64,000 bases of DNA from Gelidibacter japonicus. Lineage in GTDB: Bacteria > Bacteroidota > Bacteroidia > Flavobacteriales > Flavobacteriaceae. Location of the stretch: positions 97,340 to 161,339 of the forward strand of contig NZ_BJKB01000011.1 in the NCBI RefSeq assembly GCF_010725055.1, written 5' to 3'. The notes below the pieces were generated by a model. It searched no databases and was not told the origin of the DNA. It was given only the letters and a program-made list of their open reading frames with translations. Positions 1 through 64,000 of the stretch are shown here, in pieces (position 1 is the stretch's first letter; each line of letters starts with the position of its first letter). The translations under genes and the position numbers were made by a program.

Positions 1-848
1 TTACCATTAAAATCAAAGAAATCTTCACATTTAGCAAATGTCACCGTCATGGTATCTGAAGTATCACCACATGCCGAAGCATTAAATCTCTGCCATTGCA
101 AGGTATAGGTCTCATCCAATTGTCCTGTAAACGTTGACTTTGGGTCATTTTTATTACCAAAACTGTAACTTGTTCTAGGTTGACCAGAAATTACTGACCA
201 TTCTCCACGCCAATTTTGTGCATTTAAATTCACACTCACAATACCACAATTATCATTAGAATAATCTATATCGCTGCCTGCATCGGCCGTTGTATCTGGA
301 ACTGTAAAGTACACCTTGATCATCATATAATCCACAGAGGCATCTTTATTCCCGTTTCCGGTAGTTTTTACAGAAAGTACGGCTCCAAAATTAGCATCAT
401 TGATGTCGTCTGGAGTCCAATTAATACCCCAAACTTCCGTATTGCTACCGTAAGTTGTTTCATTCTGATTAGTTGGCCAATTTCCAGATCTCGCAAGGTT
501 CCTTGAAAAGGTATTATTTCCTTTTACAAGTTTTACTTGAGCGTCTTGTATATTTCCATTGCCAGAAGACTTTTGTGCTCTCTTAATGATAAGCTCAATG
601 CCATCAATAGTGGCACATTTAGGAATGTCAAAACCATAGTTGGTCCCTTTTAAATAATCTGAAGTGCCTTTCAGCTTTATTGTAGCATAGCTATTTTCGA
701 CTGTAATGTTTTCAGGATTTGTCCAATTATTTTTTGTAATGTTCTCGCCTTTTCCAGCATGCTTTGATTCTGAACTTTGTCCATAAGACAATCCGACGAA
801 AAGCGATAAAAGAATAAATGATAATAGGTAAGTGTAATTTTTTTTCAT
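1..848 (-). CDS. Secreted T9SS-type protein, 3'-truncated by window edge
   Basis: An open frame starts at an ATG (846-848) and runs without a stop to the window edge, so about 282 N-terminal residues are visible. It opens with a signal peptide (MKKNYTYLLSFILLSLF..., cleavage probably after SYG). A beta-sandwich-like region follows (about residues 35-185) with the phrases NYGFDIP, AQVKLVKGN, WGINWTPDDINDANFGA and ASVDYMMIKVYF, a type common in extracellular proteins. A PKD-like stretch then ends in CEDFFDFNG. That end resembles CEDNLTFNG, the junction before the LamG-like domain of the giant protein at 2879-11335, so a LamG domain may follow outside the window. It has no HYR repeats. Export by Sec and T9SS is inferred from the relatives, because the C-terminus is not visible. 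Confidence 0.8.
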   Translation of the reverse strand, partial: MKKNYTYLLSFILLSLFVGLSYGQSSESKHAGKGENITKNNWTNPENITVENSYATIKLKGTSDYLKGTNYGFDIPKCATIDGIELIIKRAQKSSGNGNIQDAQVKLVKGNNTFSRNLARSGNWPTNQNETTYGSNTEVWGINWTPDDINDANFGAVLSVKTTGNGNKDASVDYMMIKVYFTVPDTTADAGSDIDYSNDNCGIVSVNLNAQNWRGEWSVISGQPRTSYSFGNKNDPKSTFTGQLDETYTLQWQRFNASACGDTSDTMTVTFAKCEDFFDFNG

Positions 849-951
849 AATCTGTAGGTACTCTTAATCCGGAATTTAATTCCGGTTGCTTGTTGGTAAA
901 TTTGGTTTGAAATAGAGCGGAATCGTGGTTAACCGTTAACGGAGGGAGGCG

Positions 952-983
952 CAAAATTATGGTGACATCCTACAGAATAGCAA
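952..983 (-). promoter_or_regulatory. Candidate Bacteroidota promoter for the 1-848 gene
   Basis: On the minus strand a TTG (981-983) lies 21 nt upstream of TAATTTTG (952-959). This fits the Bacteroidota sigma-ABfA pattern TTG-N17-23-TAnnTTTG. It would give a leader of about 100 nt before the ATG at 848. Confidence 0.55.
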
Positions 984-1317
984 TAATTTCGATATGAAGC
1001 GATTTTAGTCGTCAGATATAAGGAACGTGCAGATTTCAACGACGAATAACAATATTTTTAAAGATTTAATTTGAATTATCGACGTCCTGCAGTCCTTTTT
1101 ATAGGCCGGAAATCGTCAACCGAACTGTACATCAATGTTTTTTTTTGGTCGGTCAGGAGATGGTCTGATTTATGGATTTAAAGAAGCCATCTCCAAGGTT
1201 AAAAGAAGATGGATTTAAGCTCATAACAAAGCTTAAAGAAGGAAAGGGATAGGTGCTATAAAACCATTTGGGTTAAAAATTTGACGGAATATATTATTGA
1301 GTCAAAACCACCTCGTC

Positions 1318-1366
1318 TTCGATTCCTTGCCGGGAATCGAATCCACTCCTCCTTTAAAAGGAGGAG
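1318..1366. repeat. Two adjacent perfect inverted repeats
   Basis: The first hairpin has a 9-bp stem (TTCGATTCC, 1318-1326, with GGAATCGAA, 1333-1341) and a 6-nt loop. The second has a 10-bp stem (CTCCTCCTTT with AAAGGAGGAG, 1346-1366) around one base. A third, weaker one (CTTCCCTT / AAGGGAAG) follows at about 1420-1437. No T-tract follows directly, so they look more like REP-type palindromes than terminators. Confidence 0.55.
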
Positions 1367-1729
1367 AAGTTTAGTTTTAGGCTAAATTTCAAAAATGATC
1401 CAAATCAAAAGAATTCCTTCCCTTTTTTTAAGGGAAGAGCTTGTCCCGATTTTTTTCGGAATGGCTTTAAGCTCAGAAAAGAGTTAAAAGACGGAAGGGA
1501 TATCAATTCCAAAAAAACCTGCGTAGCTCTACACAAATCGGCTTCACCCGCCTGAAAAGCCGACAGGTCAGCATTTTATTCTCACAAAGCAACAATACAT
1601 GATCATTATACTCCGCGATCCTCCGTGATATCCTCTGTGCATCTTCGTGTAATAATCTGGACATGTCAAAAAAATCAGTGCAAATCAGCAGAATCAGTGT
1701 CGTCAGTGTTCCATCCGTTCCATCGGTTC

Positions 1730-1769
1730 AAAAAAAATCGCCTACCCTAATTAAAGAATAGACGATTGA
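1730..1769 (-). terminator. Rho-independent terminator of the 1830-2591 gene
   Basis: Read on the minus strand, an imperfect stem ATCGTCTA...TAGGCGAT is followed by a run of eight T. It lies about 60 nt past the stop codon. It is nearly the same in sequence as the terminator at 2811-2850 after the neighbouring paralogue. Confidence 0.75.
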
Positions 1770-1829
1770 TATGGGTAGATCCATAAATATCTATGGACCG
1801 GAAATTCAACAGAAAGTTTCCTTACTGAT

Positions 1830-2591
1830 TCAATTAATCAGGATACGATTATGGCGATAATTCTGATCCGATTCCAAAACGGTCAAAACAACTTGACTCT
1901 GAAGATGGTCCATACTCAGAGTATGGGTTTCTGTATTACTATTTAAGTCATGCGAACTGATCAATTGGCCTTGGAGCGTGTACAACTTCAATTGGAGCGG
2001 CTTGCCTTGGGATTTAACCTGTAAGGTCTTGGAATTCCGAAAATAATTTAAGGACACATCATTTAAAACATTGTCAATATTAGAAAGCGATTGATGCGAT
2101 TTATTATCGGAGAAGGCCAAAAAGAATCGATCTTGATAAACACCGCTTTCCATGATCTTTTTATAACTGAGATCATTTATTTTATGATAGGTGTCACTCC
2201 AGGCATCATGTACAAATACGGGAATTGATGTATCAAAGTGCTCAAGGGCGGTCAAAGAAATTTCAATAGGTCCGGAATTGGTCAGGAACATACCGAATGG
2301 ATACCTCTTGGATTCACTGTAGGCACCCACACCTTGAATCACAAAGCGTTGCGAATTGATCATCCAATTCAGGTCGTCTTTAAGCTTATCTCGATTACGG
2401 GCATCGTAACCATAATCAATGGCATCAGTGGCACTATTGTCTTTGGTAAACGCCAACAATAAGTGGCGGACATAGCCTTCGGGGGTTTTGAAATCAATCC
2501 GGACGCGTTGGATATTGCTTTTGCTTTCTGTTTGCGCATAGACTGTAAGGCAGCAAAAAAAGGCCAAACATAAGTAGGTAAAATTTTTCAT
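1830..2591 (-). CDS. Exported protein resembling the C-terminus of the giant adhesin
   Basis: A 253-residue protein with a signal peptide (MKNFTYLCLAFFCCLTVYAQ). Its body aligns by eye with the last ~250 residues of the 2879-11335 protein. Shared landmarks in the same order are IQRVR-FKTPE, R-LLLAFT, ATD-DYGYDA-NRD, FVIQGVGA / YIIQGVGA, LT-LE-FD, V-VHD and DTY-IN. The final ~75 residues correspond to the T9SS type A sorting domain but look degenerate (LKLYTLQGQLISSHDL, ending RILIN). It is therefore either a stand-alone cargo made of the terminal module or a leftover of a larger gene. The start ATG is followed directly by a good signal peptide. It has its own terminator and a candidate -7 box (TACGTTTG, minus strand, 2620-2627). 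Molecular function is unknown. Confidence 0.85.
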   Translation of the reverse strand: MKNFTYLCLAFFCCLTVYAQTESKSNIQRVRIDFKTPEGYVRHLLLAFTKDNSATDAIDYGYDARNRDKLKDDLNWMINSQRFVIQGVGAYSESKRYPFGMFLTNSGPIEISLTALEHFDTSIPVFVHDAWSDTYHKINDLSYKKIMESGVYQDRFFLAFSDNKSHQSLSNIDNVLNDVSLNYFRNSKTLQVKSQGKPLQLKLYTLQGQLISSHDLNSNTETHTLSMDHLQSQVVLTVLESDQNYRHNRILIN

Positions 2592-2619
2592 ATCTATTAA
2601 TTAATGATTAGGGGTTCGG

Positions 2620-2627
2620 CAAACGTA
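2620..2627 (-). promoter_or_regulatory. Candidate -7 box (TACGTTTG)
   Basis: An exact TAnnTTTG match lies on the minus strand 29 nt upstream of the ATG at 2591. No good TTG -33 element is visible at the expected spacing. Confidence 0.35.
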
Positions 2628-2810
2628 AATAATTAAGTGAATTTCGCCTACGAAATACATGGTTTTTAGATGAAGTGCAATCAAATGTAAGTTATTATTT
2701 ACATATCTTAATTGGTTTTGTCAAGGAACAATAGATTCAGGATCAGCTGAAAGCAAATTTTAAAATTGAAGTCCGGTCATCGGGAGTTTGAGCTCCAAAA
2801 ATTGAAAGCA

Positions 2811-2850
2811 AAAAAAAAATCGCCTATTCCTGTTAAGAAATAGACGATTT
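2811..2850 (-). terminator. Rho-independent terminator of the giant adhesin gene
   Basis: On the minus strand AAATCGTCTATTTC pairs with GGAATAGGCGATTT and is followed by a T-tract. It starts about 30 nt after the stop codon of the 2879-11335 gene. Confidence 0.85.
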
Positions 2851-2878
2851 GCAATGGTTGGTTGGTTAAACCTTTGGA

Positions 2879-5800
2879 TTAAAATTTAATAATCACTTTT
2901 TTGTTATAACTGTTGGTATTGGTTTCTACTTTAAGCACATAGTTACCTTCGGAGATATCTTTCACCGGAATCTTAAACTCTTGTCCGAAATTCATATTGG
3001 TCATGTTCCATGATCTGACGGCCTGTCCAGCGATATTGATCAAATATACTTGACGCACTTCAATACTTGCCGGAGTCTTCACATAGATTTCATCCGTTTT
3101 TTGCAGATACTTCACGCTAATATCCTTAAAGTCCTGATCAATGATATCCAAGGTGGTGTCTGGTTGGAACACGATGGAGAAACGTCCGCTATAGTTGCCC
3201 GCTTCCAAGTTGGCTTGGAAACCAACCGTGTTGATTCTGGTATAGGTATCCAATAACGAATCATGTACATAAACATCAATGTCTTCGTCAAAATTCTCAA
3301 GGCCTGTTAAAGAAAGCTCCACGTTTCCAGAGATTTTCAAGGTCATGTCCAATGGATATTTTTTGTTGATATCAAAAGCACCGACACCCTGGATAATATA
3401 CTTTTTACCTTCTATTAAAAAGGACATATCACTTGGGAAGGCGTCCCTGTTTAGAGCATCATAACCATAGTCAAAGCCATCTGTTGCGTCGTTATTTGGC
3501 GTAAACGCCAATAATAATGGCCTTATGGCTTCCTCAGGTGTTTTGAAAGCTAAACGGACTCTTTGTATCATATCGTCGCTCTCATATCCTGTAGAATTAG
3601 CAACTCTTTTTTGGTTTTCGCTGCCTCTCAAAAAGACCGATTCACCAGAAGATTCTTTTTTGAAAACCCTCTGACTGTTTCTGAATACAACCTCGTTGGT
3701 CACCTGATAGGTGTCATCGGCAGCCGTCACAAAGAACCCTTGAGCAACTGGAATAAAATACCCTGGAGTCAAGTTACCGGCATCACCTAGCCCACTTATC
3801 ATATCTCCTGGAAATGTAGTTGCCGCTGTACCTCCACTCAAATTTAATGATGCATAACCACCTTCATAATCTCTTAAGTAGTGGGAATTATTGGTGGTGG
3901 ATTGTCTCCAGAAGGTTAGTGATCCATCAATGCTACCTGTTGAACCTGCATGAGCTTCCGACCCAGGTATATTGTCTCTAATAAAAAGACGGGCGTCAAT
4001 TGCCGAAGGATAAGGGTTTCCAAGCAAGGTTTGGTTTTCTGTGCCTGGTGATGCTGTAACGGTATTTGTAATGGTGCCATTATTAGGTTGACCTACGAAG
4101 GTATAGTTTTGCATGGATGACCCATTGCCCGCACCACTACCTTTCATGGTAAAACCTAAGCCAAGGTTAAAACTCCCTGTAGCCCCTTTGTGTAACCAAG
4201 CTGAATGATCGCCGTTAAGACCTTCAGAATATTCATAAATCCATCTGCTGCTCATTGTATTTGTAGCATTATTGGCATTCGTTCCGCTTGTCCAAGTTAT
4301 GGCTTGTAAGTTATTCGGATCAGTAGCTTTAAACAAGATATCATTCAGGTTATATGTCGCTCCGTCAACATTTACCGGACTTCCCCAGTAATTATAGTTA
4401 AATAAACTACCAGACCCTTGTTGGTCACGCTCTAAGTATCCTGTTCCAGTATAATCTACAATACTTCCTTCTGGCTGTAGTAATTGGGATTCTCCAACAA
4501 GATCTAAAGTACCGTCTATTTTGAGGTATTTGGTAACTTCCAAACTTTGACCATCATTAGGATTAGAGTTTTCTATGGATAAGGTATTATCCTCTACTAT
4601 TAAACCTAAAACTTTAATGTTTTGATTGTTAGAACTAACATTATGGCTCGTTCTTACAATATTCCATTCTACAGGTGATCCATTGATTCCATTGGTATGT
4701 GGTATTTGTAATACCCCTCCATCTTCCCACGTTGTAGCAGCTGTCCAAAGACCGTTGGCAGCAGTATCATATGGTACCGGAGCGGATTCTGGTTGTTGCG
4801 TGGTCATATTTCTTAAGACACCATTTACGCCGACATTAGCCAATAAATTACCTCCAACAACATTAGGAATACGATTCATTTGATAATAGGCTGTTAAGTT
4901 GGACCAATTTAGCCCTGTACTTACCAACGGACCGGTAGTACTTCCAATCACGACACCTCCAACATCTTCTATTTCTTGGTTCATCATTAACCTTATTTGG
5001 TCAACTGTTAAAGTGGTGTTCCAAATGCGCACTTCATCCATCCAACCATTATAATAGTTGGTTGGTGTATTGTTTGGTCGCGACATGGCACCCAATAAGG
5101 CATTTGCTGTATTTGGCGCTGGGCCAATAGTCGAAGTTCTATTATTCACTAAAAGACCATCTACATAGAGTCTGTAGGCACTACCATCGAAAGTCACCGC
5201 AATATGATACCATCTACTGGCTGTAATACCACTTCTAGAGACAGACAGGTTATTCGCATAAAACTGGATGTTATTATCAACTAATCTTAAGTCATAACCT
5301 GTGGTCAAATTACCTGCATTACGTTTTGACAGAATGGTTTGAATATTACTGTTTATAACATTTGGTTTAATCCAAGTTTCAATACTAAAATTACCTGACA
5401 GGTTATATGTATTATTAAAATTCACACTATTGTCAATCCCGTTAAAAGTCAAATTATCTTCACAATCCATGAGCGTCACAGTAAAAGTGTCAGTATCTAT
5501 GGCACAAGGAGCTGGGTTTGTCAAGGTCCAGGTTAATGTATATTCAGCACCACTTTCACCTGTAAAAGTTGCATTAGGATCTGTAGTACTTGAAAAACTA
5601 AACACACTGCCTGGCGTTACTGGTGTTGCAGACCAGGTACCATTACCGTTCGCCATCAACTGAAGCGTGGTATCACTACAACTTGTAATAGCAGTGGTGT
5701 TGCTCGCCGCCGCATAGACGAATGGAATAATGGTCACTATTATAGAATCTGACGCAGGAGGACATACTCCTGGTGGATCATTGGTGGTATAGGTAAGGGT

Positions 5801-8800
5801 TACACTACCGTTTGCAATGTCGGCTGCACTTGGGGTGTAAGTCGTTCCGGATATAGTTCCGGGAGTACCACTTGAACTCCACGTGGCTGAAGTAGCACTG
5901 CCACCAAAGATCGCACCTGATAGGTCGAGTGTTTGCGTAGAACAAATAGTTTGATTAGTTCCAGCATCAGCTGTTGCAGATTCATTAAACGTAAATAGCA
6001 CAGTATCTACACCAGAACTACAAACTCCTGCAGGATTACTAGAGGTCAATGTCAAAGTAACACTTCCGGCCGCAATATCTGCTGCACTTGGATTGTAAGT
6101 GGCATTCATGGTATTTGCATTAGGTGTGAATGTTCCACCAGTACTTGAGCTCCACGTTGCGGAAGTTGCCGTACCGCTAAAACTACCATTAAGTGCAATA
6201 GGCCCGGCGTTACAAACGGTAAGATCAGCACCTGCATTGGCAATTGAGGCTGGATTGATTGTATAGATGACTTCGTCAATAACAGGGCCACAACCTTGAG
6301 GATTGTTAGCGGTTAGGGTTAAAGTAACCGTACCACTTGTTATACCTGGGGTATATGAAGAAGTTAAACTATTTGGATCAGAGAATGTACCACTTGAGGC
6401 ACTCCATGTTGCAGAAATCGCACCACCACCAATACTACCGTTTAAGGTAATAGTGCTGTCCGAACAAATGATTTGATCTACGCCAGCGTTAACCGTTGGA
6501 ACAGGGTTGATGGTGACTATCATGCTATCACTAACGCCTGGACAAACGCCATCACTTGGCGTATTGGTGTAAGTTAAGGTCACAGTTCCATTATTAATGT
6601 CACCTGCACTTGGAGTATAAACACTTCCTGAAAAATTACCTGTACCTGTAGTACTCCAACTGCCAGAGGCATTGGTTCCGGTTATTGAAGCCCCACTTAA
6701 ATTAACGGTCTCTCCTGCACAAATTGTAATATCTGCAGGAGCAGTAACTGTAGGTGGCTCATTGATAGTTACTTGTTCTCCTGTAATTGTATTGACACAA
6801 CCAACGCCATTGCTGTTTGGTGGATTGGTGTATTGGATGCTTGTTAACTCATAAAGTCCAGCAGGTTGATTTGCAAAAGTAACCGTACCTGAACCACCTA
6901 TGTTAAAAGAACCAGCAGCCGCACCATTAAAAGAGTAACTCACGGTTGTATTTGGAGTTCCTGTTATGGTTAGACTATCTCCAAAACATACTGCATTAGT
7001 AGTTACAAACTCAGCGGTTGGATTTGGTAGGATATGAATACGCATCGTGTCTTCAATATTGTCACACCATGTAAACCCACCACTATCTGCAATTAAACTA
7101 ATGGTTATTACATCACCAGCTACCGCTCCAGAAGGGAGTGTATAGGTGCTGTTTTCAGCGTATAGTGGTCTTGGAGGTGGATCATAAGTCTCTCTACATC
7201 CCCCCCACCAATACCATCTAATACAATATTCAGGTGGATCATAGGTGCCTACTGATGAAAAAGTTCCACCAGCCCCATTATCACTCCATTCCCATTCAGT
7301 ATTACTCAAACCATTGGCATCACCAGCCATAGTAACTATATTTGTGCCTTCGCACACATAAATATCATTGCCAGCGTCAATGCCTGGTGCCGCAAAATTA
7401 ATCAGTATCCATCTATCTCTCCTACTTGATGTACCACATGGGTTATGTGCTCTTACTCTAATTCGCTCTAAAAACGTGACTGTTCCTGTAATTGCCACTT
7501 CAATTTGGTTTGTACCTTGACCAGAGGTAATAGTCATCGTACTGGGAACAGACCATTCATAGGTTTCTACATTTGGATCATTTTCAACATAATAAATAGC
7601 TGTACTTACTGGACATAAAAAAGAACTCGGTCCATTTATAGCCCCAGGTGTTGAAGGTGTTTCATAATAAACTGTTATAACACCAGTAGAAGTCACAGTA
7701 TTACATGAGTTAGTGGCTGTTATTGTATATGGAAATGTGCCACTCACACTGTCGTTGGGATTACCACTTATTCTGACTCTGTTTAGTGCGGCATTATAAA
7801 CACCCGTCACTCCGGCAGGTAGGCCTGATACGTTTACAGTAGTAGCATTGAAGACACTAAAGTCTATATTTTCAACTGTGCCAACGGGAGCACTACCTGT
7901 TCTACACACGCTTTGATCAGCACTTGCAGAGACTAAGGTGATTGACGTATTTGGGTTTACAGTAACAGTGATTGTATCGGTGTTTCTACAGCCATTGGCA
8001 TTGGTTCCCGTCACGGTATAGGTGTGGGTTCCAACCGCAGGAGTAAATGAAACATTGTTTACTACCCCGTTATCCCAAGTATAAGTTGAACCACCACTAC
8101 CCGTTAAAGTTAGGCTTTCACCTTCACATATGGTCAAGGTGCTCACATTATTTCCATTCCCTAAGGCATTGATTGTTGGAAGCGGATTCATGGTCATTGT
8201 TAAAGTTTCTGTAACAGTTACAGGCGAAGCGCATGTGGCACTAGAGGTAACGGATACAGAAATTATATCACCATTAACTATTGTAGTAAGCGGACCGTAT
8301 GAATTAGAGTTTGCACCTACAGGAGCACCATTTAAAAACCATTGGTAAGACGGGCTCGCGCCTCCATTAATCAAATCCGTTATAAAGAAATTTAAGCTGT
8401 CGCCTGTACAAGCAGGATTGGCAGAAGCATTTAAATTAAACGATACCGGAAGCAAAGGACTAACAGTCATCGTAATACTATTGCTGGTGATGAGTGTATT
8501 ACAAGGTCCGGCTGTGATTTCCACATAAACATCATCACCGTTATTTAATCCCGTAGTAGTATAAGTGTTACTATTAGTTCCTACTGGACTGCCATTTTGA
8601 TACCATTGGTAATCTGGCATTGTGATTAAGCCTAAATGGCTATTCGTTGCCTCAAAAGTAACTGAAGTTCCACTACAAATTGGAGAAGCAACACTTGAGG
8701 TAATTGTGGCTGTTGCATTTTGAATGTAATCATTAACAGTTACGGTTGTATTACAAGTTGAAGTATTACCGTTAGCATCTGTAACAGTTAAGGTGACGTT

Positions 8801-11335
8801 GTTTGTACCAATATCTGCACAAGTAAAAGAAGTTTGACTTGCTGCATAGGTTAATGTGCCTCCACAGGCGTCAGAAGAACCATTATTTAGTGCCTCTGCT
8901 GTAATAGTAGCATTTCCCGTAGAACCTAAAGTCACGGTAAGAGGTTGACAAAGGGCAATTGGTGGTTGATTATCTTCTACGTTTACCACAAACGAACAGG
9001 TTGATATCAACCCATCGCCATCCTCAGCAAACACGTCCACTGTTGTTGATCCAACAGGAAAGTTATATGGAAAGCTAATTGGATTACCATCTATTTCATA
9101 ACTGATGGTTGGAGATCCTGTACAATTATCTGTTGCAGTAGCTGTAAACGATAAAGTTGAATGACACTGGTCAGGATCGGTGTCATAAGATGCCAAAGGC
9201 GTAGGACATGTGATTACAGGTGGTGTATCATCCACCACAGTAATGGTTTGGTCACAAGTGGCTGTTAGGCCTGCGGTGTCAGTAACGGTCCAGGTCACCG
9301 TATGAGTTCCTACCGGAAGCGGCAGCATTCCTGCCAAATTGTTGGACACAGAAGCCACAGCACAATTATCATCAGTTGTAGGCGCATCTAGGACTAAAGT
9401 TGCCACTTGACAATTTGCATCTGCACTGACAGTTATATCATCAGGACAATCAATTGTAGGCAATTCGTTATCAGAAACTGTCACGGTAAATGAACAAACA
9501 CTGGTCAAGCCATTGGCATCAGTAGCCGTGTACTCTATAGTAGTAATGCCAATAGGGAAAACACTTCCACTTGTTAAACCTGACGTATCGGTTTGGGCAA
9601 CAACAGCCGTTCCGCAATTATCGGTAGCTGTAGGTATTGTATAATTAACAACGGCACCACAGATGTTAAGATCATTACTTAAATTAAAATTTGAAGGACA
9701 TGAGGTGAAGGTTGGGGGGTTAGTGTCCACAACCGTTATGGTCTGTGTCCCTGTAGTCGTGTTGCCGCCAGTATCCGTTACCGTCCATTCACGGACGATG
9801 GTACCGACACCGTCCACGACAGTGTTGGAGATTTCAGAATAGTTGACGGTAAGTGAGATATCACAGTTATCGGTAGCGGTTACAGTGGGTACGGATGGAA
9901 TCGCATCACATTCTACCGTAGTATTTCCAGGCACGCCGACAAGTGCAGGCGGTGTACCATCCACAACTGTTATGGTCTGTGTCCCTGTAGTTGTGTTCCC
10001 GCCAGTATCGGTTACGGTCCATTCGCGGACAATGGTTCCGACACCATTCACGACAGTGTTGGAGGTCTCAGAATAGTTGACGGTAAGTGAGATATCACAG
10101 TTATCGGTAGCGGTTACAGTGGGTACGGATGGAATCGCATCACATTCTACCGTAGTATTTCCAGGCACGCCGACAAGTGCAGGCGGTGTACCATCCACAA
10201 CTGTTATGGTCTGTGTCCCTGTAGTTGTGTTCCCGCCAGTATCGGTTACGGTCCATTCGCGGACAATGGTTCCGACGCCGTCCACGACAGTGTTGGAGGT
10301 CTCAGAATAGTTGACGTTAAGTGAGATATCACAGTTATCGGTAGCGGTTACAGTGGGTACGGATGGAATCGCATCACATTCTACCGTAGTATTTCCAGGC
10401 ACGCCGACAAGTGCAGGCGGTGTACCATCCACAACTGTTATGGTCTGTGTCCCTGTAGTTGTGTTCCCGCCAGTATCGGTTACGGTCCATTCGCGGACAA
10501 TGGTTCCGACGCCGTCCACGACAGTGTTGGAGGTCTCAGAATAGTTGACGGTAAGTGAGATATCACAGTTATCTGTAGCGGTTACTGTAGGTGCAGCTGG
10601 AATGGCATCACATTGCACTGTAACATCACCAGGCACACCGGCAAGGATTGGATCCGTTGAATCGATAACCGTAATAGTCTGCGTATCAGTAACTGTATTC
10701 CCGCCGTTGTCGGTTACAGTCCATTCACGTACAATAGCCCCCACACCGTCCACAACAGTATTACTGATTTCGGAATAGCTGACCGTAAGTGTCGTATCGC
10801 AATTATCTGTAGCGGTTACTGTAGGTGCAGCTGGAATGGCATCACATTCTACAGTAGTATTTCCAGGTACTCCGACAAGGTTTGGTGGTTCATTATCCAC
10901 AACCGTCACAATAAAACTACAAGTCTGTCCTGTGGCTACATTATTATTATCACGTTCTTCATAAGTAACAGTTGTTGGGCCAACTGGAAACGTATCACCA
11001 CTACCAAGAGAGGTAACTAAAACCATGCTACCACCTGATATATCTGTCGTTGGTAAAGCATAGGTAACCACAGCACTACAAGTCCCTGGGTCAGCATTTT
11101 GAGAAAATGAAGTAGGACAATTAAAAACAGTCACAGAAGAAGCCTCCCCCCTCTCAAAACTCCTCTCCAAATCCTCATCAATCAAGGTCTTTATAAAAGA
11201 CCATTCTAATTGATATAAGGCATTATCAGGATCTATGATCGAATGACTCGCGGCATTGGTGTGAAAAGAAGTCCCAGAAAAAAGTGCTAGCAATACCAAT
11301 TGCAGAACGTAGGTGTAATGTTTTTTCATAATCAT
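2879..11335 (-). CDS. Giant HYR/PKD/LamG repeat adhesin-like T9SS cargo
   Basis: A 2818-residue exported protein. The signal peptide lies in residues 1-28. The ATG at 11329 (MKKHYTYV...) matches its paralogues better than the one at 11335. Residues about 66-147 form a first HYR-like domain. Five 78-residue HYR-type repeats follow (about 148-537, each with VECDAIP, TATDNCD, REWTVTD), then more divergent HYR-like domains to about 870. About 870-1950 holds Ig/PKD-like repeats (YQWYQNG; WSASSGTF-type modules). About 1958-2125 is a LamG-like jelly roll (FSIETWIKP, WYHIAVTFDGS, GWMDEVRIWN). The last ~80 residues are a T9SS type A sorting domain (GNYVLKVETNT...KKVIIKF). The protein is probably attached to or released from the outer surface as an adhesin or matrix protein. 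HYR and LamG are families known for protein or carbohydrate binding, but the ligand cannot be read from sequence. Confidence 0.95.
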   Translation of the reverse strand: MIMKKHYTYVLQLVLLALFSGTSFHTNAASHSIIDPDNALYQLEWSFIKTLIDEDLERSFERGEASSVTVFNCPTSFSQNADPGTCSAVVTYALPTTDISGGSMVLVTSLGSGDTFPVGPTTVTYEERDNNNVATGQTCSFIVTVVDNEPPNLVGVPGNTTVECDAIPAAPTVTATDNCDTTLTVSYSEISNTVVDGVGAIVREWTVTDNGGNTVTDTQTITVIDSTDPILAGVPGDVTVQCDAIPAAPTVTATDNCDISLTVNYSETSNTVVDGVGTIVREWTVTDTGGNTTTGTQTITVVDGTPPALVGVPGNTTVECDAIPSVPTVTATDNCDISLNVNYSETSNTVVDGVGTIVREWTVTDTGGNTTTGTQTITVVDGTPPALVGVPGNTTVECDAIPSVPTVTATDNCDISLTVNYSETSNTVVNGVGTIVREWTVTDTGGNTTTGTQTITVVDGTPPALVGVPGNTTVECDAIPSVPTVTATDNCDISLTVNYSEISNTVVDGVGTIVREWTVTDTGGNTTTGTQTITVVDTNPPTFTSCPSNFNLSNDLNICGAVVNYTIPTATDNCGTAVVAQTDTSGLTSGSVFPIGITTIEYTATDANGLTSVCSFTVTVSDNELPTIDCPDDITVSADANCQVATLVLDAPTTDDNCAVASVSNNLAGMLPLPVGTHTVTWTVTDTAGLTATCDQTITVVDDTPPVITCPTPLASYDTDPDQCHSTLSFTATATDNCTGSPTISYEIDGNPISFPYNFPVGSTTVDVFAEDGDGLISTCSFVVNVEDNQPPIALCQPLTVTLGSTGNATITAEALNNGSSDACGGTLTYAASQTSFTCADIGTNNVTLTVTDANGNTSTCNTTVTVNDYIQNATATITSSVASPICSGTSVTFEATNSHLGLITMPDYQWYQNGSPVGTNSNTYTTTGLNNGDDVYVEITAGPCNTLITSNSITMTVSPLLPVSFNLNASANPACTGDSLNFFITDLINGGASPSYQWFLNGAPVGANSNSYGPLTTIVNGDIISVSVTSSATCASPVTVTETLTMTMNPLPTINALGNGNNVSTLTICEGESLTLTGSGGSTYTWDNGVVNNVSFTPAVGTHTYTVTGTNANGCRNTDTITVTVNPNTSITLVSASADQSVCRTGSAPVGTVENIDFSVFNATTVNVSGLPAGVTGVYNAALNRVRISGNPNDSVSGTFPYTITATNSCNTVTSTGVITVYYETPSTPGAINGPSSFLCPVSTAIYYVENDPNVETYEWSVPSTMTITSGQGTNQIEVAITGTVTFLERIRVRAHNPCGTSSRRDRWILINFAAPGIDAGNDIYVCEGTNIVTMAGDANGLSNTEWEWSDNGAGGTFSSVGTYDPPEYCIRWYWWGGCRETYDPPPRPLYAENSTYTLPSGAVAGDVITISLIADSGGFTWCDNIEDTMRIHILPNPTAEFVTTNAVCFGDSLTITGTPNTTVSYSFNGAAAGSFNIGGSGTVTFANQPAGLYELTSIQYTNPPNSNGVGCVNTITGEQVTINEPPTVTAPADITICAGETVNLSGASITGTNASGSWSTTGTGNFSGSVYTPSAGDINNGTVTLTYTNTPSDGVCPGVSDSMIVTINPVPTVNAGVDQIICSDSTITLNGSIGGGAISATWSASSGTFSDPNSLTSSYTPGITSGTVTLTLTANNPQGCGPVIDEVIYTINPASIANAGADLTVCNAGPIALNGSFSGTATSATWSSSTGGTFTPNANTMNATYNPSAADIAAGSVTLTLTSSNPAGVCSSGVDTVLFTFNESATADAGTNQTICSTQTLDLSGAIFGGSATSATWSSSGTPGTISGTTYTPSAADIANGSVTLTYTTNDPPGVCPPASDSIIVTIIPFVYAAASNTTAITSCSDTTLQLMANGNGTWSATPVTPGSVFSFSSTTDPNATFTGESGAEYTLTWTLTNPAPCAIDTDTFTVTLMDCEDNLTFNGIDNSVNFNNTYNLSGNFSIETWIKPNVINSNIQTILSKRNAGNLTTGYDLRLVDNNIQFYANNLSVSRSGITASRWYHIAVTFDGSAYRLYVDGLLVNNRTSTIGPAPNTANALLGAMSRPNNTPTNYYNGWMDEVRIWNTTLTVDQIRLMMNQEIEDVGGVVIGSTTGPLVSTGLNWSNLTAYYQMNRIPNVVGGNLLANVGVNGVLRNMTTQQPESAPVPYDTAANGLWTAATTWEDGGVLQIPHTNGINGSPVEWNIVRTSHNVSSNNQNIKVLGLIVEDNTLSIENSNPNDGQSLEVTKYLKIDGTLDLVGESQLLQPEGSIVDYTGTGYLERDQQGSGSLFNYNYWGSPVNVDGATYNLNDILFKATDPNNLQAITWTSGTNANNATNTMSSRWIYEYSEGLNGDHSAWLHKGATGSFNLGLGFTMKGSGAGNGSSMQNYTFVGQPNNGTITNTVTASPGTENQTLLGNPYPSAIDARLFIRDNIPGSEAHAGSTGSIDGSLTFWRQSTTNNSHYLRDYEGGYASLNLSGGTAATTFPGDMISGLGDAGNLTPGYFIPVAQGFFVTAADDTYQVTNEVVFRNSQRVFKKESSGESVFLRGSENQKRVANSTGYESDDMIQRVRLAFKTPEEAIRPLLLAFTPNNDATDGFDYGYDALNRDAFPSDMSFLIEGKKYIIQGVGAFDINKKYPLDMTLKISGNVELSLTGLENFDEDIDVYVHDSLLDTYTRINTVGFQANLEAGNYSGRFSIVFQPDTTLDIIDQDFKDISVKYLQKTDEIYVKTPASIEVRQVYLINIAGQAVRSWNMTNMNFGQEFKIPVKDISEGNYVLKVETNTNSYNKKVIIKF
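9843..10778 (-). repeat. Tandem 234-bp coding repeats, first three nearly identical
   Basis: Four head-to-tail units of 234 bp (78 codons each) lie at 9843-10076, 10077-10310, 10311-10544 and 10545-10778, inside the giant adhesin gene. The first three differ at only a handful of bases, for example ttcacgac versus gtccacgac and a single g/t change near each unit boundary. The fourth is clearly diverged. This indicates recent unit duplication by recombination or slippage, and likely length variation between strains. Confidence 0.9.
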
Positions 11336-11944
11336 AAAATAATGTTAACACAAAAATCCATTCCAAGTGTTATATCAGTGGAATAGAGAAACGGGAAATC
11401 CTAATTTACCGCTCAGCGAGGGATGTACAAACATAAGTGGATGGTGGTCTAGGAAGAAAAAAACTCGTTGAAATGCTATAATTAACTATGAGTGCAACTA
11501 TAGGTGTTAACGAAATGTTATTTAACGTTTTCACTTGTGGTAATCAGCTGACAAATAGGGTGCTGAATGTTCGGTTTAACAGCTCCATGTTCATTATTAA
11601 AATTTCAAATTCAAGCTTAGTCAGCTATCCGTCCCCAAACACACACCTCCCTTATCCATAGAACTCATCCATCACATCCATACAGCCCATGAGATCCTTA
11701 TCTTTGAATGTTGGGCGATTCCTTTTGAATGTTTGCTAAATTTGCACCAGGGATTGTAGCGGTCTCCGTGTCATTGCCATCCTAAATACGGTCAGCAAGC
11801 CGATTTCGCTTTGGCAAAAAAAGCGGTCAGAAGATGAATTATGGCTGAGAACGGGCCGGTTCAGAAATGCCGCATCAGGAGCAGTTCAGTCAATTATTTT
11901 AAACCTAGGACTTTTCTGTTTCCCAAAACAAAGGTTCACAAAAG
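11336..11944. other. Divergent intergenic region
   Basis: About 610 bp lies between the divergent adhesin and glycosyltransferase genes. Apart from the minus-strand -7 box, a plus-strand TAAATTTG (11737-11744), with a TTG at 11711-11713 as a distant -33 candidate, could drive the glycosyltransferase from a leader of about 190 nt. I recognised no RNA gene or riboswitch here. Confidence 0.4.
11428..11435 (-). promoter_or_regulatory. Candidate -7 box (TATGTTTG) of the giant adhesin gene
   Basis: A TAnnTTTG match lies on the minus strand about 93 nt upstream of the start codon. No clear TTG -33 element is at the expected spacing. Confidence 0.35.
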
Positions 11945-13000
11945 ATGAAAAAAAAGATATTAATTGCGCCTTTAAATTGGGGATTGGGTCATGCCACGCG
12001 TTGCATCCCCATCATCCATGCCTTGATACAGCAAAATTACACACCAATTATGGCCAGTGATGGTGCCGCCTTGTCCCTTCTGTCCAAGGAGTTTCCCGAT
12101 TTGGAAGCCTTGGAATTGCCTTCTTATCATATCAGCTATTCCAAAAAAGGGTCCTTTTTAAAACTCAAGCTTTTCAAGGATTCCCCACAGATTATAAAGG
12201 CCATACGGAAAGAACATCATGCGATCAAATCCATCATAAACACCCACCGCATTGATGGCATTATTTCCGACAACAGATTTGGGGTTTACCACAACAACCT
12301 GCCTTCCGTTTTTATCACCCATCAATTGCAGGTTTTAAGCGGAAGCACCACTTGGCTCAGTACCAAACTGCATCAAAGGATCATAAAGCGATTTGACGAG
12401 TGCTGGGTTCCCGATGTGTCGGGATCACCCAATTTGAGTGGGAAAATGGGACATGTGGAGCATCCTAAATTCACTGTAAAACACATTGGTCCCTTAAGTC
12501 GGTTTCAGAAATCCGAAAGTGAAATCTCCTATGATATTATGGCGTTGCTCTCTGGCCCTGAGCCACAGCGGGAGATTTTAGAAAACAAATTATTGGAGGA
12601 ATTTAAAAACCACAAAGGCCAAGTGCTCTTTGTAAGAGGGGTTATGGAAAAGGAACAAAGGATTCATGAATCTGGGCCTCTCACGGTTTATAATTTTATG
12701 ACCTCAGCATTATTGGAAAAATCGATTAAGGCCAGCCACATCATCATCGCCCGGTCGGGCTATTCCACAATTATGGACTTGGCCACATTGGGCAAAAAAG
12801 CCTTTTTTATTCCGACACCTGGGCAATTTGAGCAAGTCTATTTGGCCAAAAGAATGCAAGAGCATCAGTTGGCACCATTTTGTAAACAGGACGATTTCAA
12901 TTTGGAAAAACTTGAGAGCATCGATCGCTATAAAGGATTGGAGGCTTTTGATCAGAGCCCCAATTTTGAGGAGCTATTTCGCCTTTTCGAGGGTAAATGA
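11945..13000 (+). CDS. MurG/GT28-like glycosyltransferase
   Basis: A 351-residue protein that starts with a Rossmann-type strand and the glycosyltransferase motif APLNWGLGHATRCIPII, typical of the N-terminal domain of GT-B fold enzymes of the MurG/GT28 type. The C-terminal half has IARSGYSTIMDLATLGKKAFFIPTPGQFEQVYLAKRM. This corresponds to the nucleotide-sugar binding region of MurG-like enzymes (R-G-T/S-G...E-Q). No membrane segment is visible, so it is probably cytoplasmic or peripheral. The acceptor is unknown: it is not the murG of the division cluster, whose neighbours are absent. Its last 27 bases overlap the convergent histidine kinase gene. Confidence 0.85.
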   Translation: MKKKILIAPLNWGLGHATRCIPIIHALIQQNYTPIMASDGAALSLLSKEFPDLEALELPSYHISYSKKGSFLKLKLFKDSPQIIKAIRKEHHAIKSIINTHRIDGIISDNRFGVYHNNLPSVFITHQLQVLSGSTTWLSTKLHQRIIKRFDECWVPDVSGSPNLSGKMGHVEHPKFTVKHIGPLSRFQKSESEISYDIMALLSGPEPQREILENKLLEEFKNHKGQVLFVRGVMEKEQRIHESGPLTVYNFMTSALLEKSIKASHIIIARSGYSTIMDLATLGKKAFFIPTPGQFEQVYLAKRMQEHQLAPFCKQDDFNLEKLESIDRYKGLEAFDQSPNFEELFRLFEGK

Positions 13001-14020
13001 GAATTCGCTGCCCACGCTCAATTCACTTTCAATATAAATACGCTCATCGTGTGCTTCAATAATATGCTTCACAATGGAGAGCCCGAGTCCAGAGCCGCCT
13101 TCCTTACGTGAACCGCTCTTATCAATTCGGTAGAAACGCTCAAAAAGCCGTGGAATATTCACCTTTGCAATGCCTTCGCCATTGTCCGTAACTCTTACAA
13201 TGACTTTATTTTTTATCAAGTTCTCGATGCTGATCTCGGTAGTTCCCTTGAAGCTTCCATATTTAATGGAATTGACCACAAGATTGGTAAGCACCTGTCT
13301 GATCCGTTCCTTATCTGCCCTGACCATAATTGGTTCGGGGTACTGCATGTCAAAAGTCAAGGTGATTTTTTTCTTGGCCGATTTCATTTCCAGCAAATCG
13401 AACACGCTTTCCACCAGGGCCACAATATCAAAATCCTCTATATTCAGACTCAAATCGCCTACCTCCAATTTGGTAATCATATCCAAATCCTGCACGATAT
13501 AGATCAAGCGTTCCACGCCTTTATTGGCTCTTTCAAGGTATTTTTTTCTAAGATTCTCATTGTCCATGGCACCGTCCAACAAGGTCAACACATAACCTTG
13601 GACCGTAAACAGCGGTGTTTTCAATTCGTGCGAGATATTGCCCAAAAACTCCTTTCGGTACTCTTCCCTGACTTTCAAGGTTTCTATCTCAAGTTTTTTG
13701 TCCTGGGCAAATTTCCCGATTTCCTGGGTCAGGGTGGCCATATCGGTGGTGATGGGCTGTTTGCGGAGGGTGGCAGATTCCAATAGGGTCAGATCATCGT
13801 AGATCCGCTTGACCCGTCTATAGATAAAGCGCTCCGCACGATATTGGATTATAAAAAATGAAATGATAAATGTCAGGACAGAAAAGCCCAAAATGGACCA
13901 AATATTGAAGGATTGGCTGAGCAAAGAAAATACAGTGAGCAGGGCTGTTAAAATCAAAGTGATATACAATGTGGTCTTAACAGCAAACTTATAGGACTTT
14001 TTTATCTCTTTCTTTTGCAT
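12974..14020 (-). CDS. PhoR-like sensor histidine kinase
   Basis: A 348-residue membrane sensor kinase. Two hydrophobic segments lie near residues 12-60 with almost no periplasmic loop between them, so it probably senses a signal in the membrane or through a partner. The HisKA domain has the phospho-acceptor motif FLGNISHELKTPLF. The ATPase domain shows the N box (VLTNLVVNSIKYG), G1 (VTDNGEGI), F box (LFERFYRIDKSGSR) and G2 (GGSGLGLSIVKHIIEAH). The start overlaps the stop of the response regulator by one base (TGATG), so the pair is translationally coupled. Organisation and motifs resemble PhoR/PhoB, but no phosphate genes are adjacent, so the stimulus is not assigned. Confidence 0.93.
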   Translation of the reverse strand: MQKKEIKKSYKFAVKTTLYITLILTALLTVFSLLSQSFNIWSILGFSVLTFIISFFIIQYRAERFIYRRVKRIYDDLTLLESATLRKQPITTDMATLTQEIGKFAQDKKLEIETLKVREEYRKEFLGNISHELKTPLFTVQGYVLTLLDGAMDNENLRKKYLERANKGVERLIYIVQDLDMITKLEVGDLSLNIEDFDIVALVESVFDLLEMKSAKKKITLTFDMQYPEPIMVRADKERIRQVLTNLVVNSIKYGSFKGTTEISIENLIKNKVIVRVTDNGEGIAKVNIPRLFERFYRIDKSGSRKEGGSGLGLSIVKHIIEAHDERIYIESELSVGSEFSFTLEKAK

Positions 14021-14703
14021 CAGTCAACAAACTTGTAGCCTACGCCTTTGACGGTCTTAAAGCAATCGTCACCAATTTTTTCGCGCAATTTCCTTATGTG
14101 GACATCGATGGTGCGTCCGCCTACGACCACATCATTGCCCCATACTTTATTTAAAATCTCTTCGCGTTTATATACTTTATTGGGCTTGGTGGCCAACAAA
14201 GATAATAATTCAAATTCCTTTCTTGGCAGAATAATTTCCTTGCCATGATGTGAAATCTTATATTCCTCTCGATTGATGATCAATTCGCCAATCTTAAGTA
14301 TTTTTTGTGATGGTCTCTCCTCATTCAATCGCCTCAGTAGAGCTTTGACTTTACTGGTCAATACTTTAGGCTTGATGGGCTTTGTAATATAGTCATCGGC
14401 TCCGGCATCAAAACCAGCCATTTGGGAATAATCCTCGCCGCGTGCAGTCAAAAAGGTAATGATGGTATTGCTGAGCTCTGGAACCTTACGAATCTGTTCG
14501 CAGGCCTCAATACCGTCCATACCAGGCATCATGACGTCCATGATGATCAGCTGTGGGCGTTCCTTCTTTGCTTTTTTTATGGCTTTGATTCCATCCTCTG
14601 CCGTAATGATTTCATAGCCTTCTGCCGAAAGATTATAGCCGATAATTTCCAAAATGTCGGGTTCATCATCAACCAATAGAATTTTTATATCCTTATTTTT
14701 CAT
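14020..14703 (-). CDS. OmpR/PhoB-family response regulator
   Basis: A two-domain response regulator of 227 residues. The receiver domain has the acidic pair DDEP, the phospho-acceptor Asp in IIMDVMMPGMDG, a Thr in FLTARGED and the Lys in DYITKPIKP. The C-terminal winged helix is of OmpR type (LPRKEFELLSLLATKPNKVYKREEIL, then VVGGRTIDVHIRKLREKIG...TVKGVGYKF). I place the start at the ATG at 14703. A frame extended to a TTG at 14718 would only add five residues before the conserved MKNKDIKILLVDDE. It forms an operon with the downstream histidine kinase (one-base overlap) and is expected to be phosphorylated by it and bind DNA. Confidence 0.95.
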   Translation of the reverse strand: MKNKDIKILLVDDEPDILEIIGYNLSAEGYEIITAEDGIKAIKKAKKERPQLIIMDVMMPGMDGIEACEQIRKVPELSNTIITFLTARGEDYSQMAGFDAGADDYITKPIKPKVLTSKVKALLRRLNEERPSQKILKIGELIINREEYKISHHGKEIILPRKEFELLSLLATKPNKVYKREEILNKVWGNDVVVGGRTIDVHIRKLREKIGDDCFKTVKGVGYKFVD

Positions 14704-14843
14704 TAGGGGGTTATTCAAAAATTATACTGTAAAGATAAGCTTATCTGTAGATACTTATAAAAAAGCAGGGCATTGATAACACTATCTTAACCTTCAGAAT
14801 ACATTCTTTTTAACCATTCGTCGAAAACTTTGATTGTTTAACA

Positions 14844-14851
14844 TACTTTTG
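14844..14851 (+). promoter_or_regulatory. Candidate -7 box (TACTTTTG) for the 14920 gene
   Basis: A TAnnTTTG match lies about 70 nt upstream of the ATG at 14920. The nearest TTG triplets are not at the ideal -33 distance. Confidence 0.3.
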
Positions 14852-14919
14852 GTACGGGATTTGCCATAATTTTTAGTATCTTTAATAACGGATTTCAGTT
14901 GATGAAAAATTAATTTTGT

Positions 14920-15264
14920 ATGATGAAAAACTACATTTACATTCTTTTTTTAATCTTCGGGCTTGGCATGGGTGTTCCAACGACGAATGCACAAACGAAT
15001 GCTTCCAAAACAACCCTGTCGCCATCAGATGGTATTAGCGATCTATCGATTTATCCAAATCCAGTAAGCAGTGGTAAAATCTATATCACCACAAAAGAAA
15101 ACCTGACCAAAGAGGTTGAAATTTATGATGTTTTAGGCAAAAAAATTCTATCCGAATCACTTTTTGGAAAAGAATTGAACATTTCAAAACTGACCGCCGG
15201 CATTTACATCCTAAAGATCAAAGAAGGCAACAATTCGGCCACCAGGAAACTGGTTGTCAGGTAG
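14920..15264 (+). CDS. Minimal T9SS cargo: signal peptide plus sorting domain
   Basis: A 114-residue protein made of a signal peptide (residues 1-25, ending TTNAQ), a linker of about 15 residues, and a complete T9SS type A sorting domain (LSIYPNPVSSGKIYI, EIYDVLGKKIL, LTAGIYILKIKEG, ending RKLVVR). There is no passenger domain between signal and sorting regions. Such domains are normally removed or recognised by the T9SS during export and surface attachment, so the mature product would be tiny. It may be a real small exported peptide, a remnant of a larger cargo gene, or a decoy of the sorting machinery. Two ATG codons occur in tandem at 14920 and 14923. Confidence 0.8.
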   Translation: MMKNYIYILFLIFGLGMGVPTTNAQTNASKTTLSPSDGISDLSIYPNPVSSGKIYITTKENLTKEVEIYDVLGKKILSESLFGKELNISKLTAGIYILKIKEGNNSATRKLVVR

Positions 15265-15748
15265 CTGTTACTACAAACAGACTTCTTGCTAATCGCCATA
15301 AATCGACCTTATCACATCACATTTCACATTCACAACTCAGTGATCCTTGGTTTTAGCATTTAAAATCCGATCTAAGATGAGACACTTTGTTTTTAGGGAA
15401 TCAAGAACCTCGTTGTATAATAACGGATCAAGTCAAAAAGTTGTGAGATTTTAAGATTATGCATAAATTAATAGTTAGACCACAAGGCTTTCATGTGCCT
15501 TTATCCTGCCTTTACCCTGCCTTTATCCTGCCACTATCCTAATAGCTATAATTGATTTGACAAGAAAGTGTGAAATTGTTGGTGTAAAATAACCTACTGG
15601 CGGGAATAAACTGTTCCAATAAGGACGCACTTGGTGGAGATGGCCTGAATATCATCAAGAAACTCCTTTTTTATTTTACCATCCTGACCTATTGGAAAAG
15701 CTTTATCATATTTAAGTAAGGCTTTTTTATTTTCTATATTTTTGTGAT
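15265..15748. other. Intergenic region without a gene
   Basis: About 480 bp with no supported gene. It contains the 11-bp tandem repeat at 15497-15540. A TATTTTTG (15737-15744) lies just before the LuxE-like start and could be a -7 box of an almost leaderless transcript. Confidence 0.45.
15497..15540. repeat. Four tandem 11-bp repeats
   Basis: The unit GCCTTTATCCT occurs four times head to tail, with one or two substitutions in copies 2 and 4 (GCCTTTACCCT, GCCACTATCCT). Confidence 0.85.
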
Positions 15749-16729
15749 ATGATTTCGATGGATACTATTTTCAACATTCAAACACAAGCCGAATTTGAAT
15801 CTGCAAGCTTGGAGGTTTTCAAATTTCAATTTGAGAACAACCGGGTATACCGTTCCTTTTGCGATTTGCTCTATATTCATCCAAGTGACGTTAAACGCAT
15901 AGAAGACATTCCGTTCCTTCCCATACAATTCTTTAAATCGCATGATGTTTTGAGCAGTACGCAACCCGTAGAACAGGTATTCACCAGCTCAGGAACTACC
16001 GGCGATGCAACGAGCAAGCATCAGGTTACGGATCTACACATTTACAAAGAAAGCTTTAGGCGTGCCTTTTCCCATTTTTACGGTCCCATGGAAGATTATG
16101 TCGTGTTGGCATTATTACCTTCTTATTTGGAACGTGAAGGCTCCTCCTTGATTTATATGGTAGAGGATATGATCAAACGGTCGGGACAGGTTGAAAGCGG
16201 ATTTTATCTTCATAACCTTTCCGACTTAAATGACATTTTAATAGACTTGGATAAGCAAGGCAGAAAGGTACTGCTCATCGGCGTATCCTTTGCCCTATTG
16301 GATTTGGTTGAATCTTACCAGTTTCAATTGAAAAACACCGTAATTATGGAAACTGGCGGAATGAAGGGCCGACGCAAAGAATTGGTAAGAGAAGAACTGC
16401 ATGACCTACTCAAAAAAGGATTTGGGGTAAAAAACATCCACAGCGAATATGGAATGACAGAGCTGCTAAGTCAAGCTTACTCCAATGGCCATGGAATTTT
16501 TAAATGTCCCAATTGGATGCAGATCCGCACCAGGGATACTGAAGACCCGCTGTCCATACTTCCAAATCACAGAACAGGCGGCATCAATGTAATTGATTTG
16601 GCCAATATCAATTCCTGCTCATTTATTGCCACCCAAGACCTGGGAAAGACCTTTGCCGACAAGAGTTTTGAAATTATTGGCCGCTTTGATCATTCAGACA
16701 TCAGGGGCTGCAACCTTATGGTATTATAA
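15749..16729 (+). CDS. LuxE/PaaK-like acyl-protein synthetase
   Basis: A 326-residue member of the LuxE acyl-protein synthetase group within the adenylate-forming superfamily. The phosphate-binding P-loop-like motif is VFTSSGTTGDATSKHQV. A second core motif, HSEYGMTELLSQAYSNG, matches the Y-G-x-T-E adenylate motif, and the tail has FEIIGRFDHSDIRGCNLMV. LuxE proteins activate a carboxylic acid as acyl-AMP and transfer it to a Cys or a partner. No luxC/luxD or reductase genes are nearby, so the substrate is unknown and luminescence is not suggested. It stands alone, with a terminator about 150 nt downstream. Two in-frame ATGs (15749 and 15758) are possible starts. Confidence 0.82.
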   Translation: MISMDTIFNIQTQAEFESASLEVFKFQFENNRVYRSFCDLLYIHPSDVKRIEDIPFLPIQFFKSHDVLSSTQPVEQVFTSSGTTGDATSKHQVTDLHIYKESFRRAFSHFYGPMEDYVVLALLPSYLEREGSSLIYMVEDMIKRSGQVESGFYLHNLSDLNDILIDLDKQGRKVLLIGVSFALLDLVESYQFQLKNTVIMETGGMKGRRKELVREELHDLLKKGFGVKNIHSEYGMTELLSQAYSNGHGIFKCPNWMQIRTRDTEDPLSILPNHRTGGINVIDLANINSCSFIATQDLGKTFADKSFEIIGRFDHSDIRGCNLMVL

Positions 16730-16872
16730 ATCTTTGTTAAAGTGTAAGATTGCTGTAATCAAACGGCTTTTTATACGACCAAATACACACCTAAAAAACC
16801 GACTGTTTGGGAAACCAAAAAAAGTATTCTATAATTGAAAAAGAGAAGTTTTTAAGTTGATTGGTTGGTTTT

Positions 16873-16913
16873 TTGACGCCTGGAGAGGTTTACGTCTTCA
16901 GGCGTTTTTTTTT
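16873..16913 (+). terminator. Rho-independent terminator downstream of the LuxE-like gene
   Basis: Stem ACGCCTG (16876-16882) pairs with CAGGCGT (16899-16905), followed by nine T. Only the plus strand has the T-tract, so it serves rightward transcription. Confidence 0.8.
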
Positions 16914-16921
16914 AGTGAAGC

Positions 16922-16972
16922 AGTCCCGCCAAAAGCGGGACGTAGCTGAGCTAATCCCGCTTTTGGGCGGGA
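16922..16972. repeat. GC-rich double palindrome
   Basis: Two palindromic units of the type TCCCGC-AAAA-GCGGGA occur in opposite sense (about 16924-16940 and 16955-16972) in an otherwise AT-rich gap, separated by GTAGCTGAGCTA, which contains the palindrome TAGCTGAGCTA. It looks like a REP-type element. Confidence 0.55.
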
Positions 16973-17050
16973 TCTAATAAATTCATTTTTTTGATTTAAT
17001 TAAATGAAACAGCTCTTTTCAATGACATTACAATTGTGATTCCTTAATAA

Positions 17051-18361
17051 TTAAGAGCCCACTTTTATAATATAGGTATTCTTCTTTCCTCTATTGAGAA
17101 TGATGTATTTGCCATTGATCAAATCATCGGTCGTCAATATATAGTCTTCAGCAACTTTTTCCTTGTTCACCGATATGGAATTTTCCTTCAACGCACGTCG
17201 CGCCTCGCCATTGGAATTTAAAAACCCGGTCTTGGCCGAAAGTGCAGCAATCATATCGACGCCTTCATCAAATTCAGATTTAGGGATTTCTGCCAATGGC
17301 ACCCCTTCAAAAACTTCCAAAAACATGGCTTCATCCAAGGTTCTGATATCTTGTTTAAAGCTATCGCTGAACAATATATTGGACGCTCTCTCCGCTTTTT
17401 CAAATTCTTCCTTGGAATGCACAAAAGTGGTCACTTCCTCCGCCAATCGCTTTTGTAGGATTCTTAAATGTGGGGCCTGCCTATGTTCTTCAATGAGTTT
17501 TTCGATAGTGTCCCGATCCAAAAACGTAAAGATCTTGATATATCTATCGGCATCTTCATCACTCGTGTTCAACCAGAATTGATAGAATTTATAAACCGAG
17601 GTCTTATCAGCATCCAACCAAATATTGCCGCCTTCGCTCTTGCCGAATTTTGAACCGTCCGCTTTAGTGATCAGCGGACAGGTCATGGCGTAAGCTTTGG
17701 CGTCATGGCCCACATTCATACGACGTACCAGCTCGGTTCCAGTGGTAATATTTCCCCATTGGTCACTACCTCCCATTTGCAAAAGAATATTGTGGTGCTT
17801 GTGCAAATAGTAAAAATCATAACCTTGGATCAACTGGTAAGTGAATTCTGTAAAAGACATCCCAACACTGCCTTCTTCCCCTGAGAATCGTTTTTTGACC
17901 GAATCTTTGGACATCATATAATTGACCGTAATACGCTTGCCGACATCTCTTGCGAAATCGATGAATGAGAAATCCTTCATCCAATCATAGTTGTTTACTA
18001 AAACCGGCGCATTCTTGGCAGTCGAATTGAAGTCCAAAAATCGGGACAACACTGATTTTATACCAGCCACATTCTTTTCCAAAGTGGCCTCATCCAATAA
18101 ATTACGCTCGTCACTCTTCCCTGACGGATCCCCAATCATTCCCGTAGCACCACCTACCAAAGCATAAGGTTTGTGTCCCGCTTTTTCCAAATGGACCAAA
18201 AGAATAATAGGCACTAAACTGCCAATATGTAGCGAATCGGATGTGGGATCAAATCCAATATATGCGCTGGTCATTTCTTTACTGAGTTGTTCTTCAGTTC
18301 CGGGCATGATATCGTGTACCATTCCTCTCCAGCGTAAATCTTCTACAAAAGGGTTTGTCAT
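17051..18361 (-). CDS. tyrS: Tyrosyl-tRNA synthetase
   Basis: A 436-residue class Ic aminoacyl-tRNA synthetase charging tRNA-Tyr in the cytoplasm. The HIGH-type motif is visible as [10 protein letters not shown] and the KMSKS-type motif as KFGKSEGG. The tyrosine-binding region has [25 protein letters not shown]. The C-terminal ~70 residues form an S4-type RNA-binding domain ([15 protein letters not shown]...LNRGKKN). Length is normal for the bacterial short form. A candidate -7 box TATCTTTG (minus strand, 18393-18400) lies 32 nt upstream of the ATG. The gene is divergent from the SDR gene at 18454. Confidence 0.97.
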
Positions 18362-18392
18362 GAGTTTTGAGATTAATTTTATAAATTTTCTG

Positions 18393-18400
18393 CAAAGATA
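18393..18400 (-). promoter_or_regulatory. Candidate -7 box (TATCTTTG) of tyrS
   Basis: An exact TAnnTTTG match lies on the minus strand, 32 nt upstream of the tyrS ATG. No TTG was found at the ideal -33 spacing. Confidence 0.4.
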
Positions 18401-18453
18401 AACATCAAAGGAGAATTAGGGATTAATATCCAATAATTCTTTATTTTAGTGAT

Positions 18454-19479
18454 ATGATATTAGTCACAGGAGGCACAGGTTTGGTAGGTTCGCATTTGCT
18501 CTATAAACTACTGAAAACCAGCAATAAAATAAGAGCAATTTACCGAAGAGAACATAAATTGGCCTTGGTAAAAAAGGTTTTTTCCTACTATAGCGCCGAT
18601 TATGAGTCGCTTTTCGAACAAATAGAATGGGTAGAGGCCGATATTACAGACATTCCTGCACTGCAGAGGGCCTTTCAAGATATAGACTATGTTTACCACT
18701 GTGCAGCCTTTGTAAGTTTTGAACCTGACAAGTACCATGTTTTGCGGAAGATCAATATTGAAGGCACCGCCAATGTGGTCAATTTATGCCTATCCTATCA
18801 GGTAAAAAAACTCTGTTATGTCAGTTCCATTGCTGCCATTGGGCATCAACAGAATCCGCAGCAATTGATCACTGAAGACACCAATTGGAATCAGGATGCC
18901 GACAACAGCGTGTATGCCATTACCAAATACGGCGCTGAAATTGAAGTTTGGAGAGGCACTCAGGAAGGCATTGATGCGGTGATTATAAATCCGGGAATCA
19001 TCATTGGGCCAGGTTTCTGGAATAGCGGAGGCAGCAGTAGCTTGATCAAGAAGATATACAAAGGCATGCCCTACTACACCCATGGTGTTACCGCTTATGT
19101 GAATGTTGATGATGTGGTCAGGGCAATGGTGTTGTTAATGCAAAGTCTCATTAAAAATGAGCGATTTATCGTCATTTCAGAGAATCTATCTTTTAAGGAA
19201 TTTCAACAACAAACGGCATTGGCCCTTGGTGTAAAACCAGCATCAAAGGAAGCCACACCCTTAATTTTGGGCCTAGGATGGCGATTGGATTGGCTGAGCC
19301 GTTTGCTCACAGGAAAACGTAGAAGATTGTCAAGACAGATGACCAGAAGCGCAAGGAGTATCACAAAATATGACGCCTCAAAAATAAAAAACGCTTTGGA
19401 CTTCAAATTTAAGCCAATGCAGGTTTCCATTGAAGACACCTGTCAATTGTTTTTGGACGATTTAAAAAATGGGATTTAA
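18454..19479 (+). CDS. Extended SDR NAD-dependent epimerase/dehydratase
   Basis: A 341-residue extended short-chain dehydrogenase. The N-terminal NAD(P)-binding motif is MILVTGGTGLVGSHLLYKLL. The catalytic YxxxK appears as YAITKYGAE, with an upstream Ser region (VSSIAAIGHQQ). The sequence HCAAFVSFEP matches the NAD-binding turn of 3-beta-HSD/dihydroflavonol reductase-like members. The C-terminal part is the variable substrate domain. The exact substrate (sugar nucleotide, sterol-like or flavonoid-like) cannot be decided from sequence. The gene ends with a 4-bp convergent overlap with the DUF4296 lipoprotein gene. Confidence 0.88.
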   Translation: MILVTGGTGLVGSHLLYKLLKTSNKIRAIYRREHKLALVKKVFSYYSADYESLFEQIEWVEADITDIPALQRAFQDIDYVYHCAAFVSFEPDKYHVLRKINIEGTANVVNLCLSYQVKKLCYVSSIAAIGHQQNPQQLITEDTNWNQDADNSVYAITKYGAEIEVWRGTQEGIDAVIINPGIIIGPGFWNSGGSSSLIKKIYKGMPYYTHGVTAYVNVDDVVRAMVLLMQSLIKNERFIVISENLSFKEFQQQTALALGVKPASKEATPLILGLGWRLDWLSRLLTGKRRRLSRQMTRSARSITKYDASKIKNALDFKFKPMQVSIEDTCQLFLDDLKNGI

Positions 19480-19907
19480 CTGATGGAATCGCCCTCGATG
19501 GTTTTTGTAGAATCTTTTTTGCTTCTTTCAGCTTTTCTAATGGAATCCTTAACCCTCTGTTCCTCCTCGGTCAGCTTTTCGTAAAGCGCTTTGTCTTTTT
19601 CCAAATCTGCCTTCACCTTTTCCACCAGCTGGGCATAAACCTCGGTATCGTAGGCATAATAGGTGTTGCTTTCGGCAAATTGCAAACTGTCAATCCCGTG
19701 CTTTTTGTACACATACTCCAAAGGCATAATCCCGTTGAGCTCCAACACTTTTTTATTGACACTTTTTGCCGCATTGAGAAGATAGAGGTCGTACATGATC
19801 TCGGACATCTTATCTTTTGCAATCAAGTTTTTAGGCTTTTTAGGTCTGTCAATTGTGTTGCAACCAACAAAAGAAATGAGGATTACGATGTAAAAAAAGT
19901 GTTTCAT
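19476..19907 (-). CDS. DUF4296 lipoprotein
   Basis: A 143-residue protein with a lipoprotein signal peptide (MKHFFYIVILISFVGCNT, lipobox FVGC). The central segment KDKMSEIMYDLYLLNAA...KKHGIDSLQFAESNTYYA is characteristic of the Bacteroidota family DUF4296. The C-terminus is highly charged and probably helical (about residues 95-135). It is anchored to a membrane by its N-terminal Cys. Its ATG overlaps the stop codon of the upstream dihydroorotase gene (ATGA), so the two are co-translated. The function of the family is unknown. Confidence 0.88.
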   Translation of the reverse strand: MKHFFYIVILISFVGCNTIDRPKKPKNLIAKDKMSEIMYDLYLLNAAKSVNKKVLELNGIMPLEYVYKKHGIDSLQFAESNTYYAYDTEVYAQLVEKVKADLEKDKALYEKLTEEEQRVKDSIRKAERSKKDSTKTIEGDSIS

Positions 19908-21250
19908 CTCTCAAAAGTTAATCGTTTTCCTGCTTTAACATCCAAAACCTTGAAATTCTTGTACACCAAAGCACCATTGACAAAAGTATGGGTAATTCTC
20001 GACTTAAAGGTCACCCCCTCAAAAGGCGACCATCCACATTTGTATAGGATGTTCTCCTTATTTACGGTCCACGGACTATTGATATCCACAATGGCCAAAT
20101 CGGCGTAATACCCAGGCTTTATATATCCACGTTTCTCGATCTGAAACAAAATAGCAGGATTATGGCACATTTTTTCGGCAATTTTCTCTAAGCTTATTCT
20201 ATCCCTATGGAAAGCCTCAATCATAGCAACCAAGGCATGCTGCACCAAAGGTCCGCCAGAAGGTGCATTGGTATATACATTTTGCTTTTCCTCTAAGGTA
20301 TGTGGAGCATGATCTGTAGCCACGACATCAATGCGGTCGTCCAAAAGTGCTTTCCACAATTCCTCCCGATCATTGGCCGTCTTAACCGCCGGATTCCATT
20401 TGATTAGCGTTCCTTTGTTCTTATAGTCTTCATCGCTAAACCACAAATGATGAATACATACCTCAGCGGTAATTTTCTTATCCTTTAACGGAATTTTATT
20501 CGTGAACAGTTGCGTTTCCTTGGCAGTGGATACATGGAAAATATGCAGACGGGCTCCTGTTTTCTTAGCCAATTCAATGGCCTTGGAAGAAGACAGGTAA
20601 CAAGCTTCTTCACTTCTGATGATGGGATGGCATTCCATAGGAATATCATTTCCGTAGGTGTTGATATGCGCTTCCAGATTTCGTTTTATTGTCGCTTCAT
20701 CTTCACAATGCACAGAAATCAATAGATCGGTACTTTTGAAGATTTTCTCCAAAACCTCTGTATTATCCACCAACATATCACCAGTTGAAGATCCTAAAAA
20801 CAACTTCAGTCCGGCCACATTTTTGGAATCCACCTTCAATATCTCTTCCAAATTGGTATTGGTACCACCAAACATAAATGAATAATTGGCGTATGATGTG
20901 TTTGCGGCAATATCAAACTTGGCTTCCAGTTTTTCAATGGTTGTGGTTTGCGGCGAAGTGTTTGGCATTTCGATAAACGACGTGATCCCACCAGCAATGG
21001 CGGCCTTCGACTCTGATGCGATGGTTGCCTTATGGGTCAGTCCAGGTTCTCTAAAATGGACCTGATCATCGATTACCCCAGGAAAAACATAGTTTCCTTC
21101 CACATCGATCACCATCACATCAGCATTTTTCGCACTGATAGAATCGGCAACTTCCTTAATGAATTCTCCTTCAATTAAAATATCACCCTCAAAAATGCGT
21201 CCCTCATTGACAATCTTGGCATTTTTAATAAGTACTGTTTTCTCTTTCAT
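19904..21250 (-). CDS. pyrC: Dihydroorotase (Bacteroidota type)
   Basis: A 448-residue amidohydrolase that should convert carbamoyl-aspartate and dihydroorotate in pyrimidine synthesis. I start it at the ATG at 21250 (MKEKTVLIKNAKIVNEG), because the frame upstream of it lacks family similarity. Motifs are FPGVIDDQVHFREPGLTHK, LKLFLGSSTGDML around the expected carbamylated Lys, SVHCEDE, HIFHVSTAKE and ATDHAPHT. The usual metal-binding HxH reads QVH here, with the first His replaced by Gln. It is the first gene of a small unit: DUF4296 overlaps its stop codon by 4 bp, and the glycosyltransferase gene ends about 90 bp upstream on the same strand. Confidence 0.9.
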   Translation of the reverse strand: MKEKTVLIKNAKIVNEGRIFEGDILIEGEFIKEVADSISAKNADVMVIDVEGNYVFPGVIDDQVHFREPGLTHKATIASESKAAIAGGITSFIEMPNTSPQTTTIEKLEAKFDIAANTSYANYSFMFGGTNTNLEEILKVDSKNVAGLKLFLGSSTGDMLVDNTEVLEKIFKSTDLLISVHCEDEATIKRNLEAHINTYGNDIPMECHPIIRSEEACYLSSSKAIELAKKTGARLHIFHVSTAKETQLFTNKIPLKDKKITAEVCIHHLWFSDEDYKNKGTLIKWNPAVKTANDREELWKALLDDRIDVVATDHAPHTLEEKQNVYTNAPSGGPLVQHALVAMIEAFHRDRISLEKIAEKMCHNPAILFQIEKRGYIKPGYYADLAIVDINSPWTVNKENILYKCGWSPFEGVTFKSRITHTFVNGALVYKNFKVLDVKAGKRLTFER

Positions 21251-21341
21251 GTGATTGTTTTTATTGTTTTTTAACGGACACATGCTGTTCGCAATCAACC
21301 TTTCTAATGGGGTTTAAAACCTTTAGCATGCTCGGTTCATA

Positions 21342-22064
21342 TTATTTGCCAAATAGGCTTTTAAATTTCATGTTTATAACTCCAAAAACTGCTTCAGAAA
21401 TAATGCCACCGCTCATTTTCGATTTTCCTTTTGCTCGATCTGTAAAAATCACGGGGACTTCCACAATTTTAAAACCTTTTAAATGGGCCTTAAACTTCAT
21501 TTCTATTTGAAACGCATAGCCCACAAATTTAATAGCATCCAAATCTATGGTTTCCAACACCTTTCGTTTATAACAAACAAAACCAGCTGTGGTATCCTGA
21601 ATTTTCATCCGTGTAATAAATCGCACATATTTGGATGCAAAATACGACAATAGTATTCTGTTCATTGGCCAATTGACCACATTCACACCTGTGATATATC
21701 GAGACCCAATGGCAACGTCAGCACCATCCTTGGCGCAAGCGTTATACAGTCTTCCCAAATCGTCCGGATCATGTGAAAAATCGGCGTCCATTTCAAAAAT
21801 ATAGTCATATTTATTCTCCAGGCACCATTTGAATCCGTCAATATAAGCAGTTCCCAATCCGGTTTTGTTCTTACGTTGGAGCAAAAATAAACGATCTGGA
21901 AATTCCTCTTGAAGGAACTTTACTTTTTCTGCCGTTAAATCAGGTGAGTTGTCATCTACCACAAGAACGTCAAAAGCTTTATCTTGGGCAAATACCGCAA
22001 TGATAATCGCCTCAATATTCTCGATTTCATTGTAGGTTGGGATGATGACAATAGCGTCTTTCAT
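21342..22064 (-). CDS. Polyprenol phosphate mannose synthase-like GT2
   Basis: A 240-residue family 2 glycosyltransferase resembling Dpm1-type polyprenol-monophosphomannose synthases. Key motifs are IIPTYNEIENIE at the N-terminus, VVDDNSPD, the metal-binding EMDADFSHDPDD, and DTTAGFVCYKRKVLE. There is no C-terminal membrane domain, so it is the short soluble form acting at the inner leaflet. It would make mannosyl- (or another hexosyl-) phospho-undecaprenol for glycan or protein glycosylation. I use the ATG at 22064 (MKDAIVIIPTYNE). A longer frame begins with TTG at 22082. Confidence 0.9.
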   Translation of the reverse strand: MKDAIVIIPTYNEIENIEAIIIAVFAQDKAFDVLVVDDNSPDLTAEKVKFLQEEFPDRLFLLQRKNKTGLGTAYIDGFKWCLENKYDYIFEMDADFSHDPDDLGRLYNACAKDGADVAIGSRYITGVNVVNWPMNRILLSYFASKYVRFITRMKIQDTTAGFVCYKRKVLETIDLDAIKFVGYAFQIEMKFKAHLKGFKIVEVPVIFTDRAKGKSKMSGGIISEAVFGVINMKFKSLFGK

Positions 22065-22151
22065 TGGTAAAAATTTTAGCAAAAGTAAGTTTTTTTAAAA
22101 GATTAATTTTATTGAAATGGACAGATAAAATTTTCTTTATAATTTAGCAGC

Positions 22152-22805
22152 ATGATGAGAGAAATAATAGCGAACGAGTGGTTTACCATTTTCATGGTTT
22201 TGGGATTGGTATTTATTACCCTCGCGAAAGTATTATACACCAATCGGTTTTTGGATTTTATCGGTGTTTTTGGCAACTCGAGATACCTCAAAATCTATAC
22301 TAAAGATCAAAAATTTATTGACATTTTTGATGGGCTATTGTTTTTCAACCTCGTTATATCACTATCTATTTTTGGGTACCTTTCTTTTCTCACCCTACAA
22401 CCAGATCAGACTTTTGAACTTGATGTTTTCCTAAAAATCCTCCTTGGGATATCCACATTGGGGATCATTAAAATTTTGATTGAACGGCTCATAGGAAGTC
22501 TCTTTGAAATTGACAAAGTGATTGAATCCTACCTGTTCCAAAAAACAAGTTATAAAAACTTTAGCGGATTTGTTCTTTTACCTCTTAACGCCTTGTTATT
22601 ATACACGATAAGTCCAACAAGAACTAGTATTCTTGTAGGAATTTTAGTGTTGGTGATTATAAATCTTATCGGATTTGCAACTTCATTTAAAATTCATCAA
22701 AAGACGGTGTTAAACAACATATTCTATTTTATTTTGTATCTTTGCGCACTTGAAATTGGGCCTTATCTGATTTTATATAAAGTAATTGTAGAATATAAAG
22801 CTTAA
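22152..22805 (+). CDS. DUF4271 integral membrane protein
   Basis: A 217-residue protein with about six hydrophobic segments and no signal peptide cleavage site. Composition and context match DUF4271. It is followed 15 bp later by hemD in the same direction, an order I associate with other Flavobacteriia. Two ATG codons (22152, 22155) are adjacent. Function is unknown; a role linked to tetrapyrrole synthesis is only suggested by the neighbour. Confidence 0.8.
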   Translation: MMREIIANEWFTIFMVLGLVFITLAKVLYTNRFLDFIGVFGNSRYLKIYTKDQKFIDIFDGLLFFNLVISLSIFGYLSFLTLQPDQTFELDVFLKILLGISTLGIIKILIERLIGSLFEIDKVIESYLFQKTSYKNFSGFVLLPLNALLLYTISPTRTSILVGILVLVIINLIGFATSFKIHQKTVLNNIFYFILYLCALEIGPYLILYKVIVEYKA

Positions 22806-22820
22806 AACCACCGCAAGCCT

Positions 22821-23567
22821 ATGAAAGTGAAAACAATTTTAGTGTCACAGCCCGAACCTAAAATCGAAAATTCGCCTTATTTTGATCTCCAGGAAAAACA
22901 AAAAGTCAAAATCGACTTCCGACCATTTATCCATGTTGAAGGTGTTGCTGCGAAAGATGTAAGACAGCAAAAAGTTGATTTGAATCAATATTCCGCTATT
23001 ATTTTGACCAGCAGAAATTCTGTAGATCATTTTTTTAGAGTGGCAGATGAGATGCGCTATAAAGTGCCTGATACTTTAAAATATTTTTGTCAAAGCGAAG
23101 CCGTAGCTTTCTATCTTCAAAAATATGTAGTGTACAGAAAACGAAGAATTTATGTTGGAAAACGTAATTTCGAAGACCTTTCACCTTTGATCAAGAAATA
23201 CAAGGATGAGACCTTCTTATTGCCAACTACCGATAAACTGAAGGATGAAGTCCCTGAACTCTTGAATAGTTTAAATATTAAGTGGAAGGAGGCAATTTTT
23301 TACAAAACAGTGATAAGCGATCTATCCGATCTTGCCGACGTTTTCTATGATATTTTAGTGTTTTTCAGCCCCTCAGGTATTGAATCCTTATTCCATAATT
23401 TCCCAGACTTTAAGCAAAACGATACCCGAATTGCAGTTTTTGGAAATACAACGGCAAAAGCTGTTGAAGATCACGGTTTAAGAGTCGATATTTTAGCGCC
23501 TACTCCCGAAACGCCATCAATGACCATGGCTTTGGAGAAGTATATCGAAAAAGTGAATAAAAAATAG
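22821..23567 (+). CDS. hemD: Uroporphyrinogen-III synthase
   Basis: A 248-residue HemD-type protein that closes hydroxymethylbilane to uroporphyrinogen III in heme and corrin synthesis. The family is poorly conserved. Visible landmarks are the early AIILTSRNSVDHFF, FCQSEAVAFYLQKY, a middle FLLPTTDKLKDEVPELL, FYKTV, and the typical late IAVFGNTTAKAVEDHGL. The start ATG is clear. It lies 15 bp after the DUF4271 gene and is followed by a strong bidirectional terminator. Confidence 0.88.
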   Translation: MKVKTILVSQPEPKIENSPYFDLQEKQKVKIDFRPFIHVEGVAAKDVRQQKVDLNQYSAIILTSRNSVDHFFRVADEMRYKVPDTLKYFCQSEAVAFYLQKYVVYRKRRIYVGKRNFEDLSPLIKKYKDETFLLPTTDKLKDEVPELLNSLNIKWKEAIFYKTVISDLSDLADVFYDILVFFSPSGIESLFHNFPDFKQNDTRIAVFGNTTAKAVEDHGLRVDILAPTPETPSMTMALEKYIEKVNKK

Positions 23568-23587
23568 AATTTCGATTTTTTAAAAAC

Positions 23588-23627
23588 TAAAAAAGGCGAT
23601 TCAGTATTCTGAATCGCCTTTTTATTT
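23588..23627. terminator. Bidirectional terminator between hemD and pckA
   Basis: A perfect 15-bp stem (AAAAGGCGATTCAG... with CTGAATCGCCTTTT) surrounds a TATT loop. A- and T-tracts flank both sides, so it can stop transcription of both convergent genes. Confidence 0.93.
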
Positions 23628-23642
23628 TATTGCGGCTTTAAA

Positions 23643-25259
23643 TTAGAACGCATAACGTTGAGGCCCGCCTCTTCTGATTTCCTCACTCGCAAAACTTTCA
23701 AATTTCTTAAAGTTTTCTCTAAAGGCATTGGTCAGTTTAAAGGCCATTGTATAATAAGCTTCATCATTGTTCCAAGTTGTTCTTGGGCTTAGTACCTCAG
23801 TAGGCACACCCGGGCAGGATCTTGGTTGCGCTACGCCAAATACGGAATGGATATGATAATGGTCGTAATCATAAAGACCCAAATCGCCATTCAATACCGC
23901 GTTGATCATCGCTCTGGTATATTTCAATTTCATTCTGGTACCAACACCATATGGACCACCGGTCCAACCTGTATTAACCAACCATACGCTCACGCCGGTC
24001 TCCTTCATTTTGTCACTCAACATCTCGGCATACTTTGCAGGATGCAAAGGCATAAACGGTGCACCAAAACACGCTGAGAAATTTGGTACAGGCTCGACAA
24101 CGCCAGCTTCGGTACCGGCAACTTTGGCCGTATAGCCAGAGATAAAATGATAGGCCGCCTGACTAGGTGTCAGTTTGGAGATTGGAGGCAAGACGCCAAA
24201 GGCATCTGCGGTCAAAAAGAATATATTTTTTGGGTTTTTCCCAATTGAAGGCACGGCGATATTGTCAATATGATCAATGGGATAGCTCACACGCGTATTT
24301 GGCGTGATGGAAATATCATTGAAATCAACCTTTCCGCTGGCATCCAGAATAACATTCTCCAGAATAGCACCTTTTTTAATCGCTTTAAAAATATCAGGCT
24401 CATTTTCTTCACAAAGATTAATGACTTTCGCATAACAGCCGCCTTCAAAATTAAATACGGTATTTTCTTTGGTCCAACCGTGTTCGTCATCTCCTATCAA
24501 GCGTCTTTCAGGATCTGCAGATAAAGTGGTTTTCCCTGTTCCTGACAATCCGAAGAATATAGCTGTATCACCATCCTTACCAATGTTGGCGCTACAGTGC
24601 ATAGGCAAAGTCTCCTTAAATACTGGTAAAATAAAGTTTAGGGCAGAAAAGATACCTTTCTTAATTTCTCCTGTATACCCTGTTCCACCAATAAGCGCAA
24701 TTTTTCTGGTAAAATCCAAAATGGCAAAGTTATGCTGGCGGGTCGCATCGACTGCTGGATCGGCCATAAAACCTGGCGCATTAACTATGGTCCATTCAGG
24801 AGAAAAGTCCTTTAACTCCTCTTCCGTCGGCCTCAAAAACATATTGTAGGCAAATTGATTGCTCCAGGCATATTCAGTAATCACCCTAATATTCAACTTG
24901 TAATTTTCATCGGCACAAGCATAACTGTCTCTTACGAAAACCTCTTTTCCAGAAAGATAATGGGTTACTTTATCATATAACTTTTGAAAATCGTTGGGAT
25001 CAAATGGAATGTTGACATTTCCCCACCAAACTCGATCCTTGGTAACATCATCTTTAACAATGAACCTGTCCAAAGGCGATCGTCCAGTGAACTCTCCAGT
25101 GTTAACTGCCAGAGCGCCAGAAGATGCTTCTACGCCTTGTCCTTTGGCAATTGCAATATCATGAAGCTTTTCTGGTGGAAGTTGGTAATATACTTCGGCA
25201 TTTTTAATGCCGTACTCATCTAACGAAATCGATTTCGTAGTTTGGGTGTAATTGGCCAT
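23643..25259 (-). CDS. pckA: Phosphoenolpyruvate carboxykinase (ATP)
   Basis: A 538-residue ATP-dependent PEPCK that makes PEP from oxaloacetate in gluconeogenesis. The kinase-1a P-loop is GLSGTGKTTLSADP and the kinase-2 region is LIGDDEHGW. GGTGYTGEIKKGIFS and MHCSANIG surround the oxaloacetate and metal site. I start at the ATG at 25259 (MANYTQTTKSISLDEYG), because the upstream extension begins with TTG. A -7 box TAATTTTG (minus strand, 25284-25291) sits 25 nt before the start. Confidence 0.97.
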   Translation of the reverse strand: MANYTQTTKSISLDEYGIKNAEVYYQLPPEKLHDIAIAKGQGVEASSGALAVNTGEFTGRSPLDRFIVKDDVTKDRVWWGNVNIPFDPNDFQKLYDKVTHYLSGKEVFVRDSYACADENYKLNIRVITEYAWSNQFAYNMFLRPTEEELKDFSPEWTIVNAPGFMADPAVDATRQHNFAILDFTRKIALIGGTGYTGEIKKGIFSALNFILPVFKETLPMHCSANIGKDGDTAIFFGLSGTGKTTLSADPERRLIGDDEHGWTKENTVFNFEGGCYAKVINLCEENEPDIFKAIKKGAILENVILDASGKVDFNDISITPNTRVSYPIDHIDNIAVPSIGKNPKNIFFLTADAFGVLPPISKLTPSQAAYHFISGYTAKVAGTEAGVVEPVPNFSACFGAPFMPLHPAKYAEMLSDKMKETGVSVWLVNTGWTGGPYGVGTRMKLKYTRAMINAVLNGDLGLYDYDHYHIHSVFGVAQPRSCPGVPTEVLSPRTTWNNDEAYYTMAFKLTNAFRENFKKFESFASEEIRRGGPQRYAF

Positions 25260-25283
25260 AATAATATTGTGTTGTTTGTTGTG

Positions 25284-25291
25284 CAAAATTA
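25284..25291 (-). promoter_or_regulatory. Candidate -7 box (TAATTTTG) of pckA
   Basis: A TAnnTTTG match lies on the minus strand, 25 nt upstream of the chosen pckA start. It also argues against the longer TTG start, which would lie inside this box. Confidence 0.4.
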
Positions 25292-25319
25292 AACATTATT
25301 TTAAAGTAGGCACCTATTT

Positions 25320-25715
25320 TTAGGAATTATCCCGCTTTAGTTTTAAAAAATTCAGCAACATTAACGCCCAGGCACTAATGAGCAGCAATCCGCCTATCGG
25401 GGTTATAAAGCCGACACTTTTAAAATTGATCCCTGTTACATCCATGGTTGACAGACCATAGATGGAACCCGAAAAAAACACGACTCCTATAAGGACCAAA
25501 TAAAAAATAATGTTCTTCGATTTTGCGTTTAAAAATGATGTACCACCAACAAACAACAACATGATGGCATGGTACATTTGATACCGAACCCCTGTCTCAA
25601 AGGTCTGCAGTGCCTCAGTAGAGAGTACCTCCTTTAAACCATGGGCGGCAAAAGCTCCTAGTGCAATGGCAACAATTCCAAATATTGCTGCTGTAATCAA
25701 AATTGTTCTATTCAT
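25320..25715 (-). CDS. DUF423 small membrane protein
   Basis: A 131-residue protein with four hydrophobic segments. Diagnostic DUF423 features are the N-terminal FGIVAIALGAFAAHGLKEVLS, FETGVRYQMYHAIMLLF, and the late FSGSIYGL...ITPIGGLLLISAWALM. Members are inner membrane proteins of unknown function. It lies upstream of pckA on the same strand with a gap of 60 bp that contains the pckA -7 box, so it is likely a separate unit. Confidence 0.9.
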   Translation of the reverse strand: MNRTILITAAIFGIVAIALGAFAAHGLKEVLSTEALQTFETGVRYQMYHAIMLLFVGGTSFLNAKSKNIIFYLVLIGVVFFSGSIYGLSTMDVTGINFKSVGFITPIGGLLLISAWALMLLNFLKLKRDNS

Positions 25716-25801
25716 TATATTTATATTTTTGACTTCAATAACCGATAGTTATTTAGTAAATTCGTGTTTGCAACGAACAAAATTACTCAACAATTCCCAT
25801 T

Positions 25802-27166
25802 ATGCGAAAGATTCTAGTCATAGGTTCAGGAAAATCTTCATCTTATTTAATTAAATATTTATTGGACAAATCAACGGAAGAGGATTTACATATTATTGTT
25901 GGGGATATTGACATTCGAAATGCCCAAAAACTGATCAATGACCATGAGAATGGACATGCTATCACCTTGGATGTATTCAATCATCATTCCCGTAAGGAGG
26001 CCATTGAAAATGCCGATATTGTGGTGTCCATGCTTCCGGCCCGTTATCATATTGAGGTGGCCAGAGACTGTATCACACTTGGTAAGAATATGGTCACTGC
26101 CTCATATGTCAGTAAAGAGATGGAAGACCTTGATACTGCAGCGAAAAACAAAGGTTTGGTCTTTATGAACGAAATTGGTGTGGACCCGGGCATTGACCAT
26201 ATGAGTGCCATGAAAGTTATTGACAGTATCAGGGCTAAAGGAGGAAAGATGGTATTGTTTGAATCGTTTGCTGGCGGATTGGTCGCTCCAGAAAGCGATA
26301 ACAACCTGTGGAATTATAAGTTTACCTGGAACCCAAGAAATGTGGTAGTTGCTGGTCAAGGAAGTGCCGCAAAATTCATTCAGGAAGGCAACTATAAATA
26401 CATTCCTTACCACCGATTATTCAGAAGAACAGAATTTTTGGAAGTGGATGGTTACGGACGTTTTGAAGCTTATGCCAATAGAGATTCGCTCAAATACCAA
26501 AGCGTTTACGGCTTAGATGAAATCAAAACACTGTATCGAGGAACCATGCGTAGGGTTGGCTTTAGTAGGGCGTGGAATATCTTTGTTCAATTGGGGATGA
26601 CCGATGATAGTTATACTATTGACGACAGTGAAAACATGAGTTATCGTGATTTCGTAAATGCGTTTTTACCCTATAGCCATACCGATTCGGTAGAACTGAA
26701 ATTCAGATTATCACTTAAAATTGACCAGGATGATATTGTTTGGGAAAAGCTCGAGGAATTGGATCTTTTCAACAGTAAAAAAATGGTAGGCCTCAAAAGA
26801 GCCACACCAGCCGAAATACTTCAAAAAATACTAATGGACAGTTGGATGCTTGAAGAACATGAGAAAGACATGATTGTCATGTACCACAAATTTGGTTATA
26901 AACTGAATGGTAAAATGCACCAGATTGAGTCCACTATGGTTACTCTGGGCGAAGACCAAACTTATACGGCCATGGCAAAAACGGTCGGCCTCCCGGTAGC
27001 TATTGCAACTTTGGCTATTTTAAATGAGAAAATAACGACGCCTGGCGTCCAAATTCCGATAACAAAAGAGGTCTACGGACCAATTTTAAAAGAATTGGAG
27101 GAATTTGACATTATCTTTACTGAAAAAGAAGTACCTTATTTGGGCTATAATCCATTGAATGTGTAG
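25802..27166 (+). CDS. Saccharopine dehydrogenase family protein
   Basis: A 454-residue enzyme with an N-terminal Rossmann motif (ILVIGSGKSSSYLIKYLL) and a saccharopine reductase-like C-terminal domain (NEIGVDPGIDHMSAMKVID, FESFAGGLVAPESDNNLWNYKFTWNP). It most resembles the glutamate-forming, LYS9-type saccharopine dehydrogenase that links lysine and alpha-aminoadipate semialdehyde. An Lrp/AsnC regulator follows in the same direction, which fits amino acid-responsive control. Lysine catabolism is more likely than synthesis in this phylum, but this is inference. Confidence 0.9.
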   Translation: MRKILVIGSGKSSSYLIKYLLDKSTEEDLHIIVGDIDIRNAQKLINDHENGHAITLDVFNHHSRKEAIENADIVVSMLPARYHIEVARDCITLGKNMVTASYVSKEMEDLDTAAKNKGLVFMNEIGVDPGIDHMSAMKVIDSIRAKGGKMVLFESFAGGLVAPESDNNLWNYKFTWNPRNVVVAGQGSAAKFIQEGNYKYIPYHRLFRRTEFLEVDGYGRFEAYANRDSLKYQSVYGLDEIKTLYRGTMRRVGFSRAWNIFVQLGMTDDSYTIDDSENMSYRDFVNAFLPYSHTDSVELKFRLSLKIDQDDIVWEKLEELDLFNSKKMVGLKRATPAEILQKILMDSWMLEEHEKDMIVMYHKFGYKLNGKMHQIESTMVTLGEDQTYTAMAKTVGLPVAIATLAILNEKITTPGVQIPITKEVYGPILKELEEFDIIFTEKEVPYLGYNPLNV

Positions 27167-27308
27167 GGTCAAATTTGAAATTTGAAATTCCAAAAAACGA
27201 AAAAATCTGAAGGAACAGAATAAAGCCCTATGCCGCACAACAACGAAGCGTAAAAGTTTGATGTTGAAAATTGATAGTCCGATATTAAAAATCAATATAT
27301 AAATCTAT

Positions 27309-27330
27309 GAGATTCCCGTTTTCGCGGGAA
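27309..27330 (+). repeat. AGATTCC palindrome next to the lrp-like start codon
   Basis: A hairpin element with TTCCCG and CGGGAA arms (consensus AGATTCCYGYYTNCGCRGGAA) ends about 7 nt before the ATG at 27337. The same element in the same orientation is found at 45903-45924 and on the minus strand at 53725-53746. Confidence 0.7.
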
Positions 27331-27336
27331 GTGAAT

Positions 27337-27807
27337 ATGAAAATAGTCAATCAAAATATACAAATTGATGGTATCGACAAAAAGATACTCCGTGCGCTAA
27401 TGGCCGATGCCAGAACGCCCATTCTGGAAATTGCCAGAAGTGTGGGCATTTCAGGAGCTGCCATTCATCAACGGTTGAGGAAATTAGAGAAGTCAGGTTT
27501 GATAGCAGGATCAAAATTCATCATTAATCCGAAGGTTTTGGGCTATACCACCATGGCTTTTGTTGGCATTTACTTGGACAAGGCCATGAGCAATCCAGAA
27601 GCGGTCAAGCAGCTCCAAAAAATCCCCGAAGTATTGGAATGCCATTACACTACGGGAAATTGGAGTATTTTTATAAAAATTCTCTGTAAGGACAATGAGC
27701 ATTTGATGCATTTGCTCAACAAGGAAATCCAATCCATCTCCGGTGTATCCCGAACAGAGACCTTTATCTCCTTAAATCAACAGATTGACAGACAGATTGA
27801 AGTTTAA
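27337..27807 (+). CDS. Lrp/AsnC-family transcriptional regulator
   Basis: A 156-residue regulator. The N-terminal helix-turn-helix of AsnC type is visible as IDKKILRALMADARTPILEIARSVGISGAAIHQRLRKLEKSGLI. The C-terminal RAM/ligand-binding alpha-beta domain includes VLECHYTTGNWSIFIKILCKDNEHLMHLL. I prefer the ATG at 27337 over that at 27307, because the extra ten codons are the palindromic repeat. It probably binds an amino acid, oligomerises and controls the adjacent saccharopine dehydrogenase-like gene and/or others. Confidence 0.92.
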   Translation: MKIVNQNIQIDGIDKKILRALMADARTPILEIARSVGISGAAIHQRLRKLEKSGLIAGSKFIINPKVLGYTTMAFVGIYLDKAMSNPEAVKQLQKIPEVLECHYTTGNWSIFIKILCKDNEHLMHLLNKEIQSISGVSRTETFISLNQQIDRQIEV

Positions 27808-27821
27808 CAATATCATAAAAA

Positions 27822-27853
27822 CAAAAAACTCCTGATAATTTCAGGAGTTTTTC
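27822..27853. terminator. Bidirectional terminator after the lrp-like gene
   Basis: Stem AAAACTCCTGA pairs with TCAGGAGTTTT, with A- and T-tracts on the two sides, between convergent genes ending at 27807 and 27870. Confidence 0.9.
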
Positions 27854-27869
27854 ATATCATTTGGTGATG

Positions 27870-28592
27870 TCAATCGCGAGACATAAAGATCTGAAGCACG
27901 TACCAGAACAATAGCATTAAGGAGGCGAACAATCCCAGTGCCGCAGGTATATAATCATCAGTCGAATATTTGTTCACTAAGTTGGATGTTTGGTACAAGA
28001 TTGAGCCACCGGCCAGAAGGCACATGCCCACTGAAAACCATAGGCCCAGGTTAAACCCGAATAATATTCCGGCAACAATCAATCCAAGGGCGATGAAAAA
28101 TCCGACTGTTAACCCCGTTCTAAGAAATGAGAAATCCTTTTTGGTTAAAAACACCACGGCAGATAATCCCGTGAACAAGGCCAACGTGACAATTGCCGCC
28201 TGGTTTAAAATCTCAGGACCAGAATCCATATAATAAGCCGCTATATAAATTAAAGGCACAAAAATAAACGCCTGCGCCAGGATATACAGACCAAAGGCCA
28301 AGTACTGCTTATTCTTATCGGGGGATTTCATGGTCATTCGTTCCGCATAGTTGGTAATGAACATAAAACCACCCAACATGATCAGCCATTTGTAACCTTG
28401 GGTCATGGACAAGGCAAAATTGACAATGGTTTCACTCTGCAATAATAAATATTCAAAAATGATAAAGACCAGAACGCCGCCGGCAACGTGTCCATAGGTT
28501 TTCTTGTAAAAATCAACACGCTCTGCATCAGAGGTGTGCACCAGTAGTTTAGCATCAAAACTATCAAAAGGACTTTCAGTAGGTTGTTCCAT
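27870..28592 (-). CDS. Bax inhibitor-1/YccA family membrane protein
   Basis: A 240-residue protein with a short cytoplasmic N-terminus (residues 1-35) and seven hydrophobic segments. The region ALFTGLSAVVFLTKKDFSFLRTGLTVGFFIALG and the preceding YILAQAFIFVPLIYIAAYY match the Bax inhibitor-1-like family (YccA/YbhL type). Such proteins are inner membrane proteins with proposed roles in cation leak or protease (FtsH) modulation. It is transcribed alone. Confidence 0.88.
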   Translation of the reverse strand: MEQPTESPFDSFDAKLLVHTSDAERVDFYKKTYGHVAGGVLVFIIFEYLLLQSETIVNFALSMTQGYKWLIMLGGFMFITNYAERMTMKSPDKNKQYLAFGLYILAQAFIFVPLIYIAAYYMDSGPEILNQAAIVTLALFTGLSAVVFLTKKDFSFLRTGLTVGFFIALGLIVAGILFGFNLGLWFSVGMCLLAGGSILYQTSNLVNKYSTDDYIPAALGLFASLMLLFWYVLQIFMSRD

Positions 28593-28978
28593 AAATTTGG
28601 TATGTTAAGTTAGAGGATAAAAATAAGAAAAATTAAATACCAAACAACATCATGACATAGTATAAGCCATTTCTTCAAAGATTAAAATAGTCTTCTCCAT
28701 AGTGTTTTGAATAAAATTAGATGAAATTTCGAATCAATCGATAGCATGTCAATCCATTAGCAGGTAAAATATGATAATGGAGTAAAGCGCTGATTTAATA
28801 TCTCCAGCTCATTCTGGAAAAATAAAAAAATTGACCATTTGTTAAAGTTTTAAGAAAATTTCCTACTTTAGCCCTGATTATCAAGCACTGAAGCTTTTGA
28901 AATCACCCAAATCAACCTAAAGAAAACCTTGTCCTTATTATTAAGCGACAATGTTTTTGTCAACTTAAAACCTATATT
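28593..28978. other. Intergenic region with a candidate promoter
   Basis: 386 bp without a gene. It holds the candidate promoter at 28838-28871 for the lipoprotein gene, and AT-rich DNA otherwise. Confidence 0.4.
28838..28871 (+). promoter_or_regulatory. Candidate promoter of the 28979 lipoprotein gene
   Basis: TTTG (28838-28841) and TACTTTAG (28864-28871, one mismatch to TAnnTTTG) are separated by 22 nt. This spacing fits Bacteroidota promoters. The leader would be about 100 nt. Confidence 0.4.
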
Positions 28979-29494
28979 ATGAAAAATCGAAACTTTTTTT
29001 GCATTCTATTTTTTTCAATGATCATGTTGTCATGTAGCAGTGATGATTCCAATAATGATCCTATTGAAGGCCCTGGATTCAACGCCACAATCAGCGGTGG
29101 CACATTTTCCAATTACAGTTTCAAACTTGGGGCTTATGAAGCGGTAAAGGGTTCCAATGGCAACACCCTAAGAATTACAATGGCCGATAAAAACGGCAAA
29201 CAGATTACTCTATTCCTAAACAGTTCCGGAGGCTTCGACAAAGGTACTGTGAAACAAATGGGAGATGTTGATTCGGATAAGTCTATAACTTATGTGGAGA
29301 TTAAAAATAACGAACCATCAGCGCAGTATTTTTCACAAAGCGGCACCTTAAAAATCACCAACAACCGAGAACACCCATCAAATTCACAAAAAAGTGTAAT
29401 CTCCGGGGAGTTCAATATTGTAGCATCTACAACTGATGGCACTATTTCCATAACGATGAAGGGTTCTTTTAATGATCTTGAGTATGTGAAATAA
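28979..29494 (+). CDS. Small lipoprotein of unknown function
   Basis: A 171-residue protein with a lipoprotein signal (MKNRNFFCILFFSMIMLSCSS; lipobox LSCS) followed by an acidic linker (DDSNNDPIEG) of the kind that marks surface-exposed lipoproteins in Bacteroidota. The remaining ~140 residues look like an all-beta domain (FSNYSFKLGAYEA, LRITMADKNGKQITLFL, GTLKITNN, ISGEFNIVAS, ISITMKGSFNDLEY). It resembles the small DUF6252-like lipoproteins, but I am not sure of the family. It is monocistronic, with a terminator after it. Confidence 0.75.
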   Translation: MKNRNFFCILFFSMIMLSCSSDDSNNDPIEGPGFNATISGGTFSNYSFKLGAYEAVKGSNGNTLRITMADKNGKQITLFLNSSGGFDKGTVKQMGDVDSDKSITYVEIKNNEPSAQYFSQSGTLKITNNREHPSNSQKSVISGEFNIVASTTDGTISITMKGSFNDLEYVK

Positions 29495-29519
29495 ATCCAC
29501 TCGTTATAAAGTCAAATAC

Positions 29520-29564
29520 AAAAAAAACCGAATTTCACCTGATTAAGGTAAATTCGGTTTTTAT
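29520..29564. terminator. Bidirectional terminator after the lipoprotein gene
   Basis: Arms AAACCGAATTT and AAATTCGGTTT enclose a smaller inner stem (ACC/GGT). A-runs and T-runs flank the element, between genes ending at 29494 and 29586. Confidence 0.88.
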
Positions 29565-29585
29565 ATATTGAGCTGTGTCTATGAC

Positions 29586-30293
29586 TTAATCTCTTCCGCC
29601 AAAAACTTGCATTGCCCAGTATAACAACGAAGCCAAGGCACCGATGGCAGCTACCAGATAAGTTCTTGCAGCCCACTTCAACGCATCTTCCGACCCTTTG
29701 TATTCTTCCGGAGTCAGCATGTTTTTTCCTTTTAACCAAGCCAAAGCTCTATTACTGGCATCATATTCCACTGGCAAAGTGATAAAGCTAAATAGTGTGG
29801 CAAATCCCATGAACACCAACCCGGCGATAGCAATATAATAGCCAAATCCAGCACCGGCAGCGGCACCAAGAATTAAACCACCAATGACCAACCATTGCGA
29901 CATTCCTGATGTTACACTCACCACTGGCACCAATGCCGAACGCATTTTCAAGGCACTATACGCTTGTGCATGTTGCACCGCATGACCACATTCGTGGGCA
30001 GCAACGGCGGCAGCAGCGGCATTGCGTTGTGAGTATACAGATTCACTTAAATTAACCGTTTTATTTGCTGGATTGTAATGGTCAGTCAATTGTCCTTTTA
30101 CGGAAATAACTTCCACATCAGTAATGCCATTGTCGGCCAACATTTTCTCAGCAATTTCCTTTCCGCTCATGCCATTTCTTAAATGGATTTGCGAGTACTT
30201 TTTAAATTTTTGTTTTAATTGATTGCTTACCAGCCAGCTTACTAGCGCGATACCACCAATCAAAATCCAATAGCCCATGCCTATTCCTCCCAT
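29586..30293 (-). CDS. YugP-like zinc metallopeptidase
   Basis: A 235-residue membrane metalloprotease-like protein of the neutral zinc metallopeptidase type (B. subtilis YugP relatives). The zinc motif HExxH-like AAHECGHAVQHAQ is at about residues 98-110. Hydrophobic segments lie at the N-terminus, in the middle (about 125-180) and at the C-terminus. The spacer VKGQLTDHYNPANKTVNLSESVY before the zinc site is typical. Substrates are unknown for the family. Confidence 0.9.
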   Translation of the reverse strand: MGGIGMGYWILIGGIALVSWLVSNQLKQKFKKYSQIHLRNGMSGKEIAEKMLADNGITDVEVISVKGQLTDHYNPANKTVNLSESVYSQRNAAAAAVAAHECGHAVQHAQAYSALKMRSALVPVVSVTSGMSQWLVIGGLILGAAAGAGFGYYIAIAGLVFMGFATLFSFITLPVEYDASNRALAWLKGKNMLTPEEYKGSEDALKWAARTYLVAAIGALASLLYWAMQVFGGRD

Positions 30294-30522
30294 ATTAATT
30301 TATATTTTTAATTTGTACTAAATATAGCAAAAAGTAAGCCAATTTGACATTAGGAAATTTTGTCAGTTCCTCAGATATCTCCGTGGCTTCGTTCCACTTA
30401 AAAATAACTATAATGACAGAATAAGCCCCAGCTATCTTTAAACTCTCCCTCTTCTAAAATAAAAACTCCTACATTATTTCGGCAGAATCTGCGACCATGA
30501 TGGAGTGGGTTCTCCTGATTTT

Positions 30523-33501
30523 CTATCCAACAATATTCACAATCTTTCCAGGGACCACAATCACTTTTTTAGGTGTTCGTCCTTCCAATTGTGCCAAGGT
30601 TTTTTCGTGTGTCATCACTTCTTTTTCAATGTCTTCTTTAGTCATATCCATTGGCAATTCCAATGTGAATTTTACTTTCCCATTAAATGAAATTGGATAT
30701 TTCTTAGTGCTTTCTACCAAATGCTTTGCATCAAATATCGGAAATGGTGCAGTAGAAATGGATTCATCATGTCCTAACTGATTCCACAATTCTTCGGCAA
30801 TATGTGGCGCATAAGGTGACAATAAAATTAAAAGAGGCTCCAAGATTTCCTTACTGGCACATTTTTGAGCCGTCAATTCGTTCACTGCAATCATAAATGT
30901 GGAGACTGAAGTATTGAAGGAGAAGCTTTCGATATCCTCTTCTACCTTCTTAATGGTTTTGTGAAGGGTTTTTAAAGATTCTGCGGTCGGTTCAACTTCG
31001 GTAACCTTTAAGCCATTGTCGCCCATATATAATTTCCATAGTTTCTTAAGAAACCCATTGACGCCAGAAATTCCAGCGGTATTCCAAGGTTTGGCTTGTT
31101 CCAATGGACCGAGGAACATTTCGTACATACGAAGACTATCGGCACCGTATTGTTCACATATCGCGTCTGGATTGACGACGTTGTATTTAGATTTTGACAT
31201 TTTTTCGACTTCATGTCCAACTTTATAAGTGTCATTGTCTCCTTCAATAACATGTCCATTTTCTCCTATAAAAATGGCATCCCTAAAATCCTTACCAAAT
31301 TCTTTATCATTTTTTAAGTCGTCGATATTTAATTCATCTGAAGGGTTGACATAGTCTACTTTTACATGTAGCGGTGAAATTTCTATAGTGAATGGCTTAG
31401 AAAAATTTTCATTATTCTTCTCAATAATGTAATAATCTCTAATTCGTTGTTTCAATTTCTTAGCAACTTCAGAATCAGAAAGAATTAATTCAGAATATTT
31501 TCTTGAAACAAAAAAATCGGTATAGACCCTCTCAGTTTCTTCAGACTCACTATTGGCCACGACTCTATAAACCAAAGCACTCGTCCCCAAGATCATCCCT
31601 TGATTGATCAGCTTTTTAAAAGGCTCTTCAATACTGACAAAACCTCTATCTTTCATAAACTTGACCCAAAAACGGGAGTAGAGCAAATGGCCTGTGGCGT
31701 GTTCGCTTCCGCCAATGTACAAATCGACGTCTTTCCAATACTCTAAAGCTTCTTCACCGGCAAAAACCTCATCATTCTGGGCATCCATATATCTGAAGAA
31801 ATACCACGAGCTACCCGCCCAACCCGGCATGGTGTTCAACTCGAGTGGAAACACAGTTTCATTATCAATGTTTTCATTTTTGACAACCTCACCTTTTTGA
31901 GTGTCCCAAGCCCAAACATCGGCGCGCCCCAAAGGCGGTTCACCAGTTTCGGTTGGTAAATATTTTTCGACTTCTGGCAAACGGATCGGCAAATATTGTT
32001 TATCGATCATTTGTGGCAGGCCATCCACGTAATACACAGGAAAAGGTTCACCCCAATAGCGCTGACGGGAGAACACCGCATCACGCAATCGGTAGTTGAT
32101 TTTCCCTTCACCTTGACCTAATTTCTCAAGTTCTGAAATAGCCTTTTTGGTGGCTTCTTTATAGGACAAGCCGTTTAAAAAGTCAGAATTTGAAATGACC
32201 ACATTGTCTTTTGATGCATACGCTTCTTCGGAAATATCAATCCCCTCGAAAATATTAGGAATTGGAATGTTGAAATGTTTTGCAAAGTCATAATCACGCT
32301 GATCACCACAAGGTACGGACATCACTGCACCGGTTCCGTAGCCCGCCAATACATAATCGCCAATCCAAATGGGAATGGGCTCTTTTGAGAATGGATGTTC
32401 GGCATAAGCTCCGGTAAAAACACCCGTGATGGTCTTGACATCTGACATACGGTCGCGCTCGCTTCGTTTGGCGGTCGTTTTTATATAAGCTTCAACTTCC
32501 AATTTCTGCGCGTCCGTTACAATGTTTTCTACAAGATCATGTTCCGGAGCCAAGGTCATAAAACTCACACCAAAAATGGTATCAGGTCTAGTTGTAAATA
32601 CAGGAATCTTGAACTCCGAATTCTGAACTTTGAACTCCACTTGTGCGCCAATCGATTTCCCAATCCAGTTGCGCTGGCTTTCCTTTAATGACTCTGTCCA
32701 ATCAATATCATTTAAACCATGAAGCAGGCGTTCGGCATAGGCAGAAATCCGCATGCTCCACTGGGTCATTTTCTTCCTAACTACCATATGTCCGCCTCGT
32801 TCTGACACGCCATTGACAATTTCGTCATTGGCCAACACGGTTCCCAAAGCAGGGCACCAATTGACTTCGGTTTCTGCCAAATAGGTCAGTCTGTATTTTA
32901 AAAGAATTTCCTGTTTCTTTTCTGATGAAAAAGCAGCCCATTCCGATGCTGAAAACGATTCGATATGATCATCGCAAACCGCATCGACATTGGCATTTCC
33001 TTCAGAAGCAAAAATTGAAATCAATGTATCGATCGATTCGGCCTTATTGGATGTGTTATTATACCAAGAGTCAAACAATTGGATGAAAATCCACTGCGTC
33101 CATTTATAATACGACGGATCAGAAGTCCGCACTTCCCTGCTCCAGTCAAACGAGAATCCAATCTGATCCAACTGACGGCGATAGGTTTTGATATTTTCTT
33201 CCGTAGTTAGTGCTGGATGTTGTCCGGTTTGAATGGCATATTGCTCTGCAGGCAATCCAAAACTGTCATAACCTTGAGGATGCAACACATTAAACCCTTT
33301 GTGACGTTTGTAACGGGAATAAATATCGCTGGCAATATAGCCTAGGGGATGTCCCACATGGAGTCCTGCACCACTTGGGTAAGGAAACATGTCCAAAACA
33401 TAGTATTTTGGTTTTTCGCTATCATTTTTGGCCTTGAAAGTTTGGCTTTTCGCCCAAAAGTCTTGCCACTTTTTTTCTATCTCGTTAAAATTATAAGTCA
33501 T
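30523..33501 (-). CDS. leuS: Leucyl-tRNA synthetase
   Basis: A 992-residue class Ia synthetase charging tRNA-Leu. HIGH is seen as PYPSGAGLHVGHPLGY and KMSKS as VEKMSKSKYNVVNPD. The CP1 editing domain is present (VFTTRPDTIFGVSFM; YGTGAVMSVPCGDQRDYDFA). An insertion of about 120 residues before KMSKS (ALVYRVVANSESEETERVYTDF...) makes it longer than the E. coli enzyme. I start at the ATG at 33501 (MTYNFNEIEKKWQDFW), as the longer frame begins with TTG in repeat-like DNA. A TAAATTTG (minus, 33619-33626) lies about 120 nt upstream. Confidence 0.97.
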   Translation of the reverse strand: MTYNFNEIEKKWQDFWAKSQTFKAKNDSEKPKYYVLDMFPYPSGAGLHVGHPLGYIASDIYSRYKRHKGFNVLHPQGYDSFGLPAEQYAIQTGQHPALTTEENIKTYRRQLDQIGFSFDWSREVRTSDPSYYKWTQWIFIQLFDSWYNNTSNKAESIDTLISIFASEGNANVDAVCDDHIESFSASEWAAFSSEKKQEILLKYRLTYLAETEVNWCPALGTVLANDEIVNGVSERGGHMVVRKKMTQWSMRISAYAERLLHGLNDIDWTESLKESQRNWIGKSIGAQVEFKVQNSEFKIPVFTTRPDTIFGVSFMTLAPEHDLVENIVTDAQKLEVEAYIKTTAKRSERDRMSDVKTITGVFTGAYAEHPFSKEPIPIWIGDYVLAGYGTGAVMSVPCGDQRDYDFAKHFNIPIPNIFEGIDISEEAYASKDNVVISNSDFLNGLSYKEATKKAISELEKLGQGEGKINYRLRDAVFSRQRYWGEPFPVYYVDGLPQMIDKQYLPIRLPEVEKYLPTETGEPPLGRADVWAWDTQKGEVVKNENIDNETVFPLELNTMPGWAGSSWYFFRYMDAQNDEVFAGEEALEYWKDVDLYIGGSEHATGHLLYSRFWVKFMKDRGFVSIEEPFKKLINQGMILGTSALVYRVVANSESEETERVYTDFFVSRKYSELILSDSEVAKKLKQRIRDYYIIEKNNENFSKPFTIEISPLHVKVDYVNPSDELNIDDLKNDKEFGKDFRDAIFIGENGHVIEGDNDTYKVGHEVEKMSKSKYNVVNPDAICEQYGADSLRMYEMFLGPLEQAKPWNTAGISGVNGFLKKLWKLYMGDNGLKVTEVEPTAESLKTLHKTIKKVEEDIESFSFNTSVSTFMIAVNELTAQKCASKEILEPLLILLSPYAPHIAEELWNQLGHDESISTAPFPIFDAKHLVESTKKYPISFNGKVKFTLELPMDMTKEDIEKEVMTHEKTLAQLEGRTPKKVIVVPGKIVNIVG

Positions 33502-33618
33502 AAATCTTCGTATCGTTGATCTCTCGCAGAGACGCAAAACCGCGCAGCTTATATTTAGAATGAAACTTGGCGACTCTGCTTCCGATAACTATCGGGACTG
33601 CGAACATTATTCAGACCG

Positions 33619-33626
33619 CAAATTTA
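33619..33626 (-). promoter_or_regulatory. Candidate -7 box (TAAATTTG) of leuS
   Basis: A TAnnTTTG match lies on the minus strand about 118 nt upstream of the leuS ATG. The -33 element is not clear. Confidence 0.35.
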
Positions 33627-33716
33627 AACTTATTATAACAATGTTGAAAGTTTAAACGTTGTAAACCTTAACAGATTAGATTTGTTTCATATTTTTACAG
33701 CTTCAACTAAAATTCT

Positions 33717-34595
33717 ATGAGTTCATCTTTTGACAGATATCAAAAACGAAAATTAATTTCGTCTTACTTTTCTGTGGTTATCAGTATTGCTTTGGTCCTT
33801 TTCTTATTGGGCTGCCTAGGGCTTTTGGTATTAAACGCCAAAAAAGTTGCCGACCATTTTAAAGAACAGGTGGTCGTGACCATCTATTTAAACGATTCTG
33901 CTAAAGAAGTTGAAGTCAAGCAGCTTGAAAAGAGTCTAGCCATGGCAGAATACACCAAAAGCACGGAATACGTCTCCAAAGAAGCGGCTGCCGAATCGAT
34001 GAAAGCAGAAACCGGTGAGGATTTTATGGATTTTGTGGGCTACAATCCGCTTCAAAACTCCATTGATGTGCATTTGAAAGCCGATTTTGTAACTACAGAA
34101 ACGCTGGCCTCCATTACTGAAGAATTGGCTACGAAAAAGTTTATTGAAGAAATCCGCTATGATAATGATTTGGTGGAATTGATGAATGATAACGTCAAGA
34201 AAATTACCTTTTGGGTCTTAATCATCAGTGGTATTTTCACCTTGATTGCGGTTCTATTGATCAATAGTTCTATCCGATTGGCGGTGTACTCCAAACGATT
34301 TATCATCAAAACAATGCAGATGGTGGGGGCAACCAAGGCCTTTATCCGTAGACCTTTCATTTATAAAAGCGTACAATTGGGCATTATTGGAGCCATTATA
34401 GCCTTAATTGGCATGGGCATCGTGCTGTATTATCTCAATGAAACGTTTATGGAATTACAACTGCTATCTAACCCGATTTTGATTGGTGGACTGTTTTTGG
34501 CCATTTTCCTTTTAGGAATCCTCATTACATGGATCAGCACGTTTATAGCCACGCAACGCTTCCTGAACTTGAAGACGGACGCGCTGTATTATTGA
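33717..34595 (+). CDS. ftsX: Cell division protein FtsX
   Basis: A 292-residue FtsX-type permease-like protein. It has an N-terminal membrane segment (about residues 20-45), an extracytoplasmic domain (EQVVVTIYLNDSAKE...YVSKEAAAESM), and three C-terminal membrane helices with KTMQMVGATKAFIRRPFIYKSVQLGIIGA. With the ATPase FtsE it would regulate peptidoglycan hydrolases during division. ftsE is not in this window, so the pair is split. It starts a rightward series: DUF3098, uppP, truB. Confidence 0.93.
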   Translation: MSSSFDRYQKRKLISSYFSVVISIALVLFLLGCLGLLVLNAKKVADHFKEQVVVTIYLNDSAKEVEVKQLEKSLAMAEYTKSTEYVSKEAAAESMKAETGEDFMDFVGYNPLQNSIDVHLKADFVTTETLASITEELATKKFIEEIRYDNDLVELMNDNVKKITFWVLIISGIFTLIAVLLINSSIRLAVYSKRFIIKTMQMVGATKAFIRRPFIYKSVQLGIIGAIIALIGMGIVLYYLNETFMELQLLSNPILIGGLFLAIFLLGILITWISTFIATQRFLNLKTDALYY

Positions 34596-34818
34596 TGCAT
34601 ACTTTTGAATGATTGGAATCATAAACGTTTGCCAAATAAAACAAAGAGAGTTTCAGCGATAAGAGTGAACAAAATTTTAAGTAGAATACGCTGTGTCAAT
34701 CTTTCTTAAATTCTGTAACACTTTCCAAATCGTCAATAAGCCCCAACTATTTAGATACTATTAACGAAAAGGTTTAAATAAATCCGTTAATTTGCAACCT
34801 AATAATATTGTAATCGTC

Positions 34819-35088
34819 ATGGGAGAGAAAAAACGCAGAGAAAGCGCCAACAGCAATTTTATTTTCGGCAAAAGAAATTACAAGTTTATGCTCATTGGCT
34901 TGGGTGTTATCGCATTGGGTTTTATACTAATGTCCGGTGGGGGCAGTGACGACCCCAATGTTTTCAATCCCGAAATTTTTAATTGGAGACGCATCCGCTT
35001 AGCACCTACCTTAGTACTCATTGGTTTTGGTATTCAAGTCTATGCCATTTTGTTGGATCCGAGCAAAAACAAAAACTCCAAAACTTAA
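34819..35088 (+). CDS. DUF3098 two-helix membrane protein
   Basis: An 89-residue protein starting at the ATG at 34819 (MGEKKRRESANSNFIFGKRNYKFMLIGL). Two membrane helices flank the loop SGGGSDDPNVFNPEIFNWRRIRLAPTLVLIGF, the signature of DUF3098. The longer frame from a TTG at 34792 is less likely. It sits between ftsX and uppP, an arrangement consistent with an envelope function, but the function is not known. Confidence 0.9.
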   Translation: MGEKKRRESANSNFIFGKRNYKFMLIGLGVIALGFILMSGGGSDDPNVFNPEIFNWRRIRLAPTLVLIGFGIQVYAILLDPSKNKNSKT

Positions 35089-35176
35089 AAATTCCTGCGC
35101 AACATTCAGACTGGCAATTTCCAATTTCACTCATTCTGTCATTCTTGGAATTTGAATCTTGATAATTAATTACCTT

Positions 35177-35989
35177 ATGAATTTACTCGACGCCATTATT
35201 TTAGCCATTATTGAAGGCCTAACTGAATACTTACCAGTTTCTTCAACAGGCCACATGATCATCGCCTCTTCGTTTATGAAAATTGCATCCGATGATTTCA
35301 CAAAACTGTTCACCATCGTTATCCAATTGGGTGCTATTTTGGCCGTTGTCGCTTTATATTGGAAACGCTTTTTTCAAAGTTTGGATTTTTACTTCAAACT
35401 GATTGTCGCGCTACTTCCCGCAGTGATCTTAGGTTTACTTTTAAGTGATATCATTGATGATCTATTAGAAAGTCCCGTCACCGTTGCCATTTCATTAATT
35501 ATAGGTGGTTTTATCTTATTAAAAGTCGATGACTGGTTTAAATCGAATGAAGAGTTTGACGAAGCCAATCCGGACGCGCATACCAAAGTGAGTTATGCCA
35601 CCGCACTAAAGATTGGATTCTTTCAATGTTTGGCGATGATTCCAGGGACTTCAAGAAGTGGTGCTTCCATTGTTGGTGGGATGACTCAAAAGTTAAATCG
35701 TAAAACAGCTGCCGAATTCTCATTTTTCCTTGCAGTACCGACGATGTTTGGTGCAACTGCAAAAAAAACATACGACTATTTTAAAGCAGGGTTTGAATTG
35801 AGCAGCGACCAGGTCAACTATCTTATTATTGGTAATATCATTGCATTTATTGTGGCTTTTATTGCTATTAAATCCTTTATCGAATACCTAAGCAAACATG
35901 GTTTTAAAATATTTGGTTACTACCGAATCTTTTTAGGTGTTGCGCTTTTAATCATTCATTATTTCATTTATAGTCTAACAACCATCTAA
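35177..35989 (+). CDS. uppP: Undecaprenyl-diphosphatase
   Basis: A 270-residue polytopic membrane phosphatase (BacA/UppP) that recycles undecaprenyl pyrophosphate. Signature motifs are [19 protein letters not shown] near the N-terminus and [16 protein letters not shown] in the middle. Around eight membrane helices are evident. I start at the ATG at 35177 ([14 protein letters not shown]); a TTG lies upstream. Its stop codon overlaps the truB start (TAATG), so the two are co-translated. Confidence 0.97.
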
Positions 35990-36684
35990 TGCTTTCAGCC
36001 GACGATTATCTTTCTGGTCAAGTTCTTTTAATCGACAAACCTTTGCATTGGACCTCATTTCAAGTGGTGAACAAATTGCGTTGGGAAATACGTCGTGCCT
36101 TCAAAATTAAAAAAATAAAAGTAGGTCATGCCGGAACGCTAGACCCTTTGGCTACAGGCTTACTGGTGATCTGTACCGGAAAAATGACCAAAAACATAGA
36201 TAGTTTTCAAGCTCAAATCAAAGAATACACCGGAACTTTCGTTTTAGGAAGCACAACCTCTTCTTACGATTTGGAAACAGAAATCGATCAAACTTACCCT
36301 ACAGAACATTTAACAGAGGAATTGATCCGTAAGGCCACCAAACAATTTATTGGTGAGATTGCTCAACATCCTCCAGTGTTTTCAGCACTCAAAAAAGATG
36401 GCAAGCGACTGTATGAATTTGCACGCGCAGGAGAATCGGTCGATATTCCTTCAAGACAAGTCCATATTTCAGAATTTGAAATCACACATATCAATAACTT
36501 AGAAGTCAATTTTAGAGTGGTATGCAGCAAAGGCACCTATATAAGATCATTGGCCAACGATTTTGGAAAAGCTCTTAATTCTGGTGCACATCTATCAGTA
36601 TTGCGAAGAACTAAAATTGGTGATTTTGAGGTTAAGAATGCGGTAGGCATTGAAGAGTTCATCAAAAACCTTCCTTCGGAATAG
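35989..36684 (+). CDS. truB: tRNA pseudouridine(55) synthase
   Basis: A 231-residue TruB that makes pseudouridine at position 55 of tRNA. Motifs are VGHAGTLDPLATGLLVICTGKMTK, with the catalytic Asp in GTLDP, then QHPPVFSALKKDGKRLYEFARAGE and KGTYIRSLANDFG. It lacks a clear C-terminal PUA domain, giving a short form. It overlaps uppP by one base, a coupling between envelope lipid recycling and tRNA modification genes that I associate with this phylum. Confidence 0.97.
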   Translation: MLSADDYLSGQVLLIDKPLHWTSFQVVNKLRWEIRRAFKIKKIKVGHAGTLDPLATGLLVICTGKMTKNIDSFQAQIKEYTGTFVLGSTTSSYDLETEIDQTYPTEHLTEELIRKATKQFIGEIAQHPPVFSALKKDGKRLYEFARAGESVDIPSRQVHISEFEITHINNLEVNFRVVCSKGTYIRSLANDFGKALNSGAHLSVLRRTKIGDFEVKNAVGIEEFIKNLPSE

Positions 36685-36718
36685 TTTTTGATAAGGTATC
36701 AGCACCTAATACCGCTTA

Positions 36719-37261
36719 ATGAAAACACTTGTACTAAGTTGTATGTTCTTCTGTTCCCTGATAAATCTATCTGCGCAGGAAGACATCAAATCCAATGGAC
36801 TTTATTATAAAATTTCAGTGGCAGCAACCCTGACCAATAATGAAGAGTACACTATTGGAAATAATGAAGGACACACATTTATTGAGGTGAATGGTTTGTT
36901 CATCAATAATTCTTTAGGCTATCAATTTGACAGTCGTTCAAGTATCGATCTTAATATTGAATATGATCATTATCTACGTCAAGGTTTCAACTTTTTACCC
37001 TTGCATTTAGGGTTTAACTATAATATTCTTGATTTTGACGATGTTCTTTTTATACGTGGCGGTTATGGAAAACTCATTAAGGCCGGAAAAAATTTTGAAG
37101 AAGGGACCATATACAAAGTCGGCGTTGGCTACAGAACTTTCGACAGTAATTTTAGGAATTCGTGGTTGATTGGTCTCGATTTTAACAGAAAACGCTTCGG
37201 CCATAAACAGGAAGAAAAGCTTTCAAGCGTATCTGTTTTTCTCGAATTTATGGTGTTTTAA
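36719..37261 (+). CDS. Predicted outer membrane beta-barrel protein
   Basis: A 180-residue protein with a signal peptide (MKTLVLSCMFFCSLINLSAQ) and a body of alternating hydrophobic residues with Gly/aromatic ends (ISVAATLTNNEEY, HTFIEVNGLFINNSLGYQF, SIDLNIEYDHYL, LPLHLGFNYNI, VLFIRGGYGKLI, YKVGVGYRTF, WLIGLDFNRKRF). It ends with an aromatic residue (FLEFMVF). This is the pattern of a small eight-stranded outer membrane barrel. No specific family is recognised. It follows truB by 34 bp and may share its transcript. Confidence 0.75.
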   Translation: MKTLVLSCMFFCSLINLSAQEDIKSNGLYYKISVAATLTNNEEYTIGNNEGHTFIEVNGLFINNSLGYQFDSRSSIDLNIEYDHYLRQGFNFLPLHLGFNYNILDFDDVLFIRGGYGKLIKAGKNFEEGTIYKVGVGYRTFDSNFRNSWLIGLDFNRKRFGHKQEEKLSSVSVFLEFMVF

Positions 37262-37331
37262 AACTTTTTTCCTTAATTTGACGTATATATTCATTCACAG
37301 TACAATTGGAAATCAATAAAAAAACAAGTTT

Positions 37332-38123
37332 TTGGAATTTTTAGATAAACATAAGGCTTTAATCATTACCGCTTTAATCAGCGGCACACTAGTGCTTGCT
37401 ATGTTTGCCATTGGTATTAAACAGCAAACCAAAGCGATGGCAGAGAGCTATTATGAATTGCCCCCACCTCTTACCCCAGAAGAACAGCAACTGCTTGAGG
37501 AAATGGCATTGAACGATCCCAATATTTCTGAAACCAATAAAGCCTACAACTCAGCTAACGAGTTTAAGGAGATGATGAAGAATTTCAAAACCGTCAATTC
37601 AGACGATTTTGATCAGAATGCAAAAAAAACAGAAACGGAGGACACTGACATTCCAGAAGAAGTTACAGATATAGCAAACAACCCTACGGCTGAAGATTAT
37701 TCACTCAATGAAAACGAGCTGTCATCCTACAGCAAGATCAACAACGTCATTGCGATGCGATCTGCCGAAAAACGTCAATCTTCTATATCTAACGGTAACA
37801 ATTCCTCCAATAACCTAGCCAATAATTCTTCCTTAAACACCAATAGCAGTGTTTCTTATAGTCTAGTGAATAGAAAGGATAAATACTTACCGCCACCAGT
37901 GTATCTTTGTGAGGAAAGCGGCAAAATAGTGATCAATATTACCGTAAATAATCTGGGTGAAGTCATTGATGCTTATGTCAACACCTCTTCCACTTCAAAA
38001 AATGCCTGTTTGATTGAGAGCGCGCTGCAATATGCCAATGAGGCACGCTTTAGCCCTGACGCTTCCAATCCCAAACAGATTGGATCTATCACCTATCATT
38101 TTAAAGGGAAGAACTTAAATTAG
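37332..38123 (+). CDS. TonB-like energy transducer protein, TTG start
   Basis: A 263-residue protein. One N-terminal membrane helix (ALIITALISGTLVLAMFAIGI) is followed by a long polar, Asn/Ser-rich periplasmic linker with a short proline run (ELPPPLTPEEQQ). The C-terminal ~85 residues resemble a TonB C-terminal fold (VYLCEESGKIVINITVNNLGEVIDAYV...ALQYANEARFSP). The first sensible codon is TTG at 37332. The next ATG lies inside the membrane helix, so TTG is probably the real start. It may transmit proton-motive force to an outer membrane receptor, but it is a divergent member and could have another bridging role. Confidence 0.75.
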   Translation: MEFLDKHKALIITALISGTLVLAMFAIGIKQQTKAMAESYYELPPPLTPEEQQLLEEMALNDPNISETNKAYNSANEFKEMMKNFKTVNSDDFDQNAKKTETEDTDIPEEVTDIANNPTAEDYSLNENELSSYSKINNVIAMRSAEKRQSSISNGNNSSNNLANNSSLNTNSSVSYSLVNRKDKYLPPPVYLCEESGKIVINITVNNLGEVIDAYVNTSSTSKNACLIESALQYANEARFSPDASNPKQIGSITYHFKGKNLN

Positions 38124-38213
38124 CCCCTCCCTTTTAATATTTTAAGATCATTCTGACCCCATTTAGGCGATAACAAAATAGCAGTCACTTTTCATACTTA
38201 TCAACGGTATCTC

Positions 38214-38837
38214 TTAGGATAGCTCCAAAATATTCAACAAATCTGAAATTGTACTTTGGCCTTTATCCTTATTGTACCATCCTTGCAAGATCTCCTTAAA
38301 TTCCTCAGTAATCATACCGTGTTCAGCTAGGTAATCCCTAACCAATTGCGTCGCCGCTGCAGGTCTCGGACCAAAGGTTCCAAGCACTTCTCCAGAAGTA
38401 CGGTCAAACATAATCAACTTAGGAATTGATTTTCCGCCATTGGTCAGGAATTGTTGCATAAGTGCATCATTTTCGTCACGTAACACAAATTTCAAATCGA
38501 TGTTAGGGCTTAATTCCGCCACCTTGTTGATTACGGGATTCACGTGTGCTGCATCGCCACACCAGCTTTCAGTAAGGACCAACCAGGTAACCTCTCTTTT
38601 AAAGGATGCTATTTTTTCTTGAGCTTCTGCTGAAACCTTTATCGTTTTGTCCCATCGCTTCATACGCTGTTCATTTAAAACGGTGTAGGCAACCATATCT
38701 ACACTTTTGTCCAATCCCGTTGTGGATTGGTTTTTAACCAATTTCGCCATCAACAACCTGTACTCATTATATGACATACTGTTGTTCAAGCTTTCTTCAA
38801 TTATTATTTTTATTTCGTTGTGTGTGATTGTATCCAT
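38214..38837 (-). CDS. Thioredoxin-fold protein without resolving cysteine
   Basis: A 207-residue cytoplasmic protein of the Thioredoxin_9-like type. The thioredoxin strand-turn region reads WLVLTESWCGDAAHVNPVIN, so only one Cys is present at the position of the CxxC motif. The cis-Pro region is SIPKLIMFD. About 60 helical residues precede the thioredoxin fold. Without a second Cys it is unlikely to be a general disulfide reductase; a monothiol role with bacillithiol, glutathione or a partner is possible. It is a single gene, divergent from tag. Confidence 0.85.
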   Translation of the reverse strand: MDTITHNEIKIIIEESLNNSMSYNEYRLLMAKLVKNQSTTGLDKSVDMVAYTVLNEQRMKRWDKTIKVSAEAQEKIASFKREVTWLVLTESWCGDAAHVNPVINKVAELSPNIDLKFVLRDENDALMQQFLTNGGKSIPKLIMFDRTSGEVLGTFGPRPAAATQLVRDYLAEHGMITEEFKEILQGWYNKDKGQSTISDLLNILELS

Positions 38838-38925
38838 AAATATATTTTTTGCAAATTTAACCCTATTTTATGTATTATTAGGTAACCCTTGTTACATTAG
38901 TATTTCAATTCAAATGATCGTTAAA

Positions 38926-39492
38926 ATGGAAAAACAAAGATGTGGTTGGTGCATGGGTGATGCGCTTTACCAACAGTATCACGATTTGGAATGGGGCGTT
39001 CCGGTAAAAGACGACGACACGCTTTTTGAATTCTTAGTTCTGGAAACCTTCCAGGCTGGATTGAGCTGGATTACGATCTTACGCAAGCGTGAGAATTTTA
39101 GAGTTGCTTTTGATGGATTTGACTATAAGAAGATAGCACAGTACAAACAGGAAAAGATTGACAGTCTGCTTCAGGATGCGGGTATTATCAGAAACAAGCT
39201 GAAAGTACACGCTACGGTTACCAACGCAAAGGCCTTTATGAAAATACAGGAAGAATTTGGTTCTTTTTCCAAGTATATTTGGGGGTTTGTAGATGGTAAG
39301 CCCATCAAAAACAAAGTCGAGAACTATAAAGAAGCACCTCCAACTACAGCCCAAAGTGATACCATTAGTAAGGATCTAAAAAGACGGGGCTTTAAGTTTG
39401 TGGGTTCTACCGTGATGTATGCCTATATGCAAGCTGTAGGAATGGTGAATGATCATGAGATGGATTGTTTTAGATATGAGGAGATTCAATAA
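38926..39492 (+). CDS. tag: DNA-3-methyladenine glycosylase I
   Basis: A 188-residue Tag-type glycosylase that removes 3-methyladenine from alkylated DNA. Motifs are RCGWCMGDALYQQYHDLEWGVP, with the zinc-binding Cys and His residues, the substrate region FEFLVLETFQAGLSWITILRKRENFR, and the C-terminal zinc site in NDHEMDCFRYEEI. I start at the ATG at 38926 (MEKQRCGW). The open frame extends much further upstream, but that part overlaps the divergent thioredoxin-fold gene and has no similarity. Confidence 0.95.
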   Translation: MEKQRCGWCMGDALYQQYHDLEWGVPVKDDDTLFEFLVLETFQAGLSWITILRKRENFRVAFDGFDYKKIAQYKQEKIDSLLQDAGIIRNKLKVHATVTNAKAFMKIQEEFGSFSKYIWGFVDGKPIKNKVENYKEAPPTTAQSDTISKDLKRRGFKFVGSTVMYAYMQAVGMVNDHEMDCFRYEEIQ

Positions 39493-39540
39493 TGCCGAAG
39501 ATGGTTTTTGATTAACAACTATAGATTAACGATTATTGAA

Positions 39541-39890
39541 TTGTGATTGTTGATTTGTGATTGTTGATTTGTGATCTGACAGACGCGAGACTGAAGACTG
39601 CGGACTGACTGCTGATTGTTGATTTGTGATTGTTGATTTGTGATCTGACAGACGCGAGACTGAAGACTGCGGACTGACTGCGGACTGACTGCTGATTGCT
39701 GATTGTTGATTTGTGATTGTTGATTTGTGATCTGACAGACGCGAGACTGAAGACTGCGGACTGACTGCTGATTGTTGATTTGTGATTGTCGATTTGTGAT
39801 CTGACAGACGCGAGACTAAAGACTGCGGACTGACTGCGGACTGACTGCTGATTGCTGATTGTTGATTTGTGATTGTTGATTTGTGATCTG
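39541..39890. repeat. Higher-order repeat array (69/87-bp units), left part
   Basis: The landmark CTGACAGACGCGAGACT starts at 39576, 39645, 39732 and 39801, and its first bases occur again at 39888. The spacings are 69, 87, 69 and 87 bp, so the true period is 156 bp. Within each unit the DNA is built from degenerate 7-mers such as GATTGTT, GATTTGT and GACTGCT. The array is cut by the IS element at 39891 and continues at 41206. Confidence 0.92.
39888..39890. repeat. Target site duplication, left copy (CTG)
   Basis: CTG at 39888-39890 and CTG at 41206-41208 flank the IS element. Removing the IS and one copy restores GATCTGACAGACGCGAG, the sequence present in the intact neighbouring units. Confidence 0.85.
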
Positions 39891-39934
39891 TGTACGTCCC
39901 TGATATAGGTTGACCACTTAAAGAGTGGAAAACT

Positions 39935-40333
39935 ATGAAAGCAAATGTACGGAGTATCCGCAAGCAGCGTAAATACTCAGAAGAGTTTAAAAAAAGGATT
40001 GTTGCAGATTTTGAGAGTGGGAAGTTTAGCGTACTCCAATTAGAGAAGCTGCACGGGATTAGAAATCCGACAATTTATCGTTGGATCTATAAATTCTCTA
40101 CCTTTAACGAAAAGGGGTTTAGAATTATAGAAATGAAAGACAGCAGCAGCCAAAAGATGAAAGAGCTCGAAGCCCGTGTCAAGGAGCTTGAGAGTGTTGT
40201 GGGACGCAAGCAGATAATGATCGATTATTTGGAGAAGATGATGGAGATCGCCAAGGAAGAACTTGACATCGACATCAAAAAAAACTTCGGCACCCCACAA
40301 TCAACTGGTTCAGGAAAAACAAAGAAAAAATGA
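39935..40333 (+). CDS. IS3-family OrfA (transposase helix-turn-helix subunit)
   Basis: A 132-residue protein with an N-terminal helix-turn-helix (YSEEFKKRIVADFESGKFSVLQLEKLHGIRNPTIYRWI) that would bind the IS ends. A coiled-coil/leucine zipper (MKELEARVKELESVVGRKQIMIDYLEKMMEIA) for multimerisation follows. Its stop overlaps the orfB start as ATGA, preceded by a run of six A. OrfB lies in the -1 frame, so OrfB may be made by reinitiation and/or a fused OrfAB by frameshifting on the A-run, as in other IS3 members. Confidence 0.93.
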   Translation: MKANVRSIRKQRKYSEEFKKRIVADFESGKFSVLQLEKLHGIRNPTIYRWIYKFSTFNEKGFRIIEMKDSSSQKMKELEARVKELESVVGRKQIMIDYLEKMMEIAKEELDIDIKKNFGTPQSTGSGKTKKK

Positions 40334-41172
40334 GTTTTTCAATGAACAAATTATACACCACCATTGGTATCAGCAAACAAGCTGTGACCCAGTACGATGC
40401 AAGGCAAAGGATCTTTGACAAAAAGGTGGGACAGATGATTCTCGAAGCTGATGAGCTCAGGGAAGATCACCCTGGTTGTGGGGTTGAGAAAATGTACTAT
40501 ACACTTAAGCCTGACTTTATAGGTAGGGATAGGTTTATAGAACTTATGATGGAACTGGGATATCGTTTGAAGCGCAAAAAGAACTATAAAAGAACAACTA
40601 TCGCTTCAAAGATCTATTATCCTAACCTTATAAAGGGAATGGAGGTTGACCGGCCATCAATGGTGTGGCAGTCCGATATTACTTACATCCCTATTGGCAA
40701 CAAGCATTATTATGCAGTTTTTATAATAGATGTTTACACCAAAAAGATCGTAGGATATAAAGTCTCCGATAATATGAGGGCAAAGGCAAGTATGGATGCA
40801 TTGACGATGGCTTTAAAAGAAAATAAGGCTCCTTTGGTGCACCATAGCGATCGGGGGAGCCAATACACTTACAAGGGATACATAAACCTTTTAAGAGAAA
40901 AAGGGAGCCAAATAAGTATGGCACTCTCAGCCCACGACAATGCTTATGCAGAACGTATCAACAGGACCATAAAAGAAGAATATCTTGATCACTGGAAACC
41001 GCAAACATTTAATCAATTAAAAAGGATGGTGACAAAAGCGGTCAAGAATTATAACAGTAAAAGATTACATAATAACAATGATAGAATGAGCCCTGAGAAG
41101 TTCATAAATCAATTTTCTTTGTTGAGGCCTCAACAAAGAAAATTGATAACTATTTTTGATAATGAAAATTAA
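40330..41172 (+). CDS. IS3-family OrfB (DDE transposase)
   Basis: A 280-residue integrase-core (rve) transposase. An HTH_21-like segment (ILEADELREDHPGCGVEKMYYTLK) precedes the catalytic core. The three acidic residues are D in MVWQSDITYIPI, D in HHSDRGSQYT and E in AYAERINRTIKEEYL. By my count 33 residues separate the second D and the E, two fewer than in typical IS3 members. The C-terminal coding part contains a 40-bp perfect palindrome. The frame is complete. Confidence 0.93.
   Translation: MSFSMNKLYTTIGISKQAVTQYDARQRIFDKKVGQMILEADELREDHPGCGVEKMYYTLKPDFIGRDRFIELMMELGYRLKRKKNYKRTTIASKIYYPNLIKGMEVDRPSMVWQSDITYIPIGNKHYYAVFIIDVYTKKIVGYKVSDNMRAKASMDALTMALKENKAPLVHHSDRGSQYTYKGYINLLREKGSQISMALSAHDNAYAERINRTIKEEYLDHWKPQTFNQLKRMVTKAVKNYNSKRLHNNNDRMSPEKFINQFSLLRPQQRKLITIFDNEN
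41108..41147. repeat. Perfect 40-bp palindrome inside orfB
   Basis: Two 20-nt arms meet without a spacer at 41127/41128 (centre GTTGAGGCCTCAAC, outer ends ATCAATTTTC and GAAAATTGAT). All 20 pairs are complementary. It is followed by AACTATTTTT. It lies in the last ~20 codons of the transposase, about 60 bp from the right end of the IS. Confidence 0.95.
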
Positions 41173-41205
41173 TTAATAACGGTCAACTCTAATCAGGGAT
41201 GTTCA

Positions 41206-41280
41206 CTGACAGACGCGAGACTGAAGACTGCGGACTGACTGCTGACTGCTGACTGCTGACTGCTGACTGCTGACTGCTGA
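41206..41280. repeat. Repeat array, right part, with (GACTGCT)n tract
   Basis: The array interrupted by the IS continues here with CTGACAGACGCGAGACTGAAG. It ends in about six perfect tandem copies of the heptamer GACTGCT (41236-41280). Confidence 0.9.
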
Positions 41281-41467
41281 ATAAAAAAAGGCGTTTCACA
41301 AAGATCTTTGTCAAAATTCTCCTTTGTGTTTTTTGAGATTTCTTTGTGTCTTTTGTGAAATAACCATTAGGGTTTTACAAAAAACTAAAAAATTAGCGTT
41401 TTTAATTTGACGCAAAATTGGAATTTGAAAATTGGAATTTGGAACTCGAAATCATAAACTTTAAAAC
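41281..41467. other. Gap after the repeat array
   Basis: No gene was found. The first part is a phrase-like degenerate tract with repeated CTTTGTG/CACAAAG words (41294-41360); the rest is AT-rich. Confidence 0.4.
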
Positions 41468-42103
41468 CTAACCCTCTTTCAAATACTCCAAAAACTCACT
41501 CCGTTCTATCTCTTCAGCACCCAAACTCGCCAGATGTTTGGTATACACCTGACAATCGATTAGTTTATAGTTTGTGTTTTGAAGAAAGGTGATGAAGGCC
41601 ACTTTGCTTGCATTGCTTACTTTAGTAAACATGCTCTCACCACAAAACACACCATTGCCCAGATCAATGCCATACAGACCACCCACCAAAATATCCTTCT
41701 GCCAAACCTCAACCGAAATTGCATAGCCCAAACGATGTAAATTGGTATAGGCTTTGATCATTTCATTCGTAATCCAAGTGCCCGCCTGCCCTTCTCGTTT
41801 GGCTATGGAACATTCTGAAATAACAGCTTCAAAATCCTTGTTGACCGTCACCGTAAAATCTTTATTTCGAAGTATTTGAACCATACTTTTAGAGACTTTT
41901 AAGCGCTGTGGAAACAGAATAAATCTCGGATTTGGCGACCACCATAAGATCAAGTCATTATCATCATTGAACCAGGGGAAAATTCCGTTTTTGTAGGCTA
42001 AAAGCAATCGCTGCACCGACAGGTCACCACCAATAGCCAACAGGCCATCGGAGTCGGCCCTATTTGGATTTGGGAACTCGATCTTATCTGTTAAAAACAC
42101 CAT
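41468..42103 (-). CDS. aat: Leucyl/phenylalanyl-tRNA-protein transferase
   Basis: A 211-residue Aat that adds Leu or Phe to N-terminal Arg/Lys of proteins for the N-end rule (ClpS/ClpAP) pathway. Motifs are DGLLAIGGDLSVQRLLLAYKNGIFPWF, WWSPNPRFILFP, GQAGTWITNEMIKAYTNLHRLGYAISVEVW and the GNAT-like GGLYGIDLGNGVFCGESMF. The ATG at 42103 (MVFLTDKIEFPNP) is the likely start; a GTG lies three codons upstream. Confidence 0.96.
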   Translation of the reverse strand: MVFLTDKIEFPNPNRADSDGLLAIGGDLSVQRLLLAYKNGIFPWFNDDNDLILWWSPNPRFILFPQRLKVSKSMVQILRNKDFTVTVNKDFEAVISECSIAKREGQAGTWITNEMIKAYTNLHRLGYAISVEVWQKDILVGGLYGIDLGNGVFCGESMFTKVSNASKVAFITFLQNTNYKLIDCQVYTKHLASLGAEEIERSEFLEYLKEG

Positions 42104-42135
42104 GCCATGCACTTTATGTCATTGCTAAATATCAC

Positions 42136-42171
42136 AAAAAAACCTCAATGTTTAGAGCATTGAGGTTTTTT
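42136..42171. terminator. Terminator between the DUF3127 gene and aat
   Basis: Stem AAAACCTCAATG pairs with CATTGAGGTTTT, with A- and T-tracts on both sides. Both neighbours run leftward, so it ends the DUF3127 transcript. Confidence 0.88.
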
Positions 42172-42216
42172 ATCATTTTCATTGTTCTGATAAAAGGATT
42201 TCCTGCCGATAGCGTA

Positions 42217-42591
42217 TTAGAACGGCAGATCGTCGTGATCATCCTCTTTCAAGTCGTTTGCAGGTTGAAATGCTTCAGCCGGTGCAACTGGAGGCATGTT
42301 GCCCGCAGCACCTTCTTGCAAACTTTCAATACGCCATCCTTGGATAGAGTTAAAATATTTGGTTTCTCCCTGTGGATTGACCCATTCTCTTCCTCTCAGA
42401 TTGATGCTCACTTTTACATTCTGACCAACTTGGTAATTGTTTAACAAATCGGTTTTATCCTGTACAAACTCAACCATAATATGTTGAGGATATTGCTCTT
42501 CTGTAGTCACTACCACTTCTCTTTTTCTGAACCCATTATTTCCAAAAGTTTGGGTTTCTCCTATCATTTTGATTTTTCCTTGTACTTCCAT
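42217..42591 (-). CDS. DUF3127 protein, SSB-like OB fold with SSB-type C-terminal tip
   Basis: A 124-residue protein of the DUF3127 family. Residues about 1-90 show an OB-fold-like pattern: VQGKIKMIGETQTF, FRKREVVVTT, HIMVEFVQDKTDLLNNYQVGQNVKVSINLRGREW...GETKYFNSIQGWRIE. The stretch GQNVKVSINLRGREW-GETKYF resembles the strand 4-5 region of bacterial SSB. A Pro/Ala-rich linker leads to the acidic tip EDDHDDLPF. The tip matches the SSB-Ct peptide (D-D-x-P-F) that recruits repair and replication partners. The protein may therefore bind ssDNA or compete for SSB-interacting proteins. The family itself is officially of unknown function, so this is inference from sequence pattern. Confidence 0.85.
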   Translation of the reverse strand: MEVQGKIKMIGETQTFGNNGFRKREVVVTTEEQYPQHIMVEFVQDKTDLLNNYQVGQNVKVSINLRGREWVNPQGETKYFNSIQGWRIESLQEGAAGNMPPVAPAEAFQPANDLKEDDHDDLPF

Positions 42592-42676
42592 TTGACTAAT
42601 TTTTATTATTCCTATTTACTGTTATTCTATTCTTTATTTTTTTATAGCCCTTAATTTCGAATTTTGATTCTTAAAA

Positions 42677-43546
42677 TTAAGAGAGCAACAGCTTCCAAGC
42701 GCTGTCAATATCACCATAACTCAGATAATTCCTGGCCATTTTATGCTTTTCACGATGGGTCATTTCTTTAATATTGGCATGATGTTCACCAACACTCTTT
42801 ATAAAATCGGCAATAGCTTCTTCTGTTGGGAGCTTTTCAATATTGCCTAACATGCCCAAGTCATTTCCCGTAAAAATCATACTGTTTTTAATCGCTTCAG
42901 GCATAGCATCGATCCCAATACCAATAGTGCGCAAAGGTTTTGGTACTTTAAAGAATCCATTTTTCGCTCTACTATAATAATCCCCGCCAGCTCGAGCCAC
43001 TAAGTCCAGCTTTTCTTGATCGATCATTTCATTGTCATCCAGAATTTCATTTGAAATATGAAATTTCACCACTTCACAAATGATCAAATTGCCCGCACCG
43101 CCTTCAGTGCCCAATTTTATAATTTCATTGACCTTACATTCAAATTGTATAGGCGATTCTGCCACCCTGAAGGGCTTTACGATATCTGAATCTAGCATGG
43201 TCAAGCCTGCCTTTTCAAATTCATTGATCCCTTTTTCATATTCCGTACTGCTCAATGACGCTTGGTGCACCAAATCATAATTAACAACATTGATCACCAC
43301 TTCCATCGTGGCCTCTACATTCTCCAAGGTGTGTTTCACACTATTGTTCCTTACCCGTCTTGCAGGAGAAAAAATGAGGACTGGCGGATTCGCACTAAAC
43401 ACATTAAAGAAACTAAAAGGCGATAAATTCGGATTCCCATCGGCATCCATAGTACTGGCAAAGGCAATTGGCCGAGGTGCTACCGCACTTAACAAATAAC
43501 CATGTAATTTACCTGTAGACAGGTCTTTAGGATCAAAACTTACCAT
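42677..43546 (-). CDS. Flavin reductase-like FMN-binding protein
   Basis: A 289-residue protein of the flavin reductase-like domain family. The FMN-binding region is recognisable as LLSAVAPRPIAFASTMDADGNPNLSPFSFFNVFSANPPVLIFSPARR, with AGNLIICEVVKFHI further on. Members reduce flavins with NAD(P)H or act as FMN-binding oxidoreductases. The C-terminal ~90 residues (from about 200: FKVPKPLRTIGIGIDAMPEAI...) are an extension seen in the longer Bacteroidota-type members. It is a single gene with its own ATG and a short leader. Confidence 0.88.
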   Translation of the reverse strand: MVSFDPKDLSTGKLHGYLLSAVAPRPIAFASTMDADGNPNLSPFSFFNVFSANPPVLIFSPARRVRNNSVKHTLENVEATMEVVINVVNYDLVHQASLSSTEYEKGINEFEKAGLTMLDSDIVKPFRVAESPIQFECKVNEIIKLGTEGGAGNLIICEVVKFHISNEILDDNEMIDQEKLDLVARAGGDYYSRAKNGFFKVPKPLRTIGIGIDAMPEAIKNSMIFTGNDLGMLGNIEKLPTEEAIADFIKSVGEHHANIKEMTHREKHKMARNYLSYGDIDSAWKLLLS

Positions 43547-43738
43547 TTAAAAAATTGTTAAATGCAAATGTAACCATATTGTTAAACCTATAAAAATGAT
43601 TTAGAACAAGAATCAAACAATAATATCAACATAATTGCATTAGTTATGTAGTACTTAAAAATTATCGCAATAAAGGTTTCCTATTTGCTAATTTCTTTGA
43701 GTATATTTAAAATTACAAACGTATTGATGCCATACCCT

Positions 43739-44875
43739 ATGAACCGAAATATCTTACGGTGGATAATTATTGCCTCGTCCTTTATAATTATCTCATTGAT
43801 TTTATGGAATACGTACATCTTCTTTCAGAATTTTAAGGCCGAAGAGCGCATAAAAATGCAAAACTGGTCATTTGCCCAATCAGAACTCTTAACATCTGAA
43901 AATGAGAATGTGGAACTTACGCTTAAAATTTTAGAAAGCAACCATACCACTCCTATGTTGGCCATTAATAAAGATGGAAGTTTAGGCACTTTCAAAAATA
44001 TTGACAAAAAGAAAGTAGAAAATCCCACCTCAGTCCAAAATCTTATAATCGCATTTGAAAGCGAAAACCAGCCCATTGAGGTCTATTATAACGACGAAAT
44101 TTATTACACCATCTATTATGGCAATTCACCTTTAATCAACAAGCTTAAATACTATCCATTGGCATTATTGCTCATTATTGTGCTCTTTGCCGCTGTGGTC
44201 TACTTTTTCTATCGCAGTTCAAAGATTGCGGAACAGAACAAACTTTGGACGGGAATGGCCAAGGAAACGGCCCATCAAATTGGTACGCCTCTATCGTCAT
44301 TAATAGGATGGATCGAAATTTTACGTTCTGAAGATGTCAACCCATCTTATCTATTGGAAATTGAAAAAGACATCACACGTTTACAAACCATCACCGATCG
44401 ATTTAGTAAAATCGGCTCGATGCCCACTTTAAAAAGATCAGATATCGTCAAAGAAACTGTCGATTCCTATGAGTATCTAAAAGCGCGTTCCAGCAAATTG
44501 ATAGGTTTTGAAATTGAAGCACCAGATCATCCCATTTATGTCAACTTGAACCCCCAACTCTACAGTTGGACCATTGAAAATTTAGTAAAGAATGCCATTG
44601 ATGCCATGAGAGGAAAGGGAAATTTGAAAATAACCATAATTGAAGGCGACAAGGATGTTAAAATTACGGTCACGGATTCTGGCAAAGGACTTTCTAAAGG
44701 CTTATTCCAAAAGGTTTTTGAACCTGGATATACAAGTAGAAAGCGTGGTTGGGGCTTAGGACTGTCATTGGCAAAACGGATTGTAGAAGATTACCACGAT
44801 GGAAAAATAAAAGTGTTACATTCGGAAATTAACAAAGGAACGACCATGCAGATTTCATTAAAATTAATTCCGTAA
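43739..44875 (+). CDS. Orphan sensor histidine kinase
   Basis: A 378-residue kinase. Two membrane helices (about residues 6-25 and 138-160) flank a periplasmic domain of ~110 residues. The H box is variant: GMAKETAHQIGTPLSSLIGWIEIL, with HQIGTP in place of HE(L/I)(R/K)TP. The ATPase domain has LVKNAIDAMRGKG, VTDSGKGL, VFEPGYTSRKRGWGLGLSLAKRIVEDYH. No response regulator gene is adjacent. A zinc-ribbon membrane protein follows after 9 bp and is probably co-transcribed. I prefer the ATG at 43739; the ATG at 43727 is a close alternative. Confidence 0.9.
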   Translation: MNRNILRWIIIASSFIIISLILWNTYIFFQNFKAEERIKMQNWSFAQSELLTSENENVELTLKILESNHTTPMLAINKDGSLGTFKNIDKKKVENPTSVQNLIIAFESENQPIEVYYNDEIYYTIYYGNSPLINKLKYYPLALLLIIVLFAAVVYFFYRSSKIAEQNKLWTGMAKETAHQIGTPLSSLIGWIEILRSEDVNPSYLLEIEKDITRLQTITDRFSKIGSMPTLKRSDIVKETVDSYEYLKARSSKLIGFEIEAPDHPIYVNLNPQLYSWTIENLVKNAIDAMRGKGNLKITIIEGDKDVKITVTDSGKGLSKGLFQKVFEPGYTSRKRGWGLGLSLAKRIVEDYHDGKIKVLHSEINKGTTMQISLKLIP

Positions 44876-44884
44876 ATTTGGATT

Positions 44885-45223
44885 ATGGAGAACAAGTTTT
44901 TCACTTTAAAAGAGGTTGAGTTAAATAACAATTGTCCTGAATGTTATTCAAGAGAAGGATTGCAATTGACATTCAAGCAGCGCTTTGTTGAAAACTTTTT
45001 TTATAAAGCCATTACATCAGAAACCGCTCACTCATTATTTTGCAAAGTTTGTGAAACCATGATCTTCCCTGCACGGTGGACCGACGATATTGACAGGGTA
45101 TTTGAATATCAGCAACGTGCAACACCACCAAAACCATCCTCCTTCAAATTGAAAACCTCATCTTGGATTTTAATGCTCGTCTTGTTCGCAACCTTAACCG
45201 CTACCACGCTTCTGTTTATATAA
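44885..45223 (+). CDS. Small zinc-ribbon protein with C-terminal membrane anchor
   Basis: A 112-residue protein with two Cys pairs, CPEC (about residues 17-20) and CKVC (about 53-56), that can form a zinc ribbon. A C-terminal hydrophobic helix (WILMLVLFATLTATTLLFI) works as a tail anchor. There is no signal peptide, so the zinc domain would face the cytoplasm. It lies 9 bp after the orphan histidine kinase and may modulate it. I do not recognise a named family. Confidence 0.8.
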   Translation: MENKFFTLKEVELNNNCPECYSREGLQLTFKQRFVENFFYKAITSETAHSLFCKVCETMIFPARWTDDIDRVFEYQQRATPPKPSSFKLKTSSWILMLVLFATLTATTLLFI

Positions 45224-45240
45224 GTTGTTGAGAATTGGAT

Positions 45241-45630
45241 TTATAATCGATCTGAAATTCGTTGAGCTATTGCTTCAAACTCTTCCTTTTCCAAGCTCAC
45301 CTTATTAATAAATCGAATATCGTCCATACTATGTAACGGGATCAAATGTACGTGTACATGAGGAACTTCCAAACCAACAACAGACATCCCGATACGTTTA
45401 CAGGGCACGGCTTTTTTTAGTGCAATAGCAACGCTTCTAGAGAATTCCATTAAACCCACATAGGTGGCTTCATCCAAATCAAAAAGTTGATCTACCTCAA
45501 TTTTAGGAATACAGAGCGTATGTCCTTCGGTATTCGGGTTTACGTCTAAAAAGGCCAAAAAGTCTTTCGTTTCAGCAACCTTGTAACATGGAATTTCACC
45601 ATTGACTATTTTAGTAAATATTGATGCCAT
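45241..45630 (-). CDS. HIT family nucleotide hydrolase/transferase
   Basis: A 129-residue histidine triad protein. The triad is HVHVHLIPLH near residue 93. The N-terminal ASIFTKIVNGEIPCYKV and LAFLDVNPNTEGHTLCIPK are typical of HINT-type purine nucleoside phosphoramidases. It would hydrolyse AMP-lysine or similar adenylates in the cytoplasm. It lies downstream of greA on the same strand, but the terminator at 45837-45873 and about 300 bp of repeats separate them. Confidence 0.95.
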   Translation of the reverse strand: MASIFTKIVNGEIPCYKVAETKDFLAFLDVNPNTEGHTLCIPKIEVDQLFDLDEATYVGLMEFSRSVAIALKKAVPCKRIGMSVVGLEVPHVHVHLIPLHSMDDIRFINKVSLEKEEFEAIAQRISDRL

Positions 45631-45651
45631 TTTTTCTTGATTTTTGTTTCA

Positions 45652-45725
45652 CGCCTCCGATTTGTTGCGGACGGGCAAGCTTGTTTCCCGCCTCCGCAAA
45701 AGCTGCGGACGGGCAGGCTTGTTTC
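45652..45725. repeat. Duplicated 37-bp GC-rich unit
   Basis: Two direct copies of a unit starting CGCCTCCG and containing TGCGGACGGGCA-GCTTGTTTC lie at 45652-45688 and 45689-45725. Each can fold (CCGCA with TGCGG in copy 2). The second copy runs into the GTTTCTT array. Confidence 0.75.
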
Positions 45726-45755
45726 TTGTTTCTTGTTTCTTGTTTCTTGTTTCTT
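45721..45755. repeat. Perfect heptamer array (GTTTCTT)5
   Basis: Five perfect tandem copies of GTTTCTT. Confidence 0.97.
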
Positions 45756-45780
45756 AAAAGTACTGTTTTTCTTGAAACCC

Positions 45781-45822
45781 GGAACTCCGAACTCCGAACT
45801 CTGAACTCCGAACTCCGAACTC
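45781..45822. repeat. Heptamer array (CGAACTC)6
   Basis: Six tandem 7-bp units of type CGAACTC/TGAACTC/GGAACTC, 25 bp after the GTTTCTT array. Confidence 0.95.
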
Positions 45823-45836
45823 TATAAATATAAAAA

Positions 45837-45873
45837 GAAAATTCCTGTTAGAATTAATCTTAACAGGAATGTT
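45837..45873 (-). terminator. Rho-independent terminator of greA
   Basis: A 10-bp stem (ATTCCTGTTA with TAACAGGAAT) is followed on the minus strand by TTTCTTTTT. It lies 55 nt after the greA stop codon. Confidence 0.75.
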
Positions 45874-45902
45874 GTGTTTTTACTAAAAAAGAGCATCCAA
45901 TA

Positions 45903-45924
45903 GATTCCTGTCTACGCAGGAATA
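45903..45924 (+). repeat. AGATTCC palindrome next to the greA stop codon
   Basis: AGATTCCTG-TCTA-CGCAGGAAT, of the same family as at 27309 and 53725. It ends within 5 bp of the greA stop codon. Confidence 0.7.
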
Positions 45925-45927
45925 AGT

Positions 45928-46401
45928 TTATCTGGATATTTCCAAAATGTCAAATTTCAAAATTCCGTTGGGGACTTGAATATCGGCAACCTCGCCAACA
46001 GACTTGCCTAAAAGGCCTCTTCCAATAGGGGAGTTGACTGAAATTTTACCTGATGCCAAATCAGCTTCACCGTCGGCCACCAAAGTATAGGTCATTTCCA
46101 TGCCATTGGTTTGGTTTTTTATTTTCACTGTTGACAGCACCAAAACCTTGGAACTGTCCAATTGTGATTCATCAATCAAACGGGCATTGGATAAGGTCTC
46201 TTCCAATTTGGATATTTTCATTTCCAACATACCTTGCGCCTCTTTGGCCGCATCATATTCAGCATTTTCGCTTAAATCGCCTTTATCTCTCGCCTCACCA
46301 ATCGCTCGTGAAGCATTTGGGCGCTCGACATCCTTTAAATAACTGAGCTCTTCCCTTAACTTCTTTAAACCTTCTGCAGTATAATAAGATACTTTACTCA
46401 T
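45928..46401 (-). CDS. greA: Transcription elongation factor GreA
   Basis: A 157-residue GreA that rescues backtracked RNA polymerase by promoting transcript cleavage. The N-terminal coiled coil has YYTAEGLKKLREELSYLKDVERPNASRAIGEARDKGDLSENAEYDAAKEAQG, with the tip acidic residues (D and E in GDLSENAEYD). The C-terminal FKBP-like domain includes SPIGRGLLGKSVGEVADIQVPNG. I start at the ATG at 46401 (MSKVSYYTAEGLKKL), as the open frame upstream has no family similarity. A TATATTTG -7 box (minus, 46490-46497) lies about 90 nt upstream. Confidence 0.97.
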   Translation of the reverse strand: MSKVSYYTAEGLKKLREELSYLKDVERPNASRAIGEARDKGDLSENAEYDAAKEAQGMLEMKISKLEETLSNARLIDESQLDSSKVLVLSTVKIKNQTNGMEMTYTLVADGEADLASGKISVNSPIGRGLLGKSVGEVADIQVPNGILKFDILEISR

Positions 46402-46554
46402 AATTCTTCGTTTTACTATATATAAAATATGCTGAAACCCCGTTTTGGAGAACAGCATAAAAAAAATCCCGTTAAAACGAGATATGAAACAAATATACAA
46501 AATATTTACCACAACTTTGAGATTGTTGTAAATTGCATGACAATTTTAAACCTG

Positions 46555-46977
46555 ATGAAACAACTTTTTTTATTTATTGGCCTTATTTTCATAACCGCTT
46601 GCAGCAAAAACAATAGCGATGAAAACTGCAAATTCCTGGTCAATGCTGCGGTAAATGTAACCGTCAACATGAATTTACCGCAATATAATCAACTGCAATT
46701 CACAAGCAACTCGGTGTATATCGCCAACCAAGGCAATAAAGGTGTTATCGTCATCAATGTTGGTAACGGTTACCGAGCCTGGGATGCTGCAGATCCCAAT
46801 CACGAACAACAACCTTGTTCCCTACTAACAATTACTGGCGCCAATGCCGTCTGTGGTTGCGTTGACGCCAATAAGTATAGCTTATTTACTGGAGGATCCG
46901 TCGGGACCCAACTACCCTGCGGACTCAAGGAATATCGCGTGACCGTATCAGGAAACTCCCTGCATATTACCAATTAG
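46555..46977 (+). CDS. Rieske-fold-like lipoprotein lacking the metal ligands
   Basis: A 140-residue protein with a lipoprotein signal peptide (MKQLFLFIGLIFITACSKNN). The rest follows the outline of a Rieske ferredoxin: FTSNSVYIANQGNKGVIVINVGNGYRAWDAADPNHEQQPCSLLTI...AVCGCVDANKYSLFTGGSVGTQLPCGLKEYRVTVSGNSLHI. The CxH and CxxH ligand pairs are not intact. A few Cys residues remain, but the pairing His residues are absent. It may be a structural relative with another role. I use the ATG at 46555; the open frame begins further upstream. It ends with a 4-bp convergent overlap with the TonB-dependent receptor gene. Confidence 0.75.
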   Translation: MKQLFLFIGLIFITACSKNNSDENCKFLVNAAVNVTVNMNLPQYNQLQFTSNSVYIANQGNKGVIVINVGNGYRAWDAADPNHEQQPCSLLTITGANAVCGCVDANKYSLFTGGSVGTQLPCGLKEYRVTVSGNSLHITN

Positions 46978-49439
46978 AATTTCAAGGTCGCTCCAATCAG
47001 AAAATTGGTGGTAGCTTGTGGAAAATAGCCAGCCCCTTCTATGGTTGTCACTTGGTTTGGATCCGTCCAGGTATCGTCATAGGTATAGTAAAACCCATTG
47101 GATATATATTTCTTATTGAAAATATTATTCGCCAGCCCAGAAAATAAAATCGATTTTAGAAAAGGTTTCTTCTGCGAGTCCTCCTTAGATTTTAAATGCC
47201 ATTCGTAGGTGACATTCACGTCATTCACAAAATAAGCATCCAGTTTAGAAGCTGGAGAATCAGTGTTGCCCATAAACTGTTCCCCTACGTATTTGCTCAA
47301 CAGGCTTATTTGAAAATGTTCTTTGGGTTGGAACACCAAGGCATTTGACGCCACAAGTTCTGGCGAAAACGAAATATTTGTCTTGCCTAAATCTACCAAC
47401 TCGCCATCGCGCTCAACAACTGTCTTTTTGGTTTTATTTGAACTCACAGTCACACTTGGCTGAAGACTCCATTGGGAAGTCAATCTCACTGCTGCCTCAA
47501 TTTCCAAACCTAAACGGTAGCTATCCCCACTATTGGTTCGGATTGGATTTCCGGTTGTATCAAGCTCTCCCGTTAACACCAATTGTTCATTATACAACAT
47601 ATAATAGGCATTGGCGTTGATACGGAATCCTGGATCATCATATCTCCATCCCAGCTCAAAATCATTAAGTTGCTCGGGCTTGACGTCGGTATTGTTTTGA
47701 AAATCCTTACGACTTGGCTCTCTGTTGGCCCTGGCATAAGAAAAGTACAAGGCATTTGCTGTATTGAACTGATAGGTCAATCCCGCTTTTGGATTAAAAA
47801 AATTAAAGCTTTCATCAATTTCCATGAGATCCGTATCGGAGTTTGTTCCCGTTGTTTTATAACCTACGTTCCGATATTGTAAATCGCCATAAAAACTCAA
47901 TTGTTCATCAAATTGATAGGTGGCTTTTGCAAACACATTGGCGTCGGTTTTCTTCCCGTTACCATCATAATAGCGATGTCCCTTAGGTGTGTTTCCGGCA
48001 TATTGTGCCCAAATCACTTCACCAAAATGATCGCCATCGTAAGTACTATACGAAGTTCCAAATGAAAGATTTAAATCCTCCTTTTTATAATTGGCGTTGG
48101 CATTGACTACATAGAAGTGGTTATCTAACCAACGACGGCGTACTAAATCACTCCGAGTGATACTTTCACCTCCCAATTCGATATCTTCCATGCCGTATTG
48201 TGCCAATTTTTGATTTTCCTTATACTGCTCAAAAAACCCTAAACCACGTGTGTAGTTCAACCCCAATGTGGTGGACCATTGGTTGTTGATGCGCTCATTC
48301 CAATGCAATTGGTAATGATCTTGCTTATAGTCGTCAATTTCGTTTTCATAAAACTGAATGTTTCCGTCAGCATCAGTGTACATTCCAGCCGTATTAAAGG
48401 TTCTATCGTTCTTTAATAGATCCAAGTCTTCCAACCCGTTCCAGGCCTGATAGGTGATTTCTTGGCCTCCAAAAACAACGGCCTTGATCAATCTATTGGT
48501 GTCAACGTAAGCACCTTGCAGGAAGTATGATTTTAAATCAGAAGACGCACGATCAATATAGCCATCCGACTTTATATTAGACAGACGTCCTGAAATTTCG
48601 AAGTGGTCATTCAAGCGTCCGGTACTAAACTTAAGGGTGTGTTTGTGGGTGTTATAACTCCCAAAACTATTGGCAATTTCGGCACTTGCTTCATTTGACA
48701 CCCCTTCAGTAAGCACGTTAATACTTGCGCCAAAGGCACCAGAGCCATTTGTGGAAGTTCCGACACCACGCTGCAATTGCATACTTTCGGTTGACGACGC
48801 AAAATCACTCAAATTCACCCAGAATGTCCCCATGGATTCCGCATCGTTATATGGAATACCATTTATGGTGATATTGGTAGATTGTGCATTAATACCTCGT
48901 ACCCTAATACCGGTATAACCAATACCTGCTCCAGCGTCGGTGGTGGTTACGACCGATGGTAAAAAGTTAAGAAGCATAGGAATATCTTGGCCTAAATTGC
49001 GTTTTTCCAGATCTTCCTTTGAAATGTTGGAGTGTGTTATTGGTGAGCTTGCTCCAACACGTACCGCATTGACCAATACCTCATCCAAAATTTCTACCGT
49101 TTCGTTAATGACGATGTTTAGCACCAAATCAGCGCTAAGATCAAAGGTCCTTTCGATAGGTTTAGCCGTAAGATAACGGATTTCCAAAGTGTGTTTTCCT
49201 TTAGGCAAATCCAAAGTATAGTAACCGTTAAGATCTGTTTGAGTCCAGGTTGTGCTGCGTTTCAGCTGAATACTGACCCCTGCCAGTGGCTCTGAATCTT
49301 GTTGGGTGACGCGACCAGACACGCGATAGTTTTGAGCAAAAGCGGTAAGACCCGAAAAGAGCAATAAATAAATTAAAATAAACTTAATAGATGGTTTGAA
49401 TCGGTTCTTTGCCGATACATTCGTGAATAAAGGTTTCAT
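46974..49439 (-). CDS. TonB-dependent receptor, likely for thiamine
   Basis: An 821-residue outer membrane receptor. After the signal region (IKFILIYLLLFSGLTAFAQ) comes a carboxypeptidase regulatory-like domain (residues about 38-115, VSGRVTQQDSEPLAGVSIQLKR), a plug domain (ISKEDLEKRNLGQDIPMLLNFLPSV...IRVRGINAQSTNITINGIPYND), and a ~600-residue barrel ending in FLIGATLKF. The plug resembles siderophore/cobalamin-type receptors more than SusC. A TPP riboswitch precedes it, so its cargo is inferred to be thiamine, a phosphate ester or a precursor. THI-element-controlled receptors of this kind have been predicted in Bacteroidota. Energy would come from a TonB-ExbBD system not found here. Confidence 0.93.
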   Translation of the reverse strand: MKPLFTNVSAKNRFKPSIKFILIYLLLFSGLTAFAQNYRVSGRVTQQDSEPLAGVSIQLKRSTTWTQTDLNGYYTLDLPKGKHTLEIRYLTAKPIERTFDLSADLVLNIVINETVEILDEVLVNAVRVGASSPITHSNISKEDLEKRNLGQDIPMLLNFLPSVVTTTDAGAGIGYTGIRVRGINAQSTNITINGIPYNDAESMGTFWVNLSDFASSTESMQLQRGVGTSTNGSGAFGASINVLTEGVSNEASAEIANSFGSYNTHKHTLKFSTGRLNDHFEISGRLSNIKSDGYIDRASSDLKSYFLQGAYVDTNRLIKAVVFGGQEITYQAWNGLEDLDLLKNDRTFNTAGMYTDADGNIQFYENEIDDYKQDHYQLHWNERINNQWSTTLGLNYTRGLGFFEQYKENQKLAQYGMEDIELGGESITRSDLVRRRWLDNHFYVVNANANYKKEDLNLSFGTSYSTYDGDHFGEVIWAQYAGNTPKGHRYYDGNGKKTDANVFAKATYQFDEQLSFYGDLQYRNVGYKTTGTNSDTDLMEIDESFNFFNPKAGLTYQFNTANALYFSYARANREPSRKDFQNNTDVKPEQLNDFELGWRYDDPGFRINANAYYMLYNEQLVLTGELDTTGNPIRTNSGDSYRLGLEIEAAVRLTSQWSLQPSVTVSSNKTKKTVVERDGELVDLGKTNISFSPELVASNALVFQPKEHFQISLLSKYVGEQFMGNTDSPASKLDAYFVNDVNVTYEWHLKSKEDSQKKPFLKSILFSGLANNIFNKKYISNGFYYTYDDTWTDPNQVTTIEGAGYFPQATTNFLIGATLKF

Positions 49440-49543
49440 TCGAATAAATAAATTTAGACGAATAAAAAGAGGTAATTATTCTTGGTTAAAAATTAAATGA
49501 TTTTATTAAGCTTTAAAGTTTAGCGGTATCTTTTTAAGATGTT

Positions 49544-49555
49544 GCCGGCAACCGT
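49544..49555 (-). promoter_or_regulatory. Candidate expression platform hairpins
   Basis: Between aptamer and start codon are a perfect 12-nt palindrome GTTGCCGGCAAC and, adjacent, ATCTT-AAA-AAGAT, enclosed by CGGT/ACCG. They may form the switching structure. No T-tract terminator is clear, so translational control is as likely as attenuation. Confidence 0.35.
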
Positions 49556-49590
49556 TAAACATGTCCTTTAGACACTTTTTAAAACTTAGA

Positions 49591-49745
49591 TCCCTAAACG
49601 GCATTATCCGTTCTAGGTTCAATGGGTATGATCTCAGCCGATTTGATTATTGATTTTTGATCTTTGATTTCTGATTTATGAATCCTTTTATTCAACAATC
49701 TTCAATCTCCAATCTTCGATCTTCAATCTATCAGGCACCCCTTTT
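49591..49745 (-). promoter_or_regulatory. TPP (THI-box) riboswitch with expanded P3 arm
   Basis: On the minus strand the conserved aptamer parts occur in order: GGGGTGCC (49741-49734), then after a P3 insertion CGGCTGAGATCATACCC (49640-49624), GAACCTAGAACGGATAATG and CCGTTTAGGGA ending at 49591. P2 pairs GGG with CCC. P3 pairs GCC(T)GAT with ATCGGC. P4 pairs CCTA with TAGG. P5 is ACGG/CCGT around ATAATG. It directly precedes the receptor gene (start 49439). TPP binding should repress expression. The P3 loop is unusually long, about 87 nt of heptamer repeats. Confidence 0.93.
49643..49729. repeat. Heptamer arrays within riboswitch P3
   Basis: On the plus strand the units ATTTGAT, TATTGAT, TTTTGAT, CTTTGAT, TTCTGAT, TTATGAA and, after a short break, CAATCTT, CAATCTC, CAATCTT, CGATCTT, CAATCTA follow with strict 7-bp phase. 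The two halves carry GAT and ATC words and can pair imperfectly with each other. Confidence 0.85.
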
Positions 49746-49757
49746 TTGAGAACGGTG

Positions 49758-49765
49758 CAAAGATA
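49758..49765 (-). promoter_or_regulatory. -7 box (TATCTTTG) driving the TPP riboswitch transcript
   Basis: An exact TAnnTTTG match lies on the minus strand, ending about 16 nt before the GGGGTGCC of the aptamer. The leader would start at about 49750 and be ~310 nt long. A TTG -33 element is not evident. Confidence 0.55.
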
Positions 49766-50184
49766 TGAAGGATTTCCGATTTTAGAAGAATGAATTACGA
49801 ATAAATTTATTTTAGTTAGAATTCAAAAAAAACACTCTACACTTCTCGCAGATTACACAGAAAACATTTGCCGAGAAAAATCAGTGAAATTCATAAGCCA
49901 TCTGCGCGATCAGCGCTCCAAAAAGATCAAATTTATAAATTATTCAAGCGAAAAATCATCTCGTAAATGGCAATTTGGAATTAGTGAGATTTCAAAATCT
50001 GTGATAATTTGTGTAATTCCTGTCTAAAAAAATAGGAAACGAAAATTCATGGAGTGGGCTAATACAGAGAGACGCGGAGGCGCAGAGATAATAATTAATA
50101 GTAATGGTTGAAAAAATGATGTCAGAGGTATTGCGATGGAGATTGCCGACTGAAGACTGAAGACTGAGAACTGCCAACTGAGCA
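49766..50184. other. Gap upstream of the riboswitch
   Basis: No gene was found. It contains phrase-like degenerate tracts (49835-49915 and 50060-50095) and a degenerate heptamer array of the GACTGAA/AACTGCC type at about 50145-50183. Confidence 0.5.
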
Positions 50185-50589
50185 CTACTCTAATTCCGGC
50201 GGTCTTCTACCCGCTTTTTTATCAGAAGTTTTACGCTTTGCCTTCAATCGTTTTCTAACTACCGATCGTGGTATCTTAGTAGGAATACGCTTTTTTGGAA
50301 TGATCAATCCTTCTTCGATAAGATCGAAAAAACGTTGCACCACGAGGGTTTTGTTTTTATGCTGACTTCTGCTCTCTTCACATTGGAGCAAAAGAATGTT
50401 CTCTTTGGTGAGTCGGTTTCTAAGGTTTTGTTTCAATAAAACTTTTTCATCATCGGTCAATCCGTTTGAAGCTTCCAAGTCAAAAATAAGTTCCACTTTT
50501 GAGGCTACCTTATTGACGTTCTGACCCCCGGCGCCTGAGCTTCTTACCGCTTTAAATTGCAATTCCGATTGTAGAATGTCTTTGTTCAT
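50185..50589 (-). CDS. arfB: Alternative ribosome-rescue factor ArfB
   Basis: A 134-residue peptidyl-tRNA hydrolase of the RF-1-like ArfB/YaeJ type, which frees stalled ribosomes on truncated mRNA. The catalytic GGQ motif appears as RSSGAGGQNVNKVASKVEL. The C-terminal tail is strongly basic (KKRIPTKIPRSVVRKRLKAKRKTSDKKAGRRP), as needed to enter the empty mRNA channel. The ATG at 50589 (MNKDILQSELQ) is the likely start. The gap upstream to DUF4301 contains a heptamer array. Confidence 0.95.
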   Translation of the reverse strand: MNKDILQSELQFKAVRSSGAGGQNVNKVASKVELIFDLEASNGLTDDEKVLLKQNLRNRLTKENILLLQCEESRSQHKNKTLVVQRFFDLIEEGLIIPKKRIPTKIPRSVVRKRLKAKRKTSDKKAGRRPPELE

Positions 50590-50670
50590 GGTATTATTTT
50601 TAAAAAAACTGCCCGCCCCGTCAAAATACACCTCCTTCTACCTAATTACCCTCAAGTGACCAATACGGGA

Positions 50671-50705
50671 CAGGCTGCAGGCTGTTAACTGGAGGCTGCT
50701 GACCC
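50671..50705. repeat. Degenerate heptamer array (CAGGCTG type)
   Basis: CAGGCTG, CAGGCTG, TTAACTG, GAGGCTG and CTGACCC follow in 7-bp phase in the gap between the DUF4301 gene and arfB. Confidence 0.7.
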
Positions 50706-50766
50706 GCCCGAATGCATTTTTTTCTAACCAAACACACACAGGCCAATTGTACGGGCAGGCTGCTCA

Positions 50767-52320
50767 CTACTCAATTTGGTGTGTTGGTTTCAACAAATCG
50801 GTGACGGTTTTTACTGGATTAAAGGTAATCAATGGCACTTCAACAAAAACAGTATTCCAATCGGCCATGCTCCCGTTCCAAAGACCAGGCAATTCTAAAG
50901 CCATTAAATCTTTTCCAGCATGTGTTTTCATGGTGATAAATGCGGTTTTAGGGTCAACAAATTGTTGCAAGTCAAAAACTTCACCTTTAAAATTTTTAAT
51001 TCCACAGACTAAGTCGACAGGGTTAAAATGCGTCGCATTTTTGACGATTTCGTTTTGCTTTTTGTTGTCCAAATCGATCTGTGCGGACTCCACAATTTGA
51101 AGTGAGATTTGCCCTTTTTCGTCCTTTACCCAAAATGGTCCACCACCAGGTTCGCCTTCGTTTTTAACCATCCCACAGATACGGATAGGTCTGTTCAATT
51201 TATCAAATAAATACTCGATTTGATATTTTGTGGAATATTTCTCGAACTCAGAGCTGATGACCACATGCAATGTATTCACTAAAAACTGCGAAATAGTGAG
51301 AATATCCTCTTCTGTAACTTCTCCACTTTCAAGAAGCTTTAGGTGGTCAAATACTTCCTGTTGAATTTCAAGCAGCATGCCCGCTAACATTTTTTTATAT
51401 TCGGCAACCTCATCCTCATATTTATAGACCACGACATTATCAATGTTCTTTATAAAAATAACATCTGAGTCCAATAGATTCAAATTCTCCAAAAGTGCTC
51501 CGTGACCTGACGGTCTGAAAGTCAATTGTCCATTATCAGCTCGGAATAGCTCATTTTCGGGTGTAACCGCAATGGTATCGGTTGAGGCCTTTTGATATGA
51601 AAAAGTAATATGGAATTTGGTATTTGTTTTTTGCTCTACAATCTCACGAATACGTACAAATTCGTCATCAAACATTTTTTTATAGACTTCTGAAATTGTA
51701 AAGTGCAGGAAGGCTATATTATTTGTGGATGCATACAAGGCGGCTTCAAATAAATGCTCTTCAAAAGCCGTTGCCAAATGATCTTTATACTCATGGAATG
51801 GCAGCAGTCCTTTTGGGTAGAAACCATAATTCATCTTATCCTCATCCATCATTGTTTTGACGAATAGCAATTTTTGTCTATCGTTAGAAAATGAGGCGTA
51901 TTCTGGATAAAAAACTTCTATCTGTTCAAGGACCGTATTGTAAAAAGGCAACTTTTCGATGCCAACAAAAAACAATGACAAATCAGCGTCCTTATATTTA
52001 TTGATGAAAGAATTTATAGTTTCATCCTCTGGAACGTATTCGTCAATAAACCTAAATAAAGTCTTGAACATGCGAGTAGCCGCGCCAGATGCTGGAACAA
52101 ATTTGGCAATGGAAACATCATTCCTTTTAGAATCAAAAAAATTGATATAGCGCGCTTTTGTAACTTCGGAACATTTTACAATACCCTTGTTTATTGTTGC
52201 CGCCGAACTAAGATTCACAAATGGCATGCCCGTTTCAAAAAGTTCCAGTTGCGATTGGACCTGAGCCAGGGTCATGCCTTTACTTTCAATTTGCTGTATA
52301 TCTTTTTCTGTAAATTTCAC
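50767..52320 (-). CDS. DUF4301 protein, UDP-sugar pyrophosphorylase-like
   Basis: A 517-residue protein of the DUF4301 family. Residues about 74-86 read KFVPASGAATRMF, similar to the G-x-G-T-R-M nucleotide-binding loop of NTP-transferases. Residues about 268-300 read FRPSGHGALLENLNLLDSDVIFIKNIDNVV. This closely follows the UDPGP-family pattern P-G-H-G...L-x-x-S/N-x-L-x(n)-V-x-N-I-D-N. It may therefore transfer a nucleotide to a phosphorylated substrate. It starts with GTG, overlapping the stop of the NadR-like kinase gene by 4 bp, so kinase and DUF4301 are translationally coupled, as expected for consecutive steps. The substrate is unknown; the locus suggests thiamine or another vitamin-like compound. 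Confidence 0.85.
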   Translation of the reverse strand: MKFTEKDIQQIESKGMTLAQVQSQLELFETGMPFVNLSSAATINKGIVKCSEVTKARYINFFDSKRNDVSIAKFVPASGAATRMFKTLFRFIDEYVPEDETINSFINKYKDADLSLFFVGIEKLPFYNTVLEQIEVFYPEYASFSNDRQKLLFVKTMMDEDKMNYGFYPKGLLPFHEYKDHLATAFEEHLFEAALYASTNNIAFLHFTISEVYKKMFDDEFVRIREIVEQKTNTKFHITFSYQKASTDTIAVTPENELFRADNGQLTFRPSGHGALLENLNLLDSDVIFIKNIDNVVVYKYEDEVAEYKKMLAGMLLEIQQEVFDHLKLLESGEVTEEDILTISQFLVNTLHVVISSEFEKYSTKYQIEYLFDKLNRPIRICGMVKNEGEPGGGPFWVKDEKGQISLQIVESAQIDLDNKKQNEIVKNATHFNPVDLVCGIKNFKGEVFDLQQFVDPKTAFITMKTHAGKDLMALELPGLWNGSMADWNTVFVEVPLITFNPVKTVTDLLKPTHQIE

Positions 52321-52883
52321 ACTTTCTTTTTTATTAGTTCATCAATATGGGTTACGGCCAACTCAAATCGCTCTTCTATAGGGCCTTTCAACAGAATATA
52401 TGGTTTGTTATATTCTTTTAACTCATTTTCAAAGGCTTCAAACATGGCTTCGCGGTCATGAGGCCGGTCTCTTAAATCGTCAGCTTCCCACGGAATATCA
52501 ATATAAGTCAAAAAATAGAGATCGTAGGTGTTTTGTATGGCATATTTCTCCAGAACCGGATCACATACCCCATCATAATAGGATTCTGAATAGACTTTGG
52601 TTTCCAATAAATCGGTGTCGCAAATAAGTACGGTATCTGCTTTTGGAGTCAGCTCATTTTCGAGTCGCATTTGGCCTTCAGCAATTGGCAATACATCATT
52701 CACGGTTAAAGTTTTTCCCAAACGTAGCTTCTCTTCAGCATAAATACGGGAATACTCAGGCACAAAAACTGTATTGTAATATTCGGCCAATTGCATGGCT
52801 AAAGTACTTTTTCCGGTTGACTCGGGGCCAAACAAGACTACTTTTATGCAATCTGAGGGGTCTTGTTTAAGCTTTTCTTCCAT
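52317..52883 (-). CDS. NadR-like P-loop kinase (vitamin kinase candidate)
   Basis: A 188-residue AAA_28/NadR-type kinase. Walker A is VVLFGPESTGKSTLAMQLAEYY; EYSRIYAEEKL and the later LICDTDLLETKVYSES match the ribosylnicotinamide kinase domain of NadR. It lacks the NMN adenylyltransferase domain. In NadR systems this domain traps the vitamin taken up by PnuC by phosphorylating it. Here the neighbours are a PnuC-type transporter and a thiamine-binding protein, so the substrate could be thiamine, HMP or nicotinamide riboside. The gene overlaps the transporter gene by 40 bp and DUF4301 by 4 bp. Confidence 0.85.
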   Translation of the reverse strand: MEEKLKQDPSDCIKVVLFGPESTGKSTLAMQLAEYYNTVFVPEYSRIYAEEKLRLGKTLTVNDVLPIAEGQMRLENELTPKADTVLICDTDLLETKVYSESYYDGVCDPVLEKYAIQNTYDLYFLTYIDIPWEADDLRDRPHDREAMFEAFENELKEYNKPYILLKGPIEERFELAVTHIDELIKKKV

Positions 52884-53476
52884 GCTATATATCCATAAAT
52901 CGCTATAAAGGTAAATCCAAAATACTGTATGCTTGTAAAGGTAAAACCTTTATAGAAATAAAGTGGAATAGAAATAAGATCTCCAACAATCCAATAAATC
53001 CAATTCTCCACTTTTCGACGTGCCATGAGCCACATGCCCACAAAAAATATGGCTGTCGTTAAGGTATCGACATAAGCCACCCAACTGGTCCATTTGTCAA
53101 AACTTTTATAAACAATGAAGACAAAGCCCAAGGTTGCTATAAAAATGACGGCACTCATTTTATGCTCCCAAGAGGTCGTTTTTGAAATTGGAGTCACATG
53201 AGTGCTGTCCACCTTTCTGGTCCAAATATACCATCCATAGATGCTCATAGCGAAATAATACCCATTGATCATCATATCCCCCAGAAGCTCCCATTTTAAG
53301 AGTAGGTACACAAAAATCCCCGTACTGATCATTCCGGTAGGAAAGACCCAAATATTATTTTGTTTAGAGCTCCAAACTGAAAGAAATCCGAAGATAACAG
53401 CTACTATTTCTAAAACAATATCCATGGTATCATAACCTGAATATTGTCCAAACAGAAAATCAAAAATGTGGTTCAT
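52844..53476 (-). CDS. PnuC/PnuT-family vitamin transporter
   Basis: A 210-residue inner membrane protein with about seven helices. It has the family signature regions VWSSKQNNIWVFPTGMISTGIFVYLL, INGYYFAMSIYGWYIWTRK, and RRKVENWIYWIVGDLISIPLYFYKG. PnuC members facilitate uptake of nicotinamide riboside; PnuT members import thiamine and are often regulated by TPP. The neighbouring thiamine-binding gene and the nearby TPP riboswitch favour thiamine here. The ATG at 53476 is chosen; a TTG start lies upstream. It overlaps the genes on both sides. Confidence 0.9.
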   Translation of the reverse strand: MNHIFDFLFGQYSGYDTMDIVLEIVAVIFGFLSVWSSKQNNIWVFPTGMISTGIFVYLLLKWELLGDMMINGYYFAMSIYGWYIWTRKVDSTHVTPISKTTSWEHKMSAVIFIATLGFVFIVYKSFDKWTSWVAYVDTLTTAIFFVGMWLMARRKVENWIYWIVGDLISIPLYFYKGFTFTSIQYFGFTFIAIYGYIAWKKSLNKTPQIA

Positions 53477-53720
53477 AGTCCTGTCTATCAGATTTGACAA
53501 TTTTCATATAGAGCAAACCGCGTTCTATCAAAGTAAATGCTTCTTTTATTTCCGTGGTCAAAAGCTGCATGACCTCATCATAATCGCCATAAACCTGTGT
53601 ACTCAAAGGGTTTTCCAAAACCGTAAGTCCTGAAGCTCTTAATTTTTTTATAAAATGAATGATACTTGGTTCATAGTCATCATGCAAAGGGGTAAAGCTT
53701 AATTCTACTGATATTTTCAT
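53460..53720 (-). CDS. Thiamine-binding protein (MTH1187/YkoF-like)
   Basis: An 86-residue protein of the Thiamine_BP (formerly DUF77) family. It shows the fold pattern ISVELSFTPLHDDYEPSIIHFIKKLRASGLTVLENPLSTQVYGDYDEVMQLLTTEIKEAF. Members bind thiamine or HMP, for example YkoF in a B. subtilis HMP uptake system. There is no signal peptide, so it is cytoplasmic. It is the first gene of the overlapping operon (17-bp overlap with the transporter). An AGATTCC palindrome ends 5 bp upstream of its ATG. Confidence 0.88.
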   Translation of the reverse strand: MKISVELSFTPLHDDYEPSIIHFIKKLRASGLTVLENPLSTQVYGDYDEVMQLLTTEIKEAFTLIERGLLYMKIVKSDRQDYEPHF

Positions 53721-53724
53721 AACT

Positions 53725-53746
53725 CTTCCTGCGAAAGCAGGAATCT
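53725..53746 (-). repeat. AGATTCC palindrome upstream of the thiamine-binding gene
   Basis: On the minus strand AGATTCCTGC-TTTC-GCAGGAAGAG ends right before the ATG at 53720 (stem TTCCTGC/GCAGGAA). It has the same family, orientation and position relative to the start codon as the element at 27309. Confidence 0.75.
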
Positions 53747-53788
53747 CTATTTAGTTAAACTTATTTTTTACTTAATACGAATGGTCAT

Positions 53789-54559
53789 TTATTTTTCTTC
53801 GTTGCTCAAATGTTCAAATTCTATTGGAGCCTTTATCTCCTCAAAAAACAATTCATTTTCTTCAAATGCAGTTCCAATCACCACCAAATCTGCCCCAAAC
53901 TCATAAGCACCATCTAATTGTTTTTTAGATTTGATACCCCCACCTACGATTAACGGAATCTGTAATTCCTGTTTTACAGCTCGAATGATCTTAGAATTGA
54001 TAGGACCAACCGCTCCACTTCCGGCTTCGAGATAAATACATTTCATTCCCAAAAACTCCGCTGCTTTTGCGGTATCGACAATATTCTGAATGTTTTCTCT
54101 GTTTAAAGGTTGAGTTTTGGTCACACGCTCTACGGCGGTTTCTTTTCCGTTTTCAATCAACAGATAGCCCGTCGGAATAATTTCAAGTTGCATGGTCCGC
54201 AAGACTGAAACGGCTTCAACTTGTTTTCCGATCAGATAGTCAGGATTTCTGCCCGAAACCAATGATAAAAACAATAAGCCATCGGCGTGGGATGACAATT
54301 GAGAAACGTCTCCGGGGAAAATTAAAAGTGGCAACTTGGTCCATCGTTTTAACTCTTGAATCAAAAGATCCGTTTGGTTTTCCTCAACCGAGCTTCCACC
54401 CACAAAAACATGAGTGGCCGGCGAGGCATTCAATTTGACCATAAAATCCGATACGCATTCGAGCTTCATTTTGTCGGGATCAATCAAAACGGCAAGGAGT
54501 TTTTTCCTTTCAGAAATAGCGATTAATAAATCTTGATATAAATTTTTCTGTTTAGCCAC
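53789..54559 (-). CDS. Geranylgeranylglyceryl phosphate synthase family protein
   Basis: A 256-residue TIM-barrel enzyme of the GGGP/PcrB group. Motifs are LLAVLIDPDKM, THVFVGGSSVEENQTDLLIQELKRWTKLPLLIFPGDVSQLSSHADGLLFLSLVSGRNPDYLIG, IPTGYLLIENGKETAVERVTKT, CIYLEAGSGA and IVGGGIKSKKQLDGAYEFGADLVVIGTAFEEN. It would join a prenyl diphosphate to glycerol-1-phosphate, an archaeal-type ether lipid step known to occur in Bacteroidota. The start is GTG; I see no in-frame ATG upstream. It lies 85 bp after the phosphopantetheinyl transferase, with a heptamer array between them. Confidence 0.92.
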   Translation of the reverse strand: MAKQKNLYQDLLIAISERKKLLAVLIDPDKMKLECVSDFMVKLNASPATHVFVGGSSVEENQTDLLIQELKRWTKLPLLIFPGDVSQLSSHADGLLFLSLVSGRNPDYLIGKQVEAVSVLRTMQLEIIPTGYLLIENGKETAVERVTKTQPLNRENIQNIVDTAKAAEFLGMKCIYLEAGSGAVGPINSKIIRAVKQELQIPLIVGGGIKSKKQLDGAYEFGADLVVIGTAFEENELFFEEIKAPIEFEHLSNEEK

Positions 54560-54584
54560 GAATGTTTTTCTATAATTTCATTTT

Positions 54585-54647
54585 AACTCATAACTCATAA
54601 CTCTGAACTCTGAACTCTGAACTCTAAAACCTGAACTCTAAACCTCA
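54585..54647. repeat. Heptamer array (AACTCTG)9
   Basis: Nine consecutive 7-bp units: AACTCAT twice, AACTCTG three times, AACTCTA, AAACCTG, AACTCTA, AACCTCA. The last unit reaches the stop codon of the phosphopantetheinyl transferase gene. Confidence 0.93.
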
Positions 54648-55274
54648 CCCCTCATATACATAGGCACACGAAAAGCCTTCAAATTCAAAAAAATGCGTAT
54701 TGTATCTGTATTTTTTATCTTTATAATCAATCCAAGCCACAGTCTCCTCATCTTGGACCATAAAAGGAATGACCAAAAAATGATGCTTAAACATCATGCC
54801 CGGCGTTGCAAACAATTTGTACAAAGATTCCTTAATACACCAGATGACCGTAAGTTTATTGATATAGTCATCGGCGGAATCCTCTAAATAATCAAATTCA
54901 TAACCAATAAATTTATGGGCTATTACGGCAATTTTTTCACGCTGTTTCTCAATGTCTATTCCAACTTCGTGATCACTGACAATAACTCCCGAAAATGTAA
55001 ATGAATGGGTAATTGAGATATGTTTGCCGTCCTTTAAATGAGGCTTACCGTTTTCGTCATAATACAAATCGTGGTCAGTATAACCAAATTCTGCCAAAAG
55101 ATGGCGCACACTCAAAAATCCGCGCTGGTGCAGTTCACTTTTCATCCCCAAGACACGGGTCATACATTCATCTCTTAAGGTGATTGGCCGCATGAGCTCT
55201 TCATAGGATTCTGTAATCTGCCAGATTTTAACAGTAGTTTGTGAATTTGGGGTAATGGTTTTATATAATGGCAT
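54645..55274 (-). CDS. 4'-phosphopantetheinyl transferase superfamily protein
   Basis: A 209-residue Sfp-like transferase that attaches phosphopantetheine from CoA to carrier proteins. The magnesium-binding motif reads VGIDIEKQRE and the second motif WCIKESLYKLFATPG. The CoA-binding region YYDENGKPHLKDGKHISITHSFTF precedes it. It lies next to ahcY (divergent) and upstream of the GGGP synthase gene. The target carrier protein is not in the window. Confidence 0.93.
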   Translation of the reverse strand: MPLYKTITPNSQTTVKIWQITESYEELMRPITLRDECMTRVLGMKSELHQRGFLSVRHLLAEFGYTDHDLYYDENGKPHLKDGKHISITHSFTFSGVIVSDHEVGIDIEKQREKIAVIAHKFIGYEFDYLEDSADDYINKLTVIWCIKESLYKLFATPGMMFKHHFLVIPFMVQDEETVAWIDYKDKKYRYNTHFFEFEGFSCAYVYEG

Positions 55275-55297
55275 TTAAGTTTCTCGAAGTTATTAAT

Positions 55298-55305
55298 TAT
55301 CTTTG
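55298..55305 (+). promoter_or_regulatory. -7 box (TATCTTTG) of ahcY
   Basis: An exact TAnnTTTG match lies 128 nt upstream of the ahcY ATG. The ~120-nt leader is AT-rich; I see no conserved SAH or SAM riboswitch core in it. Confidence 0.45.
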
Positions 55306-55432
55306 CAGTCGCATAATAAAATTATAGAAACAAATATACAATTATGTAATTCGCTATACAACCTCGCTTGTTTAGAAAACATAATATTACAAGAATGTAT
55401 ACTTTCTATTGAAAACAATTAAAAAATAACAG

Positions 55433-56749
55433 ATGAATACAAAAACATTGCCTTACGTACCTTATAAAGTAAAAGACATATCGCTTGCGGAATGGGGAAG
55501 AAAAGAAATCGAATTGGCTGAAGCTGAAATGCCAGGACTAATGAGCCTTCGTGAAGAATATGGCGATTCGCAACCATTGAAAGGTGCGCGTATAGCAGGA
55601 TGTTTGCACATGACCATTCAAACGGCTGTGTTGATTGAAACCTTAATCGCTCTTGGTGCAGATGTGACTTGGAGTTCTTGTAATATTTTCTCAACACAAG
55701 ATCAAGCTGCAGCTGCCATCGCCGCTGCTGGAATTCCGGTGTACGCATGGAAAGGAATGACCGAAGAGGAATTTAACTGGTGTATTGAACAAACCTTATT
55801 TTTTGGTGAGGACAGACAACCATTGAACATGATCTTGGATGATGGTGGCGATTTGACCAATATGGTCTTTGATAAATATCCAGAGTTAATGGCTGGAATC
55901 AACGGACTATCCGAAGAAACGACAACAGGTGTTCACAGACTTTATGAGCGTATGAAAAATGGTACATTATCTATGCCTGCAATCAACGTGAATGATTCTG
56001 TAACCAAATCGAAATTTGACAACAAATATGGCTGCAAGGAAAGTGCTGTTGATGCTGTGCGTCGTGCCACAGACTTAATGTTGGCTGGAAAACGTGTGGT
56101 GGTTTGTGGCTATGGTGATGTTGGTAAAGGAACAGCAGCGTCTTTCAAAGGTGCTGGTAGCATTGTAACGGTGACTGAAATTGACCCAATTTGTGCTTTA
56201 CAAGCTGCTATGGACGGTTTTGAAGTTAAGCGACTTGAAACGGTTGTTGCCAATGCGGATATTGTAATTACAACTACTGGAAATAAAGATATCGTTCAAG
56301 GGAAACATTTTGAAATGATGAAAGATAAAACAGTCGTTTGTAATATCGGTCACTTTGATAACGAGATTGAAATGTCCTGGTTGAACAAAAATTACGGCGA
56401 TACCAAAGTAGAGATCAAGCCACAGGTTGATAAATATACTGTAAATGGCAAAGACATTATCATTTTGGCAGAAGGCCGCTTGGTCAACTTAGGTTGCGCT
56501 ACAGGCCACCCAAGTTTTGTAATGAGCAACTCATTCACCAATCAGGTTTTGGCGCAAATTGAACTTTGGACCAATAGAGATGCCTACCAAAATGAAGTAT
56601 ATATGTTGCCAAAACATTTGGATGAAAAAGTAGCCAAATTGCACTTGGAAAAAATTGGTGTAGAACTCACTGAACTCCGTGAAGAGCAAGCTGAATATAT
56701 TGGTGTTCCGATAGAAGGTCCATACAAACCGGAATATTATAGATATTAA
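55433..56749 (+). CDS. ahcY: Adenosylhomocysteinase
   Basis: A 438-residue SAH hydrolase that splits S-adenosylhomocysteine to adenosine and homocysteine with tightly bound NAD. Motifs are [59 protein letters not shown], the NAD-binding [30 protein letters not shown], and the C-terminal [14 protein letters not shown]...[10 protein letters not shown] that contributes to the neighbouring NAD site. Length and motifs are complete. It is a single gene with its own terminator. Confidence 0.98.
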
Positions 56750-56767
56750 AATTCCAAGAATTAAATT

Positions 56768-56802
56768 CCAAATCCCAAGCAGTAATGTTTGGGATTTTTT
56801 TC
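56768..56802 (+). terminator. Terminator of ahcY
   Basis: Stem AATCCCAA pairs with TTGGGATT, followed by a run of T and TC. It starts about 20 nt after the ahcY stop codon. Confidence 0.8.
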
Positions 56803-57137
56803 TTTCTGGTCTACTATTAAGTATTTGATCACGAATAACACCTTAGTGCAATTGATCATTATCTCATTTCTGCTTACAAGTACATGTATAAAACCAAATT
56901 TAACCGCAAGGAACACAAAGAAAAATCGCAAAGAACGCAAGGTTTTAAAAGTAATGTGACTTTGGCGTAACCTTTTTGTTCCCGGTAGTTATCGGACTTG
57001 CGGTCAAAATATAGCTTATTAATTTTTAGACTTTTTGGATTATAGCTAATACTGATGAATTACACATCCTCAAACTTTTGTTAAACCTCTAAATATCTTT
57101 CTATTTAAACTTGGAATTTTCTAATTTAGAGAGCATC
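56803..57137. other. Gap upstream of the Vsr-like gene
   Basis: No gene was found. It has a phrase-like degenerate tract at about 56905-56945 (CGCAAGG/ACACAAAG words) and AT-rich DNA. Confidence 0.4.
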
Positions 57138-57608
57138 ATGACTTACAATGAACCCAACATCATCGTCCCAAGATTTAATGAGGAATCAGGTTTTTACACC
57201 ACCAAGAAACGCTCAAAAATGATGAGCAAGATCCGTGGGAAGAATACTAAACCCGAACTTTTGTTTAGAAAGGCCTTGTGGCATAAAAACGTCCGCTATC
57301 GGGTAGATAGCAAACAATTGCCCGGTAAACCTGATATCTCCATCAAAAAATACAATCTCGCCATTTTTATCGACGGCGAGTTTTGGCATGGCTATAATTG
57401 GGACGAAAGAAAAGATGCCATAAAAAGTAATCGCAAGTTTTGGCTCCCTAAAATTGAACGCAACATGCAACGGGACCGACAAGTCAATCAGGAGCTTTCT
57501 GAAAGAGGTTTTACGGTTTTCAGATTTTGGTCCAAAGAAATCCTTAACGATTTAGATCGCTGCATTAATGATGTCCTTATGTTTATAGCCACTGGAGAAA
57601 ACACATAA
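57138..57608 (+). CDS. Vsr-like (very short patch repair) endonuclease, no zinc site
   Basis: A 156-residue protein of the Vsr type. The RSKMMSKIRGKNTKPELLFRKALW start, LPGKPDISIKKYNLAIFIDGEFWHG core (metal-binding Asp in KPDI, His in FWHG) and FWLPKIERNMQRDRQVNQELSERGFTVFRFW segment match the family. Compared with E. coli Vsr the zinc-binding cysteines are missing (GEFWH in place of GCFWH, WSKE in place of WECA) and the catalytic His in THG is Asp (IDG). No cytosine methyltransferase gene is near. It could be a repair enzyme for T:G mismatches or another nicking nuclease. The ATG at 57138 is chosen; a TTG start lies upstream. Confidence 0.85.
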   Translation: MTYNEPNIIVPRFNEESGFYTTKKRSKMMSKIRGKNTKPELLFRKALWHKNVRYRVDSKQLPGKPDISIKKYNLAIFIDGEFWHGYNWDERKDAIKSNRKFWLPKIERNMQRDRQVNQELSERGFTVFRFWSKEILNDLDRCINDVLMFIATGENT

Positions 57609-57621
57609 GTCAAGCTTCTCC

Positions 57622-57661
57622 ACAAAAAAACCCTTCCAAATTGAAATGAAAGGGTTTCTTT
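57622..57661. terminator. Bidirectional terminator between the Vsr-like and S46 peptidase genes
   Basis: Stem AAACCCTT pairs with AAGGGTTT, with A- and T-tracts on both sides, between convergent genes ending at 57608 and 57679. Confidence 0.82.
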
Positions 57662-57678
57662 TTAAATAATTAATCTTA

Positions 57679-59811
57679 TTATTTTTTGATCTTGGCTTTC
57701 TTAACCTTCTTGGTTTGTTTGTTTCCGGATTTTGGACGCACCAAGCTCATTTCATCAATTAAATGTTGTGCCCCCGCATACTTATCAATGATGAAAAGGA
57801 TGTAGCGCGCATCCACCATAATATTTCTGCAAATCTCAGGATCATAATACATGTCGCTCATGGTCCCTTCCCAGACACGGTCAAAATTCAATCCCACTAA
57901 GTTTCCATAGGCATCAATAGCTGGGCTTCCCGAATTTCCTCCAGTGGTATGATTTGTTCCCAAGAAACAAACAGGCACTTTTCCTGTGGCATCCGTGTAT
58001 TGCCCGTAATCCTTTTTAGCGTATAACTCCTGTAGCTTTTCGGGCACATCAAACTCATAATCCCCCGGGATATATTTTTCCATCACCCCATCCAAATAGG
58101 TCAAAGGCTCGTAGTAAACCGCATCTCTTGGCTCATAGCCTTTCACTTTACCATAAGTGACGCGCAAGGTTCCATTCGCATCTGGGAAATAACGTTGATC
58201 TGGCAACACCTCCATCAAAGCCGTCATATACTGCTGTTCAAGGCTATTAATCTGAGGATTCAATTCTTGGAATTTAGGCTCAACTTGCGTATAAAATGCA
58301 ATAATATAAGGCTTGATGTATTGGTAGGCGGCATCATCATTCAACTTCTCCAACACTTCACTCGAATTGCCTTCCAATACCTTTAAGGCACTTTCCAAAT
58401 TCGTAAAGGCCGTTTTATCATATATAGAAGCATCAACTTGATCGGTGTACAAAGGCATGACCGCCTCAAAAACCTCTCTATCTACCTTGGCATTGTAATT
58501 TTTATAAACCCCTTTCATACGAGCAATATTGGCATCTCTCTGCTTTTCAAAAGTCTCTTCACTGTTGGCCGCCGCACCTTCCAATTGCACAAGGCCAAAG
58601 ATCATGGGTGTCAACTCATTGGTCCTTAAAAAAACTTCCATAAAGCTGGTACGTTTCACGTTGACCTCCTCTATTTCGTGGTAAAGACGTTCAAGTTCAG
58701 GCAAAACATTTCCGTATTTGCTTTCCAGTCCCTTTGCTTTCAACTGTTTTGTAAATTCAGCCTCTTGGGCTTTTTTTATACCGATGGCCCCACTTTTTTC
58801 AATACCTAAATTCTCACCTTGCCATTTTTTCCAGGCATTGGCAATACGTGCCTGTTTGGAGGCATATTGGATTCTGATCTGATCATCGGCCTTCATATGG
58901 GCGTCAATCACTTTTAATGCTGCTTCCCTGATGGCAATTGCTCGTGGGTTGATTTTCTCAACGGTTTGTGCTATGGCAACGGCAGGAAGATACTCATCGG
59001 TAGTGCCAGGGAAACCAAATACCATGGTAAAATCATCCTCGCTCACTCCATCCAAAGAGACTGGCAAGAAATGTTTTGGTGTAAACGGAACATTATCTTC
59101 CGAATAGGCTGCAGGACGATTATTCTTATCGGCATAAATTCTGAACAAGGCAAAATCACCCGTATGACGTGGCCAGACCCAATTGTCGGTATCACTACCA
59201 AACTTTCCAATACTGGAAGGTGGCGCACCAACCAATCTGATATCCGTATAACGTTCAGTCACAAAAAGAAAATATTGATTGCCTTTATAGAACGCTTTAA
59301 TTCTCGTGTCCTGCCAATCTTCTTTTTGGGCTGCTTTTTCAATGGCCGTACTGTTACGCCCTCTTACGGATTGCTGTTCTCTATCGGACATAGTTTCCGT
59401 AACACCCTCAAGAACTTGTTTGGTGACATCTTCTATTCTAACGATAAATTCAATATATAGATTGTTATTTGGCAACTCTTCCTTAAGGTTCCTGGCCCAA
59501 AATCCGTCTTTCAAATAGTCGTTTTCCAAAGAGGAATGCGACTGAATCTGACTGAATCCACAGTGATGATTGGTCAAGACCAAACCTTTTGAAGAAATCA
59601 CTTCAGAGGTACAGCCACCGTTAAAATGTCCTATGGCGTCCTTCAAACTTGAGTTGTTGACATCATAAATATCTTTGGCAGACAATTTACTACCAAGACT
59701 TTGCATTTCGTCCTCATTCATACCTTGCAGTAATGACGGAATCCACATACCGCCTTGCTGTGCAGAAACTTGAAATGCAATAAAAAGAAATAAAATTCTG
59801 AAAACTTTCAT
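57679..59811 (-). CDS. S46 dipeptidyl-peptidase, DPP11-like
   Basis: A 710-residue exported peptidase of family S46. After the signal peptide (MKVFRILFLFIAFQVSAQ) the catalytic triad is His in LVLTNHHCGFSQIQ, Asp in SDTDNWVWPRHTGDF, and Ser in TTGGNSGSPAI. The sequence LVGLNFDRVWEGTMSDMYYDP has Arg after NFD. In DPP11 of Porphyromonas gingivalis this position (Arg673) sets preference for Asp/Glu at P1, whereas DPP7 has Gly. It probably releases acidic dipeptides in the periplasm during protein feeding. I start at the ATG at 59811; the frame extends 15 codons further. Confidence 0.95.
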   Translation of the reverse strand: MKVFRILFLFIAFQVSAQQGGMWIPSLLQGMNEDEMQSLGSKLSAKDIYDVNNSSLKDAIGHFNGGCTSEVISSKGLVLTNHHCGFSQIQSHSSLENDYLKDGFWARNLKEELPNNNLYIEFIVRIEDVTKQVLEGVTETMSDREQQSVRGRNSTAIEKAAQKEDWQDTRIKAFYKGNQYFLFVTERYTDIRLVGAPPSSIGKFGSDTDNWVWPRHTGDFALFRIYADKNNRPAAYSEDNVPFTPKHFLPVSLDGVSEDDFTMVFGFPGTTDEYLPAVAIAQTVEKINPRAIAIREAALKVIDAHMKADDQIRIQYASKQARIANAWKKWQGENLGIEKSGAIGIKKAQEAEFTKQLKAKGLESKYGNVLPELERLYHEIEEVNVKRTSFMEVFLRTNELTPMIFGLVQLEGAAANSEETFEKQRDANIARMKGVYKNYNAKVDREVFEAVMPLYTDQVDASIYDKTAFTNLESALKVLEGNSSEVLEKLNDDAAYQYIKPYIIAFYTQVEPKFQELNPQINSLEQQYMTALMEVLPDQRYFPDANGTLRVTYGKVKGYEPRDAVYYEPLTYLDGVMEKYIPGDYEFDVPEKLQELYAKKDYGQYTDATGKVPVCFLGTNHTTGGNSGSPAIDAYGNLVGLNFDRVWEGTMSDMYYDPEICRNIMVDARYILFIIDKYAGAQHLIDEMSLVRPKSGNKQTKKVKKAKIKK

Positions 59812-60205
59812 ATTTAAAATGGTTTTTAAAGTTTCCAAATATAAGAAAGCCACCACTAAGATTAAACTATTTATTGATGTATATCGGTTAAAAAAGAATC
59901 AAGACCGCTTCGCTTTTAGAATTATGAACAAAGACTTGAAGCGTTAAAATTCGAAAATTGTATTCCCAATCAAAATAGAAAACAAATTAAACAGGCTTGT
60001 TAATAACTTTAAAACATAAAATGTTCATAACCTTAAAAAACTTAATTGACTGGATAGATGAAAGATGAAATCAGCATAAATTGGATGATAATAAAATCAA
60101 TGACTGAATCATCATCTAATCAACTATTACTTGCCAAACAAAAGTCGATTAAAACAATCAAAACTTTTGTCTATCTTATCTTTCATAAAATTAAAGAACT
60201 TGAGA
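59812..60205. other. Divergent intergenic region
   Basis: About 390 bp between the S46 peptidase and aminotransferase genes. I see no RNA, repeat or clear terminator; the DNA is AT-rich. Confidence 0.4.
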
Positions 60206-61348
60206 ATGCATCACAATTCAAAACTTCCCCATGTAGGCACTACAATTTTTACCGTCATGAGCACTTTGGCGCAACAACACAAGGCACTCAATCTATCCCA
60301 AGGATTTCCAAACTTTAAAAGTGATCAAAAATTGATTGATTTGGTCACCAACGCCATGAATTCTGACTATAACCAATATGCTCCAATGGCAGGAAATTTA
60401 GAATTACGCGTTGCGATTACCAATAAATTTGAAAGACTCTACAACAGCACCTATCATCCAGATTCGGAAATAACCATTACAGCAGGTGCTACACAGGCGA
60501 TTTTCACCATCATCTCCACCTTTATAAAACCCGATGATGAAGTTGTTATTTTCAGACCTGCTTATGACTGCTATGAGCCGGCCATAGAATTGAATGGCGG
60601 AAAAACAATTTCCGTACAACTGGAAGCACCTCATTACCAAGTAGACTGGACGGCAGTTGCGAAAAAAATTAATTCCAAAACCAAGATGGTGATCATCAAC
60701 ACGCCCCAAAATCCGAGTGGCACTATATTTTCTGAAGAAGATATGTTCAATTTACAGGATTTGCTAAAAGGCACTGACATCATTTTGCTAAGCGATGAAG
60801 TTTACGAACATATTATTTTTGACGATAAAAAACATCAAAGTGCCTGCTTGTTTCCTGACCTTAAGTCACGAAGTTTTGTAGTGGCTTCCTTCGGAAAAAC
60901 CTTCCACAATACAGGCTGGAAATTAGGTTACTGCTGTGCGCCAAAAGCCTTGATGGCCGAGTTTCAGAAAGTACATCAATTTAATGTGTTTTGCGTCAAC
61001 CATCCGATGCAAAAAGCCTTGGCTGATTATTTACAGCATCCCGATCACTATCTGAAATTATCCGATTTTTATCAACGTAAACGCGATTTGTTTTTGAGCT
61101 TGATCAAAGACTCCCGATTCCAATTTACTCCGGCCCAAGGGGCATACTTTCAGATATTGGACTATTCAAATATCACCATGGAAAAGGATGTGGATTTTGC
61201 AAAACGACTGACTATTGACCATAAAATAGCATCTATTCCACTTTCAGTATTCAACACCGATAATCTGGATAATAAAGTGCTGAGATTCTGTTTTGCCAAA
61301 ACCGACGACACCTTAAAACAGGCCGCCGATATTTTAAATACGATTTAA
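60206..61348 (+). CDS. PLP aminotransferase, KAT/glutamine transaminase K-like
   Basis: A 380-residue class I aminotransferase. The PLP-binding Lys lies in VVASFGKTFHNTGWKLGYC. Other core motifs are SQGFPNF, YAPMAGNLELRVAI, AGATQAIFTII, TPQNPSGTIFSEEDM and SDEVYEHIIFD. The pattern fits kynurenine/glutamine aminotransferases and the methionine-preferring YbdL. It lies in a unit with an omega-amidase (61931), the usual partner that hydrolyses the alpha-ketoglutaramate or ketosuccinamate formed. I use the ATG at 60206. Confidence 0.93.
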   Translation: MHHNSKLPHVGTTIFTVMSTLAQQHKALNLSQGFPNFKSDQKLIDLVTNAMNSDYNQYAPMAGNLELRVAITNKFERLYNSTYHPDSEITITAGATQAIFTIISTFIKPDDEVVIFRPAYDCYEPAIELNGGKTISVQLEAPHYQVDWTAVAKKINSKTKMVIINTPQNPSGTIFSEEDMFNLQDLLKGTDIILLSDEVYEHIIFDDKKHQSACLFPDLKSRSFVVASFGKTFHNTGWKLGYCCAPKALMAEFQKVHQFNVFCVNHPMQKALADYLQHPDHYLKLSDFYQRKRDLFLSLIKDSRFQFTPAQGAYFQILDYSNITMEKDVDFAKRLTIDHKIASIPLSVFNTDNLDNKVLRFCFAKTDDTLKQAADILNTI

Positions 61349-61484
61349 AACAGGAATGACCCAATACCTTGTTAAAAGTTTAATTCCCATCCTAAAATTC
61401 AGTAATTTTACTATGCCAAAAACCACGGTTCACTCACCGAATTTAGAGAGGTTTTTCGGCACTAAAAAACTAAAAAACAATGTT

Positions 61485-61922
61485 ATGAGAATCTGGATAT
61501 TTATTTTTTTTATGAGTCTTGGAATTATGGCCAATGCTCAACATGTAGTTAGTGAAGGAGTAGCCTATGAGGTTAAGGGAAAATCTATTTTTAAAGAGGG
61601 TATTGATATTACGCACTCTCTTGACAAAACCCAAAAGGACCGTATTCTTAAAACCCATAGGACTAAAATAAGGTCAGAGAAAAGAGCTGAAAGAGCAAGA
61701 AAAAAACAAGAAAAGGCCCGCAAGAAAGCTGCAAAGGACTTAAAAAGAAAACAAAAGGCACAAAACAGGTACCTTAAAGCCACAAAGAAACTGGAGCAGA
61801 ATGAACTAAAGTACAATAGGCTCAAGGAAAGAGGAAGGCTTTCACCTAAAGATGAAGAAAAATGGCTAAAGAAATTAGATCGCTTTAAAAAGGATGTAGA
61901 AAAAAGAAGAAAAAGCTTATAA
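61485..61922 (+). CDS. Exported lysine/arginine-rich coiled-coil protein
   Basis: A 145-residue protein with a signal peptide (MRIWIFIFFMSLGIMANAQ), a short unique region (VVSEGVAYEVKGKSIFKEGIDITHSLDKTQKD), and then about 90 residues of highly charged helix (KRAERARKKQEKARKKAAKDLKRKQKAQ...). The helix should form a basic coiled coil in the periplasm or on the surface. It has no recognised family. It sits between the aminotransferase and omega-amidase genes, 8 bp before the latter. I use the ATG at 61485; the frame upstream lacks a signal peptide. Confidence 0.75.
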   Translation: MRIWIFIFFMSLGIMANAQHVVSEGVAYEVKGKSIFKEGIDITHSLDKTQKDRILKTHRTKIRSEKRAERARKKQEKARKKAAKDLKRKQKAQNRYLKATKKLEQNELKYNRLKERGRLSPKDEEKWLKKLDRFKKDVEKRRKSL

Positions 61923-61930
61923 AAATCATC

Positions 61931-62710
61931 ATGTCTGAAACCTTAAATATCGCCTTGATACAAACTGAGTTGATTTGGGAGCATCCTGAACAAAACAGAG
62001 CTGATCTTTCAAAAAAAATAGATGCTCTTATTGAAGAAGTAGATATTATTGTATTGCCCGAGATGTTTACTTCCGGTTTTACCATGAATCCTTCACGGGT
62101 TGCCGAAACCATGCAAGGTGAAACCATCGCCTGGTTAAAAAAAGTAGCAGCGAATAAACAAGCGGCCATTACCGGAAGTATGGTCATCAAAGAAAATGAC
62201 CACTACTACAACCGAATGGTCTTTGTGCATCCAAAAGGTGCGATTGACCATTATGACAAACGCCACACCTTTACCTATGCAGGTGAAGACAAGGTTTATA
62301 CGCCTGGTACCAAAAAAATCATTGTGGATTATAACGGATGGAAAATCTGTCCGTTAATCTGCTATGATCTCAGATTCCCAGTTTGGGCCAGAAATGTAGA
62401 GGCTTATGACGTCCTTATCTATGTTGCCAATTGGCCGGCCATACGGGTGGCTGCTTGGGATACATTATTAAAAGCACGTGCCATTGAAAATATGAGTTAT
62501 TGCGTAGGTGTCAACCGAGTTGGCAAAGACGACAACAATCATGACTACTCAGGACACTCTGCTGTTTATGATGTATTGGGAAATAGGATAGACAACATCC
62601 CTTTTGACAAAGAAGCTGTAGAAATTGTGACCCTTAAAAAAGAAGTTCTTGAACACAATAGATCCAAGTTTAATTTTTTGGCGGATCAGGATCAGTTTTC
62701 AATAAAGTAA
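61931..62710 (+). CDS. Nitrilase-family omega-amidase
   Basis: A 259-residue carbon-nitrogen hydrolase of the omega-amidase (YafV/Nit2) type. The catalytic triad is Glu in IIVLPEMFTSGF, Lys in HYDKRHTFTYAGED and Cys in CPLICYDLRFPVWARN. It would deaminate alpha-ketoglutaramate or ketosuccinamate to 2-oxoglutarate or oxaloacetate. Its partner aminotransferase lies upstream. The 3' end overlaps the convergent Ig-like protein gene by 41 bp. Confidence 0.93.
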   Translation: MSETLNIALIQTELIWEHPEQNRADLSKKIDALIEEVDIIVLPEMFTSGFTMNPSRVAETMQGETIAWLKKVAANKQAAITGSMVIKENDHYYNRMVFVHPKGAIDHYDKRHTFTYAGEDKVYTPGTKKIIVDYNGWKICPLICYDLRFPVWARNVEAYDVLIYVANWPAIRVAAWDTLLKARAIENMSYCVGVNRVGKDDNNHDYSGHSAVYDVLGNRIDNIPFDKEAVEIVTLKKEVLEHNRSKFNFLADQDQFSIK

Positions 62711-64000
62711 ATTCCTCAACCAAATCCCACCCCGTTCTTGCATCAATAATTTTCGAATAATAGCTGACGCGCTCCGGTTGAATCTTCTTGAGATAATTAC
62801 CCGTATCCCATTTTCTATTCCCATTGGCATCGTAAATAACTCTCAAATAATAAGTACCGGGATTGATATGCCTAAAATCAAACATTCGAGGTGCATCTGC
62901 AAACTGTTCGTATTTCACCTTGCCGCTATTATCCGTTAATTGTACGATCAAGGGATATTCGGCATCAATTAAACTAACGCGAACATCCGAAAGATCGGAA
63001 AATCTCTTGGTCTTTATTGTATAGTTCAAGGTATCATTGACTTTTCCGAAAAAATCCGTCACCGCTTCCGGTAAAAATTGAACCTGATAAACATTGGCCT
63101 CGGTTTTATCAAACTTAAATCGGTAGGTGTTTTTTAGTGTGTCAAGTTCAGTACTGAAATCAACATTTAAAGAATCTTTATCTCTTATAGAAATTCTGTC
63201 AAGATCAAGTTTTTCAAAAGGTACATTTCCTTCAATTAAAAAATCCGAATCAAAATCGATTGTACCCGTTCCTGAAGGTTTAATGATGAGTGAATCGATT
63301 TTCAAGTCTCGAAAACGGTGTTTTAGAGTATCCACATAGGCTTTGTTTTTGACCACAAATAAGGTCGTGTCCAACTCAACATTCGGTTTATACCAATAGT
63401 ACAACGTATCCCTTTGAGCATCTTTCACGATACGGTGTTCAAATCCATCGGGTTTGTCGCCCAACATTTCAATGCTTAAATTACTGACATCGCCTCTGTA
63501 TCCAAATTGTATTTTCTGTTTGGCAACCTGTGTTGGGCGTTCCATTTTAAAATCGGGCACCTCCTTAAACAATTTTATTTCGTAAAACGAATCGGTAGGA
63601 ACGGTAATTTCCTTATCATAAAACCCTATTTTATCGGATTTCTGCTGATAGGTGTAATTGCCATTTTCATCTTTTAAAGCTACCAATCGGTATGTTCCAG
63701 CCTTAATATTATCAATACTAAACGTACTGACACTATCTAAGGTATTGGTTACATATTTTGGGCGGGATTTATAAATTGTCGAATCGTTATAAGTAGAATC
63801 CACCTCGTACAACATCACCGAAACAAAGGTGTCTGGCTCTCGTTTTTCAGCATCGATAATTGCGCCTTTTACAGATAGGGAATCAATGTAAGCACCGGTA
63901 GAGAAGACGTATTTATAATAAGAATAGGGATTTTCTTCATTATTATCAACAATACTTTGTCCAAAATTGAACGCATAAGTGGTATTGGCCTGTAAGGTAT
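62670..64000 (-). CDS. Ig-like (Big_5) domain protein, 5'-truncated by window edge
   Basis: About 443 C-terminal residues are visible; the frame continues without a start through the window edge. The first visible part, LQANTTYAFNFGQSIVDNNEENPYSYYKYVFSTGAYIDSL, is the end of a bacterial Ig-like Big_5 domain. The following ~60-residue modules (VKGAIIDAEKREPDTFVSVMLYEVDS..., FSIDNIKAGTYRLVALKDENGNYTY; FDFRHINPGTYYLRVIYDANGNRKWDTG) resemble prealbumin-like or carboxypeptidase-regulatory-like domains. It is probably an exported lipoprotein or surface protein of a family common in Flavobacteriaceae. Confidence 0.85.
   Translation of the reverse strand, partial: TLQANTTYAFNFGQSIVDNNEENPYSYYKYVFSTGAYIDSLSVKGAIIDAEKREPDTFVSVMLYEVDSTYNDSTIYKSRPKYVTNTLDSVSTFSIDNIKAGTYRLVALKDENGNYTYQQKSDKIGFYDKEITVPTDSFYEIKLFKEVPDFKMERPTQVAKQKIQFGYRGDVSNLSIEMLGDKPDGFEHRIVKDAQRDTLYYWYKPNVELDTTLFVVKNKAYVDTLKHRFRDLKIDSLIIKPSGTGTIDFDSDFLIEGNVPFEKLDLDRISIRDKDSLNVDFSTELDTLKNTYRFKFDKTEANVYQVQFLPEAVTDFFGKVNDTLNYTIKTKRFSDLSDVRVSLIDAEYPLIVQLTDNSGKVKYEQFADAPRMFDFRHINPGTYYLRVIYDANGNRKWDTGNYLKKIQPERVSYYSKIIDARTGWDLVEEFTLLKTDPDPPKN

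Follow-up and report, generated by a model that had tools for sequence, protein, structure and literature searches.

We analysed a window of 64,000 nt of Gelidibacter japonicus DNA (the window being the whole stretch examined). Every feature of the initial annotation was recovered in place, on the minus strand, and the locus comprises the following:

53460–53720, minus strand: Thiamine_BP family protein (PF01910), 86 aa, probably cytosolic
52844–53476, minus strand: PnuT, a PnuC-family transporter of proposed thiamine type (PF04973, 180.2 bits, and tree)
52317–52883, minus strand: stand-alone NadR-RNK-like P-loop kinase, a proposed thiamine kinase (PF13521, kinase part of TIGR01526, AlphaFold2, phylogenetic profile)
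50767–52320, minus strand: DUF4301 protein with a predicted UDPGP-superfamily fold and a doubtful thiamine role (PF14134, 717 bits, AlphaFold2)
50185–50589, minus strand: ArfB ribosome-rescue hydrolase, a bystander (NF006718, 126.5 bits, frame 50185–50631)
49574–49752, minus strand: TPP riboswitch (RF00059, 29.9 bits, E 0.0011) with a hairpin insert of ~90 nt in P3
46974–49439, minus strand: OMthi-like TonB-dependent receptor (PF00593, PF07715, PF13715, and identity to the receptors of TPK loci)

The first four genes overlap one another, by 17 nt (thiamine-binding gene and pnuT), 40 nt (pnuT and kinase) and 4 nt (kinase and DUF4301). The Pfam matches were NMN_transporter for pnuT, AAA_28 (139 bits) for the kinase and DUF4301 for the fourth gene; the 86-aa protein matched PF01910 weakly (27.9 bits against a cut-off of 24.9). 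Inspected by eye, this small protein has no signal sequence and thus seems to be cytosolic and not part of import. Its homologues adjoin the kinase in other families too, for example in L019, L020, L023, L024, L055, L100, L103, L121, and L132.

The scan over the whole window returned no match to RF00059 or any other family at gathering score. A focused scan found the riboswitch at 29.9 bits, against a gathering cut-off of 54.3, with the E-value calculated against all families. The hairpin in the P3 arm, which prolongs that arm when folded, reduces the score, yet members of the genus whose P3 is compact stay under the cut-off as well (34.6–39.1 bits). We take the element to be real despite its score, as the stretch GGCTGAGATCATACCCATTGAACCTAGAAC is identical in three relatives (L028, L030, and L035) and the same receptor follows the element in all nine genus members examined (the window and eight others). 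Being downstream of the kinase, the riboswitch controls the receptor and not the kinase. The receptor is 41–42% identical to those of three TPK loci (G059, G097, and G183). TPK loci of one family (f43) have the order riboswitch–receptor–PnuC–TPK, and G059, G097, and G183 match the order in Bacteroides, where we take the Tnr3 of the salvage locus to be a TPK.

The transporter is named PnuC by NCBIfam. On the phylogenetic tree, it belongs to a group of 40 rows (support 83) that also includes the four TPK-linked rows and the three linked to a riboswitch, and NadR-linked PnuC proteins form a separate clade (support 98) of four rows plus L043, whose kinase also groups with NadR on the kinase tree. 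The thiamine-linked PnuC proteins do not form a single clade; of their 34 rows, 18 belong to the 40-row group and eight to each of two others. By its position on this tree, we propose that the window transporter is of the thiamine type. A PnuC-family gene was present in all 91 kinase genomes, and just two of 117 PnuC genomes had neither kinase nor TPK.

The kinase (188 aa) matched the NadR model TIGR01526 at 106.7 bits (cut-off 341.15) over its kinase part only (model positions 164–318 of 325). No NMN adenylyltransferase (NMNAT) domain was detected by NCBIfam in the 188 aa, and the RNK kinase domain is present according to TIGR01526 and the predicted fold. That fold (AlphaFold2, pLDDT 93.1) is the one of the NadR kinase domain and of thymidylate kinases, with NadR 8x7f as the best PDB match (TMq 0.84). 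Profile matches among PDB sequences were 9x6f, 8x7f, 1lw7, and 6gye, the nearest solved structures being NadR. Four genomes with the short kinase (G043, G158, G173, and G083) also carry true NadR (NMNAT + RNK) as a separate gene, which has a PnuC of its own in all but G083; in G009, a separate true NadR was judged from the length and position of its frame. On the kinase tree, the NadR rows do not group as a single clade.

Linkage of the kinase was assessed in 95 loci. PnuC lies ≤100 nt upstream of the kinase in 70 of them (25 families), the gap being 182 nt in one further locus and 462–526 nt in four. Three of these four are verified NadR, and the fourth, G122, resembles NadR by frame length (348-aa kinase frame, 462-nt gap). 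Since the G122 kinase looks like a full NadR, the stand-alone kinase genomes probably number 90 rather than 91; as a ThiE carrier, G122 does not count among the ThiE-less genomes described below. A TPP riboswitch was found within 10 kb in at least 23 kinase loci (13 families), each time downstream on the same strand, and 72 loci had none within 10 kb among the matches listed. These riboswitch counts are lower bounds, as the strict filters miss elements like that of the window, and some labels in the relatives' loci come from a regular expression rather than a covariance model. At least 12 kinase loci have a weak ThiE/TenI relative on the upstream side of PnuC, with distances taken from 26 places picked by hand from the listing rather than from all; three of the four relatives scanned pass PF02581.

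The distribution of the kinase was compared with those of TPK and ThiE in 168 genomes of the window's class, taken as Bacteroidia from named relatives, using thresholds set in this analysis (90 bits for ThiE and 75 bits for the kinase); counts of weak kinase matches are lower bounds, and the profile covered the kinase, TPK, ThiE, ThiL, and the PnuC family. A total of 109 genomes had no ThiE at ≥90 bits: 79 carried the kinase only, 25 TPK only, none both, and five neither (Fisher p 5e-20). Counted by family, the corresponding numbers were 28, 11, zero, and three (p 8.5e-8). As weak TMP-TENI relatives fall under the ThiE threshold, we made a strict recount on the 82 genomes with no ThiE-family match at all, yielding 54 kinase-only, 24 TPK-only, no genome with both, and four with neither. 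In four families (f14, f24, f47, and f54), the sampled genomes carry the kinase where ThiE is missing and not where ThiE is present. Kinase and ThiE occur together in 12 of the 91 kinase genomes, including members of families f1, f32, f44, and f51, and two genomes (G090 and G123) carry the kinase plus TPK. ThiL was found in 167 of the 168 genomes, in 165 of them above the model's cut-off. The genome of G. japonicus itself encodes the kinase and ThiL, and neither TPK (PF04263) nor ThiC was found in it. It also has ThiE (145.6 bits), and therefore the kinase is not the sole conceivable source of ThMP there.

We consider it likely, from genome comparisons, that imported thiamine is converted to thiamine monophosphate (ThMP) by the NadR-like kinase and that ThiL completes TPP, which would make the kinase a non-orthologous replacement for TPK. 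The substrate, product, and direction that we infer for each step are as follows. Thiamine would cross the outer membrane through the TonB receptor under TPP riboswitch control and would equilibrate across the inner membrane via PnuT by facilitated diffusion, the mode of transport given in the title of a paper cited in PMC7221760. The stand-alone kinase would then convert thiamine with ATP into ThMP, thereby trapping it, and ThiL, encoded elsewhere, would turn ThMP into TPP. The initial annotation had proposed a locus that imports thiamine and includes a TPP riboswitch; the riboswitch and the thiamine-type receptor and transporter support this. It had also suggested that the kinase could trap the vitamin, and the kinase is now the likely trapping or activating step. 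Its import route of receptor, transporter, and binding protein is supported for the first two components; the binding protein probably drops out, as it looks cytosolic.

No earlier report of a NadR-like thiamine kinase was found in the open-licence literature. The proposal names a specific enzyme for the missing step from imported thiamine to cofactor in Bacteroidota without TPK and ThiE. If true, 79 of the 168 sampled Bacteroidia genomes depend on a NadR-like kinase, which would alter annotation (from NadR and NAD to thiamine), the prediction of B1 auxotrophy, and vitamin-exchange models. A kinase would then also have been recruited between vitamin pathways (B3 to B1), along with the transporters PnuC and PnuT of one family.

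It is improbable that the enzyme is instead a nicotinamide riboside kinase, served by a PnuC-family importer of nicotinamide riboside and adjoining a thiamine receptor by coincidence. The nearest structures and family models are indeed those of NadR, and NCBIfam calls the transporter PnuC; however, the kinase alternates with TPK across genomes, is recurrently linked to riboswitch, receptor, and TMP-TENI genes, lacks the NMNAT domain in the window, and is within 100 nt of PnuC in 70 loci, as opposed to 462–526 nt in the four loci of verified or apparent NadR. Tracking of NAD metabolism, named at the outset as the competing outcome, was decided in favour of thiamine by true NadR, which exists as a separate gene in genomes that carry the short kinase and has a PnuC of its own in three of the four cases. 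Still less probable is a kinase whose substrate is HMP or the thiazole alcohol HET, both thiamine precursors, and which feeds a ThiE-like enzyme: a TMP-TENI relative adjoins PnuC in at least 12 loci and the genome of G. japonicus has ThiE without ThiC, but the 54 kinase-only genomes without any ThiE-family match would leave a phosphorylated precursor without a ThiE partner (the alternative ThMP synthase YjbQ aside), and the kinase alternates with TPK, which acts on thiamine. Equally hard to credit is a one-step pyrophosphokinase making TPP directly from thiamine, as TPK does and in whose place in locus and profile the kinase stands, given a predicted fold shared with the NadR kinase domain and thymidylate kinases, which transfer one phosphate, and the retention of ThiL in 167 of 168 genomes, which makes the second step available.

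The reaction proposed for the window kinase, thiamine to ThMP with ThiL completing TPP, is that of thiamine kinase (EC 2.7.1.89). In E. coli, this is ThiK (YcfN), which works with ThiL, resembles aminoglycoside phosphotransferases, and has a different fold. With NadR, the window kinase has in common a homologous kinase domain and a PnuC-family neighbour; it differs in having no NMNAT domain and another genomic context, and in coexisting with a separate true NadR in several genomes. The closest counterpart of the locus is the Bacteroides OMthi-PnuT-Tnr3 salvage system (BT2390, BT2396-BT2397), which, as described in PMC5613172, likewise combines a TPP riboswitch, a TonB receptor, a PnuC-family transporter, and an adjoining activating enzyme, Tnr3, termed thiamine pyrophosphorylase. 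In the window, by comparison, a NadR-RNK-like P-loop kinase takes the place of Tnr3, the riboswitch and receptor lie downstream, and there are extra Thiamine_BP and DUF4301 genes.

The DUF4301 protein is, by its predicted fold, a sugar-nucleotidyltransferase-like enzyme of the UDPGP type, in agreement with its first description as a UDPGP-like nucleotidyltransferase. The best 50 Foldseek matches of its AlphaFold2 model (pLDDT 92.0) were all UDP-GlcNAc/UDP-glucose-type pyrophosphorylases, with the top hit 6tn3 at E 1.6e-10 and TMq 0.51. An Arg (ASGAATRMF-type motif) and a Lys (PKGLLPFH) are invariant, as in these enzymes, yet identity was 10–16% and TMq ≤0.51 among the matches listed. The profile matched PDB sequences weakly (best E 0.31, UGPase 7ppr), and Pfam reported DUF4301 alone.

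DUF4301 overlaps the kinase gene in the window's own family. It was present in 26 of the 168 Bacteroidia genomes. In 22 of these, it was remote from every kinase, and the matches listed included none to kinase, PnuC, TPK, or riboswitch closer than 10 kb. Its presence was not associated with that of kinase or TPK (Fisher p 0.13 and 0.59), and no neighbour was common across families in the 20 DUF4301 loci inspected. DUF4301 was thus rejected as a required step in the main reading; so often separate from the kinase, it is probably not needed for the thiamine route. The kinase is also found without DUF4301 in the locus (G012) or in the genome (G153), so the suggestion that the two enzymes together define an activation route is probably wrong.

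Two arrangements speak against dropping DUF4301 from the route altogether: in-frame kinase–DUF4301 fusions of ~700 aa occur in Flavobacterium and some relatives, and in G018, DUF4301 directly precedes the riboswitch and receptor with no kinase adjacent. In the window's own family, there is a slim chance that kinase and DUF4301 act as a two-step enzyme that would convert thiamine via ThMP to a nucleotide–thiamine compound, of which adenosine thiamine diphosphate is an example, as a storage form or signal. If true, this would be a new branch of B1 metabolism, and it gains weight from the placement of DUF4301 before the riboswitch and receptor in G018.

Checked against the window sequence, the four genes that overlap one another lie at the initially annotated positions on the minus strand, as do arfB and the gene for the receptor. 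The locus comprises:

53460–53720, minus strand: tbp, a weak Thiamine_BP match (Pfam; 27.9 bits against a cut-off of 24.9)
52844–53476, minus strand: pnuT, a PnuC-family transporter of the proposed thiamine type (NMN_transporter)
52317–52883, minus strand: stand-alone NadR-RNK-like P-loop kinase (188 aa; AAA_28), a proposed thiamine kinase
50767–52320, minus strand: DUF4301 gene
50185–50589, minus strand: arfB (RF-1 domain in the product)
49574–49752, minus strand: TPP riboswitch element (RF00059)
46974–49439, minus strand: TonB receptor gene

The kinase covers the NadR model TIGR01526 at positions 164–318 of 325 only, which is the kinase part; the rest of the NadR model is unmatched. Its predicted structure (pLDDT 93.1) is closest in the PDB to NadR (8x7f, E 1.1e-9, TMq 0.84), with thymidylate kinases ranking after it. 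We infer the substrates and products of the locus steps as follows: the receptor and PnuT would import thiamine, the kinase would trap it as thiamine monophosphate (ThMP), and ThiL would complete the activation of ThMP. Profile searches of the window's own genome found neither thiamine pyrophosphokinase (TPK, PF04263) nor ThiC. Lacking ThiC, this genome has no way to the pyrimidine through that enzyme; it keeps one copy of ThiL (314.7 bits) and a ThiE that scores 145.6 bits, where the cut-off is 145.1.

The distribution of the kinase was assessed in one drawn set of 168 Bacteroidia genomes (G000, the window's own, G021 and G030–G195), with thresholds of at least 75 bits for the kinase and at least 90 bits for ThiE. 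The kinase was detected in 91 genomes, TPK in 32, the PnuC family above cut-off in 117, ThiL in 167, ThiE in 59 and DUF4301 in 26. Kinase and TPK occurred together in two genomes (G090 and G123) and were both missing from 47 (p 4.8e-10), 42 of which had ThiE. Among the 109 genomes without ThiE, 79 had the kinase only, 25 TPK only, none both and five neither (G052, G061, G120, G125, G151). Collapsed by family, these numbers became 28, 11, zero and three; in a strict count excluding any ThiE-family match (n = 82), they were 54, 24, zero and four. Because only five ThiE-less genomes have neither, at least one of ThiE, TPK and kinase is present in 163 of the 168 genomes, which is the pattern predicted for a kinase that supplies ThMP. 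Complementarity is seen in the genomes themselves, as are gene presence, the regulatory element and homology. ThiE and the kinase switch within families f14, f24, f47 and f54; ThiE-bearing genomes of f1, f32, f44 and f51 retain the kinase, and the single ThiE-less genome of f61 has neither kinase nor TPK.

Close relatives share the order tbp–pnuT–kinase–DUF4301, often followed by arfB, riboswitch and receptor, and three loci without DUF4301 (L017, L019, L020) have the riboswitch between kinase and receptor. A kinase followed by riboswitch and/or receptor was found in Winogradskyella, Arenibacter (riboswitch ~6 kb past the kinase, receptor cut off), Dokdonia, Flavobacterium, Pontibacter, Botryobacter (receptor only), Hymenobacter and one Saprospiraceae MAG. 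With a thiamine link defined as a riboswitch pattern or receptor downstream of the kinase, 40 of 89 labelled kinase rows were linked, four were true NadR, and 45 had no such link in the flank covered; some of these 45 come from outside Bacteroidota or from loci truncated at a contig end. In 75 of 95 kinase places, a PnuC gene on the same strand lay no more than 1.5 kb upstream, at a gap of at most 100 nt in 70 (33 of them overlapping); wider gaps were 182 nt in one place and 462–526 nt in four, three of the latter being verified NadR. A TPP riboswitch was found within 10 kb of the kinase in at least 23 of the 95 places (13 families), each time downstream on the same strand; at one riboswitch per ~3.5-Mb genome, we estimate that about half a case would be expected by chance.

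Other genes were seen around the pair. An aldose-epimerase-like gene lies between kinase and riboswitch/receptor in Pontibacter and Hymenobacter (L040:8494-9405, L046:8605-9955), with an additional GNAT acetyltransferase gene before the riboswitch in Hymenobacter; one protein of each was scanned. A weak TMP-TENI (ThiE/TenI family) relative occurs upstream of PnuC in at least 12 kinase loci, and three of the four scanned passed PF02581, the fourth falling under its cut-off. In several families, a diverged gene of this type is directly 5' of PnuC–kinase (L106:5119-5754, L131:7355-7987, L097:4807-5517).

No earlier proposal of a NadR-like thiamine kinase was found in the open-licence literature. 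Three genomes of family f43 (G059, G097, G183) carry riboswitch, receptor, PnuC and TPK in succession, the same order as in the Bacteroides thiamine locus. One study describes the Bacteroides OMthi–PnuT–Tnr3 system, a known relative of the window locus (PMC5613172). In the accessible part of a vitamin survey, the signature B1 salvage enzymes are ThiK, ThiM and ThiN, and NadR is named for NAD only (PMC6593275).

Four genomes (G043, G158, G173, G083) encode, alongside a short kinase, a full-length NadR-like protein (320–352 aa) that matches both TIGR01526 domains at 163–220 bits, below the cut-off of 341.15. PnuC adjoins NadR in the first three, and G158 carries both pairs, one PnuC with NadR and one with the short kinase. 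Long branches make the kinase and PnuC trees approximate, the latter built by a quick method. In the PnuC tree, the four NadR-linked rows and L043 formed one clade (support 98). The window PnuT fell in a 40-row group (support 83) that also holds three riboswitch-linked rows and all four rows linked to TPK; of the 34 thiamine-linked rows, 16 lay outside this group. Thiamine-linked and unlinked short kinases were interspersed in the kinase tree, rooted on NadR rows that are themselves not one clade.

The initial annotation had proposed that kinase and DUF4301 may jointly form a new activation route. DUF4301 lies near the kinase in four of the 26 class-set genomes that have it, all of family f1, and the matches listed for the other 22 include no kinase, PnuC, TPK or riboswitch within 10 kb. 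It is unlikely that the class as a whole requires DUF4301 to activate thiamine. Its predicted structure (pLDDT 92.0) had UDPGP-type pyrophosphorylases as all of the best 50 PDB matches listed (top E 1.6e-10). Kinase and DUF4301 are fused in a single frame without an intervening stop in six loci (L010, L015, L037, L038, L150, L151), from two named Flavobacterium species and three genera; the kinase tree places one of these genera with Flavobacterium. In G018 (L186, family f2), DUF4301 ends ~80 nt before a riboswitch and an OMthi-like receptor (40% identity to the window's); the kinase found in that genome sits on a different contig. Because of the fusions, the proximity in f1 and the G018 arrangement, a tie of DUF4301 to thiamine is possible in these families. 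L150 and L151 (G090, G123) combine the fused gene with TPK, the sole such co-occurrence among the 168 genomes.

The proposed TPP riboswitch ahead of the receptor was recovered in a focused scan (RF00059, 29.9 bits, E 0.0011), below the gathering score, at which the whole window yielded zero Rfam riboswitches. We take it as real because the stretch GGCTGAGATCATACCCATTGAACCTAGAAC is shared with relatives L028, L030 and L035, which have a compact P3, and because the element precedes the receptor in nine of nine genus members examined (the window and eight others). The receptors behind it are 69–93% identical to the window's, over part of the receptor in four of the eight. In the predicted fold, the insert lengthens the P3 arm (z −1.84; 9 of 200 shuffles fold equally well), the arm measuring 83–97 nt in five of the nine members and 9 nt in four. 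Members with a compact P3 also score under the RF00059 cut-off (34.6–39.1 bits), and therefore the insert is not the sole cause of the low score. The window's arm (49640–49735) carries a fast-changing imperfect inverted repeat, present in five and absent from four of the nine.

Altered TPP-like elements were seen elsewhere. One in the own genome (G000:C2:177167-177274, equal to L115:11168-11275 minus; 39.6 bits, under cut-off) is followed, as in L204 and L195, by a terminator-like hairpin ahead of nicotinate phosphoribosyltransferase and nicotinamidase genes. The same element occurs in G008 (51.2 bits) and in G003 (43.7 bits), where another ORF intervenes. Since the GAACCTGAT part of these elements is changed to forms such as GAACTTCAA or TAACTTCAA, their sequence would be compatible with a changed ligand or decay. 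Similar altered elements with a terminator-like hairpin precede equivalent 197-aa ORFs in G005 (plus strand) and G001 (minus strand), the L188/L205 pair.
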